DNA of 64,000 bases from Pseudomonadaceae bacterium (GTDB lineage Bacteria > Pseudomonadota > Gammaproteobacteria > Pseudomonadales > Azotimanducaceae): the NCBI GenBank assembly GCA_024743175.1, contig JANSXA010000002.1, forward strand, positions 186,001 through 250,000, in the 5' to 3' direction. The notes beneath the pieces are model-generated. The model was not told where the DNA came from and did not search any database. It saw only the letters and a list, made by a program, of their open reading frames with translations. The translations under genes and the position numbers were made by a program. The stretch's first letter is position 1; every line of letters starts with the position of its first letter. Below, in pieces: positions 1 through 64,000 of this stretch.

Positions 1-564
1 ACTGGCTGGTTGGATGAGGTCTGCGCTTTCGTTCCAGGTCATTCTTGCGATGACAGATCGCAGCGGCGCATCCAGAGAATAGTGCATATAGACGTAGCGA
101 TTCTGCTGAAAATCCGGATCAAACGCCAACCCCAGCAGCCCTGACTCACCGCCGGAAAGTACACGCCCGGATATATCCAACAGCGTTCGTGCACTGGTTA
201 CTGTTGGGGAATCCTCAAACGCCAGAATCCTGCCGTTCTGTTCCACCACCACCAGGCGGTTTTCGCCTGGCACCCCGGCAGCATACAGTGCTGTGTCAAA
301 TCGCAGGTTCGGGAACGCATTCACTAAATCGAATGAGGCGGCACCGCTGCCTTGTGTTGGCAGAGTGAAACTGGCCAGAGAGGGCCGCGCATTCAGTCCA
401 AAAGGGTCTGCGCCACCTCCAGGGGGAGGTGACGGCGGTGGTGCTGGTACTGGCGGCGGATTCGAACCGGCATTCCCACTGCCCCCGCTGCTGCCCCCTC
501 CCCCGCAGCCGGATAAGGCAAAAACGAGGCAAAAGACAGAGGTTGAGATAAAACTCGCACGCAT
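1..564 (-). CDS. PQQ-dependent sugar dehydrogenase-like lipoprotein (3' part outside window)
   Basis: An open frame starts at 564 on the minus strand and runs off the left edge without a stop (188 codons visible). The N-terminus is a lipoprotein signal with lipobox ALSGC, followed by a Gly/Ser/Pro-rich linker. The first globular part contains NRLVVVEQNGRI, LLDISGRVLSGGESGLLG and LAFDPDFQQNRYVYMHYS, typical of the glucose/sorbosone dehydrogenase beta-propeller family. These enzymes oxidise sugars in the periplasm using PQQ, but many homologues have no known substrate and the cofactor site is not visible here. The gene is divergent from the TonB receptor, with about 150 bp between the start codons. 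The family call is fairly safe; the activity is inferred. Confidence 0.8.
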   Translation of the reverse strand, partial: MRASFISTSVFCLVFALSGCGGGGSSGGSGNAGSNPPPVPAPPPSPPPGGGADPFGLNARPSLASFTLPTQGSGAASFDLVNAFPNLRFDTALYAAGVPGENRLVVVEQNGRILAFEDSPTVTSARTLLDISGRVLSGGESGLLGLAFDPDFQQNRYVYMHYSLDAPLRSVIARMTWNESADLIQPAS

Positions 565-716
565 GATGGACTACTCAAATGCAACAAACTACATACTCTC
601 AGATGTTCAAGCGCATTTTATTAACCGGCTGGCATAAGTGGACCGTTGGCTCATCAAGCTACATTCTTATTAAACACTGACTTATACTCGCGAATTGCCA
701 ATTCCCAGGTAGTCCA

Positions 717-2945
717 ATGATCGATAAATCGGCGTCCCTATTAATTGGCGTAATCTTTGTTGCTTTTCTTTTTCCATTGAACGTTCTGGCCCAATCCGAG
801 GAGCAAATCGTTGAAGAGATTGTGGTTGTCGGCGAGTTAATTGGCGAACTTGGATTATCCCAACCTTCCAGCGCAGGCAGTCGACTCGGCCTGACGCTGC
901 TGGAAACACCCGCGACAGTCGAGACGATCAGCAGTTCAATCATTCGCGCCCGCGGCTATCAGCAGATCTCGGACGCGGTGGCAAGTTTGCCGGGCGTCGT
1001 TTCCGGCGAATCGCCAGCGGCACCTTCGACCTTTTCGATGCGCGGTTTCACCCGTTCCCAAATTACGGTCTTGCGCGACGGTCTCTGGGTTGGACCCGCA
1101 AACATGGTGATGCGTCCGCAAAACACGTTCAATCTCGACCGTATTGAAGTATTGCGCGGCCCTTCTTCTGTTTTAAACGGTCAGGGTGCTGTGGCTGGAA
1201 CAATAAATGCGATCAGTCGAAGCGCGGAAGCCGAGCAGTCTCAATCTGTTGACGTGCTGGCCTCTTATGGCCGATATGACAGCTATCAACTGGGCGTCGG
1301 TGCGGGTGGTGCCCTGAGTGATTCCACCTGGTACCGAGTCGATGTTAGCCAGCGTGAATCCTCAGGGTACGTCGACCGCATGGACCCAGAGTCGTTTAAC
1401 GCAACCGCCAGCGTCCTGTTCCAACCCAGCGAACAGTTCTCCATCAAGCTGAGTGCTGACTACCTGGACGACGACCTGGCGGACTACTGGGGCACACCTT
1501 TAGTACCTACATCAGCTGCCCGCCGACCAATGAATGATGTAATTTCTACACGCACGGGCGAAACGATTGACGCACGATCTCGATTCAGGAACTACAACGT
1601 CGCTGATAGCCGTGCCGAATCGGATCAGTTGTTTCTTCGTGCCGATCTCACCTGGATGCCAAACGAAAGATTTACACTAAAAAACACAACCTACAAATTT
1701 GATGCCGACCGAGAATGGCTCAACGCAGAGGGATACGTTTATTGCAATGCCGTCGTCGACGTTTGTACGCAAACGGGTGTCATCCAGCGCTACTATGGCT
1801 ACTTTTTCGTCTTCCATGACCAGGACCTCATCGGCAACCGACTCACCGGACAGTACGATTTTGACGTCAGTGGTATGGACAACCGTCTACTGATCGGTAC
1901 AGAAATTACAGATCTGGATTTTGAGCGGGCGCGGGGATTCAGACGCAGCGCGCCCTTGGCACCGGGTGACGCGGTTGATCTCTTCAGCCCAGTTCCCGGG
2001 CGATACGGTCCCGAAGAACTCCGGGGAGTGAGTCCAACCGATATCCAGACTTTTGCGGTGTTTGCCGAAGACGCTCTACAGATCAATGATCGCCTGTCAG
2101 TGATTACGGCAGTTCGTTACGAAGAACTGGAATTGGACCGGAAAAACTTTGATGCTGCAGGTGTGCAGGAAGCCTCCGGATTTGAGCGTGACTTCAACTG
2201 GATAAGCTGGCGCCTGGGCTCAGTGTTTAAACTCACGGACAACGTCGTCCTATACGCGCAATACAGTGATGCTAAAGACCCGGTCAACGCCAACATCTTT
2301 CTCGTCAATGCAGGTGAGGACTTTGATCTAACCGATGCAGAGCAGTGGGAAATCGGGCTGAAAGCTGTTTTTTCTGAGGGTAAAGCTGAGGCAACCCTTG
2401 CCTACTACGATATCGAGCGCGATGACGTGCTCGAACGCATTGGATTGGATAGCGCGGGCAGTGTTGGTGGGCGAGAGTCTCGGGGCATCGAAATTTCGGC
2501 CACAATCGCAGCCAACGATTATTGGCGCATTGGCGCGAACGCCGCTTACACCGATGCTGAATTCAAGCGATCGGCTAACTTCGTGAACTTCGCCGGCAAC
2601 ACACCACCTAATGTTCCGGAACTTACAGGAAACTTATGGAGTAGTTTAAGGCTCACCGGGGTACCCATAGAACTCGGGGCTGCGTTGCGTTTTGTTGACG
2701 ATAGATATGGTGACAGCGCGAACAATATAACGCTCAAATCATATCTGTTGCTGGACGCTTACGCCTCCTGGACGCACAAAAACCTGCGCGTGAGTGCCCG
2801 CATCAGCAATGTCACGGACGAAGACTATGCATCATGGGCTGATGTCTTCTACCTGCAGCAGAACGATCCAGGTTTTCTCTACGCCAACCAGCTTTTACTG
2901 GGTTCTCCACGCACGTACGAGTTAAGCTTCGAAGCGTCTTTTTAG
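717..2945 (+). CDS. TonB-dependent siderophore-type receptor
   Basis: A 742-residue outer-membrane receptor. Residues 1-25 form a signal peptide ending LNVLAQ; a TonB-box-like EEIVVVG follows near residue 35. The plug domain shows PATVETISSSIIRARG, a DAVASLPGV segment, SMRGF and DRIEVLRGPSSVLNGQGAVAGTIN, the standard plug consensus. The C-terminal barrel ends in an aromatic residue (EASF), as outer-membrane barrels do. Length and plug motifs fit the FhuE/FpvA siderophore group, which imports ferric chelates using TonB energy. The PepSY membrane protein starts directly at the next base, so the two are surely co-transcribed; receptor plus PepSY pairs are typical of iron uptake. No Fur box was identified with confidence. 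The ligand cannot be told from sequence. Confidence 0.93.
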   Translation: MIDKSASLLIGVIFVAFLFPLNVLAQSEEQIVEEIVVVGELIGELGLSQPSSAGSRLGLTLLETPATVETISSSIIRARGYQQISDAVASLPGVVSGESPAAPSTFSMRGFTRSQITVLRDGLWVGPANMVMRPQNTFNLDRIEVLRGPSSVLNGQGAVAGTINAISRSAEAEQSQSVDVLASYGRYDSYQLGVGAGGALSDSTWYRVDVSQRESSGYVDRMDPESFNATASVLFQPSEQFSIKLSADYLDDDLADYWGTPLVPTSAARRPMNDVISTRTGETIDARSRFRNYNVADSRAESDQLFLRADLTWMPNERFTLKNTTYKFDADREWLNAEGYVYCNAVVDVCTQTGVIQRYYGYFFVFHDQDLIGNRLTGQYDFDVSGMDNRLLIGTEITDLDFERARGFRRSAPLAPGDAVDLFSPVPGRYGPEELRGVSPTDIQTFAVFAEDALQINDRLSVITAVRYEELELDRKNFDAAGVQEASGFERDFNWISWRLGSVFKLTDNVVLYAQYSDAKDPVNANIFLVNAGEDFDLTDAEQWEIGLKAVFSEGKAEATLAYYDIERDDVLERIGLDSAGSVGGRESRGIEISATIAANDYWRIGANAAYTDAEFKRSANFVNFAGNTPPNVPELTGNLWSSLRLTGVPIELGAALRFVDDRYGDSANNITLKSYLLLDAYASWTHKNLRVSARISNVTDEDYASWADVFYLQQNDPGFLYANQLLLGSPRTYELSFEASF

Positions 2946-4370
2946 GTGGGCGCCAGGGTAACAAGACTACTCGTATTCGTTCATCGCTGGATCGGTATCT
3001 GCCTGGGCCTGCTGTTCGCGATGTGGTTTGCGACGGGCATGGTCATGATGTATGTACCCTATCCGTCACTACCTGATAGTGACCGCCTGGCGATGATGGA
3101 AACCATCGACTACACAAAACTAAACGTTGCACCCGCTGCAGCACTATCCAAGTGCCCTCCCATGCTGACGGGGTTTCGCGCGATTACGCTCACAAACCGC
3201 CCGGCGTATGTATGCCATACCTCCGACAACGCAACACACGTCGTTTATGGCGACAATGGACAACTCGCCCCTCACTTAACAGCTTCGGTTGTAGAGCGCA
3301 GGGTGCATGAGGTGTTCAGCAAACCACTGAAGTCCATAGAAGGACCCATGGACTATGATCAATGGATCGTGGCAAATAAATTTGATCCGTATCGCCCTTT
3401 TCTTCAGGTGGCGATGGCTGATGATGCAGGTACGCATTACTACGTCTCAACGATAACCGGAGAATTTCTGCAGCGAACGACACGACACGAGAGAGTGTGG
3501 AACTATCTTGGCGCTGTCCTGCATTGGATCTATCCTACTGTTTTGCGCAAAGATCATGCGTTGTGGGACAAAACAGTCTGGTGGTTATCTCTTGTTGCTT
3601 TAGTCGGGACCGCATCAGGCGTTTATCTGGGTCTTTACCGAACCCTGAAAGTTCGCGCATCCGGGCGGCGGACGCTGAGTTCGTTCAAAGAGAACTGGAT
3701 GCGCTGGCACCACATTCTTGGACTTTTCACGGGAATTCTGGTGTTGAGCTGGATCTTCAGCGGTTGGTTATCAATGGATCATGGCAGACTGTTTTCCACA
3801 CCTTCCGCTACCCTCACTCAACAGAACCTATTGCGCGGTAGTAGCCTCAGTGAAATCGTATCCCGGGTTGATCTGGGCTCCTTGACCAGTCTTCACCCCG
3901 CGTCGGAAGTGACGATTCATGCTTTAGACGGCGAATATGTGATCCTTGCTCAAGACCATAACGGCCTGATTAACCCGGAAACGCTTGGGTTTGCTCAGAT
4001 TCGTCGTGCGATCATCGCGGCCTGGCCGGAACAAAAGGTGGTTAGCCTCAAAGTGGTACCTGACGATGATGCGTATACAAATCTGCGAGAAGGTCAGCTG
4101 CCCGCGGGCACAATCCGAGCGGTATTAGACGACAGCAATTCAACATGGATTCATCTGGATGCATTCAGTGGAGAAGTCTTATCAGTTATGGATCGCGGTA
4201 GACGGGTCTACAGATGGCTTTTTAACGGACTTCACAGTCTGGACTTTCCCTGGCTGGCGAAGCATAGACCGGTGTGGGATATCGTGATGTTCATAGGCCT
4301 TTTCGCTGGCTTTTCTGTAAGCGTAACCGGCACAGTCATCGGATTGCGGCGCCTGTTGCGCTCCGGATAG
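2946..4370 (+). CDS. PepSY-associated TM (iron-regulated-type) membrane protein
   Basis: A 474-residue inner-membrane protein with a GTG start abutting the stop codon of the receptor gene. It opens with HRWIGICLGLLFAMWFATGMVMMY, a first membrane helix carrying the HRW motif of PepSY_TM proteins. A periplasmic PepSY-like region follows, then helices near residues 210-230 (WWLSLVALVGTASGVYLGLYR) and 255-275 (WHHILGLFTGILVLSWIFSGW). A final helix near 440-465 is preceded by the LFNGLHSLDFPWL segment seen in this family. Members are thought to reduce or handle ferric siderophores in the periplasm or to assist TonB receptors. The operon position supports iron acquisition; the biochemical role is not established. 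Confidence 0.85.
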   Translation: MGARVTRLLVFVHRWIGICLGLLFAMWFATGMVMMYVPYPSLPDSDRLAMMETIDYTKLNVAPAAALSKCPPMLTGFRAITLTNRPAYVCHTSDNATHVVYGDNGQLAPHLTASVVERRVHEVFSKPLKSIEGPMDYDQWIVANKFDPYRPFLQVAMADDAGTHYYVSTITGEFLQRTTRHERVWNYLGAVLHWIYPTVLRKDHALWDKTVWWLSLVALVGTASGVYLGLYRTLKVRASGRRTLSSFKENWMRWHHILGLFTGILVLSWIFSGWLSMDHGRLFSTPSATLTQQNLLRGSSLSEIVSRVDLGSLTSLHPASEVTIHALDGEYVILAQDHNGLINPETLGFAQIRRAIIAAWPEQKVVSLKVVPDDDAYTNLREGQLPAGTIRAVLDDSNSTWIHLDAFSGEVLSVMDRGRRVYRWLFNGLHSLDFPWLAKHRPVWDIVMFIGLFAGFSVSVTGTVIGLRRLLRSG

Positions 4371-4373
4371 TTC

Positions 4374-4955
4374 ATGATTCCATCAGATGCCATCTCGACT
4401 TTTCTGGCCTCTTTCACCCTTATCGGTCTGGCGGAAGTCGGCGACAAAAGCCAAATCGTCTGCATGGCTTTAGCATCCCGTCACCGTCATGGACCGGTGT
4501 TATTGGGCGCTGCAACGGCCTTTCTCCTGCTGAACACCCTTGCAGTAATCTTTGGCGCAGGAATTGCGGCATGGTTGCCAGAGCAGGCAACTGCGACGAT
4601 TGTGGCGTTGCTTTTTGCTGCATTCGGTCTACATGCGTTGTTTACACAACGTGATGATGAATCTGAAGAAATTTCCGAACTAGCCGGATACAGCGTCTTC
4701 CTCACTACACTATCATTAATTTTCCTGGCCGAGTTTGGCGATAAGACACAGATCGCGGTCGCAGGTCTGGCAAGCAATATGGCCCTGCTACCGGTATGGG
4801 TTGGTGCAACTACAGCGCTTATCTTGGTTTCCGCACTCGGAGTTTGGGTCGGACGAGCGCTATTGCAAAATCTACAAACCATTTGGCTGCATCGGGTGGG
4901 CGGGGCAATCTTTCTGGTGTTTGCGGCTATCGCCGGATGGCGAGCATTGAGTTGA
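4374..4955 (+). CDS. TMEM165/GDT1 (UPF0016) family cation transporter
   Basis: A 193-residue membrane protein made of two homologous halves of three helices each. Each half carries the family signature E-x-G-D-K-[ST]-Q: EVGDKSQ near residue 22 and EFGDKTQ near residue 122. These acidic motifs form the cation path. Bacterial members (MneA/MntX-type) export Mn2+; eukaryotic ones move Mn2+/Ca2+ against H+. The gene starts 3 bp after the PepSY gene and so appears to be the third gene of the receptor operon. That suggests coordinated iron uptake and manganese export, but substrate is inferred from family only. Confidence 0.9.
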   Translation: MIPSDAISTFLASFTLIGLAEVGDKSQIVCMALASRHRHGPVLLGAATAFLLLNTLAVIFGAGIAAWLPEQATATIVALLFAAFGLHALFTQRDDESEEISELAGYSVFLTTLSLIFLAEFGDKTQIAVAGLASNMALLPVWVGATTALILVSALGVWVGRALLQNLQTIWLHRVGGAIFLVFAAIAGWRALS

Positions 4956-5009
4956 GCGGAAGGCCTGCAATGTGTGCATTGGGACGTTCTTTCCATCTAT
5001 AATTGGAAG

Positions 5010-5441
5010 ATGAAGCACCAGTCCATGTCACTCGGCATCATATCACTTATCTGTCTGCTGGCCGTTCAAACCAGCGGGCTGCACCTGCACGTTGATGAGG
5101 CGGGTAACCACGCAGGGTTACATTCTGCGCATACGCATAAGGCGCATCATGCTGATCATCACAATCACGACAACCATGAACCTGAGTCGCATCGCGGTGA
5201 CCTTCATCGACATTCATCAAGCAGTCACGACCACTCGCAGGAATCGGACGTTTCACTGTTTGAACAGGTCACCTCAAGCCCACAGTCAGATCAGGTCTCT
5301 GCGGCAATAGAAGAGGCCCTTCCTGCACCTGTGCCTGCCTGGGTACAGATTCACACGCCTGCGCCTGCAGGTGTCTTTCAAGACAACAAATCCTGCATAC
5401 ACTGGCGTCCGCCACTGCGCGCGCCTCCGCATATCTCTTAA
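5010..5441 (+). CDS. Histidine-rich exported protein upstream of czcCBA
   Basis: A small protein of about 143 residues. Residues 1-25 are a signal peptide or membrane helix (SLGIISLICLLAVQTSG). The next ~60 residues are packed with His, Asp and Glu, for example HTHKAHHADHHNHDNHE and SHRGDLHRHSSSSHDHS, a typical periplasmic metal-binding segment. The C-terminal third is Pro/Ala-rich without a recognised fold. An in-frame upstream start at 4974 exists, but the ATG at 5010 gives a proper signal peptide; an ATG at 5025 is also possible. It precedes czcC by about 90 bp and probably buffers or delivers Zn, Co, Cd, Ni or Cu to the efflux pump. I do not recognise a named family. Confidence 0.65.
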   Translation: MKHQSMSLGIISLICLLAVQTSGLHLHVDEAGNHAGLHSAHTHKAHHADHHNHDNHEPESHRGDLHRHSSSSHDHSQESDVSLFEQVTSSPQSDQVSAAIEEALPAPVPAWVQIHTPAPAGVFQDNKSCIHWRPPLRAPPHIS

Positions 5442-5533
5442 CAAGCTTTCGAACGCAGTTTTGAGCTGACCTTCAGTCTCGAGTCTGTATGTTGTTACGC
5501 GCCGTCACCGGTGGCGAATCGGAGAATTATGTT

Positions 5534-6805
5534 ATGTGGAGACCTGCATCAAGTCCTCATCTGAGGCTGTATTTATTGCTCTTTGCAATACTCTTATCAA
5601 GTCAGAGAGCTACAGCAAACGAACCCCTGCAGATTAACCTGGCTGAAGCGGTACAACGCACGCTGGCAACAAACCCGGCGCTGAACGTGCTGGGTTATAA
5701 CATTCGTGCTCAGGAGGGGGCGCGCGTTCAGGCCGGACTAAAACCTAACCCGGAGCTGGGTCTGGTTGTAGAAAATGCCCTGGGGAGCGGCGACCTCAAT
5801 GGATTTGATGGAGCAGAGACCACCCTCAGCCTCGGCTGGGTGCTGGAACGAGGCAAGCGCGAGGCGCGCATTGCAAAAGCCGACGCCAGCGTCTCCCTGC
5901 TTGAAACGCAAAGACACGTGCTTAGACGGGATATGGCGGCCGAGACGGCGCGACGCTACCTGGACAGCCTGGCAATACAGGCACAAAAAGCCCAAGCCCT
6001 GGATTCAGTTTCAGTTGCAGCCGATACCGTCGCGCAGATTGCCGAACGCGTTAAAGCCGGACAGGCGCCGGATGCTGACCTGGCACGAGCCCGAGCAGAA
6101 CTCGCTCGCACCCAGCTGAGGCTCGAGGACTTCGAGCACGAACAGGAGGTTGCAAACCACCGTTTGGCGGCTCAGTGGGGGGAACGTAAACCGGATTTCA
6201 CGAGCGTGGCAGGAGATGTTTTACAACTGCCAAGGTCAGCCGCTTACGCCGAACTGGTGGACAGTATTCGGGATAATCCGGACATTAAACAGTATGCCAC
6301 GGTCGCGCGCCTGCGCGACGCTGAGCTCAGCCAGGCGCAAGCTCAAGCCAGACCCGACTGGCAGATAAACCTCGGCGTTAGACATCTTGAGCTGGTTGGC
6401 GAGCAGGCGCTTGTAGCCGGCATCACCATGCCGTTACCGCTACGCAATCAGAATCAGGGGCAGATTGCTGCGGCCCGTGCCAATCGTCAGCGCGTGGAAG
6501 CTGATCGGACTCAAGTCGAACTTGGGATCGAAACACAACTCTTTGCAACTCACCAGGCGCTGCAACATGCACTGCATGTTACGCGCACGCTTTCGACAGA
6601 GGTACTGCCCCTGACAGAGTCAGCGCTGCGCGACACTCAACGAGCGTACCGTGCCGGCCGTTACACCTATTTTCAGCTGCAGCAGGTGCAGCAGGAAGTT
6701 CTGGACGCCCGTCTTGCCCAGGTTGAAGCGGCCATCAGCGCGCATCGGCACGCCATCGAGATAGAAAGATTGACAGGCACTGTCCTCACTCAAGGAGCCC
6801 TCTGA
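5534..6805 (+). CDS. czcC: CzcC-like outer-membrane factor (TolC family)
   Basis: A 423-residue outer-membrane channel subunit. The ATG at 5534 is chosen because GGAG lies 9 bases upstream and because it begins a clean signal peptide ending QRATA; an in-frame extension to 5489 lacks such a site. The mature part has two OEP repeats: INLAEAVQRTLATNPAL and NPELGLVVENALGSGDLNGF, the CzcC-type first half, then PLPLRNQNQGQIAAARANRQR in the second half, both rich in coiled coil. It forms the outer-membrane exit duct for the CzcA/CzcB pump. Its stop overlaps the start of czcB (TGATG). Confidence 0.92.
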   Translation: MWRPASSPHLRLYLLLFAILLSSQRATANEPLQINLAEAVQRTLATNPALNVLGYNIRAQEGARVQAGLKPNPELGLVVENALGSGDLNGFDGAETTLSLGWVLERGKREARIAKADASVSLLETQRHVLRRDMAAETARRYLDSLAIQAQKAQALDSVSVAADTVAQIAERVKAGQAPDADLARARAELARTQLRLEDFEHEQEVANHRLAAQWGERKPDFTSVAGDVLQLPRSAAYAELVDSIRDNPDIKQYATVARLRDAELSQAQAQARPDWQINLGVRHLELVGEQALVAGITMPLPLRNQNQGQIAAARANRQRVEADRTQVELGIETQLFATHQALQHALHVTRTLSTEVLPLTESALRDTQRAYRAGRYTYFQLQQVQQEVLDARLAQVEAAISAHRHAIEIERLTGTVLTQGAL

Positions 6806-8055
6806 TGATCAGAACCTTCAAACCTGTTTTCTACGCTTTATTAATCTTGTCCTTCTCTCAGGGATGTACCGACGCCTCCCATCACAGCGAACATGTCGAC
6901 GCCCACGGGCACGAGCACGAGCAGGAAGAGATGCCCCGCGGCCCTCACGGCGGGCGCTATCTGACAAACAACAACTTCGCCATGGAGCTTTCCATCTATG
7001 AAACCGGCGTGCCCCCTGAATTCAGAGTCTGGGCATACCACAACAACCAGCCGGTAGCGCCACGGGAGGTCGACCTGAAAATCACCCTGACGCGGCTGGG
7101 CGGAATACAGGACCATATCTCTTTCGCGCCACAGGAAGACTATCTGCGCGGGGACACTACAGTCTACGAACCACATTCGTTTGTTGTAACGATCGAGGCT
7201 CGGCACGCTGGCGAGACCCATCGCTGGACCTATGACAACTTCGAGGGACGCACCCGCATCAGCCCGGAGATGGCGCAGAAATTCGGTCTCGAAACAGAAC
7301 TCGCCGGCGCCGCCACGATAACCGAAACAACAACGGTCTATGGCCGGGTCCTGGCGAATCAGGAACTTGTCCGGGTGGTCAGTGCCCGGTTCGAAGGGGC
7401 TGTGCAATCCGTCGAAGTTGCCGTGGGTGACCAGGTTCAAAAAGGACAATCGCTGGCTCGCGTCGAAAGCAATCAGAGCCTGCAGTCCTACACCATTAAC
7501 GCGCCGATCAGCGGCGTGGTGAGCCAGCGCAACGTTAATCCCGGAGAACAGACCGCTGGCAGAACGCTGTTCACAATCATGGACAGCTCATCGGTCTGGG
7601 TGGACCTGGCCGTGTTTCCCGCCGACCGCGCCCGCGTCCATGCAGGCACCGCTGCGCGCGTCACCGATGTTAAGGGCAACGTCAGCAGAAAAGGCGAGAT
7701 CACTCTACTATCAACCGTTGCTGAACCCAACCAGTCGGTTACGGCGCGCCTGGTACTTGATAACCAAGATGGCGCGTTTGTACCGGGTGTCTTCGTCAAA
7801 GGTGAACTGGAAGTTGCAGAGCATGTGGTGCCTCTCGCCGTGAAACGCTCTGCCCTACAGAGTTTTCGCGATTTCACCGTCGTCTTCGCGCAGATCGAAG
7901 ATGAGTACGAAGTGCGTATGCTGGAGCTCGGCCGCCAGGATGACACGTGGATAGAGGTACTCGGGGGAATTGAACCCGGCACGCGTTACGTCACCACCAA
8001 CAGCTACCTGATCAAAGCGGACATCGAGAAAGCCGGTGCCGTCCATGACCACTGA
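6805..8055 (+). CDS. czcB: CzcB-like periplasmic adaptor lipoprotein
   Basis: A 416-residue membrane-fusion protein. It begins with a lipoprotein signal, lipobox SQGC at residue 21, then a His-rich stretch (HHSEHVDAHGHEHEQEE) and the motif GPHGGRYL. An N-terminal ~130-residue domain is followed by the hairpin/lipoyl/beta-barrel core: VSARFEGAVQSVEVAVGDQV, then YTINAPISGVVSQRNVNPGE and VPLAVKRSALQ near the end. Adaptors of this group bridge CzcA and CzcC and can bind the substrate metal. The long His-rich N-terminus agrees with Zn/Co/Cd-type (HME) pumps. Start and stop overlap or abut neighbours, so it is translated with czcC and czcA. Confidence 0.92.
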   Translation: MIRTFKPVFYALLILSFSQGCTDASHHSEHVDAHGHEHEQEEMPRGPHGGRYLTNNNFAMELSIYETGVPPEFRVWAYHNNQPVAPREVDLKITLTRLGGIQDHISFAPQEDYLRGDTTVYEPHSFVVTIEARHAGETHRWTYDNFEGRTRISPEMAQKFGLETELAGAATITETTTVYGRVLANQELVRVVSARFEGAVQSVEVAVGDQVQKGQSLARVESNQSLQSYTINAPISGVVSQRNVNPGEQTAGRTLFTIMDSSSVWVDLAVFPADRARVHAGTAARVTDVKGNVSRKGEITLLSTVAEPNQSVTARLVLDNQDGAFVPGVFVKGELEVAEHVVPLAVKRSALQSFRDFTVVFAQIEDEYEVRMLELGRQDDTWIEVLGGIEPGTRYVTTNSYLIKADIEKAGAVHDH

Positions 8056-11211
<3,156 letters not shown>

Positions 11212-11242
11212 TAACCCGTTAAACTTACACAAGGAGACACCA

Positions 11243-11497
11243 ATGGCGTTCCTGCTCACAAAATATCTGGTGCTCATCTGGCTTTACATTGAAAACCAGT
11301 CGGCGGAAAAGATCTCCAACCATGCCTGGTACACGTTCTGGTATGTGATACCCACACTACCAATGTTTCTGGTCTTTCCTTATCTGATACCACGGATCGG
11401 CTTCTGGCCCTCGCTGGCAGCGAGTATCCTGCTGACAACAACCCTGTTTGCGGTGATCGCAGTACTGCTGCGTCGTTTCGGGGTCGAATTGTTTTGA
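11243..11497 (+). CDS. Short DUF3147-like membrane protein
   Basis: An 84-residue protein with an AAGGAG ribosome site 7 bases before the ATG at 11243, which decides against the longer frame from 11168 inside czcA. It contains LVLIWLYIENQSAEKISNHA, then TFWYVIPTLPMFLVFPYLIP and a final helix ending LLRRFGVELF. This resembles the DUF3147 family, but members I know of carry an additional N-terminal helix, so this copy looks shortened. It is the last gene of the metal efflux operon and may be an accessory membrane subunit. Function unknown. Confidence 0.6.
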   Translation: MAFLLTKYLVLIWLYIENQSAEKISNHAWYTFWYVIPTLPMFLVFPYLIPRIGFWPSLAASILLTTTLFAVIAVLLRRFGVELF

Positions 11498-11662
11498 GCA
11501 GATCCCGGGTATCAGACTAAAAAGGCAGCCGCGCCCTGTCATCTGCAGGTCACAATTCTGAAACTTTTCTGCAATCTCTCCTGACGATACTTTTTCTGCC
11601 GCGCCACAGCGAATCAGCGCTGCGCGCTCTATAAATTGTTTAGTATCACCGGGGAAAACCAG

Positions 11663-13957
11663 ATGAAACAGAACAAGTCCGGCTCAACGACACGGAGACT
11701 TGCGCTATCGTTGACGACACTACTCACTCTACTCATGGCACACGGCGCTGCCGCCGAAACCAGGCAACACACAGAAAAACCAACAAAAGAACACAGTGCA
11801 GCGCAAAAATATTTCGCGCCCATTGGTACTTTTGATGTCATTGCCGGGAACGGCTCAGGCGTTGCAGAAATTGTTGATGTCACACAGAACAACAAAGAAC
11901 TCATCTACACCGACGGCGACAACGGGCAGATCGGATTTGTCGATATTCGACGTCCCCGCGCGCCGGTGGGCACAGGGACTGTGGATGTCGGTGGTGAACC
12001 CACCAGCCTTGTCATTCTCGACCCTCTGGTCCTGGTAGGCGTCAATACATCAACATCGTTCACAGAGCCATCGGGCAAGCTGGTGGTGGTACATCGCCGC
12101 ACCCGCCGCATTGTTGCTGAACACGAACTGGGCGGCCAACCCGATGCGCTGGCGCTTGCACCTGACCGCAAGCGCGCGGCAATTGTTATCGAAAATGAGC
12201 GGGATGAAGATCTGAACGACGGCCTGCTGCCACAATCACCCAGCGGGCAACTGCTGATTGTCGATCTGCAAGGTCCAGCCCGCTGGTGGACAATTCGCGA
12301 AGCCGATCTTTCGCCTGTTACAGAAGGCGCTTTTGCCGGCGGTGACCTCGAACCGGAATTTGTCGATATCAATAGTCAGAATGAAGCCGTGGTTACCTTC
12401 CAGGAAAATAATCATCTGGCAATCGTGGATCTGAAAAGTGGCAAGACAATCAACCACTTCTCAGCAGGTTCCGCGCAGCTGAGCAATGTGGATACGCTGG
12501 AAGAAGATCTGATTGTACTGGATTCCAACCTGATCAAACGTCGCGAACCCGATTCGGTTGCGTGGATTGATGACGATTCTTTTGCCACCGCCAACGAAGG
12601 TGACTATGAAGATGCTGCTGGCGAAGAAGGCGGCAGCCGCGGCTTCACCATCTTCAATCAGAACGGCGATATCGAGTACGAGTCTGCCGAGTCGTTTGAG
12701 CATCTGCTGGTCAGCGCCGGTCATTACAATGAAGGTCGCTCCGAAAACAAAGGTGTGGAACCTGAATCCATAGAGTTCGGTAAATACAACGGCCAACCCC
12801 TGTTGTTTGTTGGATCTGAAAGGTCCAACGCGATCGGCGTATATGACGTTACCGGCAACACCCCGCAACTGGTGCAGGTACTGCCCACAGGCATTGGTCC
12901 AGAAGGCTTGAAAAGCATCCCTGCACGGGGCCTGCTGGTCGCTTCCACCGAAAATGACGAGGCGGACGATGGCATACCCACCATGATCAATATCTACGCT
13001 CAGCGCCGCAAAAAATCTCCGTACCCACAGATCATTTCAGCTAACGACAGCTATGGATTGCCTATTCCCTGGGTGGCGCTTTCCGGCCTGGCGGGCGACC
13101 CGTGGAGCGCTAACACGCTTTACGCAGTCAGTGATTCATTCCTGGCTGAAGGTTTCGTTTACACCATTGACGTGTCACAACGTCCCGCGCTGATCACAAA
13201 CCGCATGCAGGTCACCGGTGCCAGTGCTGGCCTGGATCTCGAAGGCATCGCAGTGGGTCCCGACGGACACTTCTGGTTAGGTAGCGAAGGCAACAGCTCA
13301 AGCCGACCGAATCTTGTCCTGAAGGTAGACAGCACCACTGGTGCGGTCATCTCAGAAATCGAACTCCCGGCAGGCCTGGTTGACATGCGTCGCTCTAACG
13401 GCATCGAAGGCATCGCGGTGACCGGCGAGACCGGTTCAGAAGTTGTTTATGTTGCGATTCAGCGGGCATGGCCGGACGAGGGTGACACGGACCAGGTGAA
13501 TACAAAAATTGGCCGCTACGATGTTGCCACCAGTGAATGGGGATTTGTGCACTACCCGCTTGAAGCGGAGAGTAATGGTGGGTGGATTGGTCTATCTGAA
13601 TTAACCCTGCTGCCCAACGGTGATTTTGCGGTGATTGAACGCGACAAAGGCTGGGGGCCAAGCACAGCGCCTAACGCAGAACTCAAAGCGCTGTATAAAG
13701 TTGACCTTGAAAACGCGGACTTCCGGGCATACGACAATGCCGACGGCCTGATCACAGTAACCAAGCAACTGCTGTTGGACGTGCTGCCGAAAATCGAGCG
13801 GCGCAGCATCTGGACTGCTGAGAAACTCGAGGGATTTGCGGTCACGTCAAATGGTCGCGCATTTGCTGTTACCGACAACGATGGGGTTGATGGCGCAACT
13901 GGAGAAACACTCTTTCTGCGCTTAGGTCGGATCGACAAACTGCTGAACGATAACTGA
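11663..13957 (+). CDS. Secreted beta-propeller protein with phytase-like esterase domain
   Basis: About 764 residues from the ATG at 11663, which begins a signal peptide (LALSLTTLLTLLMAHGAAAE); a TTG at 11636 is also in frame. The first ~400 residues form a propeller-like region of the choice-of-anchor-I type (FDVIAGNGSGVAEIVDVT, YTDGDNGQIGFVDI, DPDSVAW-like strands, acidic GDYEDAAGEEGG). The second half matches the esterase-like activity of phytase family: LDLEGIAVGPDGHFWLGSEG, RRSNGIEGIAVTGE, KLEGFAVTSNGRAFAVTDND. Homologues are periplasmic or extracellular phosphoesterases or simply large propellers of unknown role. It stands alone between the metal operon and the convergent patatin gene. 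Substrate unknown. Confidence 0.75.
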   Translation: MKQNKSGSTTRRLALSLTTLLTLLMAHGAAAETRQHTEKPTKEHSAAQKYFAPIGTFDVIAGNGSGVAEIVDVTQNNKELIYTDGDNGQIGFVDIRRPRAPVGTGTVDVGGEPTSLVILDPLVLVGVNTSTSFTEPSGKLVVVHRRTRRIVAEHELGGQPDALALAPDRKRAAIVIENERDEDLNDGLLPQSPSGQLLIVDLQGPARWWTIREADLSPVTEGAFAGGDLEPEFVDINSQNEAVVTFQENNHLAIVDLKSGKTINHFSAGSAQLSNVDTLEEDLIVLDSNLIKRREPDSVAWIDDDSFATANEGDYEDAAGEEGGSRGFTIFNQNGDIEYESAESFEHLLVSAGHYNEGRSENKGVEPESIEFGKYNGQPLLFVGSERSNAIGVYDVTGNTPQLVQVLPTGIGPEGLKSIPARGLLVASTENDEADDGIPTMINIYAQRRKKSPYPQIISANDSYGLPIPWVALSGLAGDPWSANTLYAVSDSFLAEGFVYTIDVSQRPALITNRMQVTGASAGLDLEGIAVGPDGHFWLGSEGNSSSRPNLVLKVDSTTGAVISEIELPAGLVDMRRSNGIEGIAVTGETGSEVVYVAIQRAWPDEGDTDQVNTKIGRYDVATSEWGFVHYPLEAESNGGWIGLSELTLLPNGDFAVIERDKGWGPSTAPNAELKALYKVDLENADFRAYDNADGLITVTKQLLLDVLPKIERRSIWTAEKLEGFAVTSNGRAFAVTDNDGVDGATGETLFLRLGRIDKLLNDN

Positions 13958-13960
13958 AAC

Positions 13961-15493
13961 CTAAGTCCCCGACGCAGGTTCTTCGAGACTGCCGTCCATG
14001 CCCTCGGGCTTTGGCCGGCGTGTTTTGTAGAACTTGCGTATATCATGCTCAGAGTGATGATCCAGGATCATATCGAGCGTGTGGCCAATGCTCGTGCAGG
14101 TGCGTATCTGTGCCAGTCGGTTCCAGGCTGCACGCTCACCCTCTAGCACCAGCTCTGAAATCTCGTCCGATGTCAGGTGTCCCAGGAGTTTCTGCGGGTT
14201 CACAAAATTGAACGACGGCACAATATTGATATCGCCAGCGTAATCCTGGGCGGCAACCGAATAGAACATGTTCATGGCCCGGCTGACTTCTGGCCAGGGC
14301 CGCAGGTAACGGCGGGTAAACTCTTCCCCGGAGCGCAGCATTTCCCTACCTGCATGCCGCCACACTGATTTAGCGCCTTTTGGCAGATAGATATACTTGT
14401 CGGCGCTCATCATCGCCAGTGCCAGGGGATTGGCCTGGCTGACAATGTAATGGTTAACCCCATAGAGCCGCGCCAGACGCTTGGCCGGCAGATCGTCGGT
14501 GACCGCACCATCCACCCAACGTCGATTTGGCAGATAGGGTTGCGGCTCGCCATAAACGTTCTTCGCCATCAGCATCACCGACGGGAAGACACCCGGCACC
14601 GCGCAGGACGCAAGCACCGCAGTTCGAATAAACACGTTGGGTGAGGTAATGGCATTCATCAGCCTCGAAGTCTGGTGCTGCTCTGCAGGCGCGATGGTCA
14701 CGTTCAGACAGCGACCGGTCTTCTCAAAAGCTTCCTGGAAGGTCATGTCGGGGATCGTAACCTCCAGCATGGCCATCACATCGTTGATGTCCATCTGGCG
14801 TCGGGTGATGGTCCAGGCGGCTTCATCAAACTGCTGTGGATTGCCCAGCAGATTGTCGCCGGAAAACAGCTCATTAAGTTCGTCATCACTATGGCAGCCC
14901 AGCACCGCAGCAACCACTGATCCCGCACTGGAGCCTGAAATAACTCCCGGCAGCAGTTTCTGCTGGAACAGGGTTTTCACGACACCGGTGTGAAAATGTC
15001 CCAGGGAGCCCGCGCCGCTCAACATCAGAGCAGTGCGGCCAAAGCAGTGACTGGCGCGATCAAAGAAGTCCATTTTCTCCTCAAATGGAATCTGATCCTC
15101 CGGTACCGAGGAGATGTGCCTGAGCGAGTCGGAGATGGTGCTCACATAATCTTCAATCAGATGCTTGGTACCCAGCTTGGCGCGCTCGTGAAGCTCAGAC
15201 TTGCCCATACCACCCATGTTGCCGTGAATACCTTCATTCAAGGCAAACAGCAGACCCACATCGTCACCCCGCGCGCGCAGGTCCTTAAGGATCTGCGTTC
15301 GCTGCTTGATGTTAGCCCAGTCATAGTTTTCCGCGCGCTCTGTCTGCCGCCATTTTTCAGCGCCGCTGCGCACGTCATGTTGCTCAGCCAGACCGCGCCA
15401 GGTTTCAAAGTCCTCAGCCGCTGCCATGTCCTTTTTGAGGCGGGAAAGACTGATATCCCAAGCTCTGCGTTGTGTGGTGTCACTCATGCCCAT
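13961..15493 (-). CDS. Patatin-like phospholipase with N-terminal DUF3336
   Basis: A 510-residue hydrolase. The first ~145 residues match the DUF3336 domain that precedes patatin in yeast TGL3/4/5-type lipases and their bacterial relatives (ETWRGLAEQHD, YDWANIKQRTQILKDLR). The patatin core shows the oxyanion loop SGAGSLG near residue 160, the nucleophile elbow GSSAG (Ser about residue 189) and the dyad Asp in WVDGAVTDDLPAKRL near 330. It should deacylate phospholipids or triacylglycerols. Start: a GGAG lies just upstream of ATG 15493; another ATG at 15487 is equally plausible, and the TTG at 15496 is not needed. It is convergent with the phytase-like gene (3 bp apart) and next to psd. Confidence 0.9.
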   Translation of the reverse strand: MGMSDTTQRRAWDISLSRLKKDMAAAEDFETWRGLAEQHDVRSGAEKWRQTERAENYDWANIKQRTQILKDLRARGDDVGLLFALNEGIHGNMGGMGKSELHERAKLGTKHLIEDYVSTISDSLRHISSVPEDQIPFEEKMDFFDRASHCFGRTALMLSGAGSLGHFHTGVVKTLFQQKLLPGVISGSSAGSVVAAVLGCHSDDELNELFSGDNLLGNPQQFDEAAWTITRRQMDINDVMAMLEVTIPDMTFQEAFEKTGRCLNVTIAPAEQHQTSRLMNAITSPNVFIRTAVLASCAVPGVFPSVMLMAKNVYGEPQPYLPNRRWVDGAVTDDLPAKRLARLYGVNHYIVSQANPLALAMMSADKYIYLPKGAKSVWRHAGREMLRSGEEFTRRYLRPWPEVSRAMNMFYSVAAQDYAGDINIVPSFNFVNPQKLLGHLTSDEISELVLEGERAAWNRLAQIRTCTSIGHTLDMILDHHSEHDIRKFYKTRRPKPEGMDGSLEEPASGT

Positions 15494-15738
15494 CAATCTC
15501 CGAGGCAGCGTTCCCGCTGATGCGTTTTACAGTGCAGGATATCGGACTTCAGGGCGTTGGGTAAGGCTGCAAAACGTATGTTGCATCACGAAGTTGGCAG
15601 ATATCACCGAACACATCAAATCAACGGCGCGTGGTCAAAAACGCTCGCTATCATCACAAAAAGTTCATCAGCTGTTCATTTACCCGCCATCTAACCCTAC
15701 CAATGTGTGGAGTTGGGTGATTTCAAAACAGGTGATCA

Positions 15739-15783
15739 ATGAAAAATGTTGAAGCCCTGGTTGATAAAGGCGTCAACGCTTGA
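15739..15783 (+). other. 14-codon upstream ORF coupled to psd
   Basis: ATG at 15739, preceded by AGGTG, opens a 14-codon frame ending in TGA at 15781-15783. The stop overlaps the TTG start of psd (15780) in a TTGA arrangement. This is the geometry of translational coupling and would explain how a weak TTG without its own clear ribosome site is used. The peptide itself may be meaningless. It could also be the remains of a frameshifted psd N-terminus. Confidence 0.4.
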
Positions 15784-16676
15784 GACATGCGGACTGGAAA
15801 AGCAGGTTTCTGGCGCTCAGCTGGCAGCAGAAATTTCTGTTTCTGGTGACAAATCAGTTACCCCGCCGCAGCGCAACATTGCTGATGGGGCGCCTGAGTA
15901 AGGTTGAACAACCGTTAGTCAAAAAACTGATGATGGCATTGTGGCAGATGTTTGCAGACGATCTTCGATTGTTTGAAGCAAAGCATCAGCATTTCAAGAG
16001 TATGCACGATTGTTTTGTCAGAGAAATAAAGCCCGAAATGCGTCCGATAGATAATAGGAGTAACACACTGGTCAGTCCTTGCGATGCGGTGATCGGTGAA
16101 TATGGGCCTGTGTGTGACGGTCATGCCTATCAGATCAAAGGTGCGCCCTACCGAATTAATGATCTGTTTGGAGATGAAGACGTGGCGCGTCGTTATGCAG
16201 GTGGTAATTTCTGCACGTTACGATTGAAATCAAGTATGTATCATCATTTTCACGCACCCTGGCCGGGCGTTATCAATGAAGTGGTGTACATATCCGGTGA
16301 TACCTGGAACGTAAATCCCCCGACCCTGAAAGTGATTGACGCGCTTTTCTGCAAAAACGAGCGTGCAGTTGTCGAATTGAAAAACTGCGACCAGCGTATA
16401 GCTATTGTTGCTGTGGCAGCAATACTGGTTGCCAGCATCAGAGTTCATGGGCTGCCGGAGCCGCTCAATCTGAACTATCGCGGACCTAACCACTTACCGC
16501 TGAAACGCAGCGTCAGCAAAGGCGAGCCGCTGGGCTACTTTGAGCATGGTTCTACATTGGTTCTGTTTGCCCCTAAATGTTTCGAGTTCTCAGCTGATCT
16601 CAAAGCAGGAGAAATCATCCGCATGGGCGAACCGCTGATGCAAAAAATGCCTGCTGGCCGGATAAGGCCACTCTAA
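15780..16676 (+). CDS. psd: Phosphatidylserine decarboxylase
   Basis: A protein of 298 residues. It contains the conserved region VSPCDAVIGEYG, then MYHHFHAPWPG (His-rich active-site segment), LNYRGPNHLPLK and YFEHGSTLVLFAP. The GST (Ser about residue 258) is the self-cleavage site that creates the pyruvoyl group and splits the protein into beta and alpha chains. The enzyme converts phosphatidylserine to phosphatidylethanolamine at the inner membrane. The start is unusual: TTG at 15780, overlapping a 14-codon upstream ORF; no better ATG lies before the conserved part. It is followed after 19 bp by the DUF962-like gene, so the pair is an operon. A second psd copy elsewhere in the genome is possible. 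Confidence 0.9.
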   Translation: MRHADWKSRFLALSWQQKFLFLVTNQLPRRSATLLMGRLSKVEQPLVKKLMMALWQMFADDLRLFEAKHQHFKSMHDCFVREIKPEMRPIDNRSNTLVSPCDAVIGEYGPVCDGHAYQIKGAPYRINDLFGDEDVARRYAGGNFCTLRLKSSMYHHFHAPWPGVINEVVYISGDTWNVNPPTLKVIDALFCKNERAVVELKNCDQRIAIVAVAAILVASIRVHGLPEPLNLNYRGPNHLPLKRSVSKGEPLGYFEHGSTLVLFAPKCFEFSADLKAGEIIRMGEPLMQKMPAGRIRPL

Positions 16677-16695
16677 CTTCAGAAGGAGAATTTTC

Positions 16696-17355
16696 ATGAC
16701 TCTCGATAAACGGCCCTTTCGTGAAGAGCTTAAAAAGCAACGCTGGGACGATCATCGGTATTATCACCAGAGCCGAATAAATCAGTCGTTACACCTGTTC
16801 AGTGCTGTCTGTTTTATCCTGTCGTACTGCATGGTCTTTTTCAGCATCAGTGCCGCTGCAATTCTGGGGTGGATTTTTGCCATGTCTTCACGCCAGATCG
16901 GGCATTTCTTTTTCGAGCCAAAAACCTACGATGACGTGAATAAGGCGACCCACCAGCGCAAAGAGGAGATCAAAATTGGTTACAATCTCTTTCGCAAGCG
17001 TGTACTGCACGCGGTTTGTGCTGCTTTCCCGGTAGTGCTCTATTTCGAGCCATCATTGTTCGGAATTTTTGCACAATACGGGACCTTCGGAGACTTTGTT
17101 AATAACCTTTCTGTGTCCTGGCTTGTATTGGCAATGAGCGCATTGGTATTCAGAGCTGTACAGATATTTTTTATTCACGATATCCGTACCGGGATCATCT
17201 GGTTAACAAAGATAGCCACGGACCCGTTCCATGATTTCAAAATTTATCTGAAATCCCCCGTGCACCTGATGAAAGGTCAGTTGTTTGATCCGATGGATCA
17301 TGTTCAGGACAATGCTGAAGGCGAACCCTCAGCTGCAGGCATATCCTCGCGATGA
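16696..17355 (+). CDS. DUF962/Mpo1-like membrane protein
   Basis: A 219-residue protein with a strong AGAAGGAGA site before the ATG. Near the N-terminus it has YYHQSRINQSLHLFS, fitting the H-x(n)-N-x3-H pattern of the DUF962/Mpo1 family. This is followed by helices and SRQIGHFFFEPKTYD, which matches the family's GHxxxE motif. Four to five membrane segments are visible (about 32-52, 55-70, 97-115, 135-160). Mpo1 of yeast is an Fe2+-dependent dioxygenase acting on 2-hydroxy fatty acids. The bacterial role is unknown, but the pairing with psd fits lipid metabolism. Its last 52 bp overlap the 3' end of the convergent aminotransferase gene. Confidence 0.65.
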   Translation: MTLDKRPFREELKKQRWDDHRYYHQSRINQSLHLFSAVCFILSYCMVFFSISAAAILGWIFAMSSRQIGHFFFEPKTYDDVNKATHQRKEEIKIGYNLFRKRVLHAVCAAFPVVLYFEPSLFGIFAQYGTFGDFVNNLSVSWLVLAMSALVFRAVQIFFIHDIRTGIIWLTKIATDPFHDFKIYLKSPVHLMKGQLFDPMDHVQDNAEGEPSAAGISSR

Positions 17356-19007
17356 GGTATTGCACGACGCTTCAGGCGGGCCTCTAGAAACTCGCGCATA
17401 ACATCGCGACGCACTGACTTGTTAGTTGCATCTGCGGGGCACCACCACCAGCCATCGTCATGCATCCGTTTAGCGGCTACGAGAATGCGGCGTAAGACTT
17501 CGGCAAAATCATCTTGCGCAAAATTGTGACTGAAGATGATCCTTCCGGTACCCACCATGCCCAGCGTGATCCCTTCAGCGCGCAGATAGTACTGATACAT
17601 CCAGTTGTATCGACTTGGATTCAGATAAACAAAAGTCCACACGGAAGCCAGGTTGCTGACGCGCAGCGGATAACCTCCGGTTGTCAGTTGTCTATTGAGC
17701 TCAGCCGCCCTTTCATTCCAGAGACTTTCCGCGTTTTCGAATCTCCCGGCAAACTCGGTACTGAAAGCATAGCGTAAAAACTCATTCATCGCAGTCATGA
17801 CGTACGGATGCGAATTGAAAGTACCCCGAGCGACACACAAGTCGGTTGGACGGTCTTCACGAAATCGCTTCATATAGATGGCTTTACCGCAAACCACGCC
17901 AACAGGCAGTCCGCCTCCAACTGTTTTACCGTAGGTAACAAGATCAGCCTGGATGCCAAAATAGCCCTGAGCGCCCTGCAGACCCAGCCTGAAACCAACA
18001 AACACTTCGTCAAATATCAGGGCGATGCCGTTGGATGTGCAGGTTTCGCGCAATTTTTTCAGCCATCCGCTGTACGCCTGTTGATCTACGTTTGTCGGCG
18101 TTGAGCCACTAATTAACGAGGCATCGCTGGCGGGGCTGCTGTTCGGGTGCATTACCTGAACGGGATTGACAATCACGCAGGCGATATCGCGACGTGTTCG
18201 CAGCACGGTGAGTGTTGCCTCACTCATTTCCGCCAGCATGAGGATATCGTTTGAGCGGCGTCGGTTACCTACCCCGGGTTGAACACCATCCCACCAGCCA
18301 TGATAAGAGCCACAGAACATAACAAGTTTGCTCTTCCTCGTGTGGTAGCGGGCCAGGCGCACGGCCTGCATGACAGCTTCCGTGCCGGACATGTGAAACG
18401 ATACTTCATCCAGTCCGGATGCCTGTTGCAGAAACTGAACATTCTCTGCGACAACAGGATGATAGGGTCCGAGTACAGGCCCCATATCCCGTGCCCGCTC
18501 ATTGCCCCGCTCAATACACTGGCGATAAAAATCGTATCCCAGCAGATTTACGCCATAGGCGCCGCTGAGATCAAAAGACCAGTCACCCTCGAGACTTTGG
18601 ATCTGCACACCGTCACTTGAGGATGCAAACGTATTTATCGGCAGGCGATTCTGCACCATTTCACGAAATTGAAACGGTACCCGGTATGCCTCGGTAAACT
18701 GCATGTCGGATACAGCGTGTGTAAGCTGGCTGCTGATTTCCCTGGAAATTACCGATCGATCCTGCAATTGCTGGCTGAGACAAGACATGCCTGAATGCCG
18801 CCTGGCAACAATATCTGCTGGGGCATCATCGATGTTAAAGGCTCTGTCGAGCCCGTAGCTGACCTTGGGTACCTGGCTGGCAAGACGCCGAGACATGTGG
18901 GCGTGGCCGGCAAGGCTGGGATGTTTGGCGCGACTCAGCTGTAGGCGTCGGAAGATTTTATAAGCAACAAAAGCCAGCACAGGAAGCGCTAAAGTCCACA
19001 AATTCAT
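17304..19007 (-). CDS. Membrane-anchored class III (GSA-type) aminotransferase
   Basis: A 567-residue protein. Residues 3-20 form an N-terminal membrane anchor (LWTLALPVLAFVAYKIF), uncommon for this fold. The PLP fold follows: FDLSGAYGVNLLGYDFY, SFHMSGTEAVMQAVRLAR, CGSYHGWWDG, LIFDEVFVGFRLG (Asp for the PLP pyridine) and TYGKTVGGGLPVGVVCG (Schiff-base Lys). This is the glutamate-1-semialdehyde aminomutase-like branch. A C-terminal tail of ~40 basic residues is extra. The substrate is unknown. Membrane anchoring and the convergent psd/DUF962 pair suggest an amino lipid or lipid precursor rather than tetrapyrrole synthesis; this is inference. Confidence 0.8.
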   Translation of the reverse strand: MNLWTLALPVLAFVAYKIFRRLQLSRAKHPSLAGHAHMSRRLASQVPKVSYGLDRAFNIDDAPADIVARRHSGMSCLSQQLQDRSVISREISSQLTHAVSDMQFTEAYRVPFQFREMVQNRLPINTFASSSDGVQIQSLEGDWSFDLSGAYGVNLLGYDFYRQCIERGNERARDMGPVLGPYHPVVAENVQFLQQASGLDEVSFHMSGTEAVMQAVRLARYHTRKSKLVMFCGSYHGWWDGVQPGVGNRRRSNDILMLAEMSEATLTVLRTRRDIACVIVNPVQVMHPNSSPASDASLISGSTPTNVDQQAYSGWLKKLRETCTSNGIALIFDEVFVGFRLGLQGAQGYFGIQADLVTYGKTVGGGLPVGVVCGKAIYMKRFREDRPTDLCVARGTFNSHPYVMTAMNEFLRYAFSTEFAGRFENAESLWNERAAELNRQLTTGGYPLRVSNLASVWTFVYLNPSRYNWMYQYYLRAEGITLGMVGTGRIIFSHNFAQDDFAEVLRRILVAAKRMHDDGWWWCPADATNKSVRRDVMREFLEARLKRRAIPHREDMPAAEGSPSALS

Positions 19008-19113
19008 GACCCATCCGCAAGAATTACTCTTCGGTTGGATCGTGACAGCATCTCGTGACAGGCATATTAACGTTCACACACGAGACCGCCCCTCTAAGCG
19101 TCGCAACATATCT

Positions 19114-19137
19114 ATATATCTGGAATAATTGATATAT
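19114..19137. promoter_or_regulatory. Inverted repeat, candidate ArsR operator
   Basis: ATATATC (19114-19120) and GATATAT (19131-19137) form perfect 7-bp arms separated by 10 bp, about 45 bp before the arsR start. AT-rich imperfect palindromes at this distance are typical operators for ArsR-family repressors, which usually control their own operon. The same AT-rich stretch probably holds the -10 region. Not tested against a motif model. Confidence 0.5.
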
Positions 19138-19181
19138 TATCCGCATGTGAAGTAAACACTCTTGAAAGCAGGAAGACAGAA

Positions 19182-19529
19182 ATGAAGCTTGACCATGCCG
19201 TGTCAGCATTTGGCGCGCTCTCTCAACAAACCCGCCTGAAGACCCTCCGGTTTCTGGTGCGTAAAGCGCCCGATCCTGTGCCCGCAGGCGATATAGCGCT
19301 CGCGATGGATGTGCCCCAGAACACCATGTCGTCTCATTTATCAATTCTTGTTAACGCCGGTCTGCTGCAATCCACTCGATCCGGCCGCTCTATTCTCTAT
19401 ACCGTTGATCTGGACGGGCTGAGCGATTTAGTCACCTACCTGGTCGCAGACTGCTGTCAGGGTCAGCCTGAAAACTGCTCAGCAATCGTAAATTCAATTA
19501 TTCCCAAACATGAACTGACAGAGGTTTAG
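19182..19529 (+). CDS. arsR: ArsR-family arsenic-responsive repressor
   Basis: A 115-residue winged-helix protein. HTH region: [17 protein letters not shown], then [20 protein letters not shown] as recognition helix, [17 protein letters not shown] as the wing. The C-terminus has the cysteines [11 protein letters not shown], a likely As(III)-binding set of the type placed near the end of the protein rather than in the DNA-binding helix. It heads the operon arsR-GAPDH-arsJ-porin (4 bp to the next gene) and should repress it until trivalent arsenic binds. AGGAAG lies ahead of the ATG. Confidence 0.9.
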
Positions 19530-19533
19530 CCCG

Positions 19534-20550
19534 ATGACACAAAGAGTAGGGTTTAACGGCTTTGGCAGAATGGGCAGGCTTGGCCTGCGCGCAGCGTGGG
19601 GTTCTCCGGATATTGAGATTGTGCATATCAACGAGGTTGCTGGCGATGCCAGCGCCGCTGCGCACCTGCTTAAGTACGACAGCCAACACGGCACCTGGGA
19701 ACCAGCGGTTGAAGCGGAAGGAGACAAAATCTGCATCGAGACAAAAACGATAAGTTACTCGCGCAATCAGAACATCAGTGAAACGCCCTGGGCGGAGATG
19801 GGCATAGATATTGTCGTGGAGTGTACGGGGGCGTTTAAAACCTCACCTGCTCTGAATGCTTACTTCGAATCCGGGGTGAAAAAAGTTGTCGTCGCAGCGC
19901 CGGTAAAAGATGGCCCACTGAATATTGTCATGGGCGTGAATGATCACCTCTATGCCCACGACAGGCACCATCTGGTGACAGCCGCGTCCTGCACCACAAA
20001 CTGCATTGCGCCGGTGATCAAAGTCATCCAGGAAAATTTTGGTATTCGTCATGGCGCGATCACCACCGTGCACGACATTACCAACACTCAGAGTGTGCTT
20101 GATCAATACCACAAAGACCTGCGACGTTCGCGCGCCAGTGCACGATCGTTAATACCCACGTCAACAGGTTCTGCCACAGCCATCAGTGAAATTTTTCCTG
20201 AGCTGAGAGGAAAACTTAACGGTATCGCGATTCGGGTACCCGTCGACAATGCGTCAATTACAGATTGCGCTTTTGAGCTGGAAACAGCGTCTTCGGTTGA
20301 AGCGGTAAATGCGGCACTGGAAGCAGCTTCACTGGCAGGACCGCTGCAGGGCATTCTCGGTTACGAAACCAAACCTCTGGTTTCAATTGATTATGAAGGT
20401 GATACCCGCTCCAGTGTCATAGATGCACCTTCTACAATGGTTGTTGACGACACCCTGGTCAAAATCCTGGCCTGGTACGACAACGAGATCGGTTATGTAC
20501 ATCGCATGATGGAACTTGTCGCAAAGGTTGCACGCGGCATGGAAAACTGA
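19534..20550 (+). CDS. ArsJ-associated glyceraldehyde-3-phosphate dehydrogenase
   Basis: A 338-residue GAPDH. The N-terminal dinucleotide motif is [16 protein letters not shown]; the active site is [12 protein letters not shown] with Cys153; the C-terminus has [15 protein letters not shown]. In arsenate operons of this form the enzyme uses arsenate instead of phosphate to make 1-arseno-3-phosphoglycerate, which ArsJ then exports; this is established for the Pseudomonas pair. The position between arsR and arsJ, and not beside pgk or tkt, supports that assignment rather than glycolysis. arsJ starts 1 bp after its stop. Confidence 0.92.
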
Positions 20551-20551
20551 C

Positions 20552-21739
20552 ATGCGACAGTACGCCATCATCACAGCGAGCTACTGGGGTTTTACCCTGA
20601 CCGACGGCGCGCTGCGAATGCTGGTTGTGCTTTATTTCCATCAGCTGGGATACAGCCCGCTGCAGATTGCGCTGCTGTTCATTTTCTACGAGGTGTTCGG
20701 CATTGTAACCAACCTGTTTGGTGGGTACATGGCTGCGCGCCTGGGCCTGGCTGCCACGCTGCTTTGTGGTCTGGCGCTGCAGATTGGCGCGCTGTCAATG
20801 CTGCTGGTGGAGTCAGCCTGGCTTTCTGTGCCGTACGTGATGGCCGCTCAAGCGTTATCCGGTATCGCTAAAGATCTGAACAAGATGAGCGCCAAGAGCG
20901 GCGTTAAGCTGGTGCTGCCAGAGGATGCACAAGGCAAGCTGTATCGTTGGGTGGCCGCTCTCACCGGTTCAAAAAATGCTCTGAAAGGTCTTGGATTCTT
21001 TCTTGGGGGTGTTCTGCTTGAGTCGATTGGGTTCCGCGCCGCCATTGCAACCCTCGCCGGTGGTTTGGTTATCGTTGGGGTGTCCAGCTTTTTTACCCTG
21101 GACCGCAGCCTCGGCAAGACGCCGTTTAAAGCCAGATTCAAGCAGGTGTTTTCAAAAAGCGAGCCTGTGAACTGGCTGTCTGCCGCACGGTTGTTTCTGT
21201 TCGGTGCCCGTGATGTCTGGTTTGTTGTTGCACTGCCCGTTTATCTGCAACTGGAAATGGGCTGGACCAGCACCAGTGTGGGTACGCTGCTGGCCCTGTG
21301 GATTATTGGCTACGGTGCCGTGCAGGTGTTCGCACCCCGCATTACCGGGTTAGGAAGACAACATACGCCAGATGGAAGAACCGTTGTGTTCTGGGGTGCT
21401 GTCCTGTTGGCAGTTACCGTTGCCTTGTTATGCGCCACGGTGGTGGACAACTCAGCAACTTCACTTGTGTTCGGCTTAATGATTTTTGGTTTGGTGTTTG
21501 CCATCAATTCGTCCGTGCACTCCTATCTGATTGTGGCCTACGCACAGCGGCAAAGTGTCTCGCTGGATGTTGGTTTCTACTACATGTCGAACGCGGCGGG
21601 ACGCCTGCTCGGTACAGTTCTGTCCGGTGTGGTTTATCAGGCCTTCGGTCTGGCCGCCTGTCTGCTGGTCTCGGCTGCGTTTGTTTTTCTGTCTACTTTG
21701 ATCGCCGGGCGCTTACCGCGCTTGTTGCCCGCAACGTGA
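20552..21739 (+). CDS. arsJ: Organoarsenical efflux MFS transporter ArsJ
   Basis: A 395-residue major-facilitator protein with about 12 helices. The ATG at 20552 is preferred over the frame extension to 20516, which would lie within the GAPDH gene. The N-terminus YAIITASYWGFTLTDGALRMLVVL and the loop FGGYMAARLG are characteristic of ArsJ. It exports 1-arseno-3-phosphoglycerate, which breaks down outside the cell to arsenate, giving net arsenate efflux. Its stop codon overlaps the GTG start of the following porin gene (GTGA), so a fourth product is made with it. Confidence 0.92.
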   Translation: MRQYAIITASYWGFTLTDGALRMLVVLYFHQLGYSPLQIALLFIFYEVFGIVTNLFGGYMAARLGLAATLLCGLALQIGALSMLLVESAWLSVPYVMAAQALSGIAKDLNKMSAKSGVKLVLPEDAQGKLYRWVAALTGSKNALKGLGFFLGGVLLESIGFRAAIATLAGGLVIVGVSSFFTLDRSLGKTPFKARFKQVFSKSEPVNWLSAARLFLFGARDVWFVVALPVYLQLEMGWTSTSVGTLLALWIIGYGAVQVFAPRITGLGRQHTPDGRTVVFWGAVLLAVTVALLCATVVDNSATSLVFGLMIFGLVFAINSSVHSYLIVAYAQRQSVSLDVGFYYMSNAAGRLLGTVLSGVVYQAFGLAACLLVSAAFVFLSTLIAGRLPRLLPAT

Positions 21740-23094
21740 ATACCTTTGGGGTTGTGCTGGCCGCCCTGTGTGTTTTGTCTGCCGCCTCTGCAAACGCTGA
21801 CGAATCATTTGTGTCAATCAGCGGGGAGTTGCGCGCACGGTACGAAACCCTTGATGGTCAATTCCGCGCAAACGGCAGTGGTGGTGACCAACTGCTCTTG
21901 TTTCGCAGTCTTGTCAAAATGGAGACGACAACTACACCGTTAAGGTTGGGGGTTGAACTGCAGGATTCGCGGACTTATCTGGGTGACGCGGGTACTCCCC
22001 TGTCCAACTCGTTTACCAATGCCATTGATGTCCTGCAACTCTATGCAGATGTCGATGCGCCGCCTGAACTCTTCGGCGCAGATTCGAACACCCATGTCCG
22101 CTTCGGCCGGCAAACCGTCTCGATTCTATCCAAGCGACAGATCGAGCGCGTTAGTTACGCTAACGTGATTAAGAGTTACACCGGCGCACATCTAAAGTCC
22201 ATCCGCCCCTCCGGTGATGAACTGCATGCCATCTACGTGGTACCTGTTGCCCACTTCCCTGCCGATCGTCAGGCGCTGGATGACAATGAGCCGGATCTCG
22301 ATGAAGAACAGTGGCGCCGTCGTATTTTTGGTGTTCACTACAAGCGGGCGAACCTGCTTTCCCAGATTGCAGGGCTGTCGGGCGAGTTGTTTCTGTATGG
22401 TTTGCACGAGGATGATTCGTCCAAGTTCCAGACGCCAGACCGGTCCTACCTTACCGCGGGATTTCGGCTGTTTCGTCCTCCCCTCACCGGTCAATGGGAC
22501 CTCGATGTCGAAGTTGCACGCCGTTCAGGCGAGCGTCAAAACAGCAGCGATCCTGATGATACCGACGACCTGGATGTTGATGCTTCAATGTTGTTCGCGC
22601 GCGTCGGGTATACCTTCAGCACCGCCTGGCAACCGCGAATTGCACTGCAATACTATTCCACCAGTGGCGACGAAGACCCGAATGATGATCGTTTTGATCA
22701 GTTTGAACGACTGTTTGGCGGGCGCCGCACAGACCTCAACAATACCTCTATCCACGGTCCATTGACGCCGGCAAATCTCACCGCCCTCAGTGTGCGCGTC
22801 GATGTGAAGCCGAGCGCGCGATGGGATGCCCGTCTGCATGTGTCAAAAGCCCGGCTCGAATCCGCAACAGACGCCTGGGTTATCGCCAGGCTGCGAGATC
22901 CGTCGGGCCAGTCTGGCAGATCCATCGGCACCACCATAGACACCCGCGCACGCTACTGGATGAAGAGCGATCAACTGCGCCTTGAGTTTGGCGCTTCTGC
23001 TTTGTTGTTTGGTGAGTTTGCAAAGAATGCGCCTGACGCAGCCGAGGGTGACCGTACGATCTTCGCGTATTCTCAGATCGAATTTTTCTTCTAG
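21736..23094 (+). CDS. Alginate-export-type outer-membrane beta-barrel coupled to arsJ
   Basis: From the GTG at 21736 the protein has 452 residues: a signal peptide (VVLAALCVLSAASANA) then a barrel of alternating strands ending SQIEFFF, with a C-terminal aromatic. SGELRARYETLDGQFR and VRFGRQTVSILSKRQIERVSY are typical of the AlgE/alginate export porin family (PF13372). The frame is open upstream to 21298 inside arsJ, but only the GTG gives a signal peptide. The four-base overlap with arsJ indicates translational coupling. I infer an outer-membrane exit for the ArsJ product or a general anion pore. The family assignment is better supported than the arsenic role. Confidence 0.8.
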   Translation: MNTFGVVLAALCVLSAASANADESFVSISGELRARYETLDGQFRANGSGGDQLLLFRSLVKMETTTTPLRLGVELQDSRTYLGDAGTPLSNSFTNAIDVLQLYADVDAPPELFGADSNTHVRFGRQTVSILSKRQIERVSYANVIKSYTGAHLKSIRPSGDELHAIYVVPVAHFPADRQALDDNEPDLDEEQWRRRIFGVHYKRANLLSQIAGLSGELFLYGLHEDDSSKFQTPDRSYLTAGFRLFRPPLTGQWDLDVEVARRSGERQNSSDPDDTDDLDVDASMLFARVGYTFSTAWQPRIALQYYSTSGDEDPNDDRFDQFERLFGGRRTDLNNTSIHGPLTPANLTALSVRVDVKPSARWDARLHVSKARLESATDAWVIARLRDPSGQSGRSIGTTIDTRARYWMKSDQLRLEFGASALLFGEFAKNAPDAAEGDRTIFAYSQIEFFF

Positions 23095-23161
23095 GTTTTC
23101 GCTAAGCGTTCAGCAACTAAAAATTTTTGCTCAACCACTATGACGCGTGTCATGTTGTTCT

Positions 23162-23890
23162 TCAGTCCGCCGCCACCCACGCAAGCGGCGCACGCAGTTG
23201 CTCAGGCGCAGTCTTTTTCTGATAGCGCATGGCTGCGTTAACAGATTGTGTAGATATCGTGCGGGCCGCATCAACATCACCCTGTTCAATGGCATCAAGC
23301 AAGCGCTCTGATTCAATAACGCTTGCTTGCCAATGCGCCTGGTCATATTTCACATCGGCCGATTCAGACATGCGATGCAGAGCATTGACCAGTAAGCCAA
23401 GCACCAGGTTCTGTGCGGCCGCTGCAATCTGTTCATAGAAGTGACGATACTCGGCAATGGCACTGCCAGAATTCTGAATCGCATTTCGGACCTGCTTCAA
23501 CGCGTGACGCAGGCGAGCAATGTCCTGATGATTCGCATTTTGTGCGGCTTCAGCGACTAAAACCGGATAGATCGCCCGCCTTGCTTCCAGTACCGCCTGA
23601 AAACTGGCATTAGCAAACTGCAATTGTAAGGACAGTGCACTGGTGAGGTGGTCTACGCCAGGCACATTCACCACCGGCCCGCCCCCGGGGCCTGCTTTGA
23701 TACGCAGGGCGCCCTGAAATTCCAGTAAACGCAGTGCTTCGCGAACCGTAGCGCGCGCAACACCCTGTGATTCCACCATCACCTGTTCGGATTCCAGGCG
23801 GGTACCTGGAGGCAGCGCTCGTTCTTTTATGTCATCAACAATGTTGCGCGCCACCCTGGTCGCAGCCCGCTGACTGGTCGGTTTACTCAT
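23162..23890 (-). CDS. GntR/FadR-type transcriptional regulator (FCD domain)
   Basis: A 242-residue regulator. N-terminal GntR winged helix: VARNIVDDIKERALPPGTRL, then ARATVREALRLLEFQGALRI. The rest is an all-helical FCD ligand domain (VLEARRAIYPVLVAEAAQNA, RHFYEQIAAAAQNLVLGLL). The gene is divergent from the amidohydrolase cluster with 190 bp between starts, so it very likely controls that cluster. The effector is probably an intermediate of the pathway or its CoA ester, as in other FCD regulators. AAGGAAGC precedes the start. Confidence 0.88.
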   Translation of the reverse strand: MSKPTSQRAATRVARNIVDDIKERALPPGTRLESEQVMVESQGVARATVREALRLLEFQGALRIKAGPGGGPVVNVPGVDHLTSALSLQLQFANASFQAVLEARRAIYPVLVAEAAQNANHQDIARLRHALKQVRNAIQNSGSAIAEYRHFYEQIAAAAQNLVLGLLVNALHRMSESADVKYDQAHWQASVIESERLLDAIEQGDVDAARTISTQSVNAAMRYQKKTAPEQLRAPLAWVAAD

Positions 23891-23941
23891 ACCAGCTTCC
23901 TTATTGCCCTGGCTAACATTGTCTTCATCTGAATAACTATG

Positions 23942-24056
23942 ACACTAGTTAACTGTGTAAAACAAGCGAACACCATGTTGAATTAGTGCGGCGTTAGATG
24001 CACCTCTCAATCGCCGCATACGTTTACTTTTAGTATTGCCATAATTAGTATACTAG
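23942..24056. promoter_or_regulatory. Divergent control region with candidate GntR operators
   Basis: Between the GntR gene and the first amidohydrolase there are two palindromic spots. ACTAGTTAACTGTGT around 23944-23958 contains the 10-mer TTAACTGTGT, also found in the palindrome before the acyl-CoA dehydrogenase (41933-41947). TAGTATACTA at 24046-24055 is a perfect 10-bp palindrome just ahead of the amidohydrolase ribosome site. Either could be the regulator's site; overlap of the second with the 5' leader fits repression. Confidence 0.4.
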
Positions 24057-24080
24057 TTAGAGGAAAGGAGGAGAGCACGC

Positions 24081-25289
24081 ATGCCCACAGCTGAAACCAC
24101 CATGTCGCGCCGCCTGCATACACCAGGCGCACAGGGATGGAACCGTACCGCCCACCCTGACGATCCAAACAAGTACTTCATTGTCTCTGCTGACTGTCAT
24201 GCCAATGAACCCAAAGACTGGGTTAAATCCCGCATCTCGGATGAGTATCGAAAACGTCTGCCAAGACTTGAGATGGTCGATGGCCAGGCGTTTATCATCA
24301 CCGAAGGCAATCGCCCCTGGAAAATCAAAACCGATACCACCGATTGGGGCGAAGATGACATTGAACGCAACAAAACCGGTCGCAACGTTGCGGAGCGATT
24401 GCGAGATCAGGACCGGGACGGCATCGACGTTGAAGTGGTCTTCGGTAACAAAGGCATTCACGCCTTTGGCACAAACGATCCCGGCTTTTCCATGGCCATG
24501 TGCCAGGCATGGAATGATTGGGCCCACGAAGATCTGGGTGAGCACCAGGACCGCATTCTGCCCATGGCGCAAATCCCAACGCTGGATGTAGACGCGGCGG
24601 TGAAAGAAGTGCAACGGGTAGCCAGGCTTGGTTTTAAAGGTCTGACTATCCCGGTGAAGCCGGAATATGGCCCTACCGGCATGGACCAGCGCAACTACAA
24701 CCAACCCGAGTTTGAACCCTTGTGGTCTGCGATTGAAGATGTGGATCTGCCATTGACCATCCATGTGTCTACCGGCCGTGACCCTCGAGCGGCATCTGGC
24801 CCGGGTGGTGCGGTCATCAACTACGCTGTGCACTGTTGTTCAGCCAGTCAGGAGCCAGTGGCAAATCTTTGCGCCTCAGGCGTTCTGGAACGGCATCCCA
24901 AGCTCAGGGTTGCAACTATCGAGGCAGGTATCGGCTGGGTTTCCTGGTTACTGGAAGTCATGGACGAAGGCTTTTATAAACACCGTATGTGGGTCTCTCC
25001 GGATCTCAAGGAACCCCCCAGCTACTACTACCGAAGGCAGATGTTCGCGTCCTTCGGTGAGGATCAATCCGGCCTGGATCTGGCTGTGAAGCATGATCTG
25101 ATCGATAACTTCATGTGGGCTAACGACTATCCACATCATGAAGGCACCTGGCCACACTCTGCAGCAGCCATCGAACGCACAATGGCTGATCTCACCGACG
25201 AGCAACGTGCCAAAGTGCTGGGGCTTAATGCGGCTCGTTTCTGGAACATCGATATCCCAGCCGAATACCAAGCCACAGGTAACAGCTGA
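24081..25289 (+). CDS. Amidohydrolase-2 (ACMSD-like) family protein
   Basis: A 402-residue metal-dependent TIM-barrel hydrolase or decarboxylase. Near residue 35 it has FIVSADCHANEPKDW, the N-terminal metal-ligand strand of the amidohydrolase-related family; later it has LPLTIHVSTGRDPRA and NFMWANDYPHHEGTWPHS, where the conserved Asp-Tyr-Pro-His carries a metal ligand. Relatives cleave or decarboxylate ring-fission products and carboxylated intermediates. It is 50% or more alike by eye in motifs to the gene at 26959, so the cluster contains a paralogous pair. The stop overlaps the next start (TGATG). Exact reaction unknown. Confidence 0.8.
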   Translation: MPTAETTMSRRLHTPGAQGWNRTAHPDDPNKYFIVSADCHANEPKDWVKSRISDEYRKRLPRLEMVDGQAFIITEGNRPWKIKTDTTDWGEDDIERNKTGRNVAERLRDQDRDGIDVEVVFGNKGIHAFGTNDPGFSMAMCQAWNDWAHEDLGEHQDRILPMAQIPTLDVDAAVKEVQRVARLGFKGLTIPVKPEYGPTGMDQRNYNQPEFEPLWSAIEDVDLPLTIHVSTGRDPRAASGPGGAVINYAVHCCSASQEPVANLCASGVLERHPKLRVATIEAGIGWVSWLLEVMDEGFYKHRMWVSPDLKEPPSYYYRRQMFASFGEDQSGLDLAVKHDLIDNFMWANDYPHHEGTWPHSAAAIERTMADLTDEQRAKVLGLNAARFWNIDIPAEYQATGNS

Positions 25290-26491
25290 TGTCACTTAAA
25301 GGTGCTGCCGCGGTGGTGGGTATTGCTGAACTTGCACCACAACGCTACACAGGTGATGCATCCATCCTCGACCTGCTGAGCCAGGTGGGCGCAGAGGCCA
25401 TAGCGGATGCTGGCTTTAAACATGCAGACATAGACGGGCTGGTGGTTCATCCCATTGGCGGGTTGCCCGGTTTTGTGCCCGCCACTGTGGCTGAGTACCT
25501 AGGCATAAAACCCACCTTTGCGGAACTGGTAGACCTGGGCGGTGCAACAGGCGCTGGTATGGTCTGGCGTGCAGCCGCTGCAATTCAGGCGGGCATGTGT
25601 ACAACCTGTTTGTGCTTAACCGGCACCCGCCGCCGAGGCAGGCCTCAAAATCGTAAGCAACAGAACACGGAACGACCGCCGCCTCGTTCTATAGCACCGA
25701 CCCGTGATCGTTCACCCGCTGCAGAATTTGATTCGCCTTATGGCATGGTGGGAGCCAACGTGGGTTATGCCATGATTGCCACGCGCTATACTCACGAATA
25801 TGGTCTGCAAGATACACAACGCGCAAAAGTTGCTGTCGACCAGCGTAAGAACGCCAATGCTAATCCAAAAGCTTTTTTCCACGACCAGCAACTGACCATC
25901 GATGATGTTTTGTCTTCCGAGGTCATATGCCAACCGCTGCACATGCTGGAAATTGTCATGCCAGCGGCGGGTGCAGCTGCGCTTATTGTCACCGCTGCTG
26001 ATCGGGTACCAGATGCAAAGCAAAAGCCTGCCTGGATCCTTGGCGCTGGTGAATCGGTGACCCATTCATCTTTTGCGCAGGCGCCGAACCTGGACGCCAC
26101 TGGCATTGGCATCGCCTCACGCGCTGCATTCAATATGGCGGATGTTAAACCCGGCGATATGGGTCTGGCTTCTTTATATGATTGCTACACCATCATGGTG
26201 CTCTTAACTTTAGAGGAAGCGGGCTTTGTACCGCGCGGTGAAGCCGGGGCGTTTGTAGAATCCCATGATTTAACCTGGGCAGGCGACTTCCCTCTCAATA
26301 CTCATGGCGGGCAATTGAGCTTTGGTCAGGCAGGGATGGCCGGCGGCATGAGCCATGTCACTGAAGCTGCCCGTCAGATCCAGGGCAGGTGCGGTGAACG
26401 GCAGGTACCTGGATTAGAGCTGGCGTACGCGCACGGTAATGGCGGTATCATCGCAGAACAGACCGGGCTGGTTTTTGGAGCCAGCCGATGA
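25289..26491 (+). CDS. Thiolase-fold lipid-transfer (Ltp/SCPx-like) protein
   Basis: A 400-residue thiolase-superfamily protein. VVGIAELAPQRYTGDASILDLL begins the fold. At the place where thiolases carry the nucleophilic Cys it reads VDLGGATGAGMV, so that Cys is missing. Later parts include SLYDCYTIMVLLTLEEAGF and LNTHGGQLSFGQAG, the His-Gly-Gly loop. Cys-less members that pair with a DUF35 protein (Ltp2-ChsH2 type) act as retro-aldolases on acyl-CoA side chains rather than as thiolases; the adjacent DUF35 gene, overlapping by 4 bases, supports this reading. Substrate class (steroid, terpenoid or branched acyl-CoA) is inferred. Confidence 0.8.
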   Translation: MSLKGAAAVVGIAELAPQRYTGDASILDLLSQVGAEAIADAGFKHADIDGLVVHPIGGLPGFVPATVAEYLGIKPTFAELVDLGGATGAGMVWRAAAAIQAGMCTTCLCLTGTRRRGRPQNRKQQNTERPPPRSIAPTRDRSPAAEFDSPYGMVGANVGYAMIATRYTHEYGLQDTQRAKVAVDQRKNANANPKAFFHDQQLTIDDVLSSEVICQPLHMLEIVMPAAGAAALIVTAADRVPDAKQKPAWILGAGESVTHSSFAQAPNLDATGIGIASRAAFNMADVKPGDMGLASLYDCYTIMVLLTLEEAGFVPRGEAGAFVESHDLTWAGDFPLNTHGGQLSFGQAGMAGGMSHVTEAARQIQGRCGERQVPGLELAYAHGNGGIIAEQTGLVFGASR

Positions 26492-26892
26492 GCGCACGTG
26501 TGATCCCGCCGATATCACCTACCACACAACCTTACTGGGAGGGTGCTGCGCGTGGGGAGTTAATGCTGCAGCAATGTAGCGCCTGCGGTCAGCGACCCTT
26601 TCCACCGCATACTCATTGTGAGAAATGTGGCTCAGCTGAATTAGCCTGGCAAGCTGCCAGCGGCAAGGGCACGATTTATACCTACACCATTTCTTATCGA
26701 GCGCCACATCCTGTTTTTCGTGATCAATGCCCTATGGTTATCGCGGTGGTAGAACTCGACGAAGGTCCGCGTCTGATGACCAACATCATTGAGTGTGATC
26801 CCGAGCATGTTGCTGTCGGTATGGCGGTGGAAGCGGCTTTTGAAAAGATTGATGACAGTGATGTTGTGCTGCCCGTATTCAGGCTGGTCTGA
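26488..26892 (+). CDS. DUF35 zinc-ribbon/OB-fold partner protein
   Basis: A 134-residue protein. The N-terminal zinc ribbon has CSACGQRPFPPHTHCEKCG (two CxxC pairs), followed by an OB fold with GKGTIYTYTISYRAPHP and CPMVIAVVELDEGPRLMTN. DUF35 proteins bind thiolase-like enzymes and may hold the acyl-CoA. The gene overlaps the thiolase-fold gene by ATGA, so the two are almost certainly subunits of one complex. Confidence 0.88.
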   Translation: MSARVIPPISPTTQPYWEGAARGELMLQQCSACGQRPFPPHTHCEKCGSAELAWQAASGKGTIYTYTISYRAPHPVFRDQCPMVIAVVELDEGPRLMTNIIECDPEHVAVGMAVEAAFEKIDDSDVVLPVFRLV

Positions 26893-26958
26893 GTCGTGAC
26901 GGGCCGTCATTTATTCGACGGGCGAATTCTTATCAGCGAAACAGATTAGGGAGATAAC

Positions 26959-28215
26959 GTGACAGAAGTAAGCGAGCGGGAAGCCGAGCTACTGGCGGCG
27001 CAGGCATGGCGCACGGAAACGCCAGGGCACCAGGAATGGACTCGAACGGTCCGTCCCGATGACCGCAACAAATACTACGTTATTTCCGCCGACTGCCATG
27101 CCATCGAGCCAAAAGACTGGATGGCCGGCTACATCAGCGATGATGTGCGCGAGCAGTTAAAACAGCGACGCGCGCGCCGCGACCAGGAAATGGACCGGGA
27201 ACGCGCGGAGGGTGTACGTGAACCGAAAGCCGAGGAAGGAAAAAAGGAATCTTCTGTACCCTCCCACCTCCTCGACCGCAACAGGATGGCAGGGGAAGAT
27301 TTAGAGCGCTTGCTGTCGGGCCGGTACGCCGACAAACGTGTGACAGACAATGCTCGGGATGGGGTTGATGCAGAAATTATTTTCCCGGGCGCAGCTTTTT
27401 TAGCCGCCCAGATAGCGAACGATGATCCAGCACTGGCCATGCGCTTCTGTGAAGGTTGGAACAACTGGGCCAGGGATTGGTACAACGATTATTGGGATGT
27501 GCAATATCCCATGGCGTTTATCACCACTACCGATGTCGCCGCCGCGGTCTCTGAAATCGAACGAGTAGCTGCACTGGGTTTTCGCGGTGTTTGTCTACCT
27601 AACAAACCGGTTTACGGGCCCCAGCCTCCCCGGGAGCGAAATTACAACCTGCCGGAGTTTGATCCGATCTGGGCAGCACTGCAGGACACCAATATGCCCG
27701 CCACATTCCATGTCAGCACCGGGCGCAATCCCACCACCGCAAGAGGACCGGGTGGCGCAGTTGCAAATTATGTTTCGCACTGCTGCACCACGAATATTGA
27801 GCCGCTGGTACTGCTCTGCGCCTCGGGAATTTGTGAACGCTTCCCCAAATTGAGATTTGCTGTCGTAGAATCCGGCATTGGCTGGGTATCATGGTCACTG
27901 GAAGCTATGGATGAGGCTTATCGGAAACATCACATGTGGGCAAAACCGAAGTTGCCGGAACTGCCGAGCTATTATTTCAAACGCCAGGGTTATGCCACCT
28001 TCGGTGAAGACAGATCTGGCCTGGCGGTCGCTGCTGAATTTGATCTGATTGACAATTTCTGTTGGGCCAGTGATTACCCTCATCCGGAAGGATCCTGGCC
28101 ACATTCACCGGAAGCTATCGAACGGCAAATGCAACGCCTGACAGACTTAGAGCGGGAAAAAATTCTGGGTGGTAATGCAGCGCGTTTGCTCGGCATAGAG
28201 CTCCCCAACAAGTAA
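26959..28215 (+). CDS. Second amidohydrolase-2 family protein (paralogue)
   Basis: A 418-residue protein with a GTG start after AGGGAGA. It shares the motif set of the gene at 24081: YYVISADCHAIEPKDW, MPATFHVSTGRNPTTARGPG, NFCWASDYPHPEGSWPHS. It differs by a charged insert near residues 70-100 (RRARRDQEMDRERAEG). The pair may act on successive or stereoisomeric intermediates, or form a heteromer. Position between the thiolase/DUF35 pair and the P450 argues for the same pathway. Reaction unknown. Confidence 0.8.
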   Translation: MTEVSEREAELLAAQAWRTETPGHQEWTRTVRPDDRNKYYVISADCHAIEPKDWMAGYISDDVREQLKQRRARRDQEMDRERAEGVREPKAEEGKKESSVPSHLLDRNRMAGEDLERLLSGRYADKRVTDNARDGVDAEIIFPGAAFLAAQIANDDPALAMRFCEGWNNWARDWYNDYWDVQYPMAFITTTDVAAAVSEIERVAALGFRGVCLPNKPVYGPQPPRERNYNLPEFDPIWAALQDTNMPATFHVSTGRNPTTARGPGGAVANYVSHCCTTNIEPLVLLCASGICERFPKLRFAVVESGIGWVSWSLEAMDEAYRKHHMWAKPKLPELPSYYFKRQGYATFGEDRSGLAVAAEFDLIDNFCWASDYPHPEGSWPHSPEAIERQMQRLTDLEREKILGGNAARLLGIELPNK

Positions 28216-28236
28216 CTAAATAGGAAGTATAAAGTA

Positions 28237-29493
28237 ATGAACGTAAAAACAGATTCGGATGCGAGCGCGATTGCACTTGACCAGATAGACGTCAGCAAGC
28301 CGGACCTCTATGGGAACGATATCTGGCAACCCTACTTTGCCCGGCTGCGCAAAGAGGCACCGGTTCATTTCCAGCCCGAAAGTTCAACCGGACCTTTCTG
28401 GTCGGTTTCCAGTCACGAACTGATCAAAGAAGTCGACACCAACCATCAGGTGTTTTCCTCTGAAAAAGGGGGTATCGCCATCGTTGATCCAGTGCCGGTG
28501 GAAGGGCAACTGGAGAATAAGAGTTTTATCGGCATGGACGAACCAAACCATTCCAAACAGCGCCGGGTAGTCTCACCAACCGTTGCACCCAAAAACCTGG
28601 CTGAGTTCGAACCTCTGATCCGAGAACGTGCTGCAGATATTCTTGATAACCTGCCCGTAGGTGAGACGTTCAACTGGGTAGACCGGGTATCTGTAGAACT
28701 TACGGCTCGCATGTTGGCCACCTTGTTTGATTTTCCGTACGAGGATCGTCGCAAGCTGGTGTATTGGTCTGACATCACCACCGCGGTTCCGGAAGTGACC
28801 GGCGATGACAGCATTGATATGGACACCCGCTACCAGGAACTGATGGAGTGCGCGGGTGCGTTCTACCAGTTGTGGACGGCGAAACAAGGTCAGCCGCCTT
28901 CGTTTGATCTGATCTCCATGCTTCAGAACAATCCCGAAACAGCCAAAATGAATGAAGATCCGGCGCTTTTTCTGGGCAATATTCTGCTCCTGATCGTCGG
29001 CGGCAACGACACCACGCGCAACAGCATCAGCGGTGGTGTTGTAGGTTTGAATAAGTACCCCGATGAATATCAGAAACTGCGCGACAATCCTGAACTGATT
29101 CCCAACATGGTGGCAGAAATGGTGCGCTGGCAGACGCCGGTCATACACATGCGCCGTACAGCGTTAGAGGACTACAAGCTTGGCGGTCAACAGATCAAGG
29201 CAGGCGATAAGGTGGTGATGTGGTACCTGTCAGGTAATCGTGATGAATCCGTGTTTGAAGATGCCGATCGGCTCATCATTGACAGGCCAAACGCCCGTGC
29301 CCACGTGGCTTTCGGTTTTGGCGTACATCGCTGTATGGGTAACCGACTGGCAGAAATGCAGTTGCGCGTGCTTTGGGAGGAGATTATGAAACGCTTCCAT
29401 AAGGTGGAAGTTGTTGGTGCGGTAGAGCGTAACCCCAACAACTTCATTCGTGGCATCAAAGATGTACCTGTTAAATTACATCCGCTGTCGTGA
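28237..29493 (+). CDS. Cytochrome P450, CYP153-like
   Basis: A 418-residue soluble bacterial P450. Key parts: substrate-side VAPKNLAEFEPLIRERAADIL, the oxygen-binding I helix LLIVGGNDTTRNSISGG, EMVRWQTPVIHMRR, and the heme loop FGFGVHRCMGNRLAEMQ with Cys366 as iron ligand. The ordering and wording of these blocks resemble CYP153 alkane/terpene terminal hydroxylases, as does LRVLWEEIMKRFHKVEVVG near the end. No ferredoxin or reductase gene is beside it, so electrons must come from elsewhere. It probably makes the first oxygenation of the compound degraded by the cluster. AGGAAG precedes the ATG. Confidence 0.9.
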   Translation: MNVKTDSDASAIALDQIDVSKPDLYGNDIWQPYFARLRKEAPVHFQPESSTGPFWSVSSHELIKEVDTNHQVFSSEKGGIAIVDPVPVEGQLENKSFIGMDEPNHSKQRRVVSPTVAPKNLAEFEPLIRERAADILDNLPVGETFNWVDRVSVELTARMLATLFDFPYEDRRKLVYWSDITTAVPEVTGDDSIDMDTRYQELMECAGAFYQLWTAKQGQPPSFDLISMLQNNPETAKMNEDPALFLGNILLLIVGGNDTTRNSISGGVVGLNKYPDEYQKLRDNPELIPNMVAEMVRWQTPVIHMRRTALEDYKLGGQQIKAGDKVVMWYLSGNRDESVFEDADRLIIDRPNARAHVAFGFGVHRCMGNRLAEMQLRVLWEEIMKRFHKVEVVGAVERNPNNFIRGIKDVPVKLHPLS

Positions 29494-29552
29494 TGATACA
29501 AATAAACAGGTAAGCCCTGGATAGAGTTGGCGTGCCTTCGGCTAAGAGGGAA

Positions 29553-30197
29553 TCAACCCCGCGCCAGCCCGTATTGGTCCAGCCGCCAGCGCAATGTATC
29601 GATACGATCCTGGCCAAAGAATGGTTCATCCCGCACGACCATAGTGGGCACACCCCAGTGCCCTGCTTCTGCAAGCGCATGCTGATTAGCCTCCACTTCT
29701 GCAAGCTGATCGCCACCCTCGATGGCGGCGTCGAGCTCCTGTAGATTCAAGTCTGCTCGGGCCACTGCATTTTTCAGATGCTCACCCTGGTCCCACCCTT
29801 CGGTACCGCCGAAGATCAGCGCGGATACCTCGGTGATCAACTCGAGCCCTCGGCCGCAGCGTTGGGCTTCAACGCCGAGAGCACTGAGGCGGTGAATGTA
29901 AGGCTGTTCCGTGGCGACGGCCATGGTTCCGGCCTCCTGTACAATCGGATCCGGGCGCGGCCAGGCGAACGGCAGATCCAGGAACTCCGCGCGGCGTTTC
30001 GAGTCGCGCATGATGTAGAGAGACTTGCTGCGATTCGCAGAATTGAACAACAGCGATGGGTCACGGACAGCAATTGGATAGACGATGCGCACACGCACGT
30101 CCACATCGTAGTCATCGCGCAGGCGCTTGAGATCCGGGGTTACGAGATAGGAATAGGGGCTGCGGAACGACCAGTAGACGTCGACGGTTGCAGTCAT
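29553..30197 (-). CDS. DsbA-family / HCCA-isomerase-like protein
   Basis: A 214-residue thioredoxin-fold protein of the kappa-GST/2-hydroxychromene-2-carboxylate isomerase group: VYWSFRSPYSYLVTPDL carries Ser rather than Cys at the active position, and GHWGVPTMVVRDEPFFGQDRID is the family's C-terminal signature. These proteins use glutathione for isomerisation or conjugation. It is convergent with the P450 gene and divergent from the selenoprotein gene. The actual substrate is unknown. Confidence 0.82.
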   Translation of the reverse strand: MTATVDVYWSFRSPYSYLVTPDLKRLRDDYDVDVRVRIVYPIAVRDPSLLFNSANRSKSLYIMRDSKRRAEFLDLPFAWPRPDPIVQEAGTMAVATEQPYIHRLSALGVEAQRCGRGLELITEVSALIFGGTEGWDQGEHLKNAVARADLNLQELDAAIEGGDQLAEVEANQHALAEAGHWGVPTMVVRDEPFFGQDRIDTLRWRLDQYGLARG

Positions 30198-30308
30198 TGA
30201 GTATGCCCTCGGGATAATTATCGCCTGTCATTCTGACATAATAATGGGTAGCATTATATTAATTCGATACACGGGTCCAAACAGATGACTGAACTTAAGG
30301 AGCACTTC

Positions 30309-30917
30309 ATGAGATTAGGACAGCAATCATCTAACTGGCTTCGCATACTGCGGCGCACCTTATTCGCGGGGGCCCTCGTCGGCATGTCTCAGTTTTCCCT
30401 GGCGGAATCCCAATACGCAGCCGCCTGGGGCCCAGGCGTTGGCACCACAGCACCGCTGTTGGCCGCCGCTGACCAGGACGGTAACGACCAGTCCCTGGAG
30501 ACGCTGACAAGGTCCAACGGTTTGTTGTTTGTATTCAATCGTTCCGTTGACTGGTGACCCTTCTGTATTCGTCAGTTCGTGAAACTGAATGACATTACAG
30601 ACAAATTCGAGGCCATCGGCGTAGGCGTCGTTGGCATGACTTACGACAAACCGGAAATCATCGAAGCCTTTCATGAAAAATGGGACATAGAATTCCCGGT
30701 GTTACGAGATGTGGATCGTCAGCATGTGGAAGCCTGGGGAATCCGCAACGAGGAATATGGTCCAGGCACTTTTGCCTACGGTGTCCCCCATCCGGGTGTG
30801 GTGCTGCTTTCGCCCGAAGGCAAAATTCTCGCCAAGTGGGCGGAAAAGGGCTATCGATCTCGCGCAGATTGGTCCGAGGTCCTGGATGAGGTTCAAAGCA
30901 TCGTGGGTGGCGAGTAG
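30309..30917 (+). CDS. Probable selenoprotein: AhpC/TSA (peroxiredoxin-like) with in-frame TGA
   Basis: One reading frame of 202 residues interrupted only by TGA at 30555-30557; the codons before and after are in the same frame. The TGA falls in SVDW-TGA-PFCIRQF, exactly where relatives have the first Cys of the DWCPFC redox motif, so the product would be U83-x-x-C86. Downstream sequence is fully family-like (GVGVVGMTYDKPEIIEAF, VLRDVDRQHVEAWGIRNEEYG, HPGVVLLSPEGKILAKW) and shows no decay. A signal peptide (LRRTLFAGALVGMSQFSLAE) suggests periplasmic export. Start chosen from AAGGAG 6 bases ahead of ATG 30309. A SECIS-like hairpin follows the TGA. The alternative, a nonsense pseudogene, is less likely. 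No selA/selB/selC lies in the window. Confidence 0.8.
30562..30601 (+). promoter_or_regulatory. Candidate bacterial SECIS hairpin
   Basis: Immediately downstream of the in-frame TGA, TCTGTA (30562-30567) can pair with TACAGA (30596-30601), and CAGTT (30573-30577) with AACTG (30583-30587), leaving apical loop CGTGA with G at its second position. The loop begins about 20 nt after the TGA. Bacterial SECIS elements are short stem-loops starting right after UGA, with the loop some 16-37 nt downstream and a G among its first two bases, so this fits. The two stems are separated by a bulge. Folding energy not computed. Confidence 0.6.
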
Positions 30918-30943
30918 CCGCCCCTTACCTGACGGGTCGATTT

Positions 30944-31357
30944 ATGAACAAAATTCGAAACATCCTTGGCTGGGCTGGCATTGTCATCCTGGGTCTCTTT
31001 AACGGGCTGCTTGAAGACCTCCTGTTCCTCAATATTATCGTTCCCTACATGCCACCGAGCTGGGACCTCACAGGTAATCTCTTCTTTATCTTCACAGTGC
31101 CGCTGGCCCAGCTGCTGACACTTGGCATCACTGGCACCCTGGCCTGGTTTTTTCTGGGTCTGCACCAGATACCGCGCCTGATCACTTTCTGGATCTGCTG
31201 GAGCATCTCGCGTGCGGTGGTTCTTACCCTGTTTAACAACCCCGTCGAAGATATCGTCATCTACCTGGTGTGGATTGCGCTCTGGTGTGTCTTGATTGGA
31301 CTGCTGGCTCGTTCCAAAGGCAATCGCCACCGGAATGCCGGTACAAACGCGGTCTAA
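30944..31357 (+). CDS. Small four-helix membrane protein, function unknown
   Basis: A 137-residue protein with about four hydrophobic segments (residues 7-33, 45-70, 76-95, 101-120), e.g. LAQLLTLGITGTLAWFFLGL. It ends in a basic, cytoplasm-like tail. It starts 26 bp after the selenoprotein gene, so the two may be co-transcribed. I do not recognise the family. Confidence 0.6.
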   Translation: MNKIRNILGWAGIVILGLFNGLLEDLLFLNIIVPYMPPSWDLTGNLFFIFTVPLAQLLTLGITGTLAWFFLGLHQIPRLITFWICWSISRAVVLTLFNNPVEDIVIYLVWIALWCVLIGLLARSKGNRHRNAGTNAV

Positions 31358-31418
31358 GTTTGCTGTCTGCGGGAAGGATGACCTGATGGACACCACTTCC
31401 GGGTGTTTGAGAACCTGA

Positions 31419-31673
31419 TCAGCCAAATAAGCGCTCGACCTTGTCGAGCAAATCGCCTTCGTCCAGGAAATGCATAAACATGGCGACACCCCAGCCTCCC
31501 CACATCAGCCAGGTGATGAGAGTGTCCCATCGCCTGAGTGGGTGTTCTTCTTCGGGCTCTTCCTCCTGCCAGGGCGTATCCGACATGTGCGGCACAAACA
31601 TAGTCACATACAGTGTTGCAAAGAAGGCCGCTGTCCCTATCAGAAAGGGAATCAGAAACCAGGGGTTGCTCAT
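31419..31673 (-). CDS. Small two-helix membrane protein, function unknown
   Basis: An 84-residue protein: helix 1 LIPFLIGTAAFFATLYVTMFVP, an acidic loop (QEEEPEEEHP), helix 2 WLMWGGWGVAMFMHF, then an acidic/basic tail. It follows the hydroxylase gene on the same strand with 45 bp between. No family recognised; the clean topology and position support a real gene. Confidence 0.5.
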   Translation of the reverse strand: MSNPWFLIPFLIGTAAFFATLYVTMFVPHMSDTPWQEEEPEEEHPLRRWDTLITWLMWGGWGVAMFMHFLDEGDLLDKVERLFG

Positions 31674-31718
31674 AAACTTCGGCTCATCACGTTTAACAGT
31701 TCAGATGGAACGCGCCTG

Positions 31719-32693
31719 TCATAGATCGACCAGGCGCTTGTTGGGGTAAAAGGCCAACATCAGCTGTTCCTTAATCGATAGCGGTACGGCCTTACCGGCA
31801 CCGGTCTGTTTGACATCGCTCGTCGTATCACCGCAGTAGGTACCGAAGACGCGATCCCAGAGGATAATGTAACAGCCGTAATTCGAGTCGCTCTGCCGGC
31901 GATTCAGCGAATGGTGAACGTGATGCTGAGGCGCAGTTGCGAAAATCCAATCATAGACTGGTAGGGTTTTGAGCGGCAGATTCGAGTGATTGAACTTACC
32001 GTTCCACATGCCAAATGCTGCAGACACTGCAAGCACTTCGTTGCTCGCGCCAATGAAAGCCAGCACCATAACTCGACCCAGCGACAGCGCCAGGTATTCA
32101 AGTGGATGCGTGCGATCGCCACGAAGGAAACTCATTTTCGTAATGTGGTGATGTGTTGCGTGCATGCGCCACCAGAACAGGACCTCGTGCTGCACACGGT
32201 GCAGCCAGTAATAAGGAAAAGCTGTACAAATGCGAATAAAGATAACTGCACCAAACAGGCCGAGCACAGTGGTCGGCTCGATACTGAGTTCCAGGAAGGT
32301 CCGGTCACGGATAGCGTTGAAACCCTGGGACAGCGGCGTTTGATACATGTCGGTTATCAGCGGCGCCCAGAGGAACGCGCCCATCGCAAGCCAGAAGCCA
32401 TCCTCGGCCAGTTCAGAAGGTTCGAGCTTCCAGTCGCTTCGACCCCAGCGTCGCTCGGCCCACACAAAAATTGGGATCGGAAGAAAGATCATCACCAGCG
32501 CGAAAAGCATTCGGTCTTCCTCGGCCCAAACACCACTGAGGAGCGTGACGGCGACAAGAAGTGGTGCACCCATCGCGATAGTTGGCTGCAACACCGTCCA
32601 GAATATGTCTTTCCACGTCCTCCTCGACTTTGTCGTCGGGCTGGGTTCTGTACTCTGCGACAACTCTGCAGGGTCCAGTGCATTCTCGCTCAT
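31719..32693 (-). CDS. Sterol desaturase/fatty acid hydroxylase family protein
   Basis: A 324-residue di-iron membrane enzyme with the three histidine boxes: HRVQH, then HATHH, and APQHHVHH, in the order HxxxH...HxxHH...HxxHH of the family. Several helices precede them. It inserts a hydroxyl or double bond into sterols, carotenoids or acyl chains; this subgroup has many uncharacterised members. The ATG overlaps the stop of a weak upstream frame (ATGA at 32690-32693). Nearby P450 and acyl-CoA genes suggest lipid or terpenoid oxidation, but it is on the opposite strand from the P450. Confidence 0.85.
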   Translation of the reverse strand: MSENALDPAELSQSTEPSPTTKSRRTWKDIFWTVLQPTIAMGAPLLVAVTLLSGVWAEEDRMLFALVMIFLPIPIFVWAERRWGRSDWKLEPSELAEDGFWLAMGAFLWAPLITDMYQTPLSQGFNAIRDRTFLELSIEPTTVLGLFGAVIFIRICTAFPYYWLHRVQHEVLFWWRMHATHHHITKMSFLRGDRTHPLEYLALSLGRVMVLAFIGASNEVLAVSAAFGMWNGKFNHSNLPLKTLPVYDWIFATAPQHHVHHSLNRRQSDSNYGCYIILWDRVFGTYCGDTTSDVKQTGAGKAVPLSIKEQLMLAFYPNKRLVDL

Positions 32694-33111
32694 GAATCAA
32701 TCTCCATTTTTAATTTCGAATCCGGCCATTCTTCATGCATATCTTTTACGGCCTTATCTTTTACCGCTTTATCTTTCACCGCATTATAGACTGCAAAAAG
32801 CAGACCAAACGTAAACTTGCGTTTTGATGCGATTGAACGGTGATTTTCCCGGAAAAAGGTAGAGAAGAGATAACAATGTCGCACTGACATGATGCATGGG
32901 TGATTCAAAATGTTGCTTTCTAGTGCAGGGTTTGGCCGCCACGAGTCCAGCGCAAAAAAATGGAGGGCCACCCGGCGCAGAGAATCTGCTGTGTCCAGAC
33001 CAATGGCATGCAGGCAGATCACATGGCACGCGAATTGCTCACTTAACAGGCGCCCATAAGCCGGCGGAGCCACGCGTACCTGAAATAGTTTGAAGGAACA
33101 CAAGTACTGAC
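32694..33111. other. Gene-poor stretch with three 15-bp tandem repeats
   Basis: No convincing gene in this 418-bp stretch. At 32738-32782 three imperfect 15-bp units repeat (CATATCTTTTACGGC and variants); read on the minus strand they encode AVKDK three times in a weak frame that ends at 32690, overlapping the start of the hydroxylase. That frame, if used from 32890, gives a 66-residue peptide with RKFTFGLLFAVYNAVKDKAV. It may be a small coupled leader protein or chance; I could not decide. Confidence 0.3.
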
Positions 33112-33762
33112 ATGACGACCGAGAACAATGATTCTGAGGCAGACAATGAGATCCCACCCGTAGCCCGCTTTTTAGGGCGCGCTGTTTCTGAGTGGGTTGT
33201 GTACAGTTTTATCGCCTTCAGCATTAGTGCTGCGATCTTCGGTTCCATGGTTGGTGGCGAGCGTGATGCTCAGGCTGAGCGTGCAATGGTAACGCTCAGC
33301 GCACTCACTGAAGCAGCGGAGAACAAAGCTGCCGCAGGCAGCGCCCTGGTTTGCAACGACTCGCTTCTACCGCCCGAACTGCTCGCGAATGATTACCTGA
33401 CACTGTCCATTCGGCAGGCTCCGATAAATGAAGATAACAAGTCCCTGGGTTACGGCCCGGCGCTTTATGTCAGTGTCGAAGAAAAGGAAGTGTCTGGAGA
33501 TACCTGGGACACCGCGAAGCGACTGATGGACCTCGTCAAGGAAGCTGGTGAGAAAGAAGCGCAAGCAAGCGAGGAGCGTTCTGGCGGCATCATCACCGCA
33601 AACGTCGCATCGGGTGAAGAAGGCGTAGACAAATCAACAGAAGACGAAAAACCTGAGAACCGTCTGCGCGAGGTTCGTAAAAAGGGTTTTGGTGAGGACG
33701 AGGACTATCTGCGGTACTACATCCTTGCTTCTGAGGTTGCGATCTGTAGTCAGGGCGCCTAA
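33112..33762 (+). CDS. Single-pass membrane protein of unknown function
   Basis: A 216-residue protein: acidic N-terminus, one helix (EWVVYSFIAFSISAAIFGSMVG, about residues 28-49), then a mainly soluble part with Asp/Glu/Lys-rich segments (EKEAQASEERSGG, DKSTEDEKPENRLREVRKKGFGEDED). It has two Cys (CNDSLL and AICSQGA) that may pair outside the membrane. Its 3' 189 bp are duplicated at 42268-42456. No family recognised. A 6-bp-arm hairpin follows the stop. Confidence 0.6.
   Translation: MTTENNDSEADNEIPPVARFLGRAVSEWVVYSFIAFSISAAIFGSMVGGERDAQAERAMVTLSALTEAAENKAAAGSALVCNDSLLPPELLANDYLTLSIRQAPINEDNKSLGYGPALYVSVEEKEVSGDTWDTAKRLMDLVKEAGEKEAQASEERSGGIITANVASGEEGVDKSTEDEKPENRLREVRKKGFGEDEDYLRYYILASEVAICSQGA
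33572..33760 (+). repeat. 189-bp repeat, copy A (donor, end of the 33-kb gene)
   Basis: This segment is almost the same as 42268-42456: I count 5 mismatches in 189 aligned positions. Copy A sits inside a complete gene, so it is the likely source. The repeat ends exactly at the stop codon in both places (TAA here, TGA there). Confidence 0.9.
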
Positions 33763-33779
33763 TTCCCCGCTAGGGGGAA
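33763..33779 (+). terminator. Hairpin after the 33-kb gene
   Basis: TTCCCC and GGGGAA form perfect 6-bp arms with a 5-base loop directly after the TAA. No clear U tract follows, so it is a possible but weak terminator. Confidence 0.35.
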
Positions 33780-34014
33780 ATTGATAACAGCAGTTTGCAA
33801 CGTTAAAGCGCGTCACATGCATCTTGGTCTCAGGGTGGAGCGGCTTGATGTCCCCGACGCTTCCGGAGCCCAGGACGATAGCAACAGATAAGCGGACTTT
33901 TTCGTGTTATTTGTAGTGTTCAATTCGCCGACTTCACTCAAACCATGAGCGTAAAACCAAGATCCCGCGAAGAGCACGTTGCACATGGTGCACAAACCAC
34001 TATTACCTACCGGT

Positions 34015-34116
34015 ATGGACGACTACTTAAGTAAACCACTGCAACGCGAGGTGCTTAGGGAGGTAACCTGTCGGCGGGCCGAAGCTCAAGCGAGACAGCG
34101 CCTCCTGGCGGGTTGA
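34015..34116 (+). pseudogene. Remnant of a response-regulator receiver domain
   Basis: The frame from 34015 reads GMDDYLSKPLQREVLREV and ends at TGA 34116. This is the C-terminal alpha-5 end of a receiver domain of a hybrid kinase (the conserved GM-x-x-[YF]-L-[ST]-KP). Nothing of the rest of the domain is visible upstream, so it is a gene relic. The hybrid kinase at 48845 has the same motif (GMNNFLAKPMR), but the fragment is not a direct copy. The stretch 33780-34014 otherwise holds no feature I can support. Confidence 0.55.
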
Positions 34117-34174
34117 ATCTTCGAAAGTAGATTAGTTTTTGGGCAAAGGTCTGAGCCTGGAAGTCCGAGCTGGA

Positions 34175-34771
34175 CTACAGACTGGAAAGCTCGGAGGCTG
34201 CCTGTTGTTGCAGGTAGCGCTGCCACGACGGGCACTCACAGTCCAGACTCTCGCTCGCGGCAATGCGCAGGTGCCCGACCGCCTCATCAAATTTTTCTGC
34301 ATCCTTCAGGCGCAGGCCTTCGTACAGGTTTCCGGGCAATGACGTCGGCTCGACATCGAGCACCTGGGCGAGCAGTGCCGCCCCTTTCCTGTTACTCCCG
34401 AAGGAAAGCGGCCAGGGAGGGACAGTCAGGTGCAGGCGCGCAAGAAACGACCTCGCGTAGCCGCCCAACCAGTTGGGATCGAGTTGGATGGATAACTGCA
34501 GATCGCGTTTAGCGAGTTTGAGTTCGGCCAACCCTGAAATTCCGAGGGTTTTTGCACGCGCTGCACGGATGATTCCAGCGGAGAGCCAGGCGTCGGCATT
34601 GTCGGGTTTTTGGCCACATCGCGCCTCTGCCGCGGCGAGCAGGTCCGTGACGTCCGGTTCAATCCCGTCAGCTTCGGCCCACTTAGCGCGATAGTATGCG
34701 TCCACAGGATGCTCCGCGAAGGCGTCTGGATAACTGAGCAGCACCAGTAACACAGCTGCAATCGGCTTCAT
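34175..34771 (-). CDS. Secreted TPR-like protein
   Basis: A 198-residue protein with signal peptide (AAVLLVLLSYPDAFA) and helical-repeat features: DLLAAAEARCGQKPDNADAWLSAGII, AKRDLQLSIQLDPNWLGGYARSFLAR, GNLYEGLRLKDAEKFDEAVGHL. It overlaps the methyltransferase gene by 4 bases (ATGA type). Periplasmic scaffold role likely; exact function unknown. Confidence 0.6.
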   Translation of the reverse strand: MKPIAAVLLVLLSYPDAFAEHPVDAYYRAKWAEADGIEPDVTDLLAAAEARCGQKPDNADAWLSAGIIRAARAKTLGISGLAELKLAKRDLQLSIQLDPNWLGGYARSFLARLHLTVPPWPLSFGSNRKGAALLAQVLDVEPTSLPGNLYEGLRLKDAEKFDEAVGHLRIAASESLDCECPSWQRYLQQQAASELSSL

Positions 34772-35541
34772 TTCTTTCCCCAGACGATGGCACAGTTTCC
34801 AAGAATCCGCTTGCTCCGCAGCAGAGGTGAAGCCGCCGTTAGTTGTCTTGTTTCCACCAGCTGGACACGCTCAACCCCCAGCGCACGCAGTGCCTCGAGC
34901 AGCGCGGAGGCGTCGCCGTACAGACGGGCGTCGAAGAACATATCGTGAAAAGAGAAGTAGCCGCCTTTTCTCAGAACTCGAAGTGCCTCTTCGACCACCG
35001 TTCGTTTGTTGGGTGCCGCCTGGACTTCATGAAAGACGAAATGGCTCATGACGTAATCGAAGGTCTCATCAAGGTAGGGAAGTGCATGGGCGGATGCGCG
35101 CTGGAAAGTGCAACGTCTGGTCACGCCAGCGCGTTGCGCGTTACGACGACAGTCATCCAGAGAGTACTCCCATTGCGGGGCCCACAGATCGATACCGATT
35201 ACCCGCAAATCCGGGTTTTCCATCGCTGAAAGGACAGCGAGTGAACCATTGCCAGTGCCGATATCCAGGGCATCTCCAGTCAACTGCCGATACCCATGGA
35301 GGTGTTCCAGCGTCAGGCGCCACAGTTTGCGCTGCATGGCCCCACCGCGGTCGTGGAACTGGTAATAGACGAATACCAGGAATAGTCCCGTTACAAAGAT
35401 CGTCAGTCCGGCGGACGCCACCACCCAGTTCCACGGAGCGGGGACCGCGAGGGTAGCTATTGTGAGTAAGAGGCCACTGCTGAGCAGGGCTGCGACCCGA
35501 TGCAGGCGCAGCCAATTGCCGAAGTCGGGCTCAGCCGACAT
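34768..35541 (-). CDS. Class I SAM-dependent methyltransferase with N-terminal membrane helices
   Basis: A 257-residue protein. Residues 20-65 form two helices (VAALLSSGLLLTIATLAVP, VVASAGLTIFVTGLFLVFVY). The methyltransferase domain follows with motif I DALDIGTGNGSLAVL and VIGIDLW, and motif post-II RVLRKGGYFSFHDMFF. The ATG at 35541 is chosen because the longer frame lies in the transporter gene. It overlaps the SBF gene by 11 bp. Substrate unknown; membrane attachment suggests a lipid, quinone or transported compound. Confidence 0.8.
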   Translation of the reverse strand: MSAEPDFGNWLRLHRVAALLSSGLLLTIATLAVPAPWNWVVASAGLTIFVTGLFLVFVYYQFHDRGGAMQRKLWRLTLEHLHGYRQLTGDALDIGTGNGSLAVLSAMENPDLRVIGIDLWAPQWEYSLDDCRRNAQRAGVTRRCTFQRASAHALPYLDETFDYVMSHFVFHEVQAAPNKRTVVEEALRVLRKGGYFSFHDMFFDARLYGDASALLEALRALGVERVQLVETRQLTAASPLLRSKRILGNCAIVWGKK

Positions 35542-36394
35542 TGTTACGTCCGCGGTAGACGACCACCCCGGCCAACATGAACATAAAGGGAATGTAGACG
35601 AGGGTGGGGCCAAGGTACTGGGTATCCGCCAGGAAGGTGACAGCAACGACCAGAGCCAGATTGATGTTCTGGATACCAACTTCCAGGATCAGCGTGTTTT
35701 CCTGCGGCCGCGACAGCCCGAACACGTGCGAAGCGATCGCGGCAATCAGCGCACAACTGCCAATCAGCAAGACCACAGCCACGGAAGAGCGGCCAAACAT
35801 GCCCCAGACATCAGGTTGAACCCGTGCCGTGTTGACGAACAGTCCGATCAGCAGCAGCACCATGAAGCCGGTGGCGAAACCAAGAAGTTTGCCCCGCAAC
35901 ATTCTGGCAACCGCCGGGTACCGATGCAGCAACCCCATACCAACGAGCACCGGTACTGCAGTGCTGAACACGAGAGTGATCATCATCTCCCGCATTGATA
36001 CCTGGATAGGTGCTTCGGACCCAATGATCAACATAAAGCCCAGGCCTACGACAACCGGGACCGTCAGGGGTGCTAACAGCCCGGATAATGCGGTGAGCGA
36101 AATGGACAGCGCCACATCACCGCGGGCGTAACTGGAGAACATGTTTGACGTCGTACCGCCAGGACATGCAGCCAGCAACATCAAACCCACCGCAGTAGCC
36201 TCACTCAATGGGAGCAACAGCGCCAGACTCAGCGCGACAGCTGGCAGCACGATGAGTTGACCCGCGGCACCCAGAAGCGCACTGCGGGGTGCCTTCAGCA
36301 GGCGGCCAAAGTCCTGGAACCGCAGCTCCATGCCCAGTGCCAGCATCATTGCTGCGAGCGTTGCCGTAGGGATCAGGGTGTAGTCGAAGTTCAT
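35531..36394 (-). CDS. SBF/BASS family (bile acid:Na+ symporter-like) transporter
   Basis: About 287 residues from the ATG at 36394 (MNFDYTLIP), with some nine to ten helices. Motifs of the SBF family: LAACPGGTTSNMFSSYARGDVALSISLT and the first helix ATLAAMMLALGMELRFQDF. It imports organic anions with sodium in known members; here the substrate is unknown. It heads the operon with methyltransferase and TPR protein and is divergent from a TetR regulator. Confidence 0.85.
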   Translation of the reverse strand: MNFDYTLIPTATLAAMMLALGMELRFQDFGRLLKAPRSALLGAAGQLIVLPAVALSLALLLPLSEATAVGLMLLAACPGGTTSNMFSSYARGDVALSISLTALSGLLAPLTVPVVVGLGFMLIIGSEAPIQVSMREMMITLVFSTAVPVLVGMGLLHRYPAVARMLRGKLLGFATGFMVLLLIGLFVNTARVQPDVWGMFGRSSVAVVLLIGSCALIAAIASHVFGLSRPQENTLILEVGIQNINLALVVAVTFLADTQYLGPTLVYIPFMFMLAGVVVYRGRNNVG

Positions 36395-36545
36395 GGCGAC
36401 AACCGGGCAACGAGGCAATAAATTTCGAGTGCGTTTTTCAGGTCAGTCTCGTCCGCTCGAGCAGGTTGGAGAGCATTGGCATTAGATCTTGAATTCATAC
36501 AGAAGCAATCTAGACAGTGACCAGTTTGCGTAGAGTAGCCCGAAA

Positions 36546-36562
36546 TCTAGTCAACGTCTAGT
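36546..36562. promoter_or_regulatory. Candidate operator between SBF operon and TetR gene
   Basis: TCTAGT occurs at 36546-36551 and again at 36557-36562, separated by five bases, about 20 bp before the TetR start and within the divergent promoter interval. Repeated half-sites of this kind fit a TetR-family site. Low certainty. Confidence 0.3.
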
Positions 36563-36582
36563 TTGTTCTGTATATTTTAATC

Positions 36583-37170
36583 ATGGCCAGAACCAGTACA
36601 TATCATCATGGAGAATTGCGGCAGGCTGTTATGACCGCTGCACTCGAAACCATCGCCAGAGACGGACTGACGAACCTAAGCCTAAGGCAACTGGCCAGAG
36701 ACGCCGGTGTCTCGCACGGAGCACCAGCGCACCACTTTGGCGATAGGAAAGGACTGTTTACAGCACTCGCAACTGCCGGGTGTCGGCTGCTCATCGAAGA
36801 ATTGAGAAAAGCTCTGACAAATGCACCGAGGGATCCAAAGGCTCGACTGCGAACGGCAGGTGTAACGTATGTACAATTCGCAGCCGATAATCCGGCCTAT
36901 TTCGAGGTGATGTTCAAACCTGAACTACACCGCAGAGATGATCCAGACCTGCAAAGCGCGTATGAGGAGGCGAAACAGTTACTTCGCGATGCGGTTTCGA
37001 ACAACGTCCGAGCCGGAAAGCGCAAAAAAACAAGCGAACTTGAGATTGATATCGCGACCTTGCGGGCATGGTCAATGGCGCATGGCTTGGCGTGCCTCTG
37101 GTCAAGCGGCAACATTTTTTCAACGAGTGATCGAGGCGACATCGCAGAACTCAGCGCCAAGATCTTCTGA
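36583..37170 (+). CDS. TetR/AcrR-family transcriptional regulator
   Basis: A 195-residue regulator. The HTH reads ALETIARDGLTNLSLRQLARDAGVSHGAPAHHFGDRKGLF, a standard TetR DNA-binding domain with AHHFG instead of the usual YYHFxxK. The C-terminal region holds YVQFAADNPAYFEVMFKPEL, a WHG-type ligand domain. Divergent from the SBF-methyltransferase operon, so probably its repressor; the PQQ dehydrogenase downstream on the same strand may also be affected. Confidence 0.85.
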   Translation: MARTSTYHHGELRQAVMTAALETIARDGLTNLSLRQLARDAGVSHGAPAHHFGDRKGLFTALATAGCRLLIEELRKALTNAPRDPKARLRTAGVTYVQFAADNPAYFEVMFKPELHRRDDPDLQSAYEEAKQLLRDAVSNNVRAGKRKKTSELEIDIATLRAWSMAHGLACLWSSGNIFSTSDRGDIAELSAKIF

Positions 37171-37279
37171 CGAAGAAACAGTCATTTCTGCGGAACGAGG
37201 CCTGCTCCGTCTGCTGGCAAACTATTATCGGCGTGGCCGCGACACTAGTAACAGTGAATAGACATAGAGAAACTCTTTC

Positions 37280-39277
37280 ATGTTGACTGAACAGAAGAGC
37301 AGATGGGGACTGGTTCTCTGCGCCTGCTGGCTGCTCGCAGGTTGTGATACAGATTTCGATGCCTACCAGGCGACCGCGAACGGTGAACCACGCACGACGT
37401 CCGCATGGTCAGCTTACGGCGGCTCAGGCGGCAGGAAATACGCGCCCCTGGAGCGCATCAACCGGGACAACGTGGCTGAGCTGCAACTGACCTGGACATA
37501 TCGGACAGGTGACACCGAAGACGTGTTTCAGAGTACGCCGGTACTGTCCGAAGGGCGCCTGCTGTTCTGTTCTCCGTTCAACAAGGTGGTGGCCCTGGAC
37601 CCGCTCACCGGCAACGAACTCTGGACCTTTGACCCGCAGGTAGACCGCAACCTGCGTCCCGCCAACGAATTCAACTGCCGCAGTGTGACCCCGGCGCATA
37701 CCGGCGATGCCGAGTGCCCCGCGCGCGTGTTGATGGCCACGAATGATGCCCGTCTGATGGCACTCAATGCCGCTACCGGACAGCCCTGCCCTACCTTCGG
37801 CAACGGCGGTGAGGTGGCATTGGACACGGATGTAGGCCCTCTTGACTGGGCCGGAGAATATCAGGTGACTTCGCCCCCGGTCGTGGCCGGAGAGTTGGTC
37901 ATCGTTGGCTCCGCAGTCAGCGATGGCAATCGAGTCACGGCACCCAGCGGCGTGGTGCGCGCATATCACGCAGTGAGCGGTGAACAGGCCTGGGCGTTCG
38001 ATCTGGCGCCTCCAGGATACGAATATGACGCACAGCCCGTCAGCAGTGCAGGTTATGCCCTGGGTACTCCAAACGTGTGGGCGCCCATGGTGGTCGACGA
38101 AGCGCGCGACATGGTTTTCCTGCCTACCGGCAATCCGTCGCCGGATTATGACCGGCCGCCGGGCAGGAACATGGCCTACTACGGGTCTGCGGTGGTGGCG
38201 TTACGCGCTTCTACCGGGGAAGTGCTGTGGCATTTCAACACCGTCATCAACGACTACTGGGACTTCGATGTGCCGTCCCAACCGGTGCTTGCAGATCTGA
38301 CTATGAACGGCACCCAGGTGCCCGCATTGATTCAGGCGACCAAGATGGGGCATGTCTTTGTACTGCATCGCGATACCGGGCAGCCGTTGGTGGATGTGAC
38401 TTACGAATCAGTACCGGTGCATGGTCCGCTGGCTGACCGGCTGTCTGATGTGCAACCCTTCCCGCCGTCGGCTTTTCAGGTGTCGCGCAGTTACGAAAAG
38501 GGTGAATCGGTGTTTGGCTTGTGCGACGAAATGGATGCGGAAAGCGTGGCGGGCCCTGTTTTTACGCCTATTACCGAACAATGGACCATCGGCCTGCCCA
38601 GCAATATGGGCGCTACCAACTGGGGTGGTGTAGCGGTAGATGAGGAGCGCGGGCTCATAGTAGTCAATACCAATAGCGTGCCGTTTCGCACCAGGCTCAT
38701 AAAACGGCAGGAGGTCGCAGATCTACTGTCGGTAGTGGAAGACCGCACCGCCGACATGGAAGCGCGTCGTGCGGCGCATCGAGAAATCTACGCACGCTAC
38801 AACCTGCCGGATGACGCCGAACTGGCTATGCAGCAGGGCGCGGAGCACTTGATGTCGCGCCAGGCTTATCTGGATCCGGTAATCGGCCTGCCCTGCGCAG
38901 GTCCGCCCCTGGCTGAGATCATGGTGATAGACATCAATGCCCGGGCGCAGATCTGGCGGCGCCACCATGGCACCACCCGGGACGTCACCTTCATACCGCT
39001 GTCAATAGGTATGTCCGGAATGGGTGGCTCGCTGTTGACGCAAAGCGGACTGATTTTCATTGGTGCCGCCGCGGAAAGCAGGCTGCGTGCATATGATGTC
39101 AACACAGGCGATGAGCTGTGGCAGCACCCGCTGCCGTTCCCCGGCAACGCCACCCCGATGAGTTACACCGTGGACACCCCCCAAGGGCCACGTCAGTTTG
39201 TGGTGATCGCCGCAGGCGGTGACGCGCGGGCGGGGATCGGCGGTGAAGGAGATTACCTGGTGGCGTTTTCGCTTTAG
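37280..39277 (+). CDS. PQQ-dependent membrane-associated dehydrogenase (lipoprotein)
   Basis: A 665-residue quinoprotein. Lipoprotein signal with lipobox LLAGC; then WSAYGGSGGRKYAPLERINRDNV, LQLTWTYRTGD, NKVVALDPLTGNELWTFDP and later AGVG-like repeats of the eight-bladed beta propeller (MGHVFVLHRDTGQPL, TNWGGVAVDEERGLIVVNTN). The resemblance is to GCD/quinate dehydrogenase-type enzymes, which pass electrons to ubiquinone. A membrane anchor domain is missing; the lipid replaces it. Substrate unknown. An IS3 remnant begins immediately after the stop. Confidence 0.88.
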   Translation: MLTEQKSRWGLVLCACWLLAGCDTDFDAYQATANGEPRTTSAWSAYGGSGGRKYAPLERINRDNVAELQLTWTYRTGDTEDVFQSTPVLSEGRLLFCSPFNKVVALDPLTGNELWTFDPQVDRNLRPANEFNCRSVTPAHTGDAECPARVLMATNDARLMALNAATGQPCPTFGNGGEVALDTDVGPLDWAGEYQVTSPPVVAGELVIVGSAVSDGNRVTAPSGVVRAYHAVSGEQAWAFDLAPPGYEYDAQPVSSAGYALGTPNVWAPMVVDEARDMVFLPTGNPSPDYDRPPGRNMAYYGSAVVALRASTGEVLWHFNTVINDYWDFDVPSQPVLADLTMNGTQVPALIQATKMGHVFVLHRDTGQPLVDVTYESVPVHGPLADRLSDVQPFPPSAFQVSRSYEKGESVFGLCDEMDAESVAGPVFTPITEQWTIGLPSNMGATNWGGVAVDEERGLIVVNTNSVPFRTRLIKRQEVADLLSVVEDRTADMEARRAAHREIYARYNLPDDAELAMQQGAEHLMSRQAYLDPVIGLPCAGPPLAEIMVIDINARAQIWRRHHGTTRDVTFIPLSIGMSGMGGSLLTQSGLIFIGAAAESRLRAYDVNTGDELWQHPLPFPGNATPMSYTVDTPQGPRQFVVIAAGGDARAGIGGEGDYLVAFSL

Positions 39278-39546
39278 CTTGCTGTTTTCTTCGCGCAGTT
39301 GCTTTAGCTCTCGAGCTTCATCCGGCTCTAAGCCACCTTACTGCTTTTTCCAGCGGTAGAATGTCTGCTCGGCAATGCCGAGTTTACGGCACACCTCAGG
39401 CACCGACATGCCCAATTCGTGCTGCTTTACTGCCGCCACGATCTGTTCGACCGAGTATCGCTTTCCTTTCATCTGACGACCCTCCTTCGGGTTGAGTCTG
39501 TCAGAAATTCACACACTTGGTGGACTACTTTTTAGGGAGACCGTCA
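39278..39546 (-). mobile_element. IS3-family remnant with nonsense-mutated orfA
   Basis: On the minus strand ATG at 39472 opens KGKRYSVEQIVAAVKQHELG and VCRKLGIAEQTFYRWKK, the HTH of IS3-type OrfA. After KKQ comes TAA where the family has a Tyr codon, then the frame continues as GGLEPDEARELKQLREENSK before the element is cut at the end of the PQQ dehydrogenase gene. The outer end near 39546 reads TGACGGTCTCCCTAAAAAGT, consistent with an IS3-type terminal inverted repeat. The rest of the IS (orfB, other end) is gone. Inactive. Confidence 0.85.
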
Positions 39547-39690
39547 ATGTCTACCAAACCACGCAATATCGAATAGAAACCCGTACAAGCTCTGGGCGTC
39601 CGAACGCTAGTTGGAGTAGCGACCGGATTCGACTTCACGATTATTTACCGTGTGAGCTACCCGCTGTTTAACAAACCCTGGGCGACTCGC

Positions 39691-39969
39691 CTAAAGGAGG
39701 CTAAGAAAATACTCTCCCAACGAACCCACGATAACCACTATGAACGAAACATCCCTTATCTTTTTAGAGATTAGCGCGGGCCGCAAATGATCTTTGCCTA
39801 AATACTTCCTCAGAGATGAATCTGTTTGTAGACCAAACATCTTTGCTTTGACGCCTACATACTCTGGATTTGCATTCTTTTTTGAGCTTCCTACAGCTAC
39901 ATAATAGGTATGCGCGAAAGTACTACAAACGCAGACAATAACAAAAACGGTTAGAATTGCGTGGAACAC
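39691..39969 (-). CDS. Small membrane protein of unknown function
   Basis: A 92-residue frame with GTG start: an N-terminal helix (AILTVFVIVCVCSTFAHTYYVAV), a polar middle and a C-terminal helix (VSFIVVIVGSLGEYFLSLL). The layout is that of a two-helix membrane protein, and the codon pattern is not obviously noisy, but it lies in an IS graveyard and has no recognisable relatives. Region 39547-39690 shows nothing else I can support. Confidence 0.4.
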   Translation of the reverse strand: MFHAILTVFVIVCVCSTFAHTYYVAVGSSKKNANPEYVGVKAKMFGLQTDSSLRKYLGKDHLRPALISKKIRDVSFIVVIVGSLGEYFLSLL

Positions 39970-40038
39970 TTTTAGTTTCCCAATGGCACGTAGGATGGGG
40001 CATCAGAAAAACTATACACTTTTCATGAACGCACTATC

Positions 40039-40212
40039 CGGGTAACCCACTGCGGACGAATCTGTTTCGACGGCCGCAAGATCAACTTGAGTCGGGTATT
40101 TGCCGGACAAGACGTAGGAATACGTGAAGTCGGTGACAAAATATGGCTAGGCAGCTTTATGGAATATGACTTAGGATTCTTTGATCAGGACGAGAAGCGG
40201 GTAGAACCCTAA
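40039..40212 (+). pseudogene. IS481-like transposase C-terminal fragment
   Basis: Frame RVTHCGRICFDGRKINLS, then VFAGQDVGIREVGDKIW and FMEYDLGFFDQDEKRVEP ends at TAA 40212. This is the conserved C-terminal end of integrase-type transposases of the IS481/IS3 group. No catalytic DDE part is present. A second fragment of the same element lies at 48078-48167. Confidence 0.7.
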
Positions 40213-40296
40213 ACATTTTCTGTGAACAATCATGATCCCGGGCTCGTCGCCTGTTGGCGGACTCGGGGATAAAGCGCGCTTTAGGGAACTGAGCGA

Positions 40297-40518
40297 TTGT
40301 CATCTGGCGCAGTCGTGATCAGACGAGGATATGTCAGACAACCAATTTCTATCGGAAGGTCCATTCTCTGCCACGTGGTCTGTGCCGCATTACTGTTTAC
40401 ATCAACGGCGCAGGCTGCATGTGTCCCTGGCAATACAGACAGTGAACGTCTGTCGAATCTTTTGAGCACGGTCAACCAACGTCTGGCAGCTGCGAGCGGC
40501 GCCCGGGGGGTTAGATGA
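40297..40518 (+). CDS. Small exported protein, possible truncated periplasmic chorismate mutase
   Basis: A 73-residue frame with signal peptide (ILCHVVCAALLFTSTAQAAC). The short mature part ERLSNLLSTVNQRLAAASGA resembles the first helix of secreted AroQ-gamma chorismate mutases, which continue for another ~120 residues; here the frame stops (TGA after VR). It may be a broken gene or coincidence. Low confidence. Confidence 0.35.
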   Translation: MSSGAVVIRRGYVRQPISIGRSILCHVVCAALLFTSTAQAACVPGNTDSERLSNLLSTVNQRLAAASGARGVR

Positions 40519-40570
40519 GCTTCCCAGGGCACACGATAGGATCCTGCAAACGCTGATCCTGCCCGTACTC

Positions 40571-41887
40571 CTATCGAGGAATACGCGCCGGTCCGTGCAA
40601 CTGGGTGAACTCCTCTTTTCTCGGCCCTGCATAGCCGAACAGCCAAGCGCCCACTTTTCGAATCTGAATCTCCTCGGAGCCTTCCGTGATCCGATAGCGG
40701 CGGTGATGGCGATAAATGTGCTCAAAAGCCTTGTGCCGCGAGTAACCCATGCCGCCGTGCACCTGCATCGCCTGGTCCGCAGCATCACAACAAAGACGGT
40801 TGCCGATATAGTTACACATCGAGACGCGATCCGAGATTTGTTGCTCTACCTCTTTGTGCGGCATCTCGTCCATCGCGACTGCGGTTTCACGAATCAGCAA
40901 GCGCAGCATCTGCGCCTGGGTATTCAGCTCAACCAACGGCCACTGGATCGCCTGATTATTGGACAACGGTTTGCCAAAGGGTTTGCGATCCCGGGCGTAG
41001 TGCACGCTTTCGTTGATGCAGTAAGTCGCTGCACCCAGCGAAGATGCAGCCTGACGGATGCGGTTCTGGTGCACGAAGCTCTGACCGATGGCGAGGCCGC
41101 CGCCAATCTCACCCCAATAACTGTCCTGGGGAATCCACACGTTGGTCAGCGACACACGCGGGTGGTCGGTCGGCATGTTAAACGTCCATAGATATTCTTC
41201 GATTTTCACACCCGGTGCATCCGCGGGCACGATGAAACAGGTAATACCGCGCCCATCGCCATCCTCGCCACTGGTGCGCGCAAAGGTCATGATGTAGTTG
41301 GCGTGGTGCATACCGGTGGTCCACATCTTTTCGCCATTGATGAGCCAACCGTCCTGGCCGTCTCGTTTTTCGGGTACACCTCGGGTTTCCATAAAGGTGG
41401 CATCGGAACCATGATCCGGCTCGGTCAGGCCGAAGCCGGTTCGCAAGCGGCCATTTCGCACATCGTCGCCATAGCGTTCGAACTGCTCAGGCGTGGCAAA
41501 TTCCTCGAACATCACTATGAACGGGTTGTTACCGACAACGGAATGTTCCGTCTGCAAATCATTGAACAAGCCCAGACCTTTGGCGGCCAGATGTTCACGG
41601 ATCACGGCCATCCAGAGATTCGAGCCACCCTGGCCACCGTATCTCTTTGGCCAGGCAAAACGCAGGTGGCCGGCCTCGTCGGCCTTCTGCCGAGCTTCTG
41701 CCAGTAACGCCTCCCACTCCGGGCGCGGCAGTCCGTTATTGTCCCAATCGGTACGCGCATGTTCACGCCGATGGTCAAAGAAGCGAACGTTATCATCTCG
41801 ATCCTGGATGGGCTGTATTTCGTTCTTGATGAACAGATCGAGCTCGTCGAGGTAGTCCTCGAGTTCCCTGGGCAATTTGAAATCCAT
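40571..41887 (-). CDS. Acyl-CoA dehydrogenase
   Basis: A 438-residue flavoprotein; the ATG at 41887 (MDFKLPRELEDYLDELDLF) is preferred to the longer frame, which lies in the promoter. Typical blocks: TGFGLTEPDHGSDATFMETRG (flavin/substrate site), DGWLINGEKMWTTGMHHANY, QAMQVHGGMGYSRHKAFEHIYRHHR and ITEGSEEIQIRKVGAWLFG. It introduces a trans-2,3 double bond in acyl-CoA esters. A perfect palindrome, ATTAAC-TGT-GTTAAT, 46 bp upstream is its probable operator. Surrounded by IS debris; fits the acyl-CoA theme of the 24-29 kb cluster. Confidence 0.9.
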   Translation of the reverse strand: MDFKLPRELEDYLDELDLFIKNEIQPIQDRDDNVRFFDHRREHARTDWDNNGLPRPEWEALLAEARQKADEAGHLRFAWPKRYGGQGGSNLWMAVIREHLAAKGLGLFNDLQTEHSVVGNNPFIVMFEEFATPEQFERYGDDVRNGRLRTGFGLTEPDHGSDATFMETRGVPEKRDGQDGWLINGEKMWTTGMHHANYIMTFARTSGEDGDGRGITCFIVPADAPGVKIEEYLWTFNMPTDHPRVSLTNVWIPQDSYWGEIGGGLAIGQSFVHQNRIRQAASSLGAATYCINESVHYARDRKPFGKPLSNNQAIQWPLVELNTQAQMLRLLIRETAVAMDEMPHKEVEQQISDRVSMCNYIGNRLCCDAADQAMQVHGGMGYSRHKAFEHIYRHHRRYRITEGSEEIQIRKVGAWLFGYAGPRKEEFTQLHGPARIPR

Positions 41888-41932
41888 GATTGTCTCACCG
41901 ACGCTTGTTGAATTTGAGAGAGAGCATACATT

Positions 41933-41947
41933 ATTAACTGTGTTAAT
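41933..41947. promoter_or_regulatory. Palindromic operator candidate before the acyl-CoA dehydrogenase
   Basis: ATTAAC (41933-41938) and GTTAAT (41942-41947) are perfect 6-bp arms around TGT. It sits about 46 bp ahead of the acyl-CoA dehydrogenase start. The 10-mer TTAACTGTGT is shared with the GntR/amidohydrolase interval at 23949-23958, which suggests the same regulator for both sites. Confidence 0.5.
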
Positions 41948-42029
41948 CGGGCAAAGCAAAAGTCCATATCTCTGCGCTGCTCAAAGTCTGTCGTGGTGTC
42001 ACAGGCTGACCCGTAAACGCTTCGTACTT

Positions 42030-42262
42030 TCGCATCAGGGAGCCAACGAGCACGATCTGCCCGAGTTCACCAATCATCTACGCGAACGCGGACATTTCCT
42101 GCCGAAGTTCGTGTTTCAGGAGTTTCACGACTACGTGAAGTGCGGCCGTCTGGAGCACGGATTCGTGCGCGTCAAGTGCACCGGCTGCCGCAACGAACTA
42201 CTGGTGGCATTTTCCTGCAAAAACCGGGGGTTCTGCTCCAGTTGTGGCGGACGCCGCATGAT
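42030..42262 (+). mobile_element. IS91-like transposase zinc-binding domain fragment
   Basis: Reading in frame: FVFQEFHDYVKCGRLEHGF, VRVKCTGCRNELLVAFSCK, NRGFCSSCGGRRM. This is the N-terminal zinc-binding domain of IS91-type rolling-circle transposases, with its Cys pairs intact. The catalytic tyrosine part is missing. At 42268 it joins the copied 3' end of the 33-kb gene, and the frame stays open, producing an in-frame chimera up to 42458. Left boundary is approximate. Confidence 0.75.
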
Positions 42263-42267
42263 CGATA

Positions 42268-42456
42268 AGGAGCGTTCTGGCGGCATCATCACCGCAAACG
42301 TCGCATCGGGTGAAGAAGGCGTAGACGAATCAACAGAAGACGAGAAACCTGAGAACCGTCTGCGCGAGGTACGTAAAAAGGGTTTTGGTGAGGACGAGGA
42401 CTATCTGCGGTACTACATCCTTGCTTCTGAGATTGCGATCTGCAGTCAGGGCGCCT
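42268..42456 (+). repeat. 189-bp repeat, copy B (fused to the IS91 fragment)
   Basis: Copy of 33572-33760 with 5 mismatches in 189 positions (two of which change residues: K to E and V to I). The stop codon is TGA instead of TAA. It follows the IS91 zinc-finger piece directly, in the same reading frame. Between 42459 and 42602 I see no gene; GGGGTTAAAAAGA there resembles a piece of the 48-kb tandem repeats. Confidence 0.9.
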
Positions 42457-42602
42457 GAAACCTTCAGAATCCGTGATAAGCGGAGATATGGGGCACCTAT
42501 CCCGAAGCAGGGAATCTCTAGGGGTTAAAAAGAGGGTACTCCGCAGCATGGGATTAACAGAAAAGTCCGCCAGAGTTGGCAAAACAACGACCACAAGTGG
42601 CT

Positions 42603-43049
42603 TCAACAATTTCGCACACACATCCGCTTTGAATCAATTCGGCCTCCCGCATCTACAATGCAGTCAGCGTAGTTACTGGAACATTCCGAGCCAATATTGT
42701 CGCAGGCACTACTGAAGTTGCTGCAGCCCAACAAACGACAATTATTTTCGTTGAGACCTCTGCTCCCGTGCACACCGCGAGCAACATCGTTGCGCGTGCG
42801 TTCAGCCGCACATCTTTCCACACATAGATTTTCATCAGTCTGTTCTGTCGCTTCACACGCGTCGCGCTTATTGGAAGCAAACTGATTGCACTGTTGCCTC
42901 ATTTGTTTGCATTGACCTACAAGCACCCGAGCGTTGCTGCCGGTAGGCTCTATGAGGGTACGTGAGGTTCTATATACCGGCTCGGTTGACAGGCAACCAG
43001 CAAGCAAGCTCAGAACAGCGGATATGAGTATCAGGCGTAAATGGGTCAT
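42603..43049 (-). CDS. Cys-rich lipoprotein of unknown function
   Basis: About 148 residues. ATG at 43049 follows GGGAG by 7 bases and starts a lipoprotein signal with lipobox LLAGC. The mature protein has ten or more cysteines in pairs (GQCKQMRQQC, ENLCVERC, RLLGCSN, CSSNYADC, KRMCVRNC), suggesting a disulfide-bonded periplasmic domain. First of three lipoprotein genes on this strand. Family unknown. Confidence 0.65.
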   Translation of the reverse strand: MTHLRLILISAVLSLLAGCLSTEPVYRTSRTLIEPTGSNARVLVGQCKQMRQQCNQFASNKRDACEATEQTDENLCVERCAAERTRNDVARGVHGSRGLNENNCRLLGCSNFSSACDNIGSECSSNYADCIVDAGGRIDSKRMCVRNC

Positions 43050-43102
43050 CGAGAATCTCCCTGCGGCTGGTTGTCCGCTCGTTCTATTTTTGGCTGGGGT
43101 GT

Positions 43103-43735
43103 TCATTTCAGTGCAATCGCCAATGTCATCGGCTCAATATCACGCATGGGCCAAACCGTTAAGTTGATGACCTGGCCCTGTTTTGCTGCCAACGCATCGT
43201 CTAACCAGTGCGCACTCGGGATGATTTCGTCATCAATCGCCAGCAACAGGTCACCAGGCATAAGCTGACCCGCTTCAGCAGCGGAGTTGCTGACGATGTT
43301 CTGGATAATCACGCCTGCTTCTATGCCATAGGCTTGGTGAGCAGTTGTGGGCGCATCCTCGTAGAAGGCACCAAGGCTGAAGCCACGTATTTGTCGCCAG
43401 TAGGTAGCGAGGTAAAGGCAGCCGTCTTTGTATTGCAGCACCTTTTCGGCCTTCAATTTCCGGCCCCAGTTCTTCGCAGCAGGAGGCGCAAAAACGGCCA
43501 GGTGGGCACCGCACATATAAGAGTATCCCACCATGGCATAGCCACGCTGATGCATCTCTATAGACTCATCCTGCATATTTTCAACCCACTCGTGCTCGAT
43601 AGACTTAGCGTTGACGAGCCGTTCGTCCTGTTTGTCCAGCAACGGACGATAGCTGACTCCATAGGGTGTAGAGCAACCTGTTAGCAATATGCAGACAATC
43701 AGTAATAGATAACTGGAAGAAATAGATGTGTTCAT
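43103..43735 (-). CDS. Lipoprotein with PDZ domain
   Basis: About 210 residues from ATG 43735, lipobox LLTGC. The C-terminal 90 residues form a PDZ domain: AGVIIQNIVSNSAAEAG, then LMPGDLLLAIDDEII and INLTVWPMRD. A PDZ domain without a visible protease domain suggests a binding or adaptor role at the outer membrane. Lies between the other two lipoprotein genes. Confidence 0.75.
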   Translation of the reverse strand: MNTSISSSYLLLIVCILLTGCSTPYGVSYRPLLDKQDERLVNAKSIEHEWVENMQDESIEMHQRGYAMVGYSYMCGAHLAVFAPPAAKNWGRKLKAEKVLQYKDGCLYLATYWRQIRGFSLGAFYEDAPTTAHQAYGIEAGVIIQNIVSNSAAEAGQLMPGDLLLAIDDEIIPSAHWLDDALAAKQGQVINLTVWPMRDIEPMTLAIALK

Positions 43736-43782
43736 TACGGTGTATGTCCATGCAGATCGAAAAGAGTCTGTATATGAAATAT

Positions 43783-44397
43783 TCATCTTGAGGCACGTCC
43801 ACGCGCAGCCCTGCCAGCCGCCCTGGAAAAACCGCCGTAGGCCTGCCCGCCTCCGTACATTGCCTGTCCCAACTCAATTGCTTGGAGTTCGGTAAACAGC
43901 GGCTCACGGGCTTGAGTCCAACCGATAGTTTTCGGCGGCCAGAGATTTTCAGGGGCAAGCTCAAATGATTGCGGCGTTACATCAACGTATTCAGATTTGA
44001 ACGCGGCATAGCCGATGCTTTCGCATTTCATGCCACCCTGAATTCCTCCACCTACGCCAAGACAGTCGCGCATGTTTGCCGAACGTTGTGAACTGACTCT
44101 CGTATTGTTGTATGTGGCCCATTGGGCTTGATTCTGAAGTTCCAGCTGTCGCTGGTAAGTAGCGCTCATATCGGCAAGTCCCTGAGTAACATCAACCATC
44201 ATGTTGGCAATCTTGCGCACGTTGGTGGGCACCTTGTTTACCCAAGGCGCTTCGTTGTACAACGCTTCGGCACTGAGCCTCGGCACCACACCATCGTCCT
44301 GTCTGGGAGTGGTTGAGCAACCTACTGCGGTCATCAAGAGCACCAGGATGGGTAGGTGAATAAGACTGTTAGGTCTCTTCGCGGATGGTCTGATCAT
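43783..44397 (-). CDS. Lipoprotein of unknown function
   Basis: A 204-residue protein with lipoprotein signal (LVLLMTAVGC), a helical middle (MMVDVTQGLADMSATYQRQLELQNQ) and a Gly/Ala/Arg-rich tail (YGGGQAYGGFSRAAGRAARG). It is the first gene of the lipoprotein set, directly divergent from the kinase gene. No family recognised. Confidence 0.6.
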   Translation of the reverse strand: MIRPSAKRPNSLIHLPILVLLMTAVGCSTTPRQDDGVVPRLSAEALYNEAPWVNKVPTNVRKIANMMVDVTQGLADMSATYQRQLELQNQAQWATYNNTRVSSQRSANMRDCLGVGGGIQGGMKCESIGYAAFKSEYVDVTPQSFELAPENLWPPKTIGWTQAREPLFTELQAIELGQAMYGGGQAYGGFSRAAGRAARGRASR

Positions 44398-44604
44398 GAG
44401 ATATGCTCCTTGCGCAATGTGCAGTCGTTTTCCTACTTTGTATCGCCAGTAGACAAATAAAGTCCTCTAATCAGGAGAAGCAGTGAATCCATCAGTTTTT
44501 GCCCAGAAAAAATTAAATAAGGCAAAATGGTGGCAATCTGTTGCTTACTACCTCTAAGCAAGCCGATCTCTTGATCGACACCAACAACACACTAAGGATG
44601 TTTT

Positions 44605-47397
44605 GTGGCTATTGATTGGGAAGCATTGGAAAACGCATTTGCACAAGCCGTCGGTCTACCTGACAGGCAGCGTGCGGACTTTGTTGCCGGGGTTGTGGAG
44701 GTTGACCCAGAGCTTGGGGCCGAACTCAGCAGGTTACTCTCCCACGACAAACAAAACGACGAAGCACTGTCGAAGCCGATTGCCGAGACCATGGCAGAGA
44801 TGGTTGATCGTCCCCTGTTAGGGCAAGTGCTGGGCGCCTATGTCATCGTCGAGACCGTAGCGACAGGTGGAATGGGGACTGTGTATCGTGGGCGCCGCAA
44901 TGATGCTGCATTCGAACAGGATGTCGCCATCAAGGTCATGAGCCAGTTCGTGGCAAGTGAAGAAAACCTGCAACGTTTTCGGTCAGAACGACAGATACTG
45001 GCGCAATTGTCGCATCCCTACATTGCCGAAATGTTTGATGGCGGCACTACCGACCAGGGCTTGCCCTATATCGTTATGGAATACATCCGTGGCGCCCCGA
45101 TAGACCAACACTGCCGTGAACATCAACTGAGCGACCGACATCGCATTGAACTCTTTCTGAAGGTGTGCGAAGCGGTCTCTTTGTCCCACCAGAACCTTAT
45201 AGTCCATCGCGACATCAAGCCGTCGAATGTACTGATTTCTTCCACTGGTGTACCGAAACTGCTCGATTTCGGCATTGCCAAGCCTCTGAACCCGGAGCAC
45301 CTGGGGTTAACCACAGCAAATTCCCGGGCAATGACACCGGAGTATGCCAGCCCGGAGCAGATACGCGGTGAGGCAGTCACCACACAAACAGATACCTATG
45401 CGCTAGGTCTGCTGCTCTACAGGATATTGAGTGACAGGATGCCCTACGAGACGACTGACGTCAGTTCCGGCGAGCTGGAAAAAGCCATTTGTGAATCCGC
45501 TCCCGCGCCTTTAACCCGCACACCCACAGAAGGAACTGACACGCCTCGCCGACTGCGTCTGGGTCAGAATTTTGCAGCCGACTTGAACACGATAGTGATG
45601 TGCGCGCTACAGAAAGACCCAGCCCGGCGCTATCCATCGGTATCTTCACTCATGGATGATGTGCACGCATACCTCGCCAACGAACCTATTTCGGCGCGAC
45701 CGGACAGCACAGCTTATCGCGCAAAGCTCTTTTACAAGCGGCACCGGCTTGGCACGACAAGCGCGGCAATAGCACTGATCTCCGTGGTCGCTTTCGCCAA
45801 CTATAGCTATCAACAGGCAGCGAAACTCGCGATTGAAAAGACCACTGCTGAACGATCGATGGAATTTCTTACAGGCATGTTTCGGGCAGCGAGCCCAAGT
45901 GTCATGAATGGTCAGCATCAGATAATGCCGGATATGAAGATTTCTGACATGCTGACGCTGGGTGAAGAGCGTATCCACCTCGATCTGGCTGATCAACCCC
46001 GCGTGCAAGCCCGATTGTTAGCTGCCTTGGGCACCGTATATGGCGATCGTGGCGACACCAAAAAAGCGATTGACCTGACCAATCGAGCCAATGCACTTCT
46101 AATGGACCTCGGGGAATCGCCAGAACTTCTTGCAGAATCACTTGCTGAAGTGGGTTGGTTGTACCTTGAACAAACACGATATCGCGCCGCTGAGTCAACC
46201 ATGACTTCAGCCTATGATCTACTCATTGCGTCAGGGTTGAGCAAGTCCTCGGGCATGATCAAAGTAGCAACTGATCTGGCCGTTGTTAAAGCAAGATTGG
46301 CAGATTTCGGCCGCGCCCAGGAACTATACGCACAGGCGCTGGAGATACACCTTGAAATGGGCATACCTGATCCCATGCGCTATGCAGTGACCCTGCACAA
46401 TCAAGCTCTGGCGTATCGTAAAGAAGGACGGTACCCCGAATTTGAACGTGGTCAACTCGAAGCACACGCTTTATTCGTGGAACATTTGCCATCAAATCAT
46501 CCCAACCTTGCCGCGTCGTATGATGCCAGCGCCGGGGTGAGCCTGGATCTGTATGGCGATGTCAACAAGGCTGAACAACTCTACCATCAGACTATGGAGA
46601 TAGATGCCAACGCGCTGGGAAAACAGCATCCCGAATACGTGCAGGATCTTCTTAACTATGCGCTCCTACTAGAGACAACCGGCAGGTTAATTGAGGCTGA
46701 GATAGCCAGCCGCGAGGCACTGGAGACAATCGATAATTATGCCGAGGCAGATTACGAACATCGCGCCATAGCACATATCCAACTCGCGGAGCACGCACGA
46801 CTAGTTGGAGATCTAGAACGTGCCAAGCAACATCTCGCAGAGTTCAACGAGGTCACGGGTCGTCGAGAGATGGATAGAAACAAAGCAGTCGCGCAGATTA
46901 TGCGCGCAAAAATACTTGTCGATGAGGGTAAACCTCAGCAGGCGCTTGAATTGCTACATTCTCAGAAGCCCACTGGCATGTCTGAAGATGTAGCAACCTA
47001 TCAGTTAACCATTGGGCGGATTGCACGCCAATTGGGTCGATCCAACTTCGTTTCTGAAGCGATAGCCAGCTTAGATAGACAGGCGGGTTTGACATATTTC
47101 GACACGCTCGCTCGCGATGGGTTGCGCGCTTACGTCGAATACGCTACCGGTGACTCGCAACAAGGGATCACGGCTCTCAGGGAAGTACTCGCAGAGCTTA
47201 CAAATCGTTTGCCGCCAAACGCCCCCATGGTGATCGAGACGCAGCTGCAACTTGCAACCTGGCTTGAAAATAAGAATTCAACTGAAGCGGTTGATTTGTT
47301 AGAAGGCGCCCACAACGCCTTGATAGCGAGCGGCCGTGAGTCTCACCAGGATGTCGCAACTATACTGGCCGCACTACAGCGCGTGCGCCAAATCTGA
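44605..47397 (+). CDS. Ser/Thr protein kinase with TPR domain (PknB-like)
   Basis: A 930-residue protein with GTG start after AAGGA. N-terminal kinase: GGMGTVYRGRR (P loop), VAIKVM with Lys110, HRDIKPSNVLI with catalytic Asp203, LDFGIAKP with Asp221, PEYASPEQIRG. One helix about residue 380-400 (AAIALISVVAFANYSY), then ~500 residues of tetratricopeptide repeats (LLAALGTVYGDRGDTKKAIDLTNRA, LAEVGWLYLEQTRYRAAEST). The TPR part would be periplasmic and sense protein partners. An ECF-type sigma factor lies 74 bp downstream and three lipoproteins are divergent. Confidence 0.93.
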   Translation: MAIDWEALENAFAQAVGLPDRQRADFVAGVVEVDPELGAELSRLLSHDKQNDEALSKPIAETMAEMVDRPLLGQVLGAYVIVETVATGGMGTVYRGRRNDAAFEQDVAIKVMSQFVASEENLQRFRSERQILAQLSHPYIAEMFDGGTTDQGLPYIVMEYIRGAPIDQHCREHQLSDRHRIELFLKVCEAVSLSHQNLIVHRDIKPSNVLISSTGVPKLLDFGIAKPLNPEHLGLTTANSRAMTPEYASPEQIRGEAVTTQTDTYALGLLLYRILSDRMPYETTDVSSGELEKAICESAPAPLTRTPTEGTDTPRRLRLGQNFAADLNTIVMCALQKDPARRYPSVSSLMDDVHAYLANEPISARPDSTAYRAKLFYKRHRLGTTSAAIALISVVAFANYSYQQAAKLAIEKTTAERSMEFLTGMFRAASPSVMNGQHQIMPDMKISDMLTLGEERIHLDLADQPRVQARLLAALGTVYGDRGDTKKAIDLTNRANALLMDLGESPELLAESLAEVGWLYLEQTRYRAAESTMTSAYDLLIASGLSKSSGMIKVATDLAVVKARLADFGRAQELYAQALEIHLEMGIPDPMRYAVTLHNQALAYRKEGRYPEFERGQLEAHALFVEHLPSNHPNLAASYDASAGVSLDLYGDVNKAEQLYHQTMEIDANALGKQHPEYVQDLLNYALLLETTGRLIEAEIASREALETIDNYAEADYEHRAIAHIQLAEHARLVGDLERAKQHLAEFNEVTGRREMDRNKAVAQIMRAKILVDEGKPQQALELLHSQKPTGMSEDVATYQLTIGRIARQLGRSNFVSEAIASLDRQAGLTYFDTLARDGLRAYVEYATGDSQQGITALREVLAELTNRLPPNAPMVIETQLQLATWLENKNSTEAVDLLEGAHNALIASGRESHQDVATILAALQRVRQI

Positions 47398-47471
47398 CCA
47401 AACTCCATTGTGAAGCCCTGTGTCAGCCGAACTGTTGGCCTGCTACCTACGAGTGTGAGAAGGACAAGACA

Positions 47472-48053
47472 GTGCTAGCATTATGCATGCCGACGAATTC
47501 TGATATCACCTCTCTTTTACGCGCATGGAGCGACGGCGACGAGCGTGCCCTGAACGAATTGACTCCACTGATCTACGATGAGCTGCACGCTGTGGCAATA
47601 CGCATTTTTAGAGGAGAACGTTCAGGACACACCATGCAACCCACTGCTCTCGTCAACGAGGCCTATGTAAAGCTGATTAAATCAGATGTGCGCTGGGCGG
47701 ATCGTGCTCACTTTTTTGCACTGGCCGCCAGGATGATGCGGCGACTTCTGGTTAACCATGCTGTCGCCCGCAACGCTGAGAAACGTGGCGGGAACCTTAT
47801 TAATGTTACATTTGATGAATCATTACTTCCGGCCGCAGATACCGGTATAGAAATACTGGCACTCGAAGCAGCTTTGGCACAATTGGCTGAGACAGATCAA
47901 CAAAAAGCTGAGCTGATTGAACTGCAGTACTTTGGGGGTCTGTCGTTCGACGAAATGCAGGAAGTCACCGGATTATCTTCCAGCACTATTGATCGACATC
48001 TACGCTTCGCGCGCGCATGGCTGAAAGCACATATTTCTCCTGACGAGCAATGA
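47472..48053 (+). CDS. ECF-type sigma factor (kinase-associated group)
   Basis: A 193-residue sigma factor. GTG at 47472 follows GAGAAGGA by 8 bases; an ATG at 47487 is less likely. Region 2: LIYDELHAVAIRIFRGER, VNEAYVKLI; region 4: ELQYFGGLSFDEMQEVTGLSSSTIDRHLRFARAWL. The sequence is of the group found beside Ser/Thr kinases (TIGR02999-like), thought to be activated by phosphorylation rather than by a classical anti-sigma factor. No anti-sigma gene is nearby. Confidence 0.88.
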   Translation: MLALCMPTNSDITSLLRAWSDGDERALNELTPLIYDELHAVAIRIFRGERSGHTMQPTALVNEAYVKLIKSDVRWADRAHFFALAARMMRRLLVNHAVARNAEKRGGNLINVTFDESLLPAADTGIEILALEAALAQLAETDQQKAELIELQYFGGLSFDEMQEVTGLSSSTIDRHLRFARAWLKAHISPDEQ

Positions 48054-48077
48054 CGACGACTGAGTGTCATGCTTCGG

Positions 48078-48205
48078 TTCAGCTTTATGGAATTTGACCT
48101 GGGATTCTTTGATCAGGATGAGTAGCGGGTGGAACCCGCTGAGAATCCTTTTATACCGAAACTGTAACCCATGTGTCCGGTATAAACTGTTACCCATGTG
48201 TCCGG
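48078..48205 (+). pseudogene. IS481-like transposase C-terminal relic and element end
   Basis: FSFMEFDLGFFDQDE, stop, RVEPAENPFIPKL, stop: the same C-terminal end as at 40039-40212, with an internal nonsense codon. It is followed by two 22-bp direct copies of AAACTGTAACCCATGTGTCC (48159-48180 and 48184-48205, one mismatch), which look like the terminal sequence of the element. Inactive. Confidence 0.65.
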
Positions 48206-48217
48206 GTTGGACCCCTC

Positions 48218-48617
48218 TTAGATATGGCTCCGTCTGCTGGGGTCTGGTGCATGCACCAGACGGGTGAGCAGCAAACGGCGTACTCGCCGGTTGCGGTGAC
48301 GCGATACCTGGGGGTTAAAAAGATGCGTACGTCGCGGCAGGGATGCCGTGGAGCTCTAGCTTACAGCGTGAAATTTCGAGACCAGCAGCTCATTTGCTCA
48401 GGTCTTAGATATGGCTCCGTCTGCTGGGGTCTGGTGCATGCACCAGACGGGTGAGCAGCAAACGGCGTACTCGCCGGTTGCGGTGACGCGATCCCTGGGG
48501 GTTAAAAAGATGTGTACGTCGCGGCAGGGATGCCGTGGAGCTCTAGCTTACAGCGTGAAATTCGAGACCAGCAGCTCATTTGCTCAGGTCTTAGATATGG
48601 CTCCGTCTGCTGGGCTC
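48218..48617 (-). repeat. Tandem ~187-bp repeats carrying tRNA-Asn 3' ends (rtT-like)
   Basis: Two nearly identical units lie downstream of tRNA-Asn: 48218-48404 (187 bp) and 48405-48590 (186 bp, one T fewer). A third start, 48591-48617, is the tRNA gene's own 3' end. Each unit includes CCCAGCAGACGGAGCCA, the tRNA's last 17 nt with CCA, plus the 3' flank TATCTAA. Each unit has a perfect 20-bp palindrome (48242-48261 and 48429-48448) inside outer arms CTGCT/AGCAG. The layout is that of the E. coli tyrT locus, where tandem repeats with copies of the tRNA 3' end give rtT RNA. Transcription with the tRNA is inferred. Confidence 0.8.
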
Positions 48618-48673
48618 GAACCAGCGACCCGCTGATTAACAGTCAGCTGCTCTACCAACTGAGCTAAGACGGA
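48598..48673 (-). tRNA. tRNA-Asn (GTT), CCA encoded
   Basis: Read on the minus strand: acceptor TCCGTCT pairs with AGACGGA, D arm TAGCTCAGTTGGTAGAGC, anticodon arm CTGACTGTTAATCAG with anticodon GTT, T arm GGTTCGAGCCC, discriminator G and an encoded CCA. All four arms fit, and the first bases and discriminator match bacterial tRNA-Asn. Downstream lie the tandem repeats that copy its 3' end. Confidence 0.95.
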
Positions 48674-48844
48674 GTAGTAGGTCAACGCCTCTGACAGCAC
48701 CATGGCTGTACAAAAACGAGGGCGCAATTTTAATGGGCTGAAGCATAAATGCAAGCCTATCTCAGCCACCTTTATCGTGTCCTTCTGGCCTGCAGACCCA
48801 AAAAAGCCAACTAAACTGAATACACTGGTTTCAATAGGCCTGCT

Positions 48845-50914
48845 ATGCACCCGTTTTCTGCATTTTTTGACATTCCTGCTATTCGACGTTATCGACTGCT
48901 TTGCGCTGTTGGTGCCGCCGGGCTGATTTGTAGCCTCCTCGCACGGCTGTTGCTGGAGGAGTTGCCGGGGCAGCGATTTTATCCTCTGGAACTCCTCGCA
49001 GTGTCTACTTTCGCTTTTTTTGCACTATTCAGTGAATACATTCCGTTCACCCGCTACCGGCCAAACAGCACATTCTTCTGGGCCTTGTTACCCGCCCTTT
49101 GCCATCTCCTACATCTCAACTACGAACGTAACATCGATCCAGCGGCGCTATTGGGCTTGAATCTTGTAATGGTATTTGGTGGTGTGATCATCGAATCCCA
49201 GCTCTGGCGGCGAGCGCTCATACTGACTTGGGGTGGCAGCACTATTTTCATGGCCTGGACAGTGCCTGAACCTATCACAGCGCCACTGGGTGTCACCATG
49301 GTATTTACTTGCATCGGCGCCCTGCTCTACCTTGTTGCAGATGGACTGCACGCTGCACGCTCCGCGAGCGCTAACGCGCTTTCATTGCTCGACGAAACAC
49401 AGGGTTTTGCAGGCGTAGGCGGTTGGCAGAAAAACTATGCTACCGACGAAGTCCGCTGGACCGCCACTACCTATGAAATACTCGACTTACCCGTAGACAC
49501 TGACGCTGTTCTTGATGTCAAACCCTTTCTGGCAAACGACTCTGAAACCAGCCCATTGATAAAAGCCACCGAGCATATGCGCGCCACGGGTGAGCCATAC
49601 GATGTTGTAGATCAGCTGAAAACCGCCACCGGACGTCTGATCTGGGTGCGCTGCATGGCCAAAATATTTTACCAGGACGGTAAACCGTTGCGCGCTTTGG
49701 GTGTTTTTACGGATATTACCGCGCAGGTAGAGAGAGAAAACGAACTCACCGCAGCCAAAGAAGCTGCAGAGGCGGCCGCCAGAGCACGCACTGAATTCCT
49801 GGCCAATATGAGCCATGAAATTCGAACCCCGATGAACGGTGTCATTGGCATGACATCGCTGCTCAGCCAGCAGGAACTTGATCCCGTGAGTCGTAATCAT
49901 GTCGATGTGATCCGCGCCAGCAGTGAATCGCTGTTGCACATCATCAACGACATTCTCGATTTCTCAAAGCTCGACGCCGGGAAAATGTCGATCGAGAAAA
50001 AAGAGTTTGCCCTGGATAAGCTTATGCAGGATGCGGCAAATCTTGTTCGTCAGAGTGCTGAGGATAAAAATCTTACGTTGGAATCGATAAATCACGCCCC
50101 TGCAGACACCCGCTATATCGGTGACGCGCACAAGATCAAGCAGGTGCTGGTTAACCTGCTGTCCAACGCGGTCAAGTTTACCTCCCAGGGCAGAGTCGAG
50201 CTTGCCGTGACTGCCGAACTGGATCAGTCACTCATGGATACGCTTACTTTCACTGTCACCGACACAGGCATGGGTATCGATCCCGTCAAGCTTCCTACGC
50301 TGTTCGATGCCTTCATTCAGGAAGACACTTCCATCACACGCAAATTTGGAGGCACTGGCCTGGGTCTGGCGATCTCCAAAGCACTGATCGAAGAAATGGG
50401 CGGTCATATCACGGTAGCCAGCCACAAAGGCGAGGGCTCGACGTTTGCCATACACTTGAAGCTGCCGCGAAGCCTCACAAGGCCCAGCGCGGATGAGCCC
50501 AGGCGTGTTCAAACTGCACCGTCGAACGCCAACCTGCGCGTGCTGGTAGCTGAAGACAATGCCGTTAATCAGCATGTAGCGGTCTTGATGTTGAAAAAAC
50601 TGGGCTACGAGGCAGACGTCGAAGAAGACGGCAGAAAAGCAATTGCAGCCTTGCGTCAGGAACCCTACGACATTGTGTTTATGGATCTACAGATGCCGGA
50701 GATGGACGGCCTTGAAGCTACTCGCTGCATTCGTGCAGACCCCGCCCTTCACCAGCCCTACATCATTGCTTTAACTGCGAACGCGATGAACGCAGACAAA
50801 GAAGAGTGTCTGGCAGCTGGCATGAACAATTTTCTGGCAAAACCTATGCGTATCCGCGACTTACAGGCTGCGTTAGATGAAGCTCTTACTACGCTAGAAG
50901 CACCTGTCAGTTAA
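48845..50914 (+). CDS. Hybrid sensor histidine kinase with PAS and receiver domains
   Basis: A 689-residue protein: about six N-terminal helices (residues 15-170), a PAS-like region (GFAGVGGWQKNYATDEVRW, LKTATGRLIWVRCMAKIFY), the HisKA box FLANMSHEIRTPMNGVIGM with the phospho-accepting His, ATPase motifs LVNLLSNAVKFT, DTGMGIDP, FGGTGLGLAISKALIEEMGG, and a receiver domain with AEDNAVNQ and Asp in VFMDLQMPEMDG. No separate response regulator or Hpt gene is adjacent. It ends 8 bp inside the convergent transglutaminase-like gene. Signal unknown. Confidence 0.93.
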   Translation: MHPFSAFFDIPAIRRYRLLCAVGAAGLICSLLARLLLEELPGQRFYPLELLAVSTFAFFALFSEYIPFTRYRPNSTFFWALLPALCHLLHLNYERNIDPAALLGLNLVMVFGGVIIESQLWRRALILTWGGSTIFMAWTVPEPITAPLGVTMVFTCIGALLYLVADGLHAARSASANALSLLDETQGFAGVGGWQKNYATDEVRWTATTYEILDLPVDTDAVLDVKPFLANDSETSPLIKATEHMRATGEPYDVVDQLKTATGRLIWVRCMAKIFYQDGKPLRALGVFTDITAQVERENELTAAKEAAEAAARARTEFLANMSHEIRTPMNGVIGMTSLLSQQELDPVSRNHVDVIRASSESLLHIINDILDFSKLDAGKMSIEKKEFALDKLMQDAANLVRQSAEDKNLTLESINHAPADTRYIGDAHKIKQVLVNLLSNAVKFTSQGRVELAVTAELDQSLMDTLTFTVTDTGMGIDPVKLPTLFDAFIQEDTSITRKFGGTGLGLAISKALIEEMGGHITVASHKGEGSTFAIHLKLPRSLTRPSADEPRRVQTAPSNANLRVLVAEDNAVNQHVAVLMLKKLGYEADVEEDGRKAIAALRQEPYDIVFMDLQMPEMDGLEATRCIRADPALHQPYIIALTANAMNADKEECLAAGMNNFLAKPMRIRDLQAALDEALTTLEAPVS

Positions 50915-52034
50915 ATATCAGATCCTGCAACTGCGCATTCTCACTGGTGTGTTTGTGCTGCAGGCGAATACTCTTCTGCTGCAGGGCAACATCCCCCAGT
51001 TCCTGGGCTGTGGCCGCCCGCAGGGCATAGAAACGGGCGTTGTCACGTTGCAGTGATATGGCCTGCTCAACAGACTGTAAAGCGAATTCAAACGCATCGT
51101 TGTGAAAAGCCTGCTCAGCCAGGGCAAAATAGTAATAAGGGTTTTTGCGCCGATACTTTGCTGCTAACGCTTCGTAATGGTCAGCCTCTTCATGTTTTTC
51201 CTGCTGACGCAGAGTCTTTGCAAGCCCCGCAATTGCTGTTTCATTGCGCTTATTCAACGACAGCGCCATTTCATAAGCCTGTTGACCCAGCCCCGGTTGA
51301 TTCGACATGGAATACAACGCGCCCAGATTGTTCCACACATCCTGATTCGCCGGCTCGGTCAGCACCGCCCGTTTAAGATAGCTGAACGCGGCGCGCCGAT
51401 CCCCCTTGTGCAACTGTTGGACAGCAAGATTGCCGTAAAACATGGATTCTGCGTAATCATCACTAATCGTTGTGCGCGGTGCATCGTACGCAATACGCAC
51501 CAGATTAAAATCCACTGTTATATCGCTGAAGTTGTTACCTGGCGATTTGAGCCCTTCAAGGATAACGTTGACATGGTTGTTACGAATCAGAAAACCAGAT
51601 TCCACATCCCAGGTCGGCTGTGTGTCCACCAGCTGGTACTTTGCATCCAGGCCCGCTTCGCGCGCCAGTGCGATGAACATGTTGGCATAAGCCAAACAGT
51701 TTCCTTTCCGAACCGCAAAGGTCTTTGCAGCGGAATAGCTGGCGTCCCGATCGTATTGATCGATGAAATAGCCATCTTCCACCAGCTTGCGCATGAGCCG
51801 CCGGAAGCGCAGAGATTCAAAATGCCCTCCTGCCCGTGTGCTGGCCACAAACTCAGACATTTCTGCGCTGACCGTCAGCAGGTCCAGCGCTGGCGCTGGC
51901 TCGATGACTTCACCAAAGACAGCGGATCCATCAATCAGCTCAGCTGGATAGCTTTGCTCGTGTTGCATATCCGTCTGGGTAACACACCCAGCCAGCAGCA
52001 CCACATAGACAAAAACTGCAGAGAATCGACGCAC
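50907..52034 (-). CDS. Transglutaminase-like/TPR lipoprotein
   Basis: About 375 residues from the GTG at 52034, which begins a lipoprotein signal with lipobox LLAGC; the frame is open upstream but has no signal there. The first part is a transglutaminase-core region (FAVRKGNCLAYANMFIALAREAG with the Cys, NNHVNVILEG with the His, DFNLVRI). The C-terminal half is TPR (AVQQLHKGDRRAAFSYLKRAV, VWNNLGALYSMSNQPGLGQQAYEMAL). The Cys-His pair with a nearby Asp suggests a protease or peptidase rather than a crosslinking enzyme. Function in the cell unknown. Confidence 0.75.
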   Translation of the reverse strand: MRRFSAVFVYVVLLAGCVTQTDMQHEQSYPAELIDGSAVFGEVIEPAPALDLLTVSAEMSEFVASTRAGGHFESLRFRRLMRKLVEDGYFIDQYDRDASYSAAKTFAVRKGNCLAYANMFIALAREAGLDAKYQLVDTQPTWDVESGFLIRNNHVNVILEGLKSPGNNFSDITVDFNLVRIAYDAPRTTISDDYAESMFYGNLAVQQLHKGDRRAAFSYLKRAVLTEPANQDVWNNLGALYSMSNQPGLGQQAYEMALSLNKRNETAIAGLAKTLRQQEKHEEADHYEALAAKYRRKNPYYYFALAEQAFHNDAFEFALQSVEQAISLQRDNARFYALRAATAQELGDVALQQKSIRLQHKHTSENAQLQDLIFN

Positions 52035-52110
52035 GCCACTTCCCGCTTGGAACCTTGAGGTCTGAATATAGACAGACGGGCCGGCGGGCTCAAGCAGGTG
52101 TCGGACGAGC

Positions 52111-52683
52111 TTACGGCTGGCGGTTGAAGACGCGCAGAAACTCGAGCTGCTCGCCGCTTGCATCTATGTACACCCAGACTTTCAGTAGATCCGGGCTGAC
52201 CAGCTCTAATCGCTCTTCAACCCGCATATTGCGTGCCTTGGAGATGATCACCAGCTGCTGTTCTTCCCATCCAGCAAGTACCTCCCACAACCCGCGCTGA
52301 CGCTCGCCCCAGGTGACATCACGGTAAACGCCGGGCTGATAATCCAGCCCCATGGAATCCATATTCTGTTCAATGGTGAGCTTGTCCGCGCGCAGGACCT
52401 GAAAGTCGTGGGCTATAAACGCAAATGCTGAACCATCAGCCACACGCAGAGCTTCCCGGCTTACCGTCCCCTGCACTCGTCGGCTGGGCTTGGCCGGTCG
52501 GCGATTGCGCAGATCCGGGACCAGGTCTGAATCACCGAAGTCGACCAGCCACTGGCCGCTTAAATTAACCCCCGGAGGATTTACCGTGTCCAGATCAATA
52601 CCGGTACAACCGATCATTGCAACCACAAAAGCGACGATCGCCGAGACTCTGTACCAATGGGGGTAAATAGTGATCTGCAGCAC
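52111..52683 (-). CDS. Lipoprotein of unknown function
   Basis: A 190-residue protein with GTG start, lipoprotein signal (AFVVAMIGC) and a mature domain without a family I know. It has aromatic and charged segments (LDYQPGVYRDVTWGERQRG, EERLELVSPDLLKVWVYIDA). It is 3 bp from the nitronate monooxygenase gene, same strand, so probably in the same transcript. No function assigned. Confidence 0.55.
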   Translation of the reverse strand: MLQITIYPHWYRVSAIVAFVVAMIGCTGIDLDTVNPPGVNLSGQWLVDFGDSDLVPDLRNRRPAKPSRRVQGTVSREALRVADGSAFAFIAHDFQVLRADKLTIEQNMDSMGLDYQPGVYRDVTWGERQRGLWEVLAGWEEQQLVIISKARNMRVEERLELVSPDLLKVWVYIDASGEQLEFLRVFNRQP

Positions 52684-52686
52684 CGA

Positions 52687-53787
52687 CTAGGTTTTCAGAT
52701 ACTGAGCTTGTGAGCCCAGCACTGCACAGGTTTCATCGACCAGTTCGCGCATGATCGTTGCGACAGGTTTTACCTCGTTGAAGTAAGCCACACTCTGGCC
52801 CGCACCTGAATGAATCAGAGGTTCGATGTCGTGTTCTTCAATGGCACCCAGTAAATCACCCACCAGTACATCCTGATAGGGCATTTTCAGCGGCGCAGGT
52901 GCATCATCAGCCTCCCAGGCCTGACTCCAGCCGGTGCGCACCTGACGGAAAGTCTTGCCGCTTTCGGAACGGGTAATCACTGTGTCTGCGCTACCCGCCT
53001 CTATCAGCTTACGCGTGTTCACTGGGTGCATATGTCCCTGATGCTCACTGGACAGCAGCCAGGCTGTGCCTAACCAGACACCTTGAGCGCCCATAGCCAA
53101 AGCGGCTGCGATGTGCCGTCCGGTGGCCACACCACCAGCAGCCAGCACCGGTATATCGCCGGCTGCATCAACAATTTGTGGCACCAGCGAATAAGTGCCT
53201 ATCGGTCCTGTGTGTGCACCGGCGTCGTACCCCTGCGCCACCAGAAAATCCACACCCGCACGTATGCTTCGTTCGACGTGATGGGGGCTACCGATCAGTG
53301 CCAGGGTTGTTTTACCGCCGGCTTTAGCTTCCGCCACTGCATCCGGAGGCGCACCGATACCGCAGGCAAACATATCCACGTCTGAATCGAGCACCGCGCG
53401 CAGTTGCGCATCTTCAATTTCTTTAGAGCGAATAAACCGGGTCCGCATGCCAGGCTCGGTGGCCTGGGGCACATCAAATTTCTCTATCAAACCCTGCACA
53501 AACGCCTTGTGCGCATCGGGAATCTCAGCCTCTATGGCTTCACGGGAATTATGTTCGGGCATACCCGGCGGCAGCACCAGATCCACCCCAAACGGTTTGT
53601 TACCCACCAGTTTGCGGATCGCCGCCAGTTCGTCGGTGATTTCATGCGGAAAACGACGGGTTGCGCCGTAAACACCGAAGCCCCCTGCATTGGTGATGGC
53701 AGCCACCGTCGACACGTCGTGGGCAAAACCAAAAATCGGGTAGGTGATACCCAATCGATCACACAGCGGCGACCACAATGAAGCCAT
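52687..53787 (-). CDS. Nitronate monooxygenase family protein (NMO/2-nitropropane dioxygenase)
   Basis: A 366-residue FMN-binding TIM barrel; ATG at 53787 (MASLWSPLCDRLGITYPIF) is chosen over the longer frame, which runs into the next gene. Motifs: AITNAGGFGVYGATRRFP, VLPPGMPEHN, YDAGAHTGPIGTYSLVPQIVD, VLAAGGVATGRHIAAALAMGAQGVWLGTAWL and HSGAGQSVAYF. It oxidises alkyl nitronates in characterised members. The gene sits 1 bp downstream of the small ORF 53789-54169. Physiological substrate unknown. Confidence 0.85.
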   Translation of the reverse strand: MASLWSPLCDRLGITYPIFGFAHDVSTVAAITNAGGFGVYGATRRFPHEITDELAAIRKLVGNKPFGVDLVLPPGMPEHNSREAIEAEIPDAHKAFVQGLIEKFDVPQATEPGMRTRFIRSKEIEDAQLRAVLDSDVDMFACGIGAPPDAVAEAKAGGKTTLALIGSPHHVERSIRAGVDFLVAQGYDAGAHTGPIGTYSLVPQIVDAAGDIPVLAAGGVATGRHIAAALAMGAQGVWLGTAWLLSSEHQGHMHPVNTRKLIEAGSADTVITRSESGKTFRQVRTGWSQAWEADDAPAPLKMPYQDVLVGDLLGAIEEHDIEPLIHSGAGQSVAYFNEVKPVATIMRELVDETCAVLGSQAQYLKT

Positions 53788-53788
53788 G

Positions 53789-54169
53789 TCAGGCCGAGTC
53801 CGCACGGTCGACAGGATCCTGAGTATCCTCTGCAGGTGTCGAACTCTCAGGCAGGTCAACTTCCGCCACCCTCGCAGCGGCAGGTTTTGCAGGCGCGCTG
53901 ACGCTTGATGTTTCAGGTGCGCGCACCTGATTGAGGGCAACATCAATCACTTCGAAAACATTCAGGGTCTTCAGAGAAGGATGCCCGCGCACCACTTCAA
54001 GGTAAAAATCTTTGTAGGTCTGGCTGGGAATAACATCAAAAACAGGATCGTACCCCTGGGGTTTGACCTGCAGAGATTCATGACCAAACTGCTCTGGCCA
54101 GAGGCGACACCAGTCCCGCCACAAACGCAAAATCATCTGTTCCTGTTGCCGAGTCACGGCGTCCCCCAA
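53789..54169 (-). CDS. Small protein of unknown function upstream of NMO
   Basis: About 126 residues. The first part is folded (VTRQQEQMILRLWRDWCRLWPE, VFDVIPSQTYKDFYLEVV), the last 45 are Pro/Ala/Ser/Glu-rich and disordered. TTG at 54169 or GTG at 54157 could start it (GGGGGAC lies near the second). No family recognised. It overlaps no neighbour and precedes NMO by 1 bp. Confidence 0.5.
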   Translation of the reverse strand: MGDAVTRQQEQMILRLWRDWCRLWPEQFGHESLQVKPQGYDPVFDVIPSQTYKDFYLEVVRGHPSLKTLNVFEVIDVALNQVRAPETSSVSAPAKPAAARVAEVDLPESSTPAEDTQDPVDRADSA

Positions 54170-54304
54170 AAGGCATTGATATTGGCTTCAGACCAGCTGG
54201 TCCGGGGTGATCCGGGCCCCCTCACAGAACTGCCGGTTTGTGCACTGGGCCTCACTATAACAAAACAGGCAGCAGGCACACAGAGAGGTTCCTAGACTTG
54301 AAAT

Positions 54305-54892
54305 ATGACAAGGAAGCTGGCGTTTACTGCGTTTGTTGCACTGGCAATGGCGTATCTGTGGGTAAACGACCGCCCGCTCACGCAGGATCGGTTAGCGGAC
54401 ACCAACCAGCCGGCGCGTCAGATTATTGACGCCAAACCAGCGCAAGCGCCGCCTGATTTGATTCCTGATGTCTTATCCGAATCCAACAGCACTGCTCTTG
54501 TGGCCACAGTTCAGGCTATCGCACCCGTGCCTGATCCGGTTTTTGATACAGACATTCCTGTGCTGAACAGTTCTTTTGATCTGGCTGCCATTGATACCCT
54601 GATGCGCGAAGGTAGCGTGTCATTGGACTTACCCGACGGCACACGCACCACGTTACAGCGGACACAAACATACACCGAATTTGGTATCACACATCTGCAG
54701 GCTGAGGCCGACGGTTATGTCGCCACCATCACTCGCCGAGGTGAAGAATTTTTTGCCACGCTGGCCAATTCAGCGGGCAGTTACCGCATAGAAGGCAATG
54801 CGGCTCACAGCCGCGTCTTTCCTCACCAGTTGATCGCCCAACGCCGCCTCCAACACGAGACCGACTATCGCCATGTACACAACAGCTTTTAA
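54305..54892 (+). CDS. Membrane-anchored prodomain/inhibitor-like protein upstream of the metzincin
   Basis: A 195-residue protein: N-terminal anchor (LAFTAFVALAMAYLWV), a Pro/Ala-rich stalk, then a region with strands (FDLAAIDTLMREGSVSLDLPDGTRTTLQRTQ, GYVATITRRGEEFFATLANSAGSYRI) like the pro-region of zinc metalloproteases. Its end overlaps the protease gene by 20 bp, so the two are translated together. It may fold or inhibit the protease; this is inference. Confidence 0.6.
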   Translation: MTRKLAFTAFVALAMAYLWVNDRPLTQDRLADTNQPARQIIDAKPAQAPPDLIPDVLSESNSTALVATVQAIAPVPDPVFDTDIPVLNSSFDLAAIDTLMREGSVSLDLPDGTRTTLQRTQTYTEFGITHLQAEADGYVATITRRGEEFFATLANSAGSYRIEGNAAHSRVFPHQLIAQRRLQHETDYRHVHNSF

Positions 54893-55757
54893 AATTCTGA
54901 GTCTGGGTGCGGTGCTTCTCACCAGCGCGTGCGGCGGCGGTGGTGGTGGCGGCGGAGGCAGTTCAAACGGCACAGCAAACGCGCCACCGGTTGCCACCGC
55001 GGTTACGCCGGCACCTGCGCCGCCGGCGCCAGAGGCACAACCTGAGATACAGCCACCTGCAACAGACATCAAACTGCTGGCGTTATACAGTCCCGGGGTT
55101 GCGGAACAGTTCAACAGCCCGGACCTGCGCATTTCACATCTGGTCAACGTGGCCAACGACGTGGTCACCACCAGCGGCGTTGAGCTGTCCTTCTCCCTGG
55201 CACACATTGAATGGGTCGACTATCCGGATTTCACCGCCGCACCCCAGGCACTGGATGATCTAACCTTCGCTAATCACAGCGCCTTCGAAGCTGTGGAACA
55301 GTTGCGCGCAACACATGAAGCGGATCTCGTGGTTCTGTTTCGCAATTACGCAAATGATGGCCATTGTGGCTATGCATGGATTGGCGGCTTTCAAACCCAG
55401 GGAGATTTCAGCAACCCGGCTGAAGCGGATTTTGGCTATTCCGTCGTATCTGCCAACTGCTCTGACTACACCCTGCTGCACGAGTTGGGGCATAACCTGG
55501 GCCTGGCGCACTCACGCCGGGAATCATCTGAAGGCGGAACTTTTGACTACGCCACCGGCTATGGCATGGACGAGCGTTTTGCAACCATCATGGCCTCTCC
55601 AGATGTGTTCAGCGCTCCCCAGGTGCCGCGTCTGTCGTCGCCAGCGCTGTCCTGCAATGATGTACCTTGTGGGATTGCTCACACCGACCCTGCAGCGGGC
55701 AGTGATGCTGTGCGGGCGCTGAATATCAGCAAAGACCAGGTGGCCAGCTACCGATAA
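54873..55757 (+). CDS. Metzincin-type zinc metalloprotease (lipoprotein)
   Basis: A 294-residue protein. Lipoprotein signal with LTSAC followed by a poly-Gly stretch and a Pro/Ala linker. The catalytic motif is HELGHNLGLAH at residues 203-213: His203, His207 and His213 bind zinc, Glu204 is catalytic. A Met-turn-like TIMAS follows near 240. This is a reprolysin-like M12/M43-type metalloprotease acting outside the cell or in the outer membrane. Its start lies inside the prodomain-like gene. No secretion system genes are nearby. Confidence 0.88.
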   Translation: MYTTAFKILSLGAVLLTSACGGGGGGGGGSSNGTANAPPVATAVTPAPAPPAPEAQPEIQPPATDIKLLALYSPGVAEQFNSPDLRISHLVNVANDVVTTSGVELSFSLAHIEWVDYPDFTAAPQALDDLTFANHSAFEAVEQLRATHEADLVVLFRNYANDGHCGYAWIGGFQTQGDFSNPAEADFGYSVVSANCSDYTLLHELGHNLGLAHSRRESSEGGTFDYATGYGMDERFATIMASPDVFSAPQVPRLSSPALSCNDVPCGIAHTDPAAGSDAVRALNISKDQVASYR

Positions 55758-55762
55758 CCGTC

Positions 55763-57694
55763 TCAGCTTTTTTTTGCAGGATCGTCCGATGCGCGGGATT
55801 TAAGATCAACAACAGCGGCGCGAGGTGTCAGGTCACCCAGCTGAGATTCCAGATCCGCACCTTCCACCAACCCTTCGATGAAAGTTTTTACCGCGTCGTA
55901 ATCGTATGTATCACAAGCCTGCTCTAACGTATTGAGTGCACCGCGAAGTTCTGTCCAGGGTGGGTGGCCTTCCTGGGCGCGCATGATTTTGCGGTGATCC
56001 GTGCCCACCACATCACCGCTGACCAGCAGCTCTTCATGCAGTTTTTCACCGGGCTTCAATCCGGTGAACTGAATTTCAATATCACCATCGGGATTATCCT
56101 CGTTTTTAATGGAGTATCCCTTCAGATGCACCATGCGATGTGCCAGATCAAGTATTTTAACCGGCGAACCCATATCTAACAGAAAGATATCACCGCCTCT
56201 GGACATACTCGCCGCCTGCAGAACCAGCTGAGCAGCCTCGGGAATCGACATGAAGTAACGCGTGACATCAGGGTGGGTCACCGTCAACGGCCCGCCATTG
56301 TCTATCTGTTCACTGAACAGCGGCACCACAGAACCCGAGGAGCCTAAAACATTGCCGAAGCGGACCATGGAAAAGCAGGTGTGACTGCTGTGAGACTGCA
56401 GTGCCTGCAGAACCATTTCCGCCAGACGTTTGCTGGCGCCCATCACTGAAGAGGTGCGCACCGCTTTGTCCGTTGATATGAGAATGAAGTGTTTTACTCC
56501 TGCATCCATTGCTGCCTGGGCACAGTACAACGTGCCAAACGTGTTGTTTTTCAAACCTTGAATGACGTTGTTTTCAACCAGACTGACATGTTTGTACGCG
56601 GCGGCGTGATAGACCGTCTCAATCTGGTGCTGCTCAAAGACGCGCTTCAGCAGGGCATTATTTGTCACGGAACCCAGCACCGCGATGAGCATTGGCGGAT
56701 TCTCAGCCTGCAACACAAGCCGCATCAGTTCGCGATGGATTTCATACAAGCCATATTCAGATTGATCAAGCAGCACCAGCAGCCTGGGTTGCTGCCGCAG
56801 AATCTGGCGACATAACTCTGACCCTATCGACCCCCCTGCCCCGGTCACCAGCACCGCTTTACCTGCAACTGATTTTGATAACAGGTGTGGCAGGCCTTCA
56901 ACTTCGGTGCGGCCCAACAGATCTTCTATGCCTACATCGCGCAGATTAGCCAGAGACTCGCGGCCATTTACAAGGTCGGCGATATCAGGAATAAGCCGAA
57001 CGCGGATAGAAAATTCAGACAGAAAATCGAGAATGTCGCGGCGTATTTTGGAATCCTGAGTGATGGCCACAAAAACCTGGCGGGCTTTGGTATCACGCAG
57101 CAGTTGGGTCAGATCTTTGGGTGCGTAAACATAAACACCGTCAATAGAGCTGCGTTGCAGTTTGCGATTGTCATCGAGAAACGCAATTGCCTGGTACTCA
57201 CCCTGTTGTTTGAGCAGCCGCGACAATTCAACCCCGTTGCTGCCGGCGCCATAGATAATTACCGGCTGACGGGCGGGGCCTTTACCCTGCCGTTGAATAA
57301 ATGCGCGTACCGCAAAACGCGAGCCGCTGACATAGACCAGCGCCAGTAACCAGAATATGGCGGGCACCGAACGAGGGAAACCTTTCAGCTGCAGCATGAA
57401 AGGGACAACGGCGACCGCCAGTGCCGCCAGAAAAGTACCCACCACCACAGCCACCATGGCGTGGTTACCCATATATCTGATGACTTGACGATAGAGACCC
57501 AGGCGGCCAAACACCGGGATTGCAACACACACACAGATCACAAACGCCGGCCAGTACGAGACCACCTGCGGATTCCATTCGCCCAGGCGCAAAGCAAAGG
57601 CACTCCAGAGGGCAACCGGCAACATCACGCAATCCGTGATGACCGCAATGGCCTGTTTACGCCGTCGTGACAATTCGTCTAACAGACTTTCCAT
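55763..57694 (-). CDS. WbpM/CapD-type nucleotide-sugar 4,6-dehydratase, membrane-bound
   Basis: A 643-residue protein; ATG at 57694 (MESLLDELSRRRKQAI) is preferred over the longer frame that overlaps the transferase gene. Four helices near the N-terminus, a first Rossmann domain (IIYGAGSNGVELSRLL), then the main dehydratase domain: VLVTGAGGSIGSELCRQIL, HAAAYKHVSLVE, STDKAVRTSSVMGASKRLAE. WbpM-type enzymes turn UDP-GlcNAc into UDP-4-keto-6-deoxy-GlcNAc for QuiNAc/FucNAc synthesis. Order with the next two genes matches the WbpV-WbpL-WbpM set of Pseudomonas. Last gene of the cluster. Confidence 0.9.
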   Translation of the reverse strand: MESLLDELSRRRKQAIAVITDCVMLPVALWSAFALRLGEWNPQVVSYWPAFVICVCVAIPVFGRLGLYRQVIRYMGNHAMVAVVVGTFLAALAVAVVPFMLQLKGFPRSVPAIFWLLALVYVSGSRFAVRAFIQRQGKGPARQPVIIYGAGSNGVELSRLLKQQGEYQAIAFLDDNRKLQRSSIDGVYVYAPKDLTQLLRDTKARQVFVAITQDSKIRRDILDFLSEFSIRVRLIPDIADLVNGRESLANLRDVGIEDLLGRTEVEGLPHLLSKSVAGKAVLVTGAGGSIGSELCRQILRQQPRLLVLLDQSEYGLYEIHRELMRLVLQAENPPMLIAVLGSVTNNALLKRVFEQHQIETVYHAAAYKHVSLVENNVIQGLKNNTFGTLYCAQAAMDAGVKHFILISTDKAVRTSSVMGASKRLAEMVLQALQSHSSHTCFSMVRFGNVLGSSGSVVPLFSEQIDNGGPLTVTHPDVTRYFMSIPEAAQLVLQAASMSRGGDIFLLDMGSPVKILDLAHRMVHLKGYSIKNEDNPDGDIEIQFTGLKPGEKLHEELLVSGDVVGTDHRKIMRAQEGHPPWTELRGALNTLEQACDTYDYDAVKTFIEGLVEGADLESQLGDLTPRAAVVDLKSRASDDPAKKS

Positions 57695-57704
57695 AGAGTC
57701 TATC

Positions 57705-58706
57705 TTACCCGTCGCTGGCGGTTGAAGGGGAGTTCGGAGGCAAACCAGCACCCAGGCGCCAGCACAAAATCGCCAGCGGTAACACCGCAAGCACCAGAAT
57801 CCCGATCTGCGCGGGCGTTGTGTGAGCAAATTCCACCGTCAGCCAGGCCATCGGTAGCAGCCAGCACAGCGAAAATATCAGAAATGCGTTTGTTGTCCAT
57901 AAGTGACCCCGACGCTGCGCAAGCTGTTGATACATATGTGATCTGTGCGCCTGCGTGAACTTCTGTTGCGTCGCTATTCTCACACAGAGGGTATAGGTGG
58001 CGTCAAACCAGAATACCGCCAGCAGTATCAAACTCGCGACCAGCGGCAGAGCGAAGCTCTGCCAGACGTAGAGGCAGACAACACCCAGCAGCAACCCGAG
58101 GAAGCCGCTGCCTACGTCACCCATGAAAATTTTTGCCGGTGGCCAGTTGAACCCACAGAATGCCAGCGTCACGCCACCCAGCAGCCACAGCAGATCACCA
58201 CTCCACCCGGGTACGCCGACCACAAGCCAATGTACACCCAGGCAGAATACCAGCGTCTGACTGGCGGCCAGGCCGTCTATGCCATCCATGAAGTTGTACA
58301 GATTGATCAACCACATTAAACCGATCCAGATACAGGCCAGCCACAATCCGCTTATGTCCAGCTGCAACCCCCACAGCGCCAGCGCCGCGGCACCCGCGTG
58401 GACCAGTAACCGCAGTTGTGCGCTCAAGCCGGCCAGGTCATCCCACAGACCCACCAGCGCAAGCACGGCCAGGGCACCAAACAGGCTCCATCCCAGTTGC
58501 GGCTGAGAGCCTGCAACCCAGGCAAGGTAGGCCAGCACCAGCACCACTATCACTACCCCGCCCATCGTCGGGGTAGGCTCCGAGTGCGAGCTGCGATCAT
58601 TGGGATGGGCCAGCAGGTTTGGCTGGCGAACCAGATACAGGACACCCCACATCAGCAGCCCTCCCGCAGCCAGCGCACTGAGAAAAATTACCGCTGCTGA
58701 TACCAC
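57705..58706 (-). CDS. WecA/WbpL-type undecaprenyl-phosphate sugar-1-phosphate transferase
   Basis: A 333-residue integral membrane protein with about ten helices; GTG start overlaps the epimerase gene. Family motifs: RSSHSEPTPTMGG near the N-terminus, LWDDLAGL, INLYNFMDGIDGLAASQ, KIFMGDVGSGFLG and AHRSHMYQQL. It transfers a sugar phosphate (GlcNAc-1-P, or QuiNAc/FucNAc-1-P in WbpL) to the undecaprenyl carrier, the first step of O-antigen or capsule assembly. The neighbouring dehydratase and reductase suggest the 6-deoxy-HexNAc form. Confidence 0.9.
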   Translation of the reverse strand: MVSAAVIFLSALAAGGLLMWGVLYLVRQPNLLAHPNDRSSHSEPTPTMGGVVIVVLVLAYLAWVAGSQPQLGWSLFGALAVLALVGLWDDLAGLSAQLRLLVHAGAAALALWGLQLDISGLWLACIWIGLMWLINLYNFMDGIDGLAASQTLVFCLGVHWLVVGVPGWSGDLLWLLGGVTLAFCGFNWPPAKIFMGDVGSGFLGLLLGVVCLYVWQSFALPLVASLILLAVFWFDATYTLCVRIATQQKFTQAHRSHMYQQLAQRRGHLWTTNAFLIFSLCWLLPMAWLTVEFAHTTPAQIGILVLAVLPLAILCWRLGAGLPPNSPSTASDG

Positions 58707-59587
58707 GTGTGCACCTTTTCAAGTTGTTGCTGCTGGGTGACTGCAGGCGACCAGGACAGCAATTGACGACTTTGTGAATCATCTACCGGCAGAGGATCAA
58801 ACAGGCGACCCGCTGCTCCGGACTTCCCCAGCAGAGCAGCTGCTGTTTTAACTAAACCCACCGGTAGCGTCCAGAGGTTAGCATTGCGGTTAACCAGTGA
58901 TCGCAGATTTGTGACCATTTCTCTGACGCTGGCCTGCTCATCATCGCAAACGTGCCAGATTGTCGCTGGCATTTGCGTCTGGCTGGCTACCCGCGTCAGC
59001 AGAAAGCTGACAAGATTGTCTACGCCCAACCAGGCACGTGGTGCGTCTGCGGCGCCGAGGGGCAGTGGCCATGGACTCATGGCAGCGTGCCAGAGGTTTA
59101 GAAAGTTTGCGCTGACACCTGGACCATAAACCAGTGGTGGTCGGACAATGGACAGCTCGGCTGATGCCTGGGTGTGCCGATCTTTTGCTGCGGCAAGCAA
59201 CAGCTCTTCGCCTCTCACTTTGCTGCGCGCGTAGCTGTCACCTGGTGCGTATGGATCCTCGGGCGTTAACGCTCTGGCACTGCTGTCGCCGAGCACTTTG
59301 ATACTACTCAGCCAGACAAAATGGCCCGCACCTGCACTACACGCCTGTTCGAAGCGATCCAGAGTTTGTTGTGCGTTGACGTTCATCATCGCAGCCTCAT
59401 CCGCCCCCTGCGCACCAGCATGAGCCAGCGCAGCAAGATGAAACACCACATCCTGGTGAGAAAGTTGATATTGACCCAGATCGGTGTGCCTACCGATCTT
59501 ATGTACCTGCCAGCCCTGTTGCTCAAGGGCCTGCACCAGGTGAACGCCGACAAAGCCGCTGGCTCCAGTGACTAGCGCGGCAGGCAT
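58688..59587 (-). CDS. NAD-dependent sugar epimerase/4-ketoreductase (WbpV-like)
   Basis: A 299-residue SDR. VTGASGFVGVHLVQALEQQG binds NAD(P); FVWLSSIKVLGDS and YARSKVRGEELLL give Ser, Tyr and Lys of the catalytic triad. In clusters of this form it reduces UDP-4-keto-6-deoxy-GlcNAc to UDP-QuiNAc or UDP-FucNAc. It overlaps both neighbours by 16-19 bp, so the block is a tight operon. Which epimer is made cannot be told from sequence. Confidence 0.85.
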   Translation of the reverse strand: MPAALVTGASGFVGVHLVQALEQQGWQVHKIGRHTDLGQYQLSHQDVVFHLAALAHAGAQGADEAAMMNVNAQQTLDRFEQACSAGAGHFVWLSSIKVLGDSSARALTPEDPYAPGDSYARSKVRGEELLLAAAKDRHTQASAELSIVRPPLVYGPGVSANFLNLWHAAMSPWPLPLGAADAPRAWLGVDNLVSFLLTRVASQTQMPATIWHVCDDEQASVREMVTNLRSLVNRNANLWTLPVGLVKTAAALLGKSGAAGRLFDPLPVDDSQSRQLLSWSPAVTQQQQLEKVHTWYQQR

Positions 59588-60708
59588 GTTGCTAACAGCT
59601 CGTCATAAACTCGAAAGGTATGATCGACAACATCTTCTACCGCAAACACAGCTTCCGCCTTCTCCCGAGCGGCTCGCGCAAGACGTTGACGCATTGCAGG
59701 ATCACCACCGAGTTGCAACATCGCCTGCGCCAGAGGCTCTACGGTTCGCGGCGGCACCAACAACCCGTTTACGCCAGACGTGATGACTTCTCTGCAACCG
59801 GCAATATCTGTGGCAATCATAGCGCGCTGGGCAGCAGAGGCTTCAAGTAGCGTTTTGGGTAATCCTTCTCCATAAAAAGTCGGCAGACAAATCACGTGGG
59901 CTTGCGCCATCAGCTTGGGTATATCTGCCTGATAACCCAGCCACTGCACGCCACTTTCCTTTTGTAACGCATCCAGCTCCTGCCTGCTGACACCAGAGGG
60001 ATTACCCGGATCGAGATCACCCGCCAATAGAAATCGCCAATCCGGATGTTGTCGTTTGACCAACTTAGCCGCTTGAGCAAACTCAATGACTCCTTTTTCA
60101 CGCAACATACGGGATACCAGCAGAAAAACGAGCGGGCCGTTTGTTTCGGGGGCCGGGATGTAGGATTTCAAATCAACACCTGATCCGCGAATCAGAATCG
60201 TTTGCTCTTTCCTGACAATACTATGATCAACAAACTCCCGCTGATCTTCACTGTTCTGAAAAATAACCCGCATGCTGATGTTCGCAAAGGCAAATCGATA
60301 CAGTGCATTAACCAACATACGTAAACCCGCAGCTCGCAATCCACGACGGGAAAACACAAACCCCAGACCAGGCACTGCATTAACCACCGCAGCAACCTCA
60401 GCAGCACGTGCGGCTAATGATCCGTAAATGACGGGTTTGATGGTGACATGATGCACCAGATCAGGTTTTTCCCGTCTATACAGCTGTTTCAAAGCACGAT
60501 AGGCGGCAATTTCCGACAGGAGTGTAAACCCGCTGCGGGTCAGCGGTACGCTGACATGTTTAAAGCCGTATTGAGCGAGCTCTTCTTCGCCGGTGGCTGG
60601 CGCGGTAATCACCCAGACATCATCCCCTCGAGCTATCGCGGTCAGCCCCAGAGCTAATCGATGTGAAATGAAAAAACGCGCTTCGTTAACGACGTAAAAC
60701 AGTTTCAT
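59572..60708 (-). CDS. GT4-family glycosyltransferase
   Basis: A 378-residue GT-B transferase. N-terminal acceptor domain MKLFYVVNEARFFISHRLALG, VHHVTIKPVIYGSLAARAAE; donor domain ILIRGSGVDLKSYIPA, LLVSRMLREKGVIEFAQAA and CLPTFYGEGLPKTLLEASAAQRA. The E-x7-E motif (EGLPKTLLE) of retaining GT4 enzymes is visible. It adds a sugar in assembly of the surface polysaccharide. Donor and acceptor unknown. Confidence 0.88.
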   Translation of the reverse strand: MKLFYVVNEARFFISHRLALGLTAIARGDDVWVITAPATGEEELAQYGFKHVSVPLTRSGFTLLSEIAAYRALKQLYRREKPDLVHHVTIKPVIYGSLAARAAEVAAVVNAVPGLGFVFSRRGLRAAGLRMLVNALYRFAFANISMRVIFQNSEDQREFVDHSIVRKEQTILIRGSGVDLKSYIPAPETNGPLVFLLVSRMLREKGVIEFAQAAKLVKRQHPDWRFLLAGDLDPGNPSGVSRQELDALQKESGVQWLGYQADIPKLMAQAHVICLPTFYGEGLPKTLLEASAAQRAMIATDIAGCREVITSGVNGLLVPPRTVEPLAQAMLQLGGDPAMRQRLARAAREKAEAVFAVEDVVDHTFRVYDELLATCLPR

Positions 60709-60717
60709 ACAGACAGT

Positions 60718-61884
60718 CTACGCATGTGAAGACGGCGCCAACAGATTCTGATAGTGATCGCAATAAGCCTGCATGCACATTGGCGCACTGTAATTGCTGT
60801 TTAAAAATTCACGTTCCTGCATTATGCGGGCATCGCGGTTCTTATCTGTCTCCACCATCGCAGTGGATATTTTTGCTGCAAGATCCTGGACATCTCCGGG
60901 GACAACCTGTCTGGCAGGAGACTGAACTATTCTCTGCGCATCGCCTACGGTTGTGGCTACCGTGTTCACGCCGCAGGCCATCGCCTCTAACAGTATATTC
61001 GGTGTGCCTTCACGCAAGGATGGAAGTACCAACAGATCTACAGCCGGCAGGAAACCAGCGACATTTTTTATCGGACCCAGCAGATCCAGTTCACAGGGCG
61101 CCAGGCCCACCTCCTTCAACAGCGCTGCAAATTCAGGATGATCGAGGGTCAGGCCGTTGCCCGCCAGAAAAAAACGCGCCTTTGCACCTTTATGTTGTCT
61201 GAGCAGCTTCACCGCTTCGAGATACTCGCGAATACCTTTTCCTTTATGCCACCTGGCGATCACGCCAACCCAGATGTCTGAAGACCGGTGATATGTGCTG
61301 CGGACCTGGTCGCGGATCTTTGCATCAGGCGCAAACTCCGTCAGGTTGATACCGTTAGGAATAACAACCTGACGCCCGCGCAGACTCATCGCCTTATGCG
61401 CCTGCTGGCCGGCAAACGAGTTATAAATAACAAGATCGGGATGGCACCAGCGTGTGCATGCGATTGCGCTTCGAATCATCCAGCTGTCACTGGCAGGTTC
61501 CACTATTGCATTGCGCACGTTCCAGGCCACCTTGGCTGCGGCAGACGCTGATTTCGCCCCTGCGGATTTACGTAAACACCACGCCAGGAAAGATGCCAGA
61601 ACATTTCCGTAATACATCCACCCCTGCAGTATGTCCGGTGGATGCCGACGCAGCAGCCTGAACGCCTGCCACAGAACCCACGGACCGCGACGTCGATAAT
61701 TCAGCCAGCTGACCCTGACGCCCAGATTTTCGATTTCCTGTCCAAGCGCTGTTGGAGGACCAAAACAGATGACGTGGTGGGTTAGTTTTTCACGCGTACC
61801 GGCGATCAATCTGAGCAGACTGGTTTCGGCCCCACCCGTGTCCAGACGGACGATAAGGTGGGTTATGCGGTGGGTGGTGGACAT
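60718..61884 (-). CDS. GT4-family glycosyltransferase
   Basis: A 388-residue GT-B transferase: HLIVRLDTGGAETSLLRLIAG at the N-terminus, VIPNGINLTEFAPDAKIR, WVGVIARWHKGKGIREYLEAV, LLVLPSLREGTPNILLEAMACG (E-x7-E). The TGGAE start is frequent in polysaccharide transferases acting on lipid-linked sugars. Upstream gene of the cluster, 9 bp from the next. Linkage unknown. Confidence 0.88.
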   Translation of the reverse strand: MSTTHRITHLIVRLDTGGAETSLLRLIAGTREKLTHHVICFGPPTALGQEIENLGVRVSWLNYRRRGPWVLWQAFRLLRRHPPDILQGWMYYGNVLASFLAWCLRKSAGAKSASAAAKVAWNVRNAIVEPASDSWMIRSAIACTRWCHPDLVIYNSFAGQQAHKAMSLRGRQVVIPNGINLTEFAPDAKIRDQVRSTYHRSSDIWVGVIARWHKGKGIREYLEAVKLLRQHKGAKARFFLAGNGLTLDHPEFAALLKEVGLAPCELDLLGPIKNVAGFLPAVDLLVLPSLREGTPNILLEAMACGVNTVATTVGDAQRIVQSPARQVVPGDVQDLAAKISTAMVETDKNRDARIMQEREFLNSNYSAPMCMQAYCDHYQNLLAPSSHA

Positions 61885-61935
61885 GGCTGAGCATTGTCCA
61901 CCACCCCGGCAAAAAAGCCAGCCCGCAGGCGAAGG

Positions 61936-62208
61936 TTAATCTACAAAAGCGATTTTATCTTTGTTCACTTCAATGACCGCAGGACCTACACCACGTACGT
62001 CGAGCAGGTCGTCGACACTGATAAAATCACCAAACTTCTCGCGATACTCAACAATTGCCTGAGCCCGCGCGACACCGATACCGTCTAACATCTCTGCCAG
62101 AACTTCAGCTGATGCGGTGTTGACGTTAATGCTGCCTTGCGGCAAAGCAAATGAAACCTGGCTGATGATCAACAAGCTGATCGCCAGTAACTGCTGCAGA
62201 TAAGTCAT
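61936..62208 (-). CDS. ComEA-like helix-hairpin-helix protein
   Basis: A 90-residue protein: signal peptide (LLAISLLIISQVSFA), then INVNTASAEVLAEMLDGIGVARAQAIVEYR and ISVDDLLDVRGVGPAVIE, two helix-hairpin-helix elements. Such periplasmic proteins bind DNA in natural transformation (ComEA). In several gammaproteobacteria a gene like this lies beside the O-antigen/dehydratase block. A 51-bp gap separates it from the transferase gene. Confidence 0.85.
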   Translation of the reverse strand: MTYLQQLLAISLLIISQVSFALPQGSINVNTASAEVLAEMLDGIGVARAQAIVEYREKFGDFISVDDLLDVRGVGPAVIEVNKDKIAFVD

Positions 62209-62281
62209 GTGTGCTTCCTTTTCGAATTGGGAGCAACAGCATGCTTAAGAAAATAGGGAGAGGCTGCCGGAAAACAGCACA

Positions 62282-62308
62282 AACCCCTGTAAGTATCAGT
62301 TAGGGGTT
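62282..62308 (-). terminator. Candidate terminator hairpin after lapB
   Basis: AACCCCT and AGGGGTT are perfect 7-bp arms with a 13-base loop, spanning the lapB stop codon on the minus strand. It is followed by TTTGTGCTGTTTT. Position between lapB and the ComEA-like gene suggests attenuated read-through. Confidence 0.4.
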
Positions 62309-63460
62309 ACTGTTGGTATTAAACCTGCCAGCGGCACCAAAAGAGCCCCATGCGCGGCAGCCCGGACAGTGCCATAGAACCTGTGCGCTGGTAAATCCGC
62401 AATTGCCACACTGGTATCCTGCCTGGCTGTTAACAATCTTCGCGACAGTTTGACGAATTTCTTCTGCTTCCGGTTTACGCTGTCCGAGCTCCATCAACAA
62501 CGGCAGATGACCAAAACTGGGGGCGCGGGCGATTTCTGCAATCAGTTCATCAGCGCCCAGTTCCCGACCATTTTTGCGACGGAAGCTGATCAATTCCTGC
62601 AGCAGATCGGGGTCCGGGTACAGCCGCAGACTCTGCCGGATAAAACGCTCAAACTCGTCGTCTCGATCCATGCTTTCGCAGGCTGCGCGATACACGTCAA
62701 CGTACTGGCCAACTAACTCCGGCGCGAGTTCCACAGCCCTGGTGATATGACGCAACACAGGTTTATAGTGTTTCTGCGCATACTCAACTTTTGCCAGTAA
62801 CCAGTGGCTACGGGCCTCAGAAGGCGCCAGGGACTCTGCTTTTCTCGCCAGCGCCAGGGCTTTACGTGTGTCTCCCTCCTGCAGACTGATCTCCGCCAGC
62901 TCACAATAGAAGTGGGCCACCCGCGTGCGCAGTTCTGGCTTGGTTTTGAGCAGCTTTGTGCTGACGTCTATGCCCTGCTGCCATTCACGTTCCTGTTCAA
63001 ACAGGTCTAACAGGAGTTCCAACGCAGGTAACTCCTGGGATCCTTTACGCCTGGCAATCTGTTGCAGGAGGCTTTCCGCGCGATCAAACAGGCCTGCAGT
63101 GTGGTAGTCGCGTGCCAGCTCCATTTCCACAAGCTGTTTGTTGATTTGATTCAGAACCGGCGAGGCCAGCAGGTTCTGATGAATACGTATGGCTTTATCC
63201 ACTTCACCACGACGACGCACAACCCCTGCCATCGCCAGATGTACATCAATGGTCTGATCCGACACCTCCATGGCGTCTATAAATCGATCCACGCCAAGTT
63301 CCGGGCGATCACCCAGAAGGAAATTCAGACCCTGATAGTAATCTTTAATCACTGCCTGCTGCGGCCGCGGCGCTTTACGCTCACGCCGCCCCAGCAGGAA
63401 ACCGGCGCCTACCGCTACCAGTAACAGAATGTACAAGAGAATATTGTGGGGAAGGTCCAC
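62300..63460 (-). CDS. lapB: Lipopolysaccharide assembly protein B
   Basis: A 386-residue protein: N-terminal helix (ILLYILLLVAVGAGFLLGRR), a long TPR region (YYQGLNFLLGDRPELGVDRF, ELAEISLQEGDTRKALALARKAESL) and a C-terminal rubredoxin-like metal knuckle (CGNCGFTSAQVLWHCPGCR). LapB (YciM) tunes LpxC degradation by FtsH and so lipopolysaccharide level. Its place after lapA and ihfB is the conserved gammaproteobacterial order. Confidence 0.95.
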   Translation of the reverse strand: MDLPHNILLYILLLVAVGAGFLLGRRERKAPRPQQAVIKDYYQGLNFLLGDRPELGVDRFIDAMEVSDQTIDVHLAMAGVVRRRGEVDKAIRIHQNLLASPVLNQINKQLVEMELARDYHTAGLFDRAESLLQQIARRKGSQELPALELLLDLFEQEREWQQGIDVSTKLLKTKPELRTRVAHFYCELAEISLQEGDTRKALALARKAESLAPSEARSHWLLAKVEYAQKHYKPVLRHITRAVELAPELVGQYVDVYRAACESMDRDDEFERFIRQSLRLYPDPDLLQELISFRRKNGRELGADELIAEIARAPSFGHLPLLMELGQRKPEAEEIRQTVAKIVNSQAGYQCGNCGFTSAQVLWHCPGCRAWGSFGAAGRFNTNSNP

Positions 63461-63502
63461 GATTAAGCCTGATTAGTAGTGTGCAGTGACTGCTGTAGTG
63501 TT

Positions 63503-63799
63503 CTAGCTCTGCACAGTAAGCGAGCGCAGTCGCTCGAGTTCAGACTCCGCCTGGGCCAGGGAACGTTTAAGTTTGCGCGCCTGCATGCGGGCTTTGACAT
63601 TCATCCACAGGGCATTAGACAAACCGAAGGTCAGGCCAATCAGGAAAGCTGCCAGCAGCCACCAGAACATTGACAGCGTAAAAGGCGTTTCCCAGACCGC
63701 AAAGGTCAGCGCCATTTCCTCTTGATTAACCGCCAGGGTGGCGAGCAGGAATGCAATGATCATTGCAAAGATCAATACGATGGTTTTCAACCATTTCAT
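63503..63799 (-). CDS. lapA: Lipopolysaccharide assembly protein A
   Basis: A 98-residue protein with two helices (IVLIFAMIIAFLLATLAVN and FWWLLAAFLIGLTFGLSNALW) and a coiled-coil C-terminus (KLKRSLAQAESELERLRSL). The DUF1049 fold and position directly ahead of lapB identify it. It works with LapB in lipopolysaccharide assembly. Confidence 0.92.
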   Translation of the reverse strand: MKWLKTIVLIFAMIIAFLLATLAVNQEEMALTFAVWETPFTLSMFWWLLAAFLIGLTFGLSNALWMNVKARMQARKLKRSLAQAESELERLRSLTVQS

Positions 63800-63855
63800 C
63801 AGTGAGTATCCCTAACCAGTAAAGCGTTCAGCTAGCATCTTAATGCAGCAGGGGA

Positions 63856-64000
63856 CTATATGTTTGACTCTTCGTCAAGCACACCATCGTGCGCTTTGCG
63901 CTGTTCAAGTTCCACATGCAGGGCGGCATTCACCCGATCACGCAGCTCTTTGCCAGGCTTGAAATGGGGGACATGTTTACCCGCCAGACCGACAGATTCG
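63856..64000 (-). CDS. ihfB: Integration host factor beta subunit, C-terminal part (runs off window)
   Basis: The last 47 codons are visible, ending in TAG at 63856: [21 protein letters not shown], the IHF-beta end (the known proteins have [15 protein letters not shown]). The tail ([20 protein letters not shown]) is longer than in E. coli. IHF bends DNA with IhfA. Its 5' end lies outside the window. Order ihfB-lapA-lapB is typical for gammaproteobacteria. Confidence 0.92.

Follow-up and report, generated by a model that had tools for sequence, protein, structure and literature searches.

How is a gene to be read whose frame runs through 202 residues and is broken once, by a TGA, inside its redox motif? 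This question arises at positions 30309-30917 of the window, by which we mean the whole 64-kb stretch of DNA that was analysed; the sole interruption there is the TGA at 30555-30557, in the motif DW-U-PFC (UxxC, where U is selenocysteine, Sec). We find that this is very probably a real selenoprotein gene and, as comparison with relatives indicates, that the UGA is almost certainly read as selenocysteine. Our whole account, in which an exported AhpC/TSA selenoprotein acquires Sec through SelB and a hairpin, performs thiol(selenol):disulfide exchange and has the product of the neighbouring gene as a partner, we place at a probability of about 0.88.

The gene, its frame and its relatives

Features of the locus:
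30233-30260, plus strand: weak sigma-70-like promoter match CTGACA-16-TATATT (two found in the region against 1.2 expected)
30297-30302, plus strand: Shine-Dalgarno-like AAGGAG, read from the sequence, 6 nt 5' of the ATG at 30309
30309-30917, plus strand: probable selenoprotein gene, 202 residues including Sec83, AhpC/TSA fold (PF00578), stop codon TAG at 30915-30917
30309-30404, plus strand: probable cleavable signal peptide, residues 1-32, suggested by the hydrophobic stretch LFAGALVGMSQFSLA with Ala32 at the end
30555-30557, plus strand: UGA, almost certainly the Sec codon (U83 of UPFC); 103 of the 104 copies have TGA, outside relatives a Cys codon
30564-30566, plus strand: partner Cys86 of UxxC, invariant in 26 of 26 rows of alignment A1
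30572-30588, plus strand: SECIS hairpin, stem 30572-30577/30583-30588, loop CGUGA 30578-30582 with G30579 and U30580
30944-31357, plus strand: conserved downstream gene for a 137-aa protein, probable operon partner, after a gap of 26 nt; found in 28 of 31 orthologue-clade loci

The sequence-only reading had placed the TGA within one open frame with a conserved downstream part, and this stands: frame, motif and coordinates are as described, and in all 11 relatives from named genomes (64-80% identity) TGA occupies the same codon and the frame reads on past it. By taxon these are four Pseudomonadales, five Gammaproteobacteria, one Alphaproteobacteria and the marine gamma proteobacterium HTCC2089; the match at locus L030 covers residues 1-167 only and lies at a contig end. 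Since the standard code (table 11) splits the gene into a 90-aa ORF (30285-30557) and a 112-aa ORF (30579-30917), and the read-through product still falls short of the cut-off of every NCBIfam model, such genes are easily missed.

Within its own GTDB family the protein is found at E<=1e-15 in 154 of 200 sampled genomes and 31 of 37 genera. The site was read in part of those 154 genomes, and among the matches listed, down to about E 1e-29, all but one (in genome G016) have the in-frame TGA. In all, the site was read in 104 copies from 102 loci, of which 103 have TGA and one has TGG; these copies include repeats of the same genome and amount to 93 distinct 150-nt stretches, the TGG copy counted. 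That copy (L122) has TAG and TAA elsewhere and keeps the SECIS hairpin, and a search of G016 for selB gave nothing over the cut-off; with its two stops and no selB above threshold, it looks decayed. It is the only case of the downstream decay by which a pseudogene might have been recognized among the relatives read.

The host genome contains just two copies of the family at E<=1e-15, the second (C14:439769-440275) sharing 42% identity and having its TGA in the corresponding position. Elsewhere, loci L093 and L098 (genus code g8) each have two family copies side by side on one strand; TGA is present in both, and the second has WUGSC in place of WUPYC. In the window itself, a DsbA-like thioredoxin-domain protein (PF01323, 68.6 bits) is encoded upstream on the opposite strand (29553-30197, minus); L021 has a 77% relative close to its Sec gene, and L087 and L095 have weak 24% matches only. 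Two amidohydrolase-2 genes, a thiolase-like gene, a small ORF and a cytochrome P450 gene at 24081-29493 resemble a catabolic cluster.

The hairpin and the selenocysteine machinery

A SECIS-like hairpin with an apical G had been proposed at the right distance from the TGA, and it was borne out by fold, published constraints, covariation and codon invariance. First of all, the 17-nt element has a loop of 5 nt, a stem of 6 bp, a G at loop position 2 and a spacing of 20 nt from the TGA; the folding energy is -12.2 kcal/mol for 51 nt (z -2.59). It thus lies within all the bacterial SECIS constraints quoted in the accessible part of PMC13188914, namely a loop of 3-9 nt, a stem of 4-16 bp, a G in the first two loop positions, a spacing of 16-37 nt and an MFE <= -7.5.

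Second, covariation confirms a bacterial SECIS. In a gap-free alignment of 86 distinct 48-nt stretches (repeats, the TGG copy and stretches with N left out), a six-pair stem and a five-base NGUNN loop leave 99.0% of cells paired. Two-sided changes at three pairs fill 105 cells, where shuffling gives 32.7 and none of 500 shuffles comes as high, and the covariation score of 0.504 compares with 0.184 after shuffling and no more than 0.154 in slid controls; two of the five measures, the number of pairs with two-sided change and the number of pair types, are not above shuffles, and the remaining three are inflated by the relatedness of the sequences. The outermost pair occurs as CG in 32, UA in 27, GC in 13, AU in 10 and GU/UG in 3 stretches and is unpaired in 1, so that all four Watson-Crick combinations are present, in 82 of 86 stretches; all 86 stretches have G as their second loop base, and 84 have U as the third.

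Third, the six hairpin codons are invariant in 17 orthologues (17 of 18, L041 having been dropped), as against none of the 46 other conserved codons. The full hairpin with its GU loop also follows the state of the site, taking one match per locus and leaving aside the fusion proteins in L194-L196, as do the site-state and tree counts below: among 101 distinct Sec and 25 distinct non-Sec sequences it is found in 87 of the former, in 0 of 24 distinct Cys/Ser sequences and in the TGG copy. At least five pairs with a GU loop are kept in 94 of the 101, and five of the other seven are the distant subfamilies L194-L198.

Rfam SECIS_1 gave no match in the host genome, where the control was silent too, and an Rfam scan of 30500-30700 returned no SECIS and two chance-level matches to unrelated families. 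Our SECIS model R1 has 16 matches at E<=10 in the host genome, led by the two family copies (1.6e-13 and 8.7e-12); the next, at E 0.048, begins at model position 13 and is without the TGA part, and the ORFs at one weak match (L156) showed nothing of note. The host may contain further selenoproteins, such as FdhA, that use a SECIS of another type.

Finally, selA, selB, selC and selD had been predicted for the host, and all four are present above curated cut-offs in its 4.72-Mb genome (18 contigs, 98% complete). selA (518.9 bits, cut-off 267.9) overlaps selB (424.3, cut-off 242.25) by 4 bases, tRNA-Sec (selC; 71.7, cut-off 47) lies directly behind selB in the same cluster, and selD (270.9, cut-off 125) is about 11 kb from it. 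SelB bound to the hairpin at 30572-30588 would bring Sec-tRNA to the UGA at 30555, giving an active site D-W-Sec-P-F-C.

How selB is distributed relative to the site was compared in 35 genomes, 34 from outside the GTDB family plus G016. Outside the family it exceeds the cut-off in 7 of 7 genomes with the main Sec form and 3 of 3 with a distant Sec form; among non-Sec forms it does so in 5 of 25 (family code f123 Cys 4 of 5, family code f120 Cys 1 of 10, others 0 of 10). Within the family, 135 of 200 genomes have both selB (E<=1e-60) and the protein (E<=1e-15), 19 the protein only, 25 selB only and 21 neither, a positive association, though blurred by incomplete genomes, and incompleteness probably accounts for part of its being weaker than outside. 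Seven of the 19 selB-less genomes among the 154 with the protein are at least 90% complete (G016, G018, G104, G111, G172, G187 and G191), G016 being the only one of these with a decayed-looking copy; all 19 assemblies are multi-contig, so a missing match is not proven absence. In the 25 genomes with selB only, selB serves something else.

That the TGA is a real stop, leaving a broken gene or a short product and a remnant downstream, is hardly credible: the ORF does end at 30557 by table 11, but the downstream frame is conserved family-wide with TGA in 103 of 104 copies, the hairpin covaries, the Sec genes are present, and the one copy that looks decayed differs precisely in having TGG at the site and TAG and TAA elsewhere.

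Cysteine forms and the history of the site

Profile A1 (26 rows) was searched against samples of 398 genomes from the phylum, 390 from the order and 369 from the class. In the phylum sample, the seven matches from outside the GTDB family that score best (144-197 bits) all have Cys at the site, where the sequence-only reading had expected it. In the order sample, 43 of 390 genomes match at E<=1e-25, and the site is Sec in five and Cys in five of f123, Cys in ten, Ser in one and distant Sec in three of f120, Sec in one each of f91 and f126, and Cys in one of f119. The class sample gave no match at E<=1e-30 outside the host genome; a same-class match, of Cys form, is present in the phylum sample (G567). 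An in-frame UGA with the frame conserved on both sides is thus accompanied by Cys/Sec pairs among the homologues, two of the signs by which a bacterial selenoprotein is recognized.

These homologues also bear on the idea that a suppressor or an altered genetic code makes the UGA stand for Trp or Cys, for which the TGG of L122 could speak. It is highly improbable: the outside homologues have Cys, not Trp, the hairpin and selA/B/C/D are present, and, with 7 of 9 checked window genes that have Pfam support ending in TGA, UGA is an ordinary stop in this genome.

Selenocysteine thus being the preferred reading, we asked how it is distributed over a tree of 131 rows (107 Sec, 23 Cys, 1 Ser), built quickly with the site masked, with SH-aLRT support only and a midpoint root, and without L122, duplicate rows or rows shorter than 140 residues. 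The f120 rows (ten Cys, one Ser) and the five f123 Cys rows are nested within an otherwise-Sec clade, and the distant Sec forms L194-L198 branch outside the main clade on long branches. The Sec label needs four changes on this tree, of which starred branches force three. Two changes from Sec to Cys would most simply account for the two nested sets, with a direction that depends on the root; in the general survey of PMC1794560, as far as its accessible text goes, Cys-to-Sec changes are the commoner. Since selB is kept in 4 of 5 genomes of one Cys set, a switch from Sec to Cys there would not have been forced by loss of the machinery. We offer only tentatively, and at somewhat less than even odds, the broader picture of an exported redoxin lineage, ancestrally Sec-using across dozens of genera of Pseudomonadales-type bacteria, with at least two origins of Cys forms without SECIS, and in which, for the window's clade, the enzyme and an undescribed four-helix membrane protein make up a periplasmic relay that depends on selenium.

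In L197:998-2215 (G050, of the window's genus code), L198 (G022) and L194-L196, an AhpC/TSA domain with in-frame TGA and the motif WUPPC is fused to a DsbD N-terminal domain in open frames of about 410-430 aa; the domain run was made on L197 only, where Pfam DsbD_N scores 32.4 bits (cut-off 25). The fusion suggests possible electron exchange with a DsbD-like partner. L194, L195 and L196 (G912, G897 and G834, all three with selB over the cut-off) have two neighbouring in-frame-TGA redoxin genes on opposite strands, one for the longer WUPPC protein and one for an AhpC/TSA protein that has WUPYC and, at the N-terminus, hydrophobic stretches.

Fold, probable partner gene and known relatives

With Cys in place of Sec, the protein exceeds the Pfam cut-offs for AhpC-TSA (76.4 bits, cut-off 26) and Redoxin (42.9, cut-off 26.6). 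An AlphaFold model built with the same substitution, of moderate confidence (pLDDT 74.6, pTM 0.70), matches PrxQ/BCP and ResA structures with a target TM-score of about 0.7-0.8 in the leading matches. The best PDB matches are PrxQ/BCP proteins, 5iiz by structure (E 5.8e-11) and 2cx3 by sequence, and together with the Pfam domain they would fit a true peroxiredoxin, a selenium-dependent PrxQ/AhpE-type peroxidase with Sec as or beside the peroxidatic residue, a role for which Sec is excellent.

Peroxiredoxins proper have PxxxT/SxxC plus a conserved Arg. The alignment to 2cx3, on the other hand, places Sec83 at the T/S of TxxC, Cys86 rather than Sec83 at the peroxidatic Cys and Pro162 at an Arg; Pro is absent at the PxxxT place, and R78 and S79 stand near it. 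Over 129 Sec rows, repeats included, R78 is found in 127, S79 in 118, C86 in 129 and P162 in 126. In a contrast set of 27 rows, R is at 161 in 10 and at 162 in 3, and P at 162 in 9, but these rows are poorly aligned and gapped at this column, and the Arg comparison thus rests mainly on 2cx3. Known Sec-peroxiredoxins, moreover, have TxxU (PMC13188914, in the part available). The peroxiredoxin-defining residues thus appear to be replaced by a thioredoxin-like U/CxxC plus Pro, and a true peroxiredoxin seems to us unlikely.

The earlier claim of a periplasmic selenocysteine redox enzyme is upheld, refined only in that a redox enzyme of Prx-like fold describes it better than 'peroxiredoxin', given that the peroxidatic residues are replaced. 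Its periplasmic location is suggested by the hydrophobic N-terminus and by Ala32, which is invariant in 11 orthologues and would fit signal peptidase I. The evidence favours disulfide exchange over peroxidase activity, in line with the published name 'Prx-like thiol:disulfide oxidoreductase'; what we have is apparently an exported thiol:disulfide oxidoreductase of AhpC/TSA fold, for which we infer the substrate and the partner. In such an enzyme the Sec/Cys pair would be the thiol(selenol):disulfide exchange centre: Sec83 would attack a disulfide (or a peroxide or other oxidised substrate) and pass into a selenenyl-sulfide with Cys86, which a periplasmic electron donor would re-reduce.

The downstream gene, on the strand of the Sec gene and at a distance of 382-435 nt from the TGA, recurs in 28 of 31 orthologue-clade loci, which yield 19 distinct proteins; in the other three (L030, L047 and L051) the Sec-gene match itself is cut short. 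Its 137-aa product matches nothing in Pfam or NCBIfam at E<=1; an AlphaFold model of low confidence (pLDDT 65.9) has four helices, and 37 positions, C115 among them, are invariant in 11 sequences. It probably anchors the selenoprotein to the membrane or delivers electrons to it. It might instead be an unrelated neighbour, the selenoprotein acting alone as a soluble periplasmic reductase, as the paralogue at C14:439769-440275 may: the gene was seen at none of 71 loci of other clades, many only about 1.5 kb long, and the paralogue adjoins TRAP transporter genes instead (dctM 347 bits, TRAP_S1 276 bits, both over cut-off). Against this, the 28 loci agree in order, strand and a short gap, which is 26 nt here and 10-43 nt in 10 relatives, and we regard a chance neighbour as doubtful, if with a real share of the odds.

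With the partnership as our preferred reading, the protein can be set beside what is known. UxxC selenoproteins of PF00578 are already tabulated, in the accessible portions of these papers, for the GOS data, with 225 Sec and 2,740 Cys sequences of 'Prx-like 1' (PMC2398784), and in two reviews (PMC9312934, PMC13188914), and a Prx-like UXXC family was described in the Sargasso study (PMC1088965); the kind of protein is thus known, and the GOS sequences may well include the present family. In 2006, FdhA was named as the only selenoprotein in Pseudomonadales (PMC1794560, as available). A search with most subscription journals outside its reach found no paper linking HTCC2089 with selenocysteine and no title on this lineage. 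Perhaps new are the finding of a lineage of Pseudomonadales-type bacteria that mostly uses Sec, the two Cys subclades nested in it, which lack the hairpin, and the conserved gene downstream, whose product is predicted to be a membrane protein of four helices and which neither Pfam nor NCBIfam recognizes. The family includes close relatives that differ in having Sec or Cys at this position, some of them from genomes that retain selB, and this makes the role of Sec directly testable; the covarying natural bacterial SECIS is unusually clear and comes with a candidate membrane partner, and the Sec/Cys history of the family is informative.

Comparison with named systems places the protein as follows. 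The SelL-related redox proteins (NF040769) give a weak profile match of 43.4 bits, far under the cut-off of 120. ResA shares U/CxxC on a Prx/Trx-like fold and matches by sequence and structure; the score against its model (NF002854) is 44.3 bits against a cut-off of 170, and Sec here takes the place of Cys. Sec-peroxiredoxins (PF00578, TxxU) share the fold family but have Sec at the other end of the motif, whereas UxxC is found here and the catalytic residues are replaced. The nearest likeness is to the Prx-like thiol:disulfide oxidoreductase and 'Prx-like 1' of published tables, which, from the table entries available, we read as one family: PF00578 over its cut-off occurs here together with UxxC, as it does there, and the protein may be related to the reference sequence (WP_010940744.1). 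'Prx-like 1' in the GOS data, as far as these are tabulated in the part available, is far more often Cys than Sec, whereas the present clade is mostly Sec in our sample, has a conserved SECIS sequence of its own and, in the window's clade, has an operon partner.
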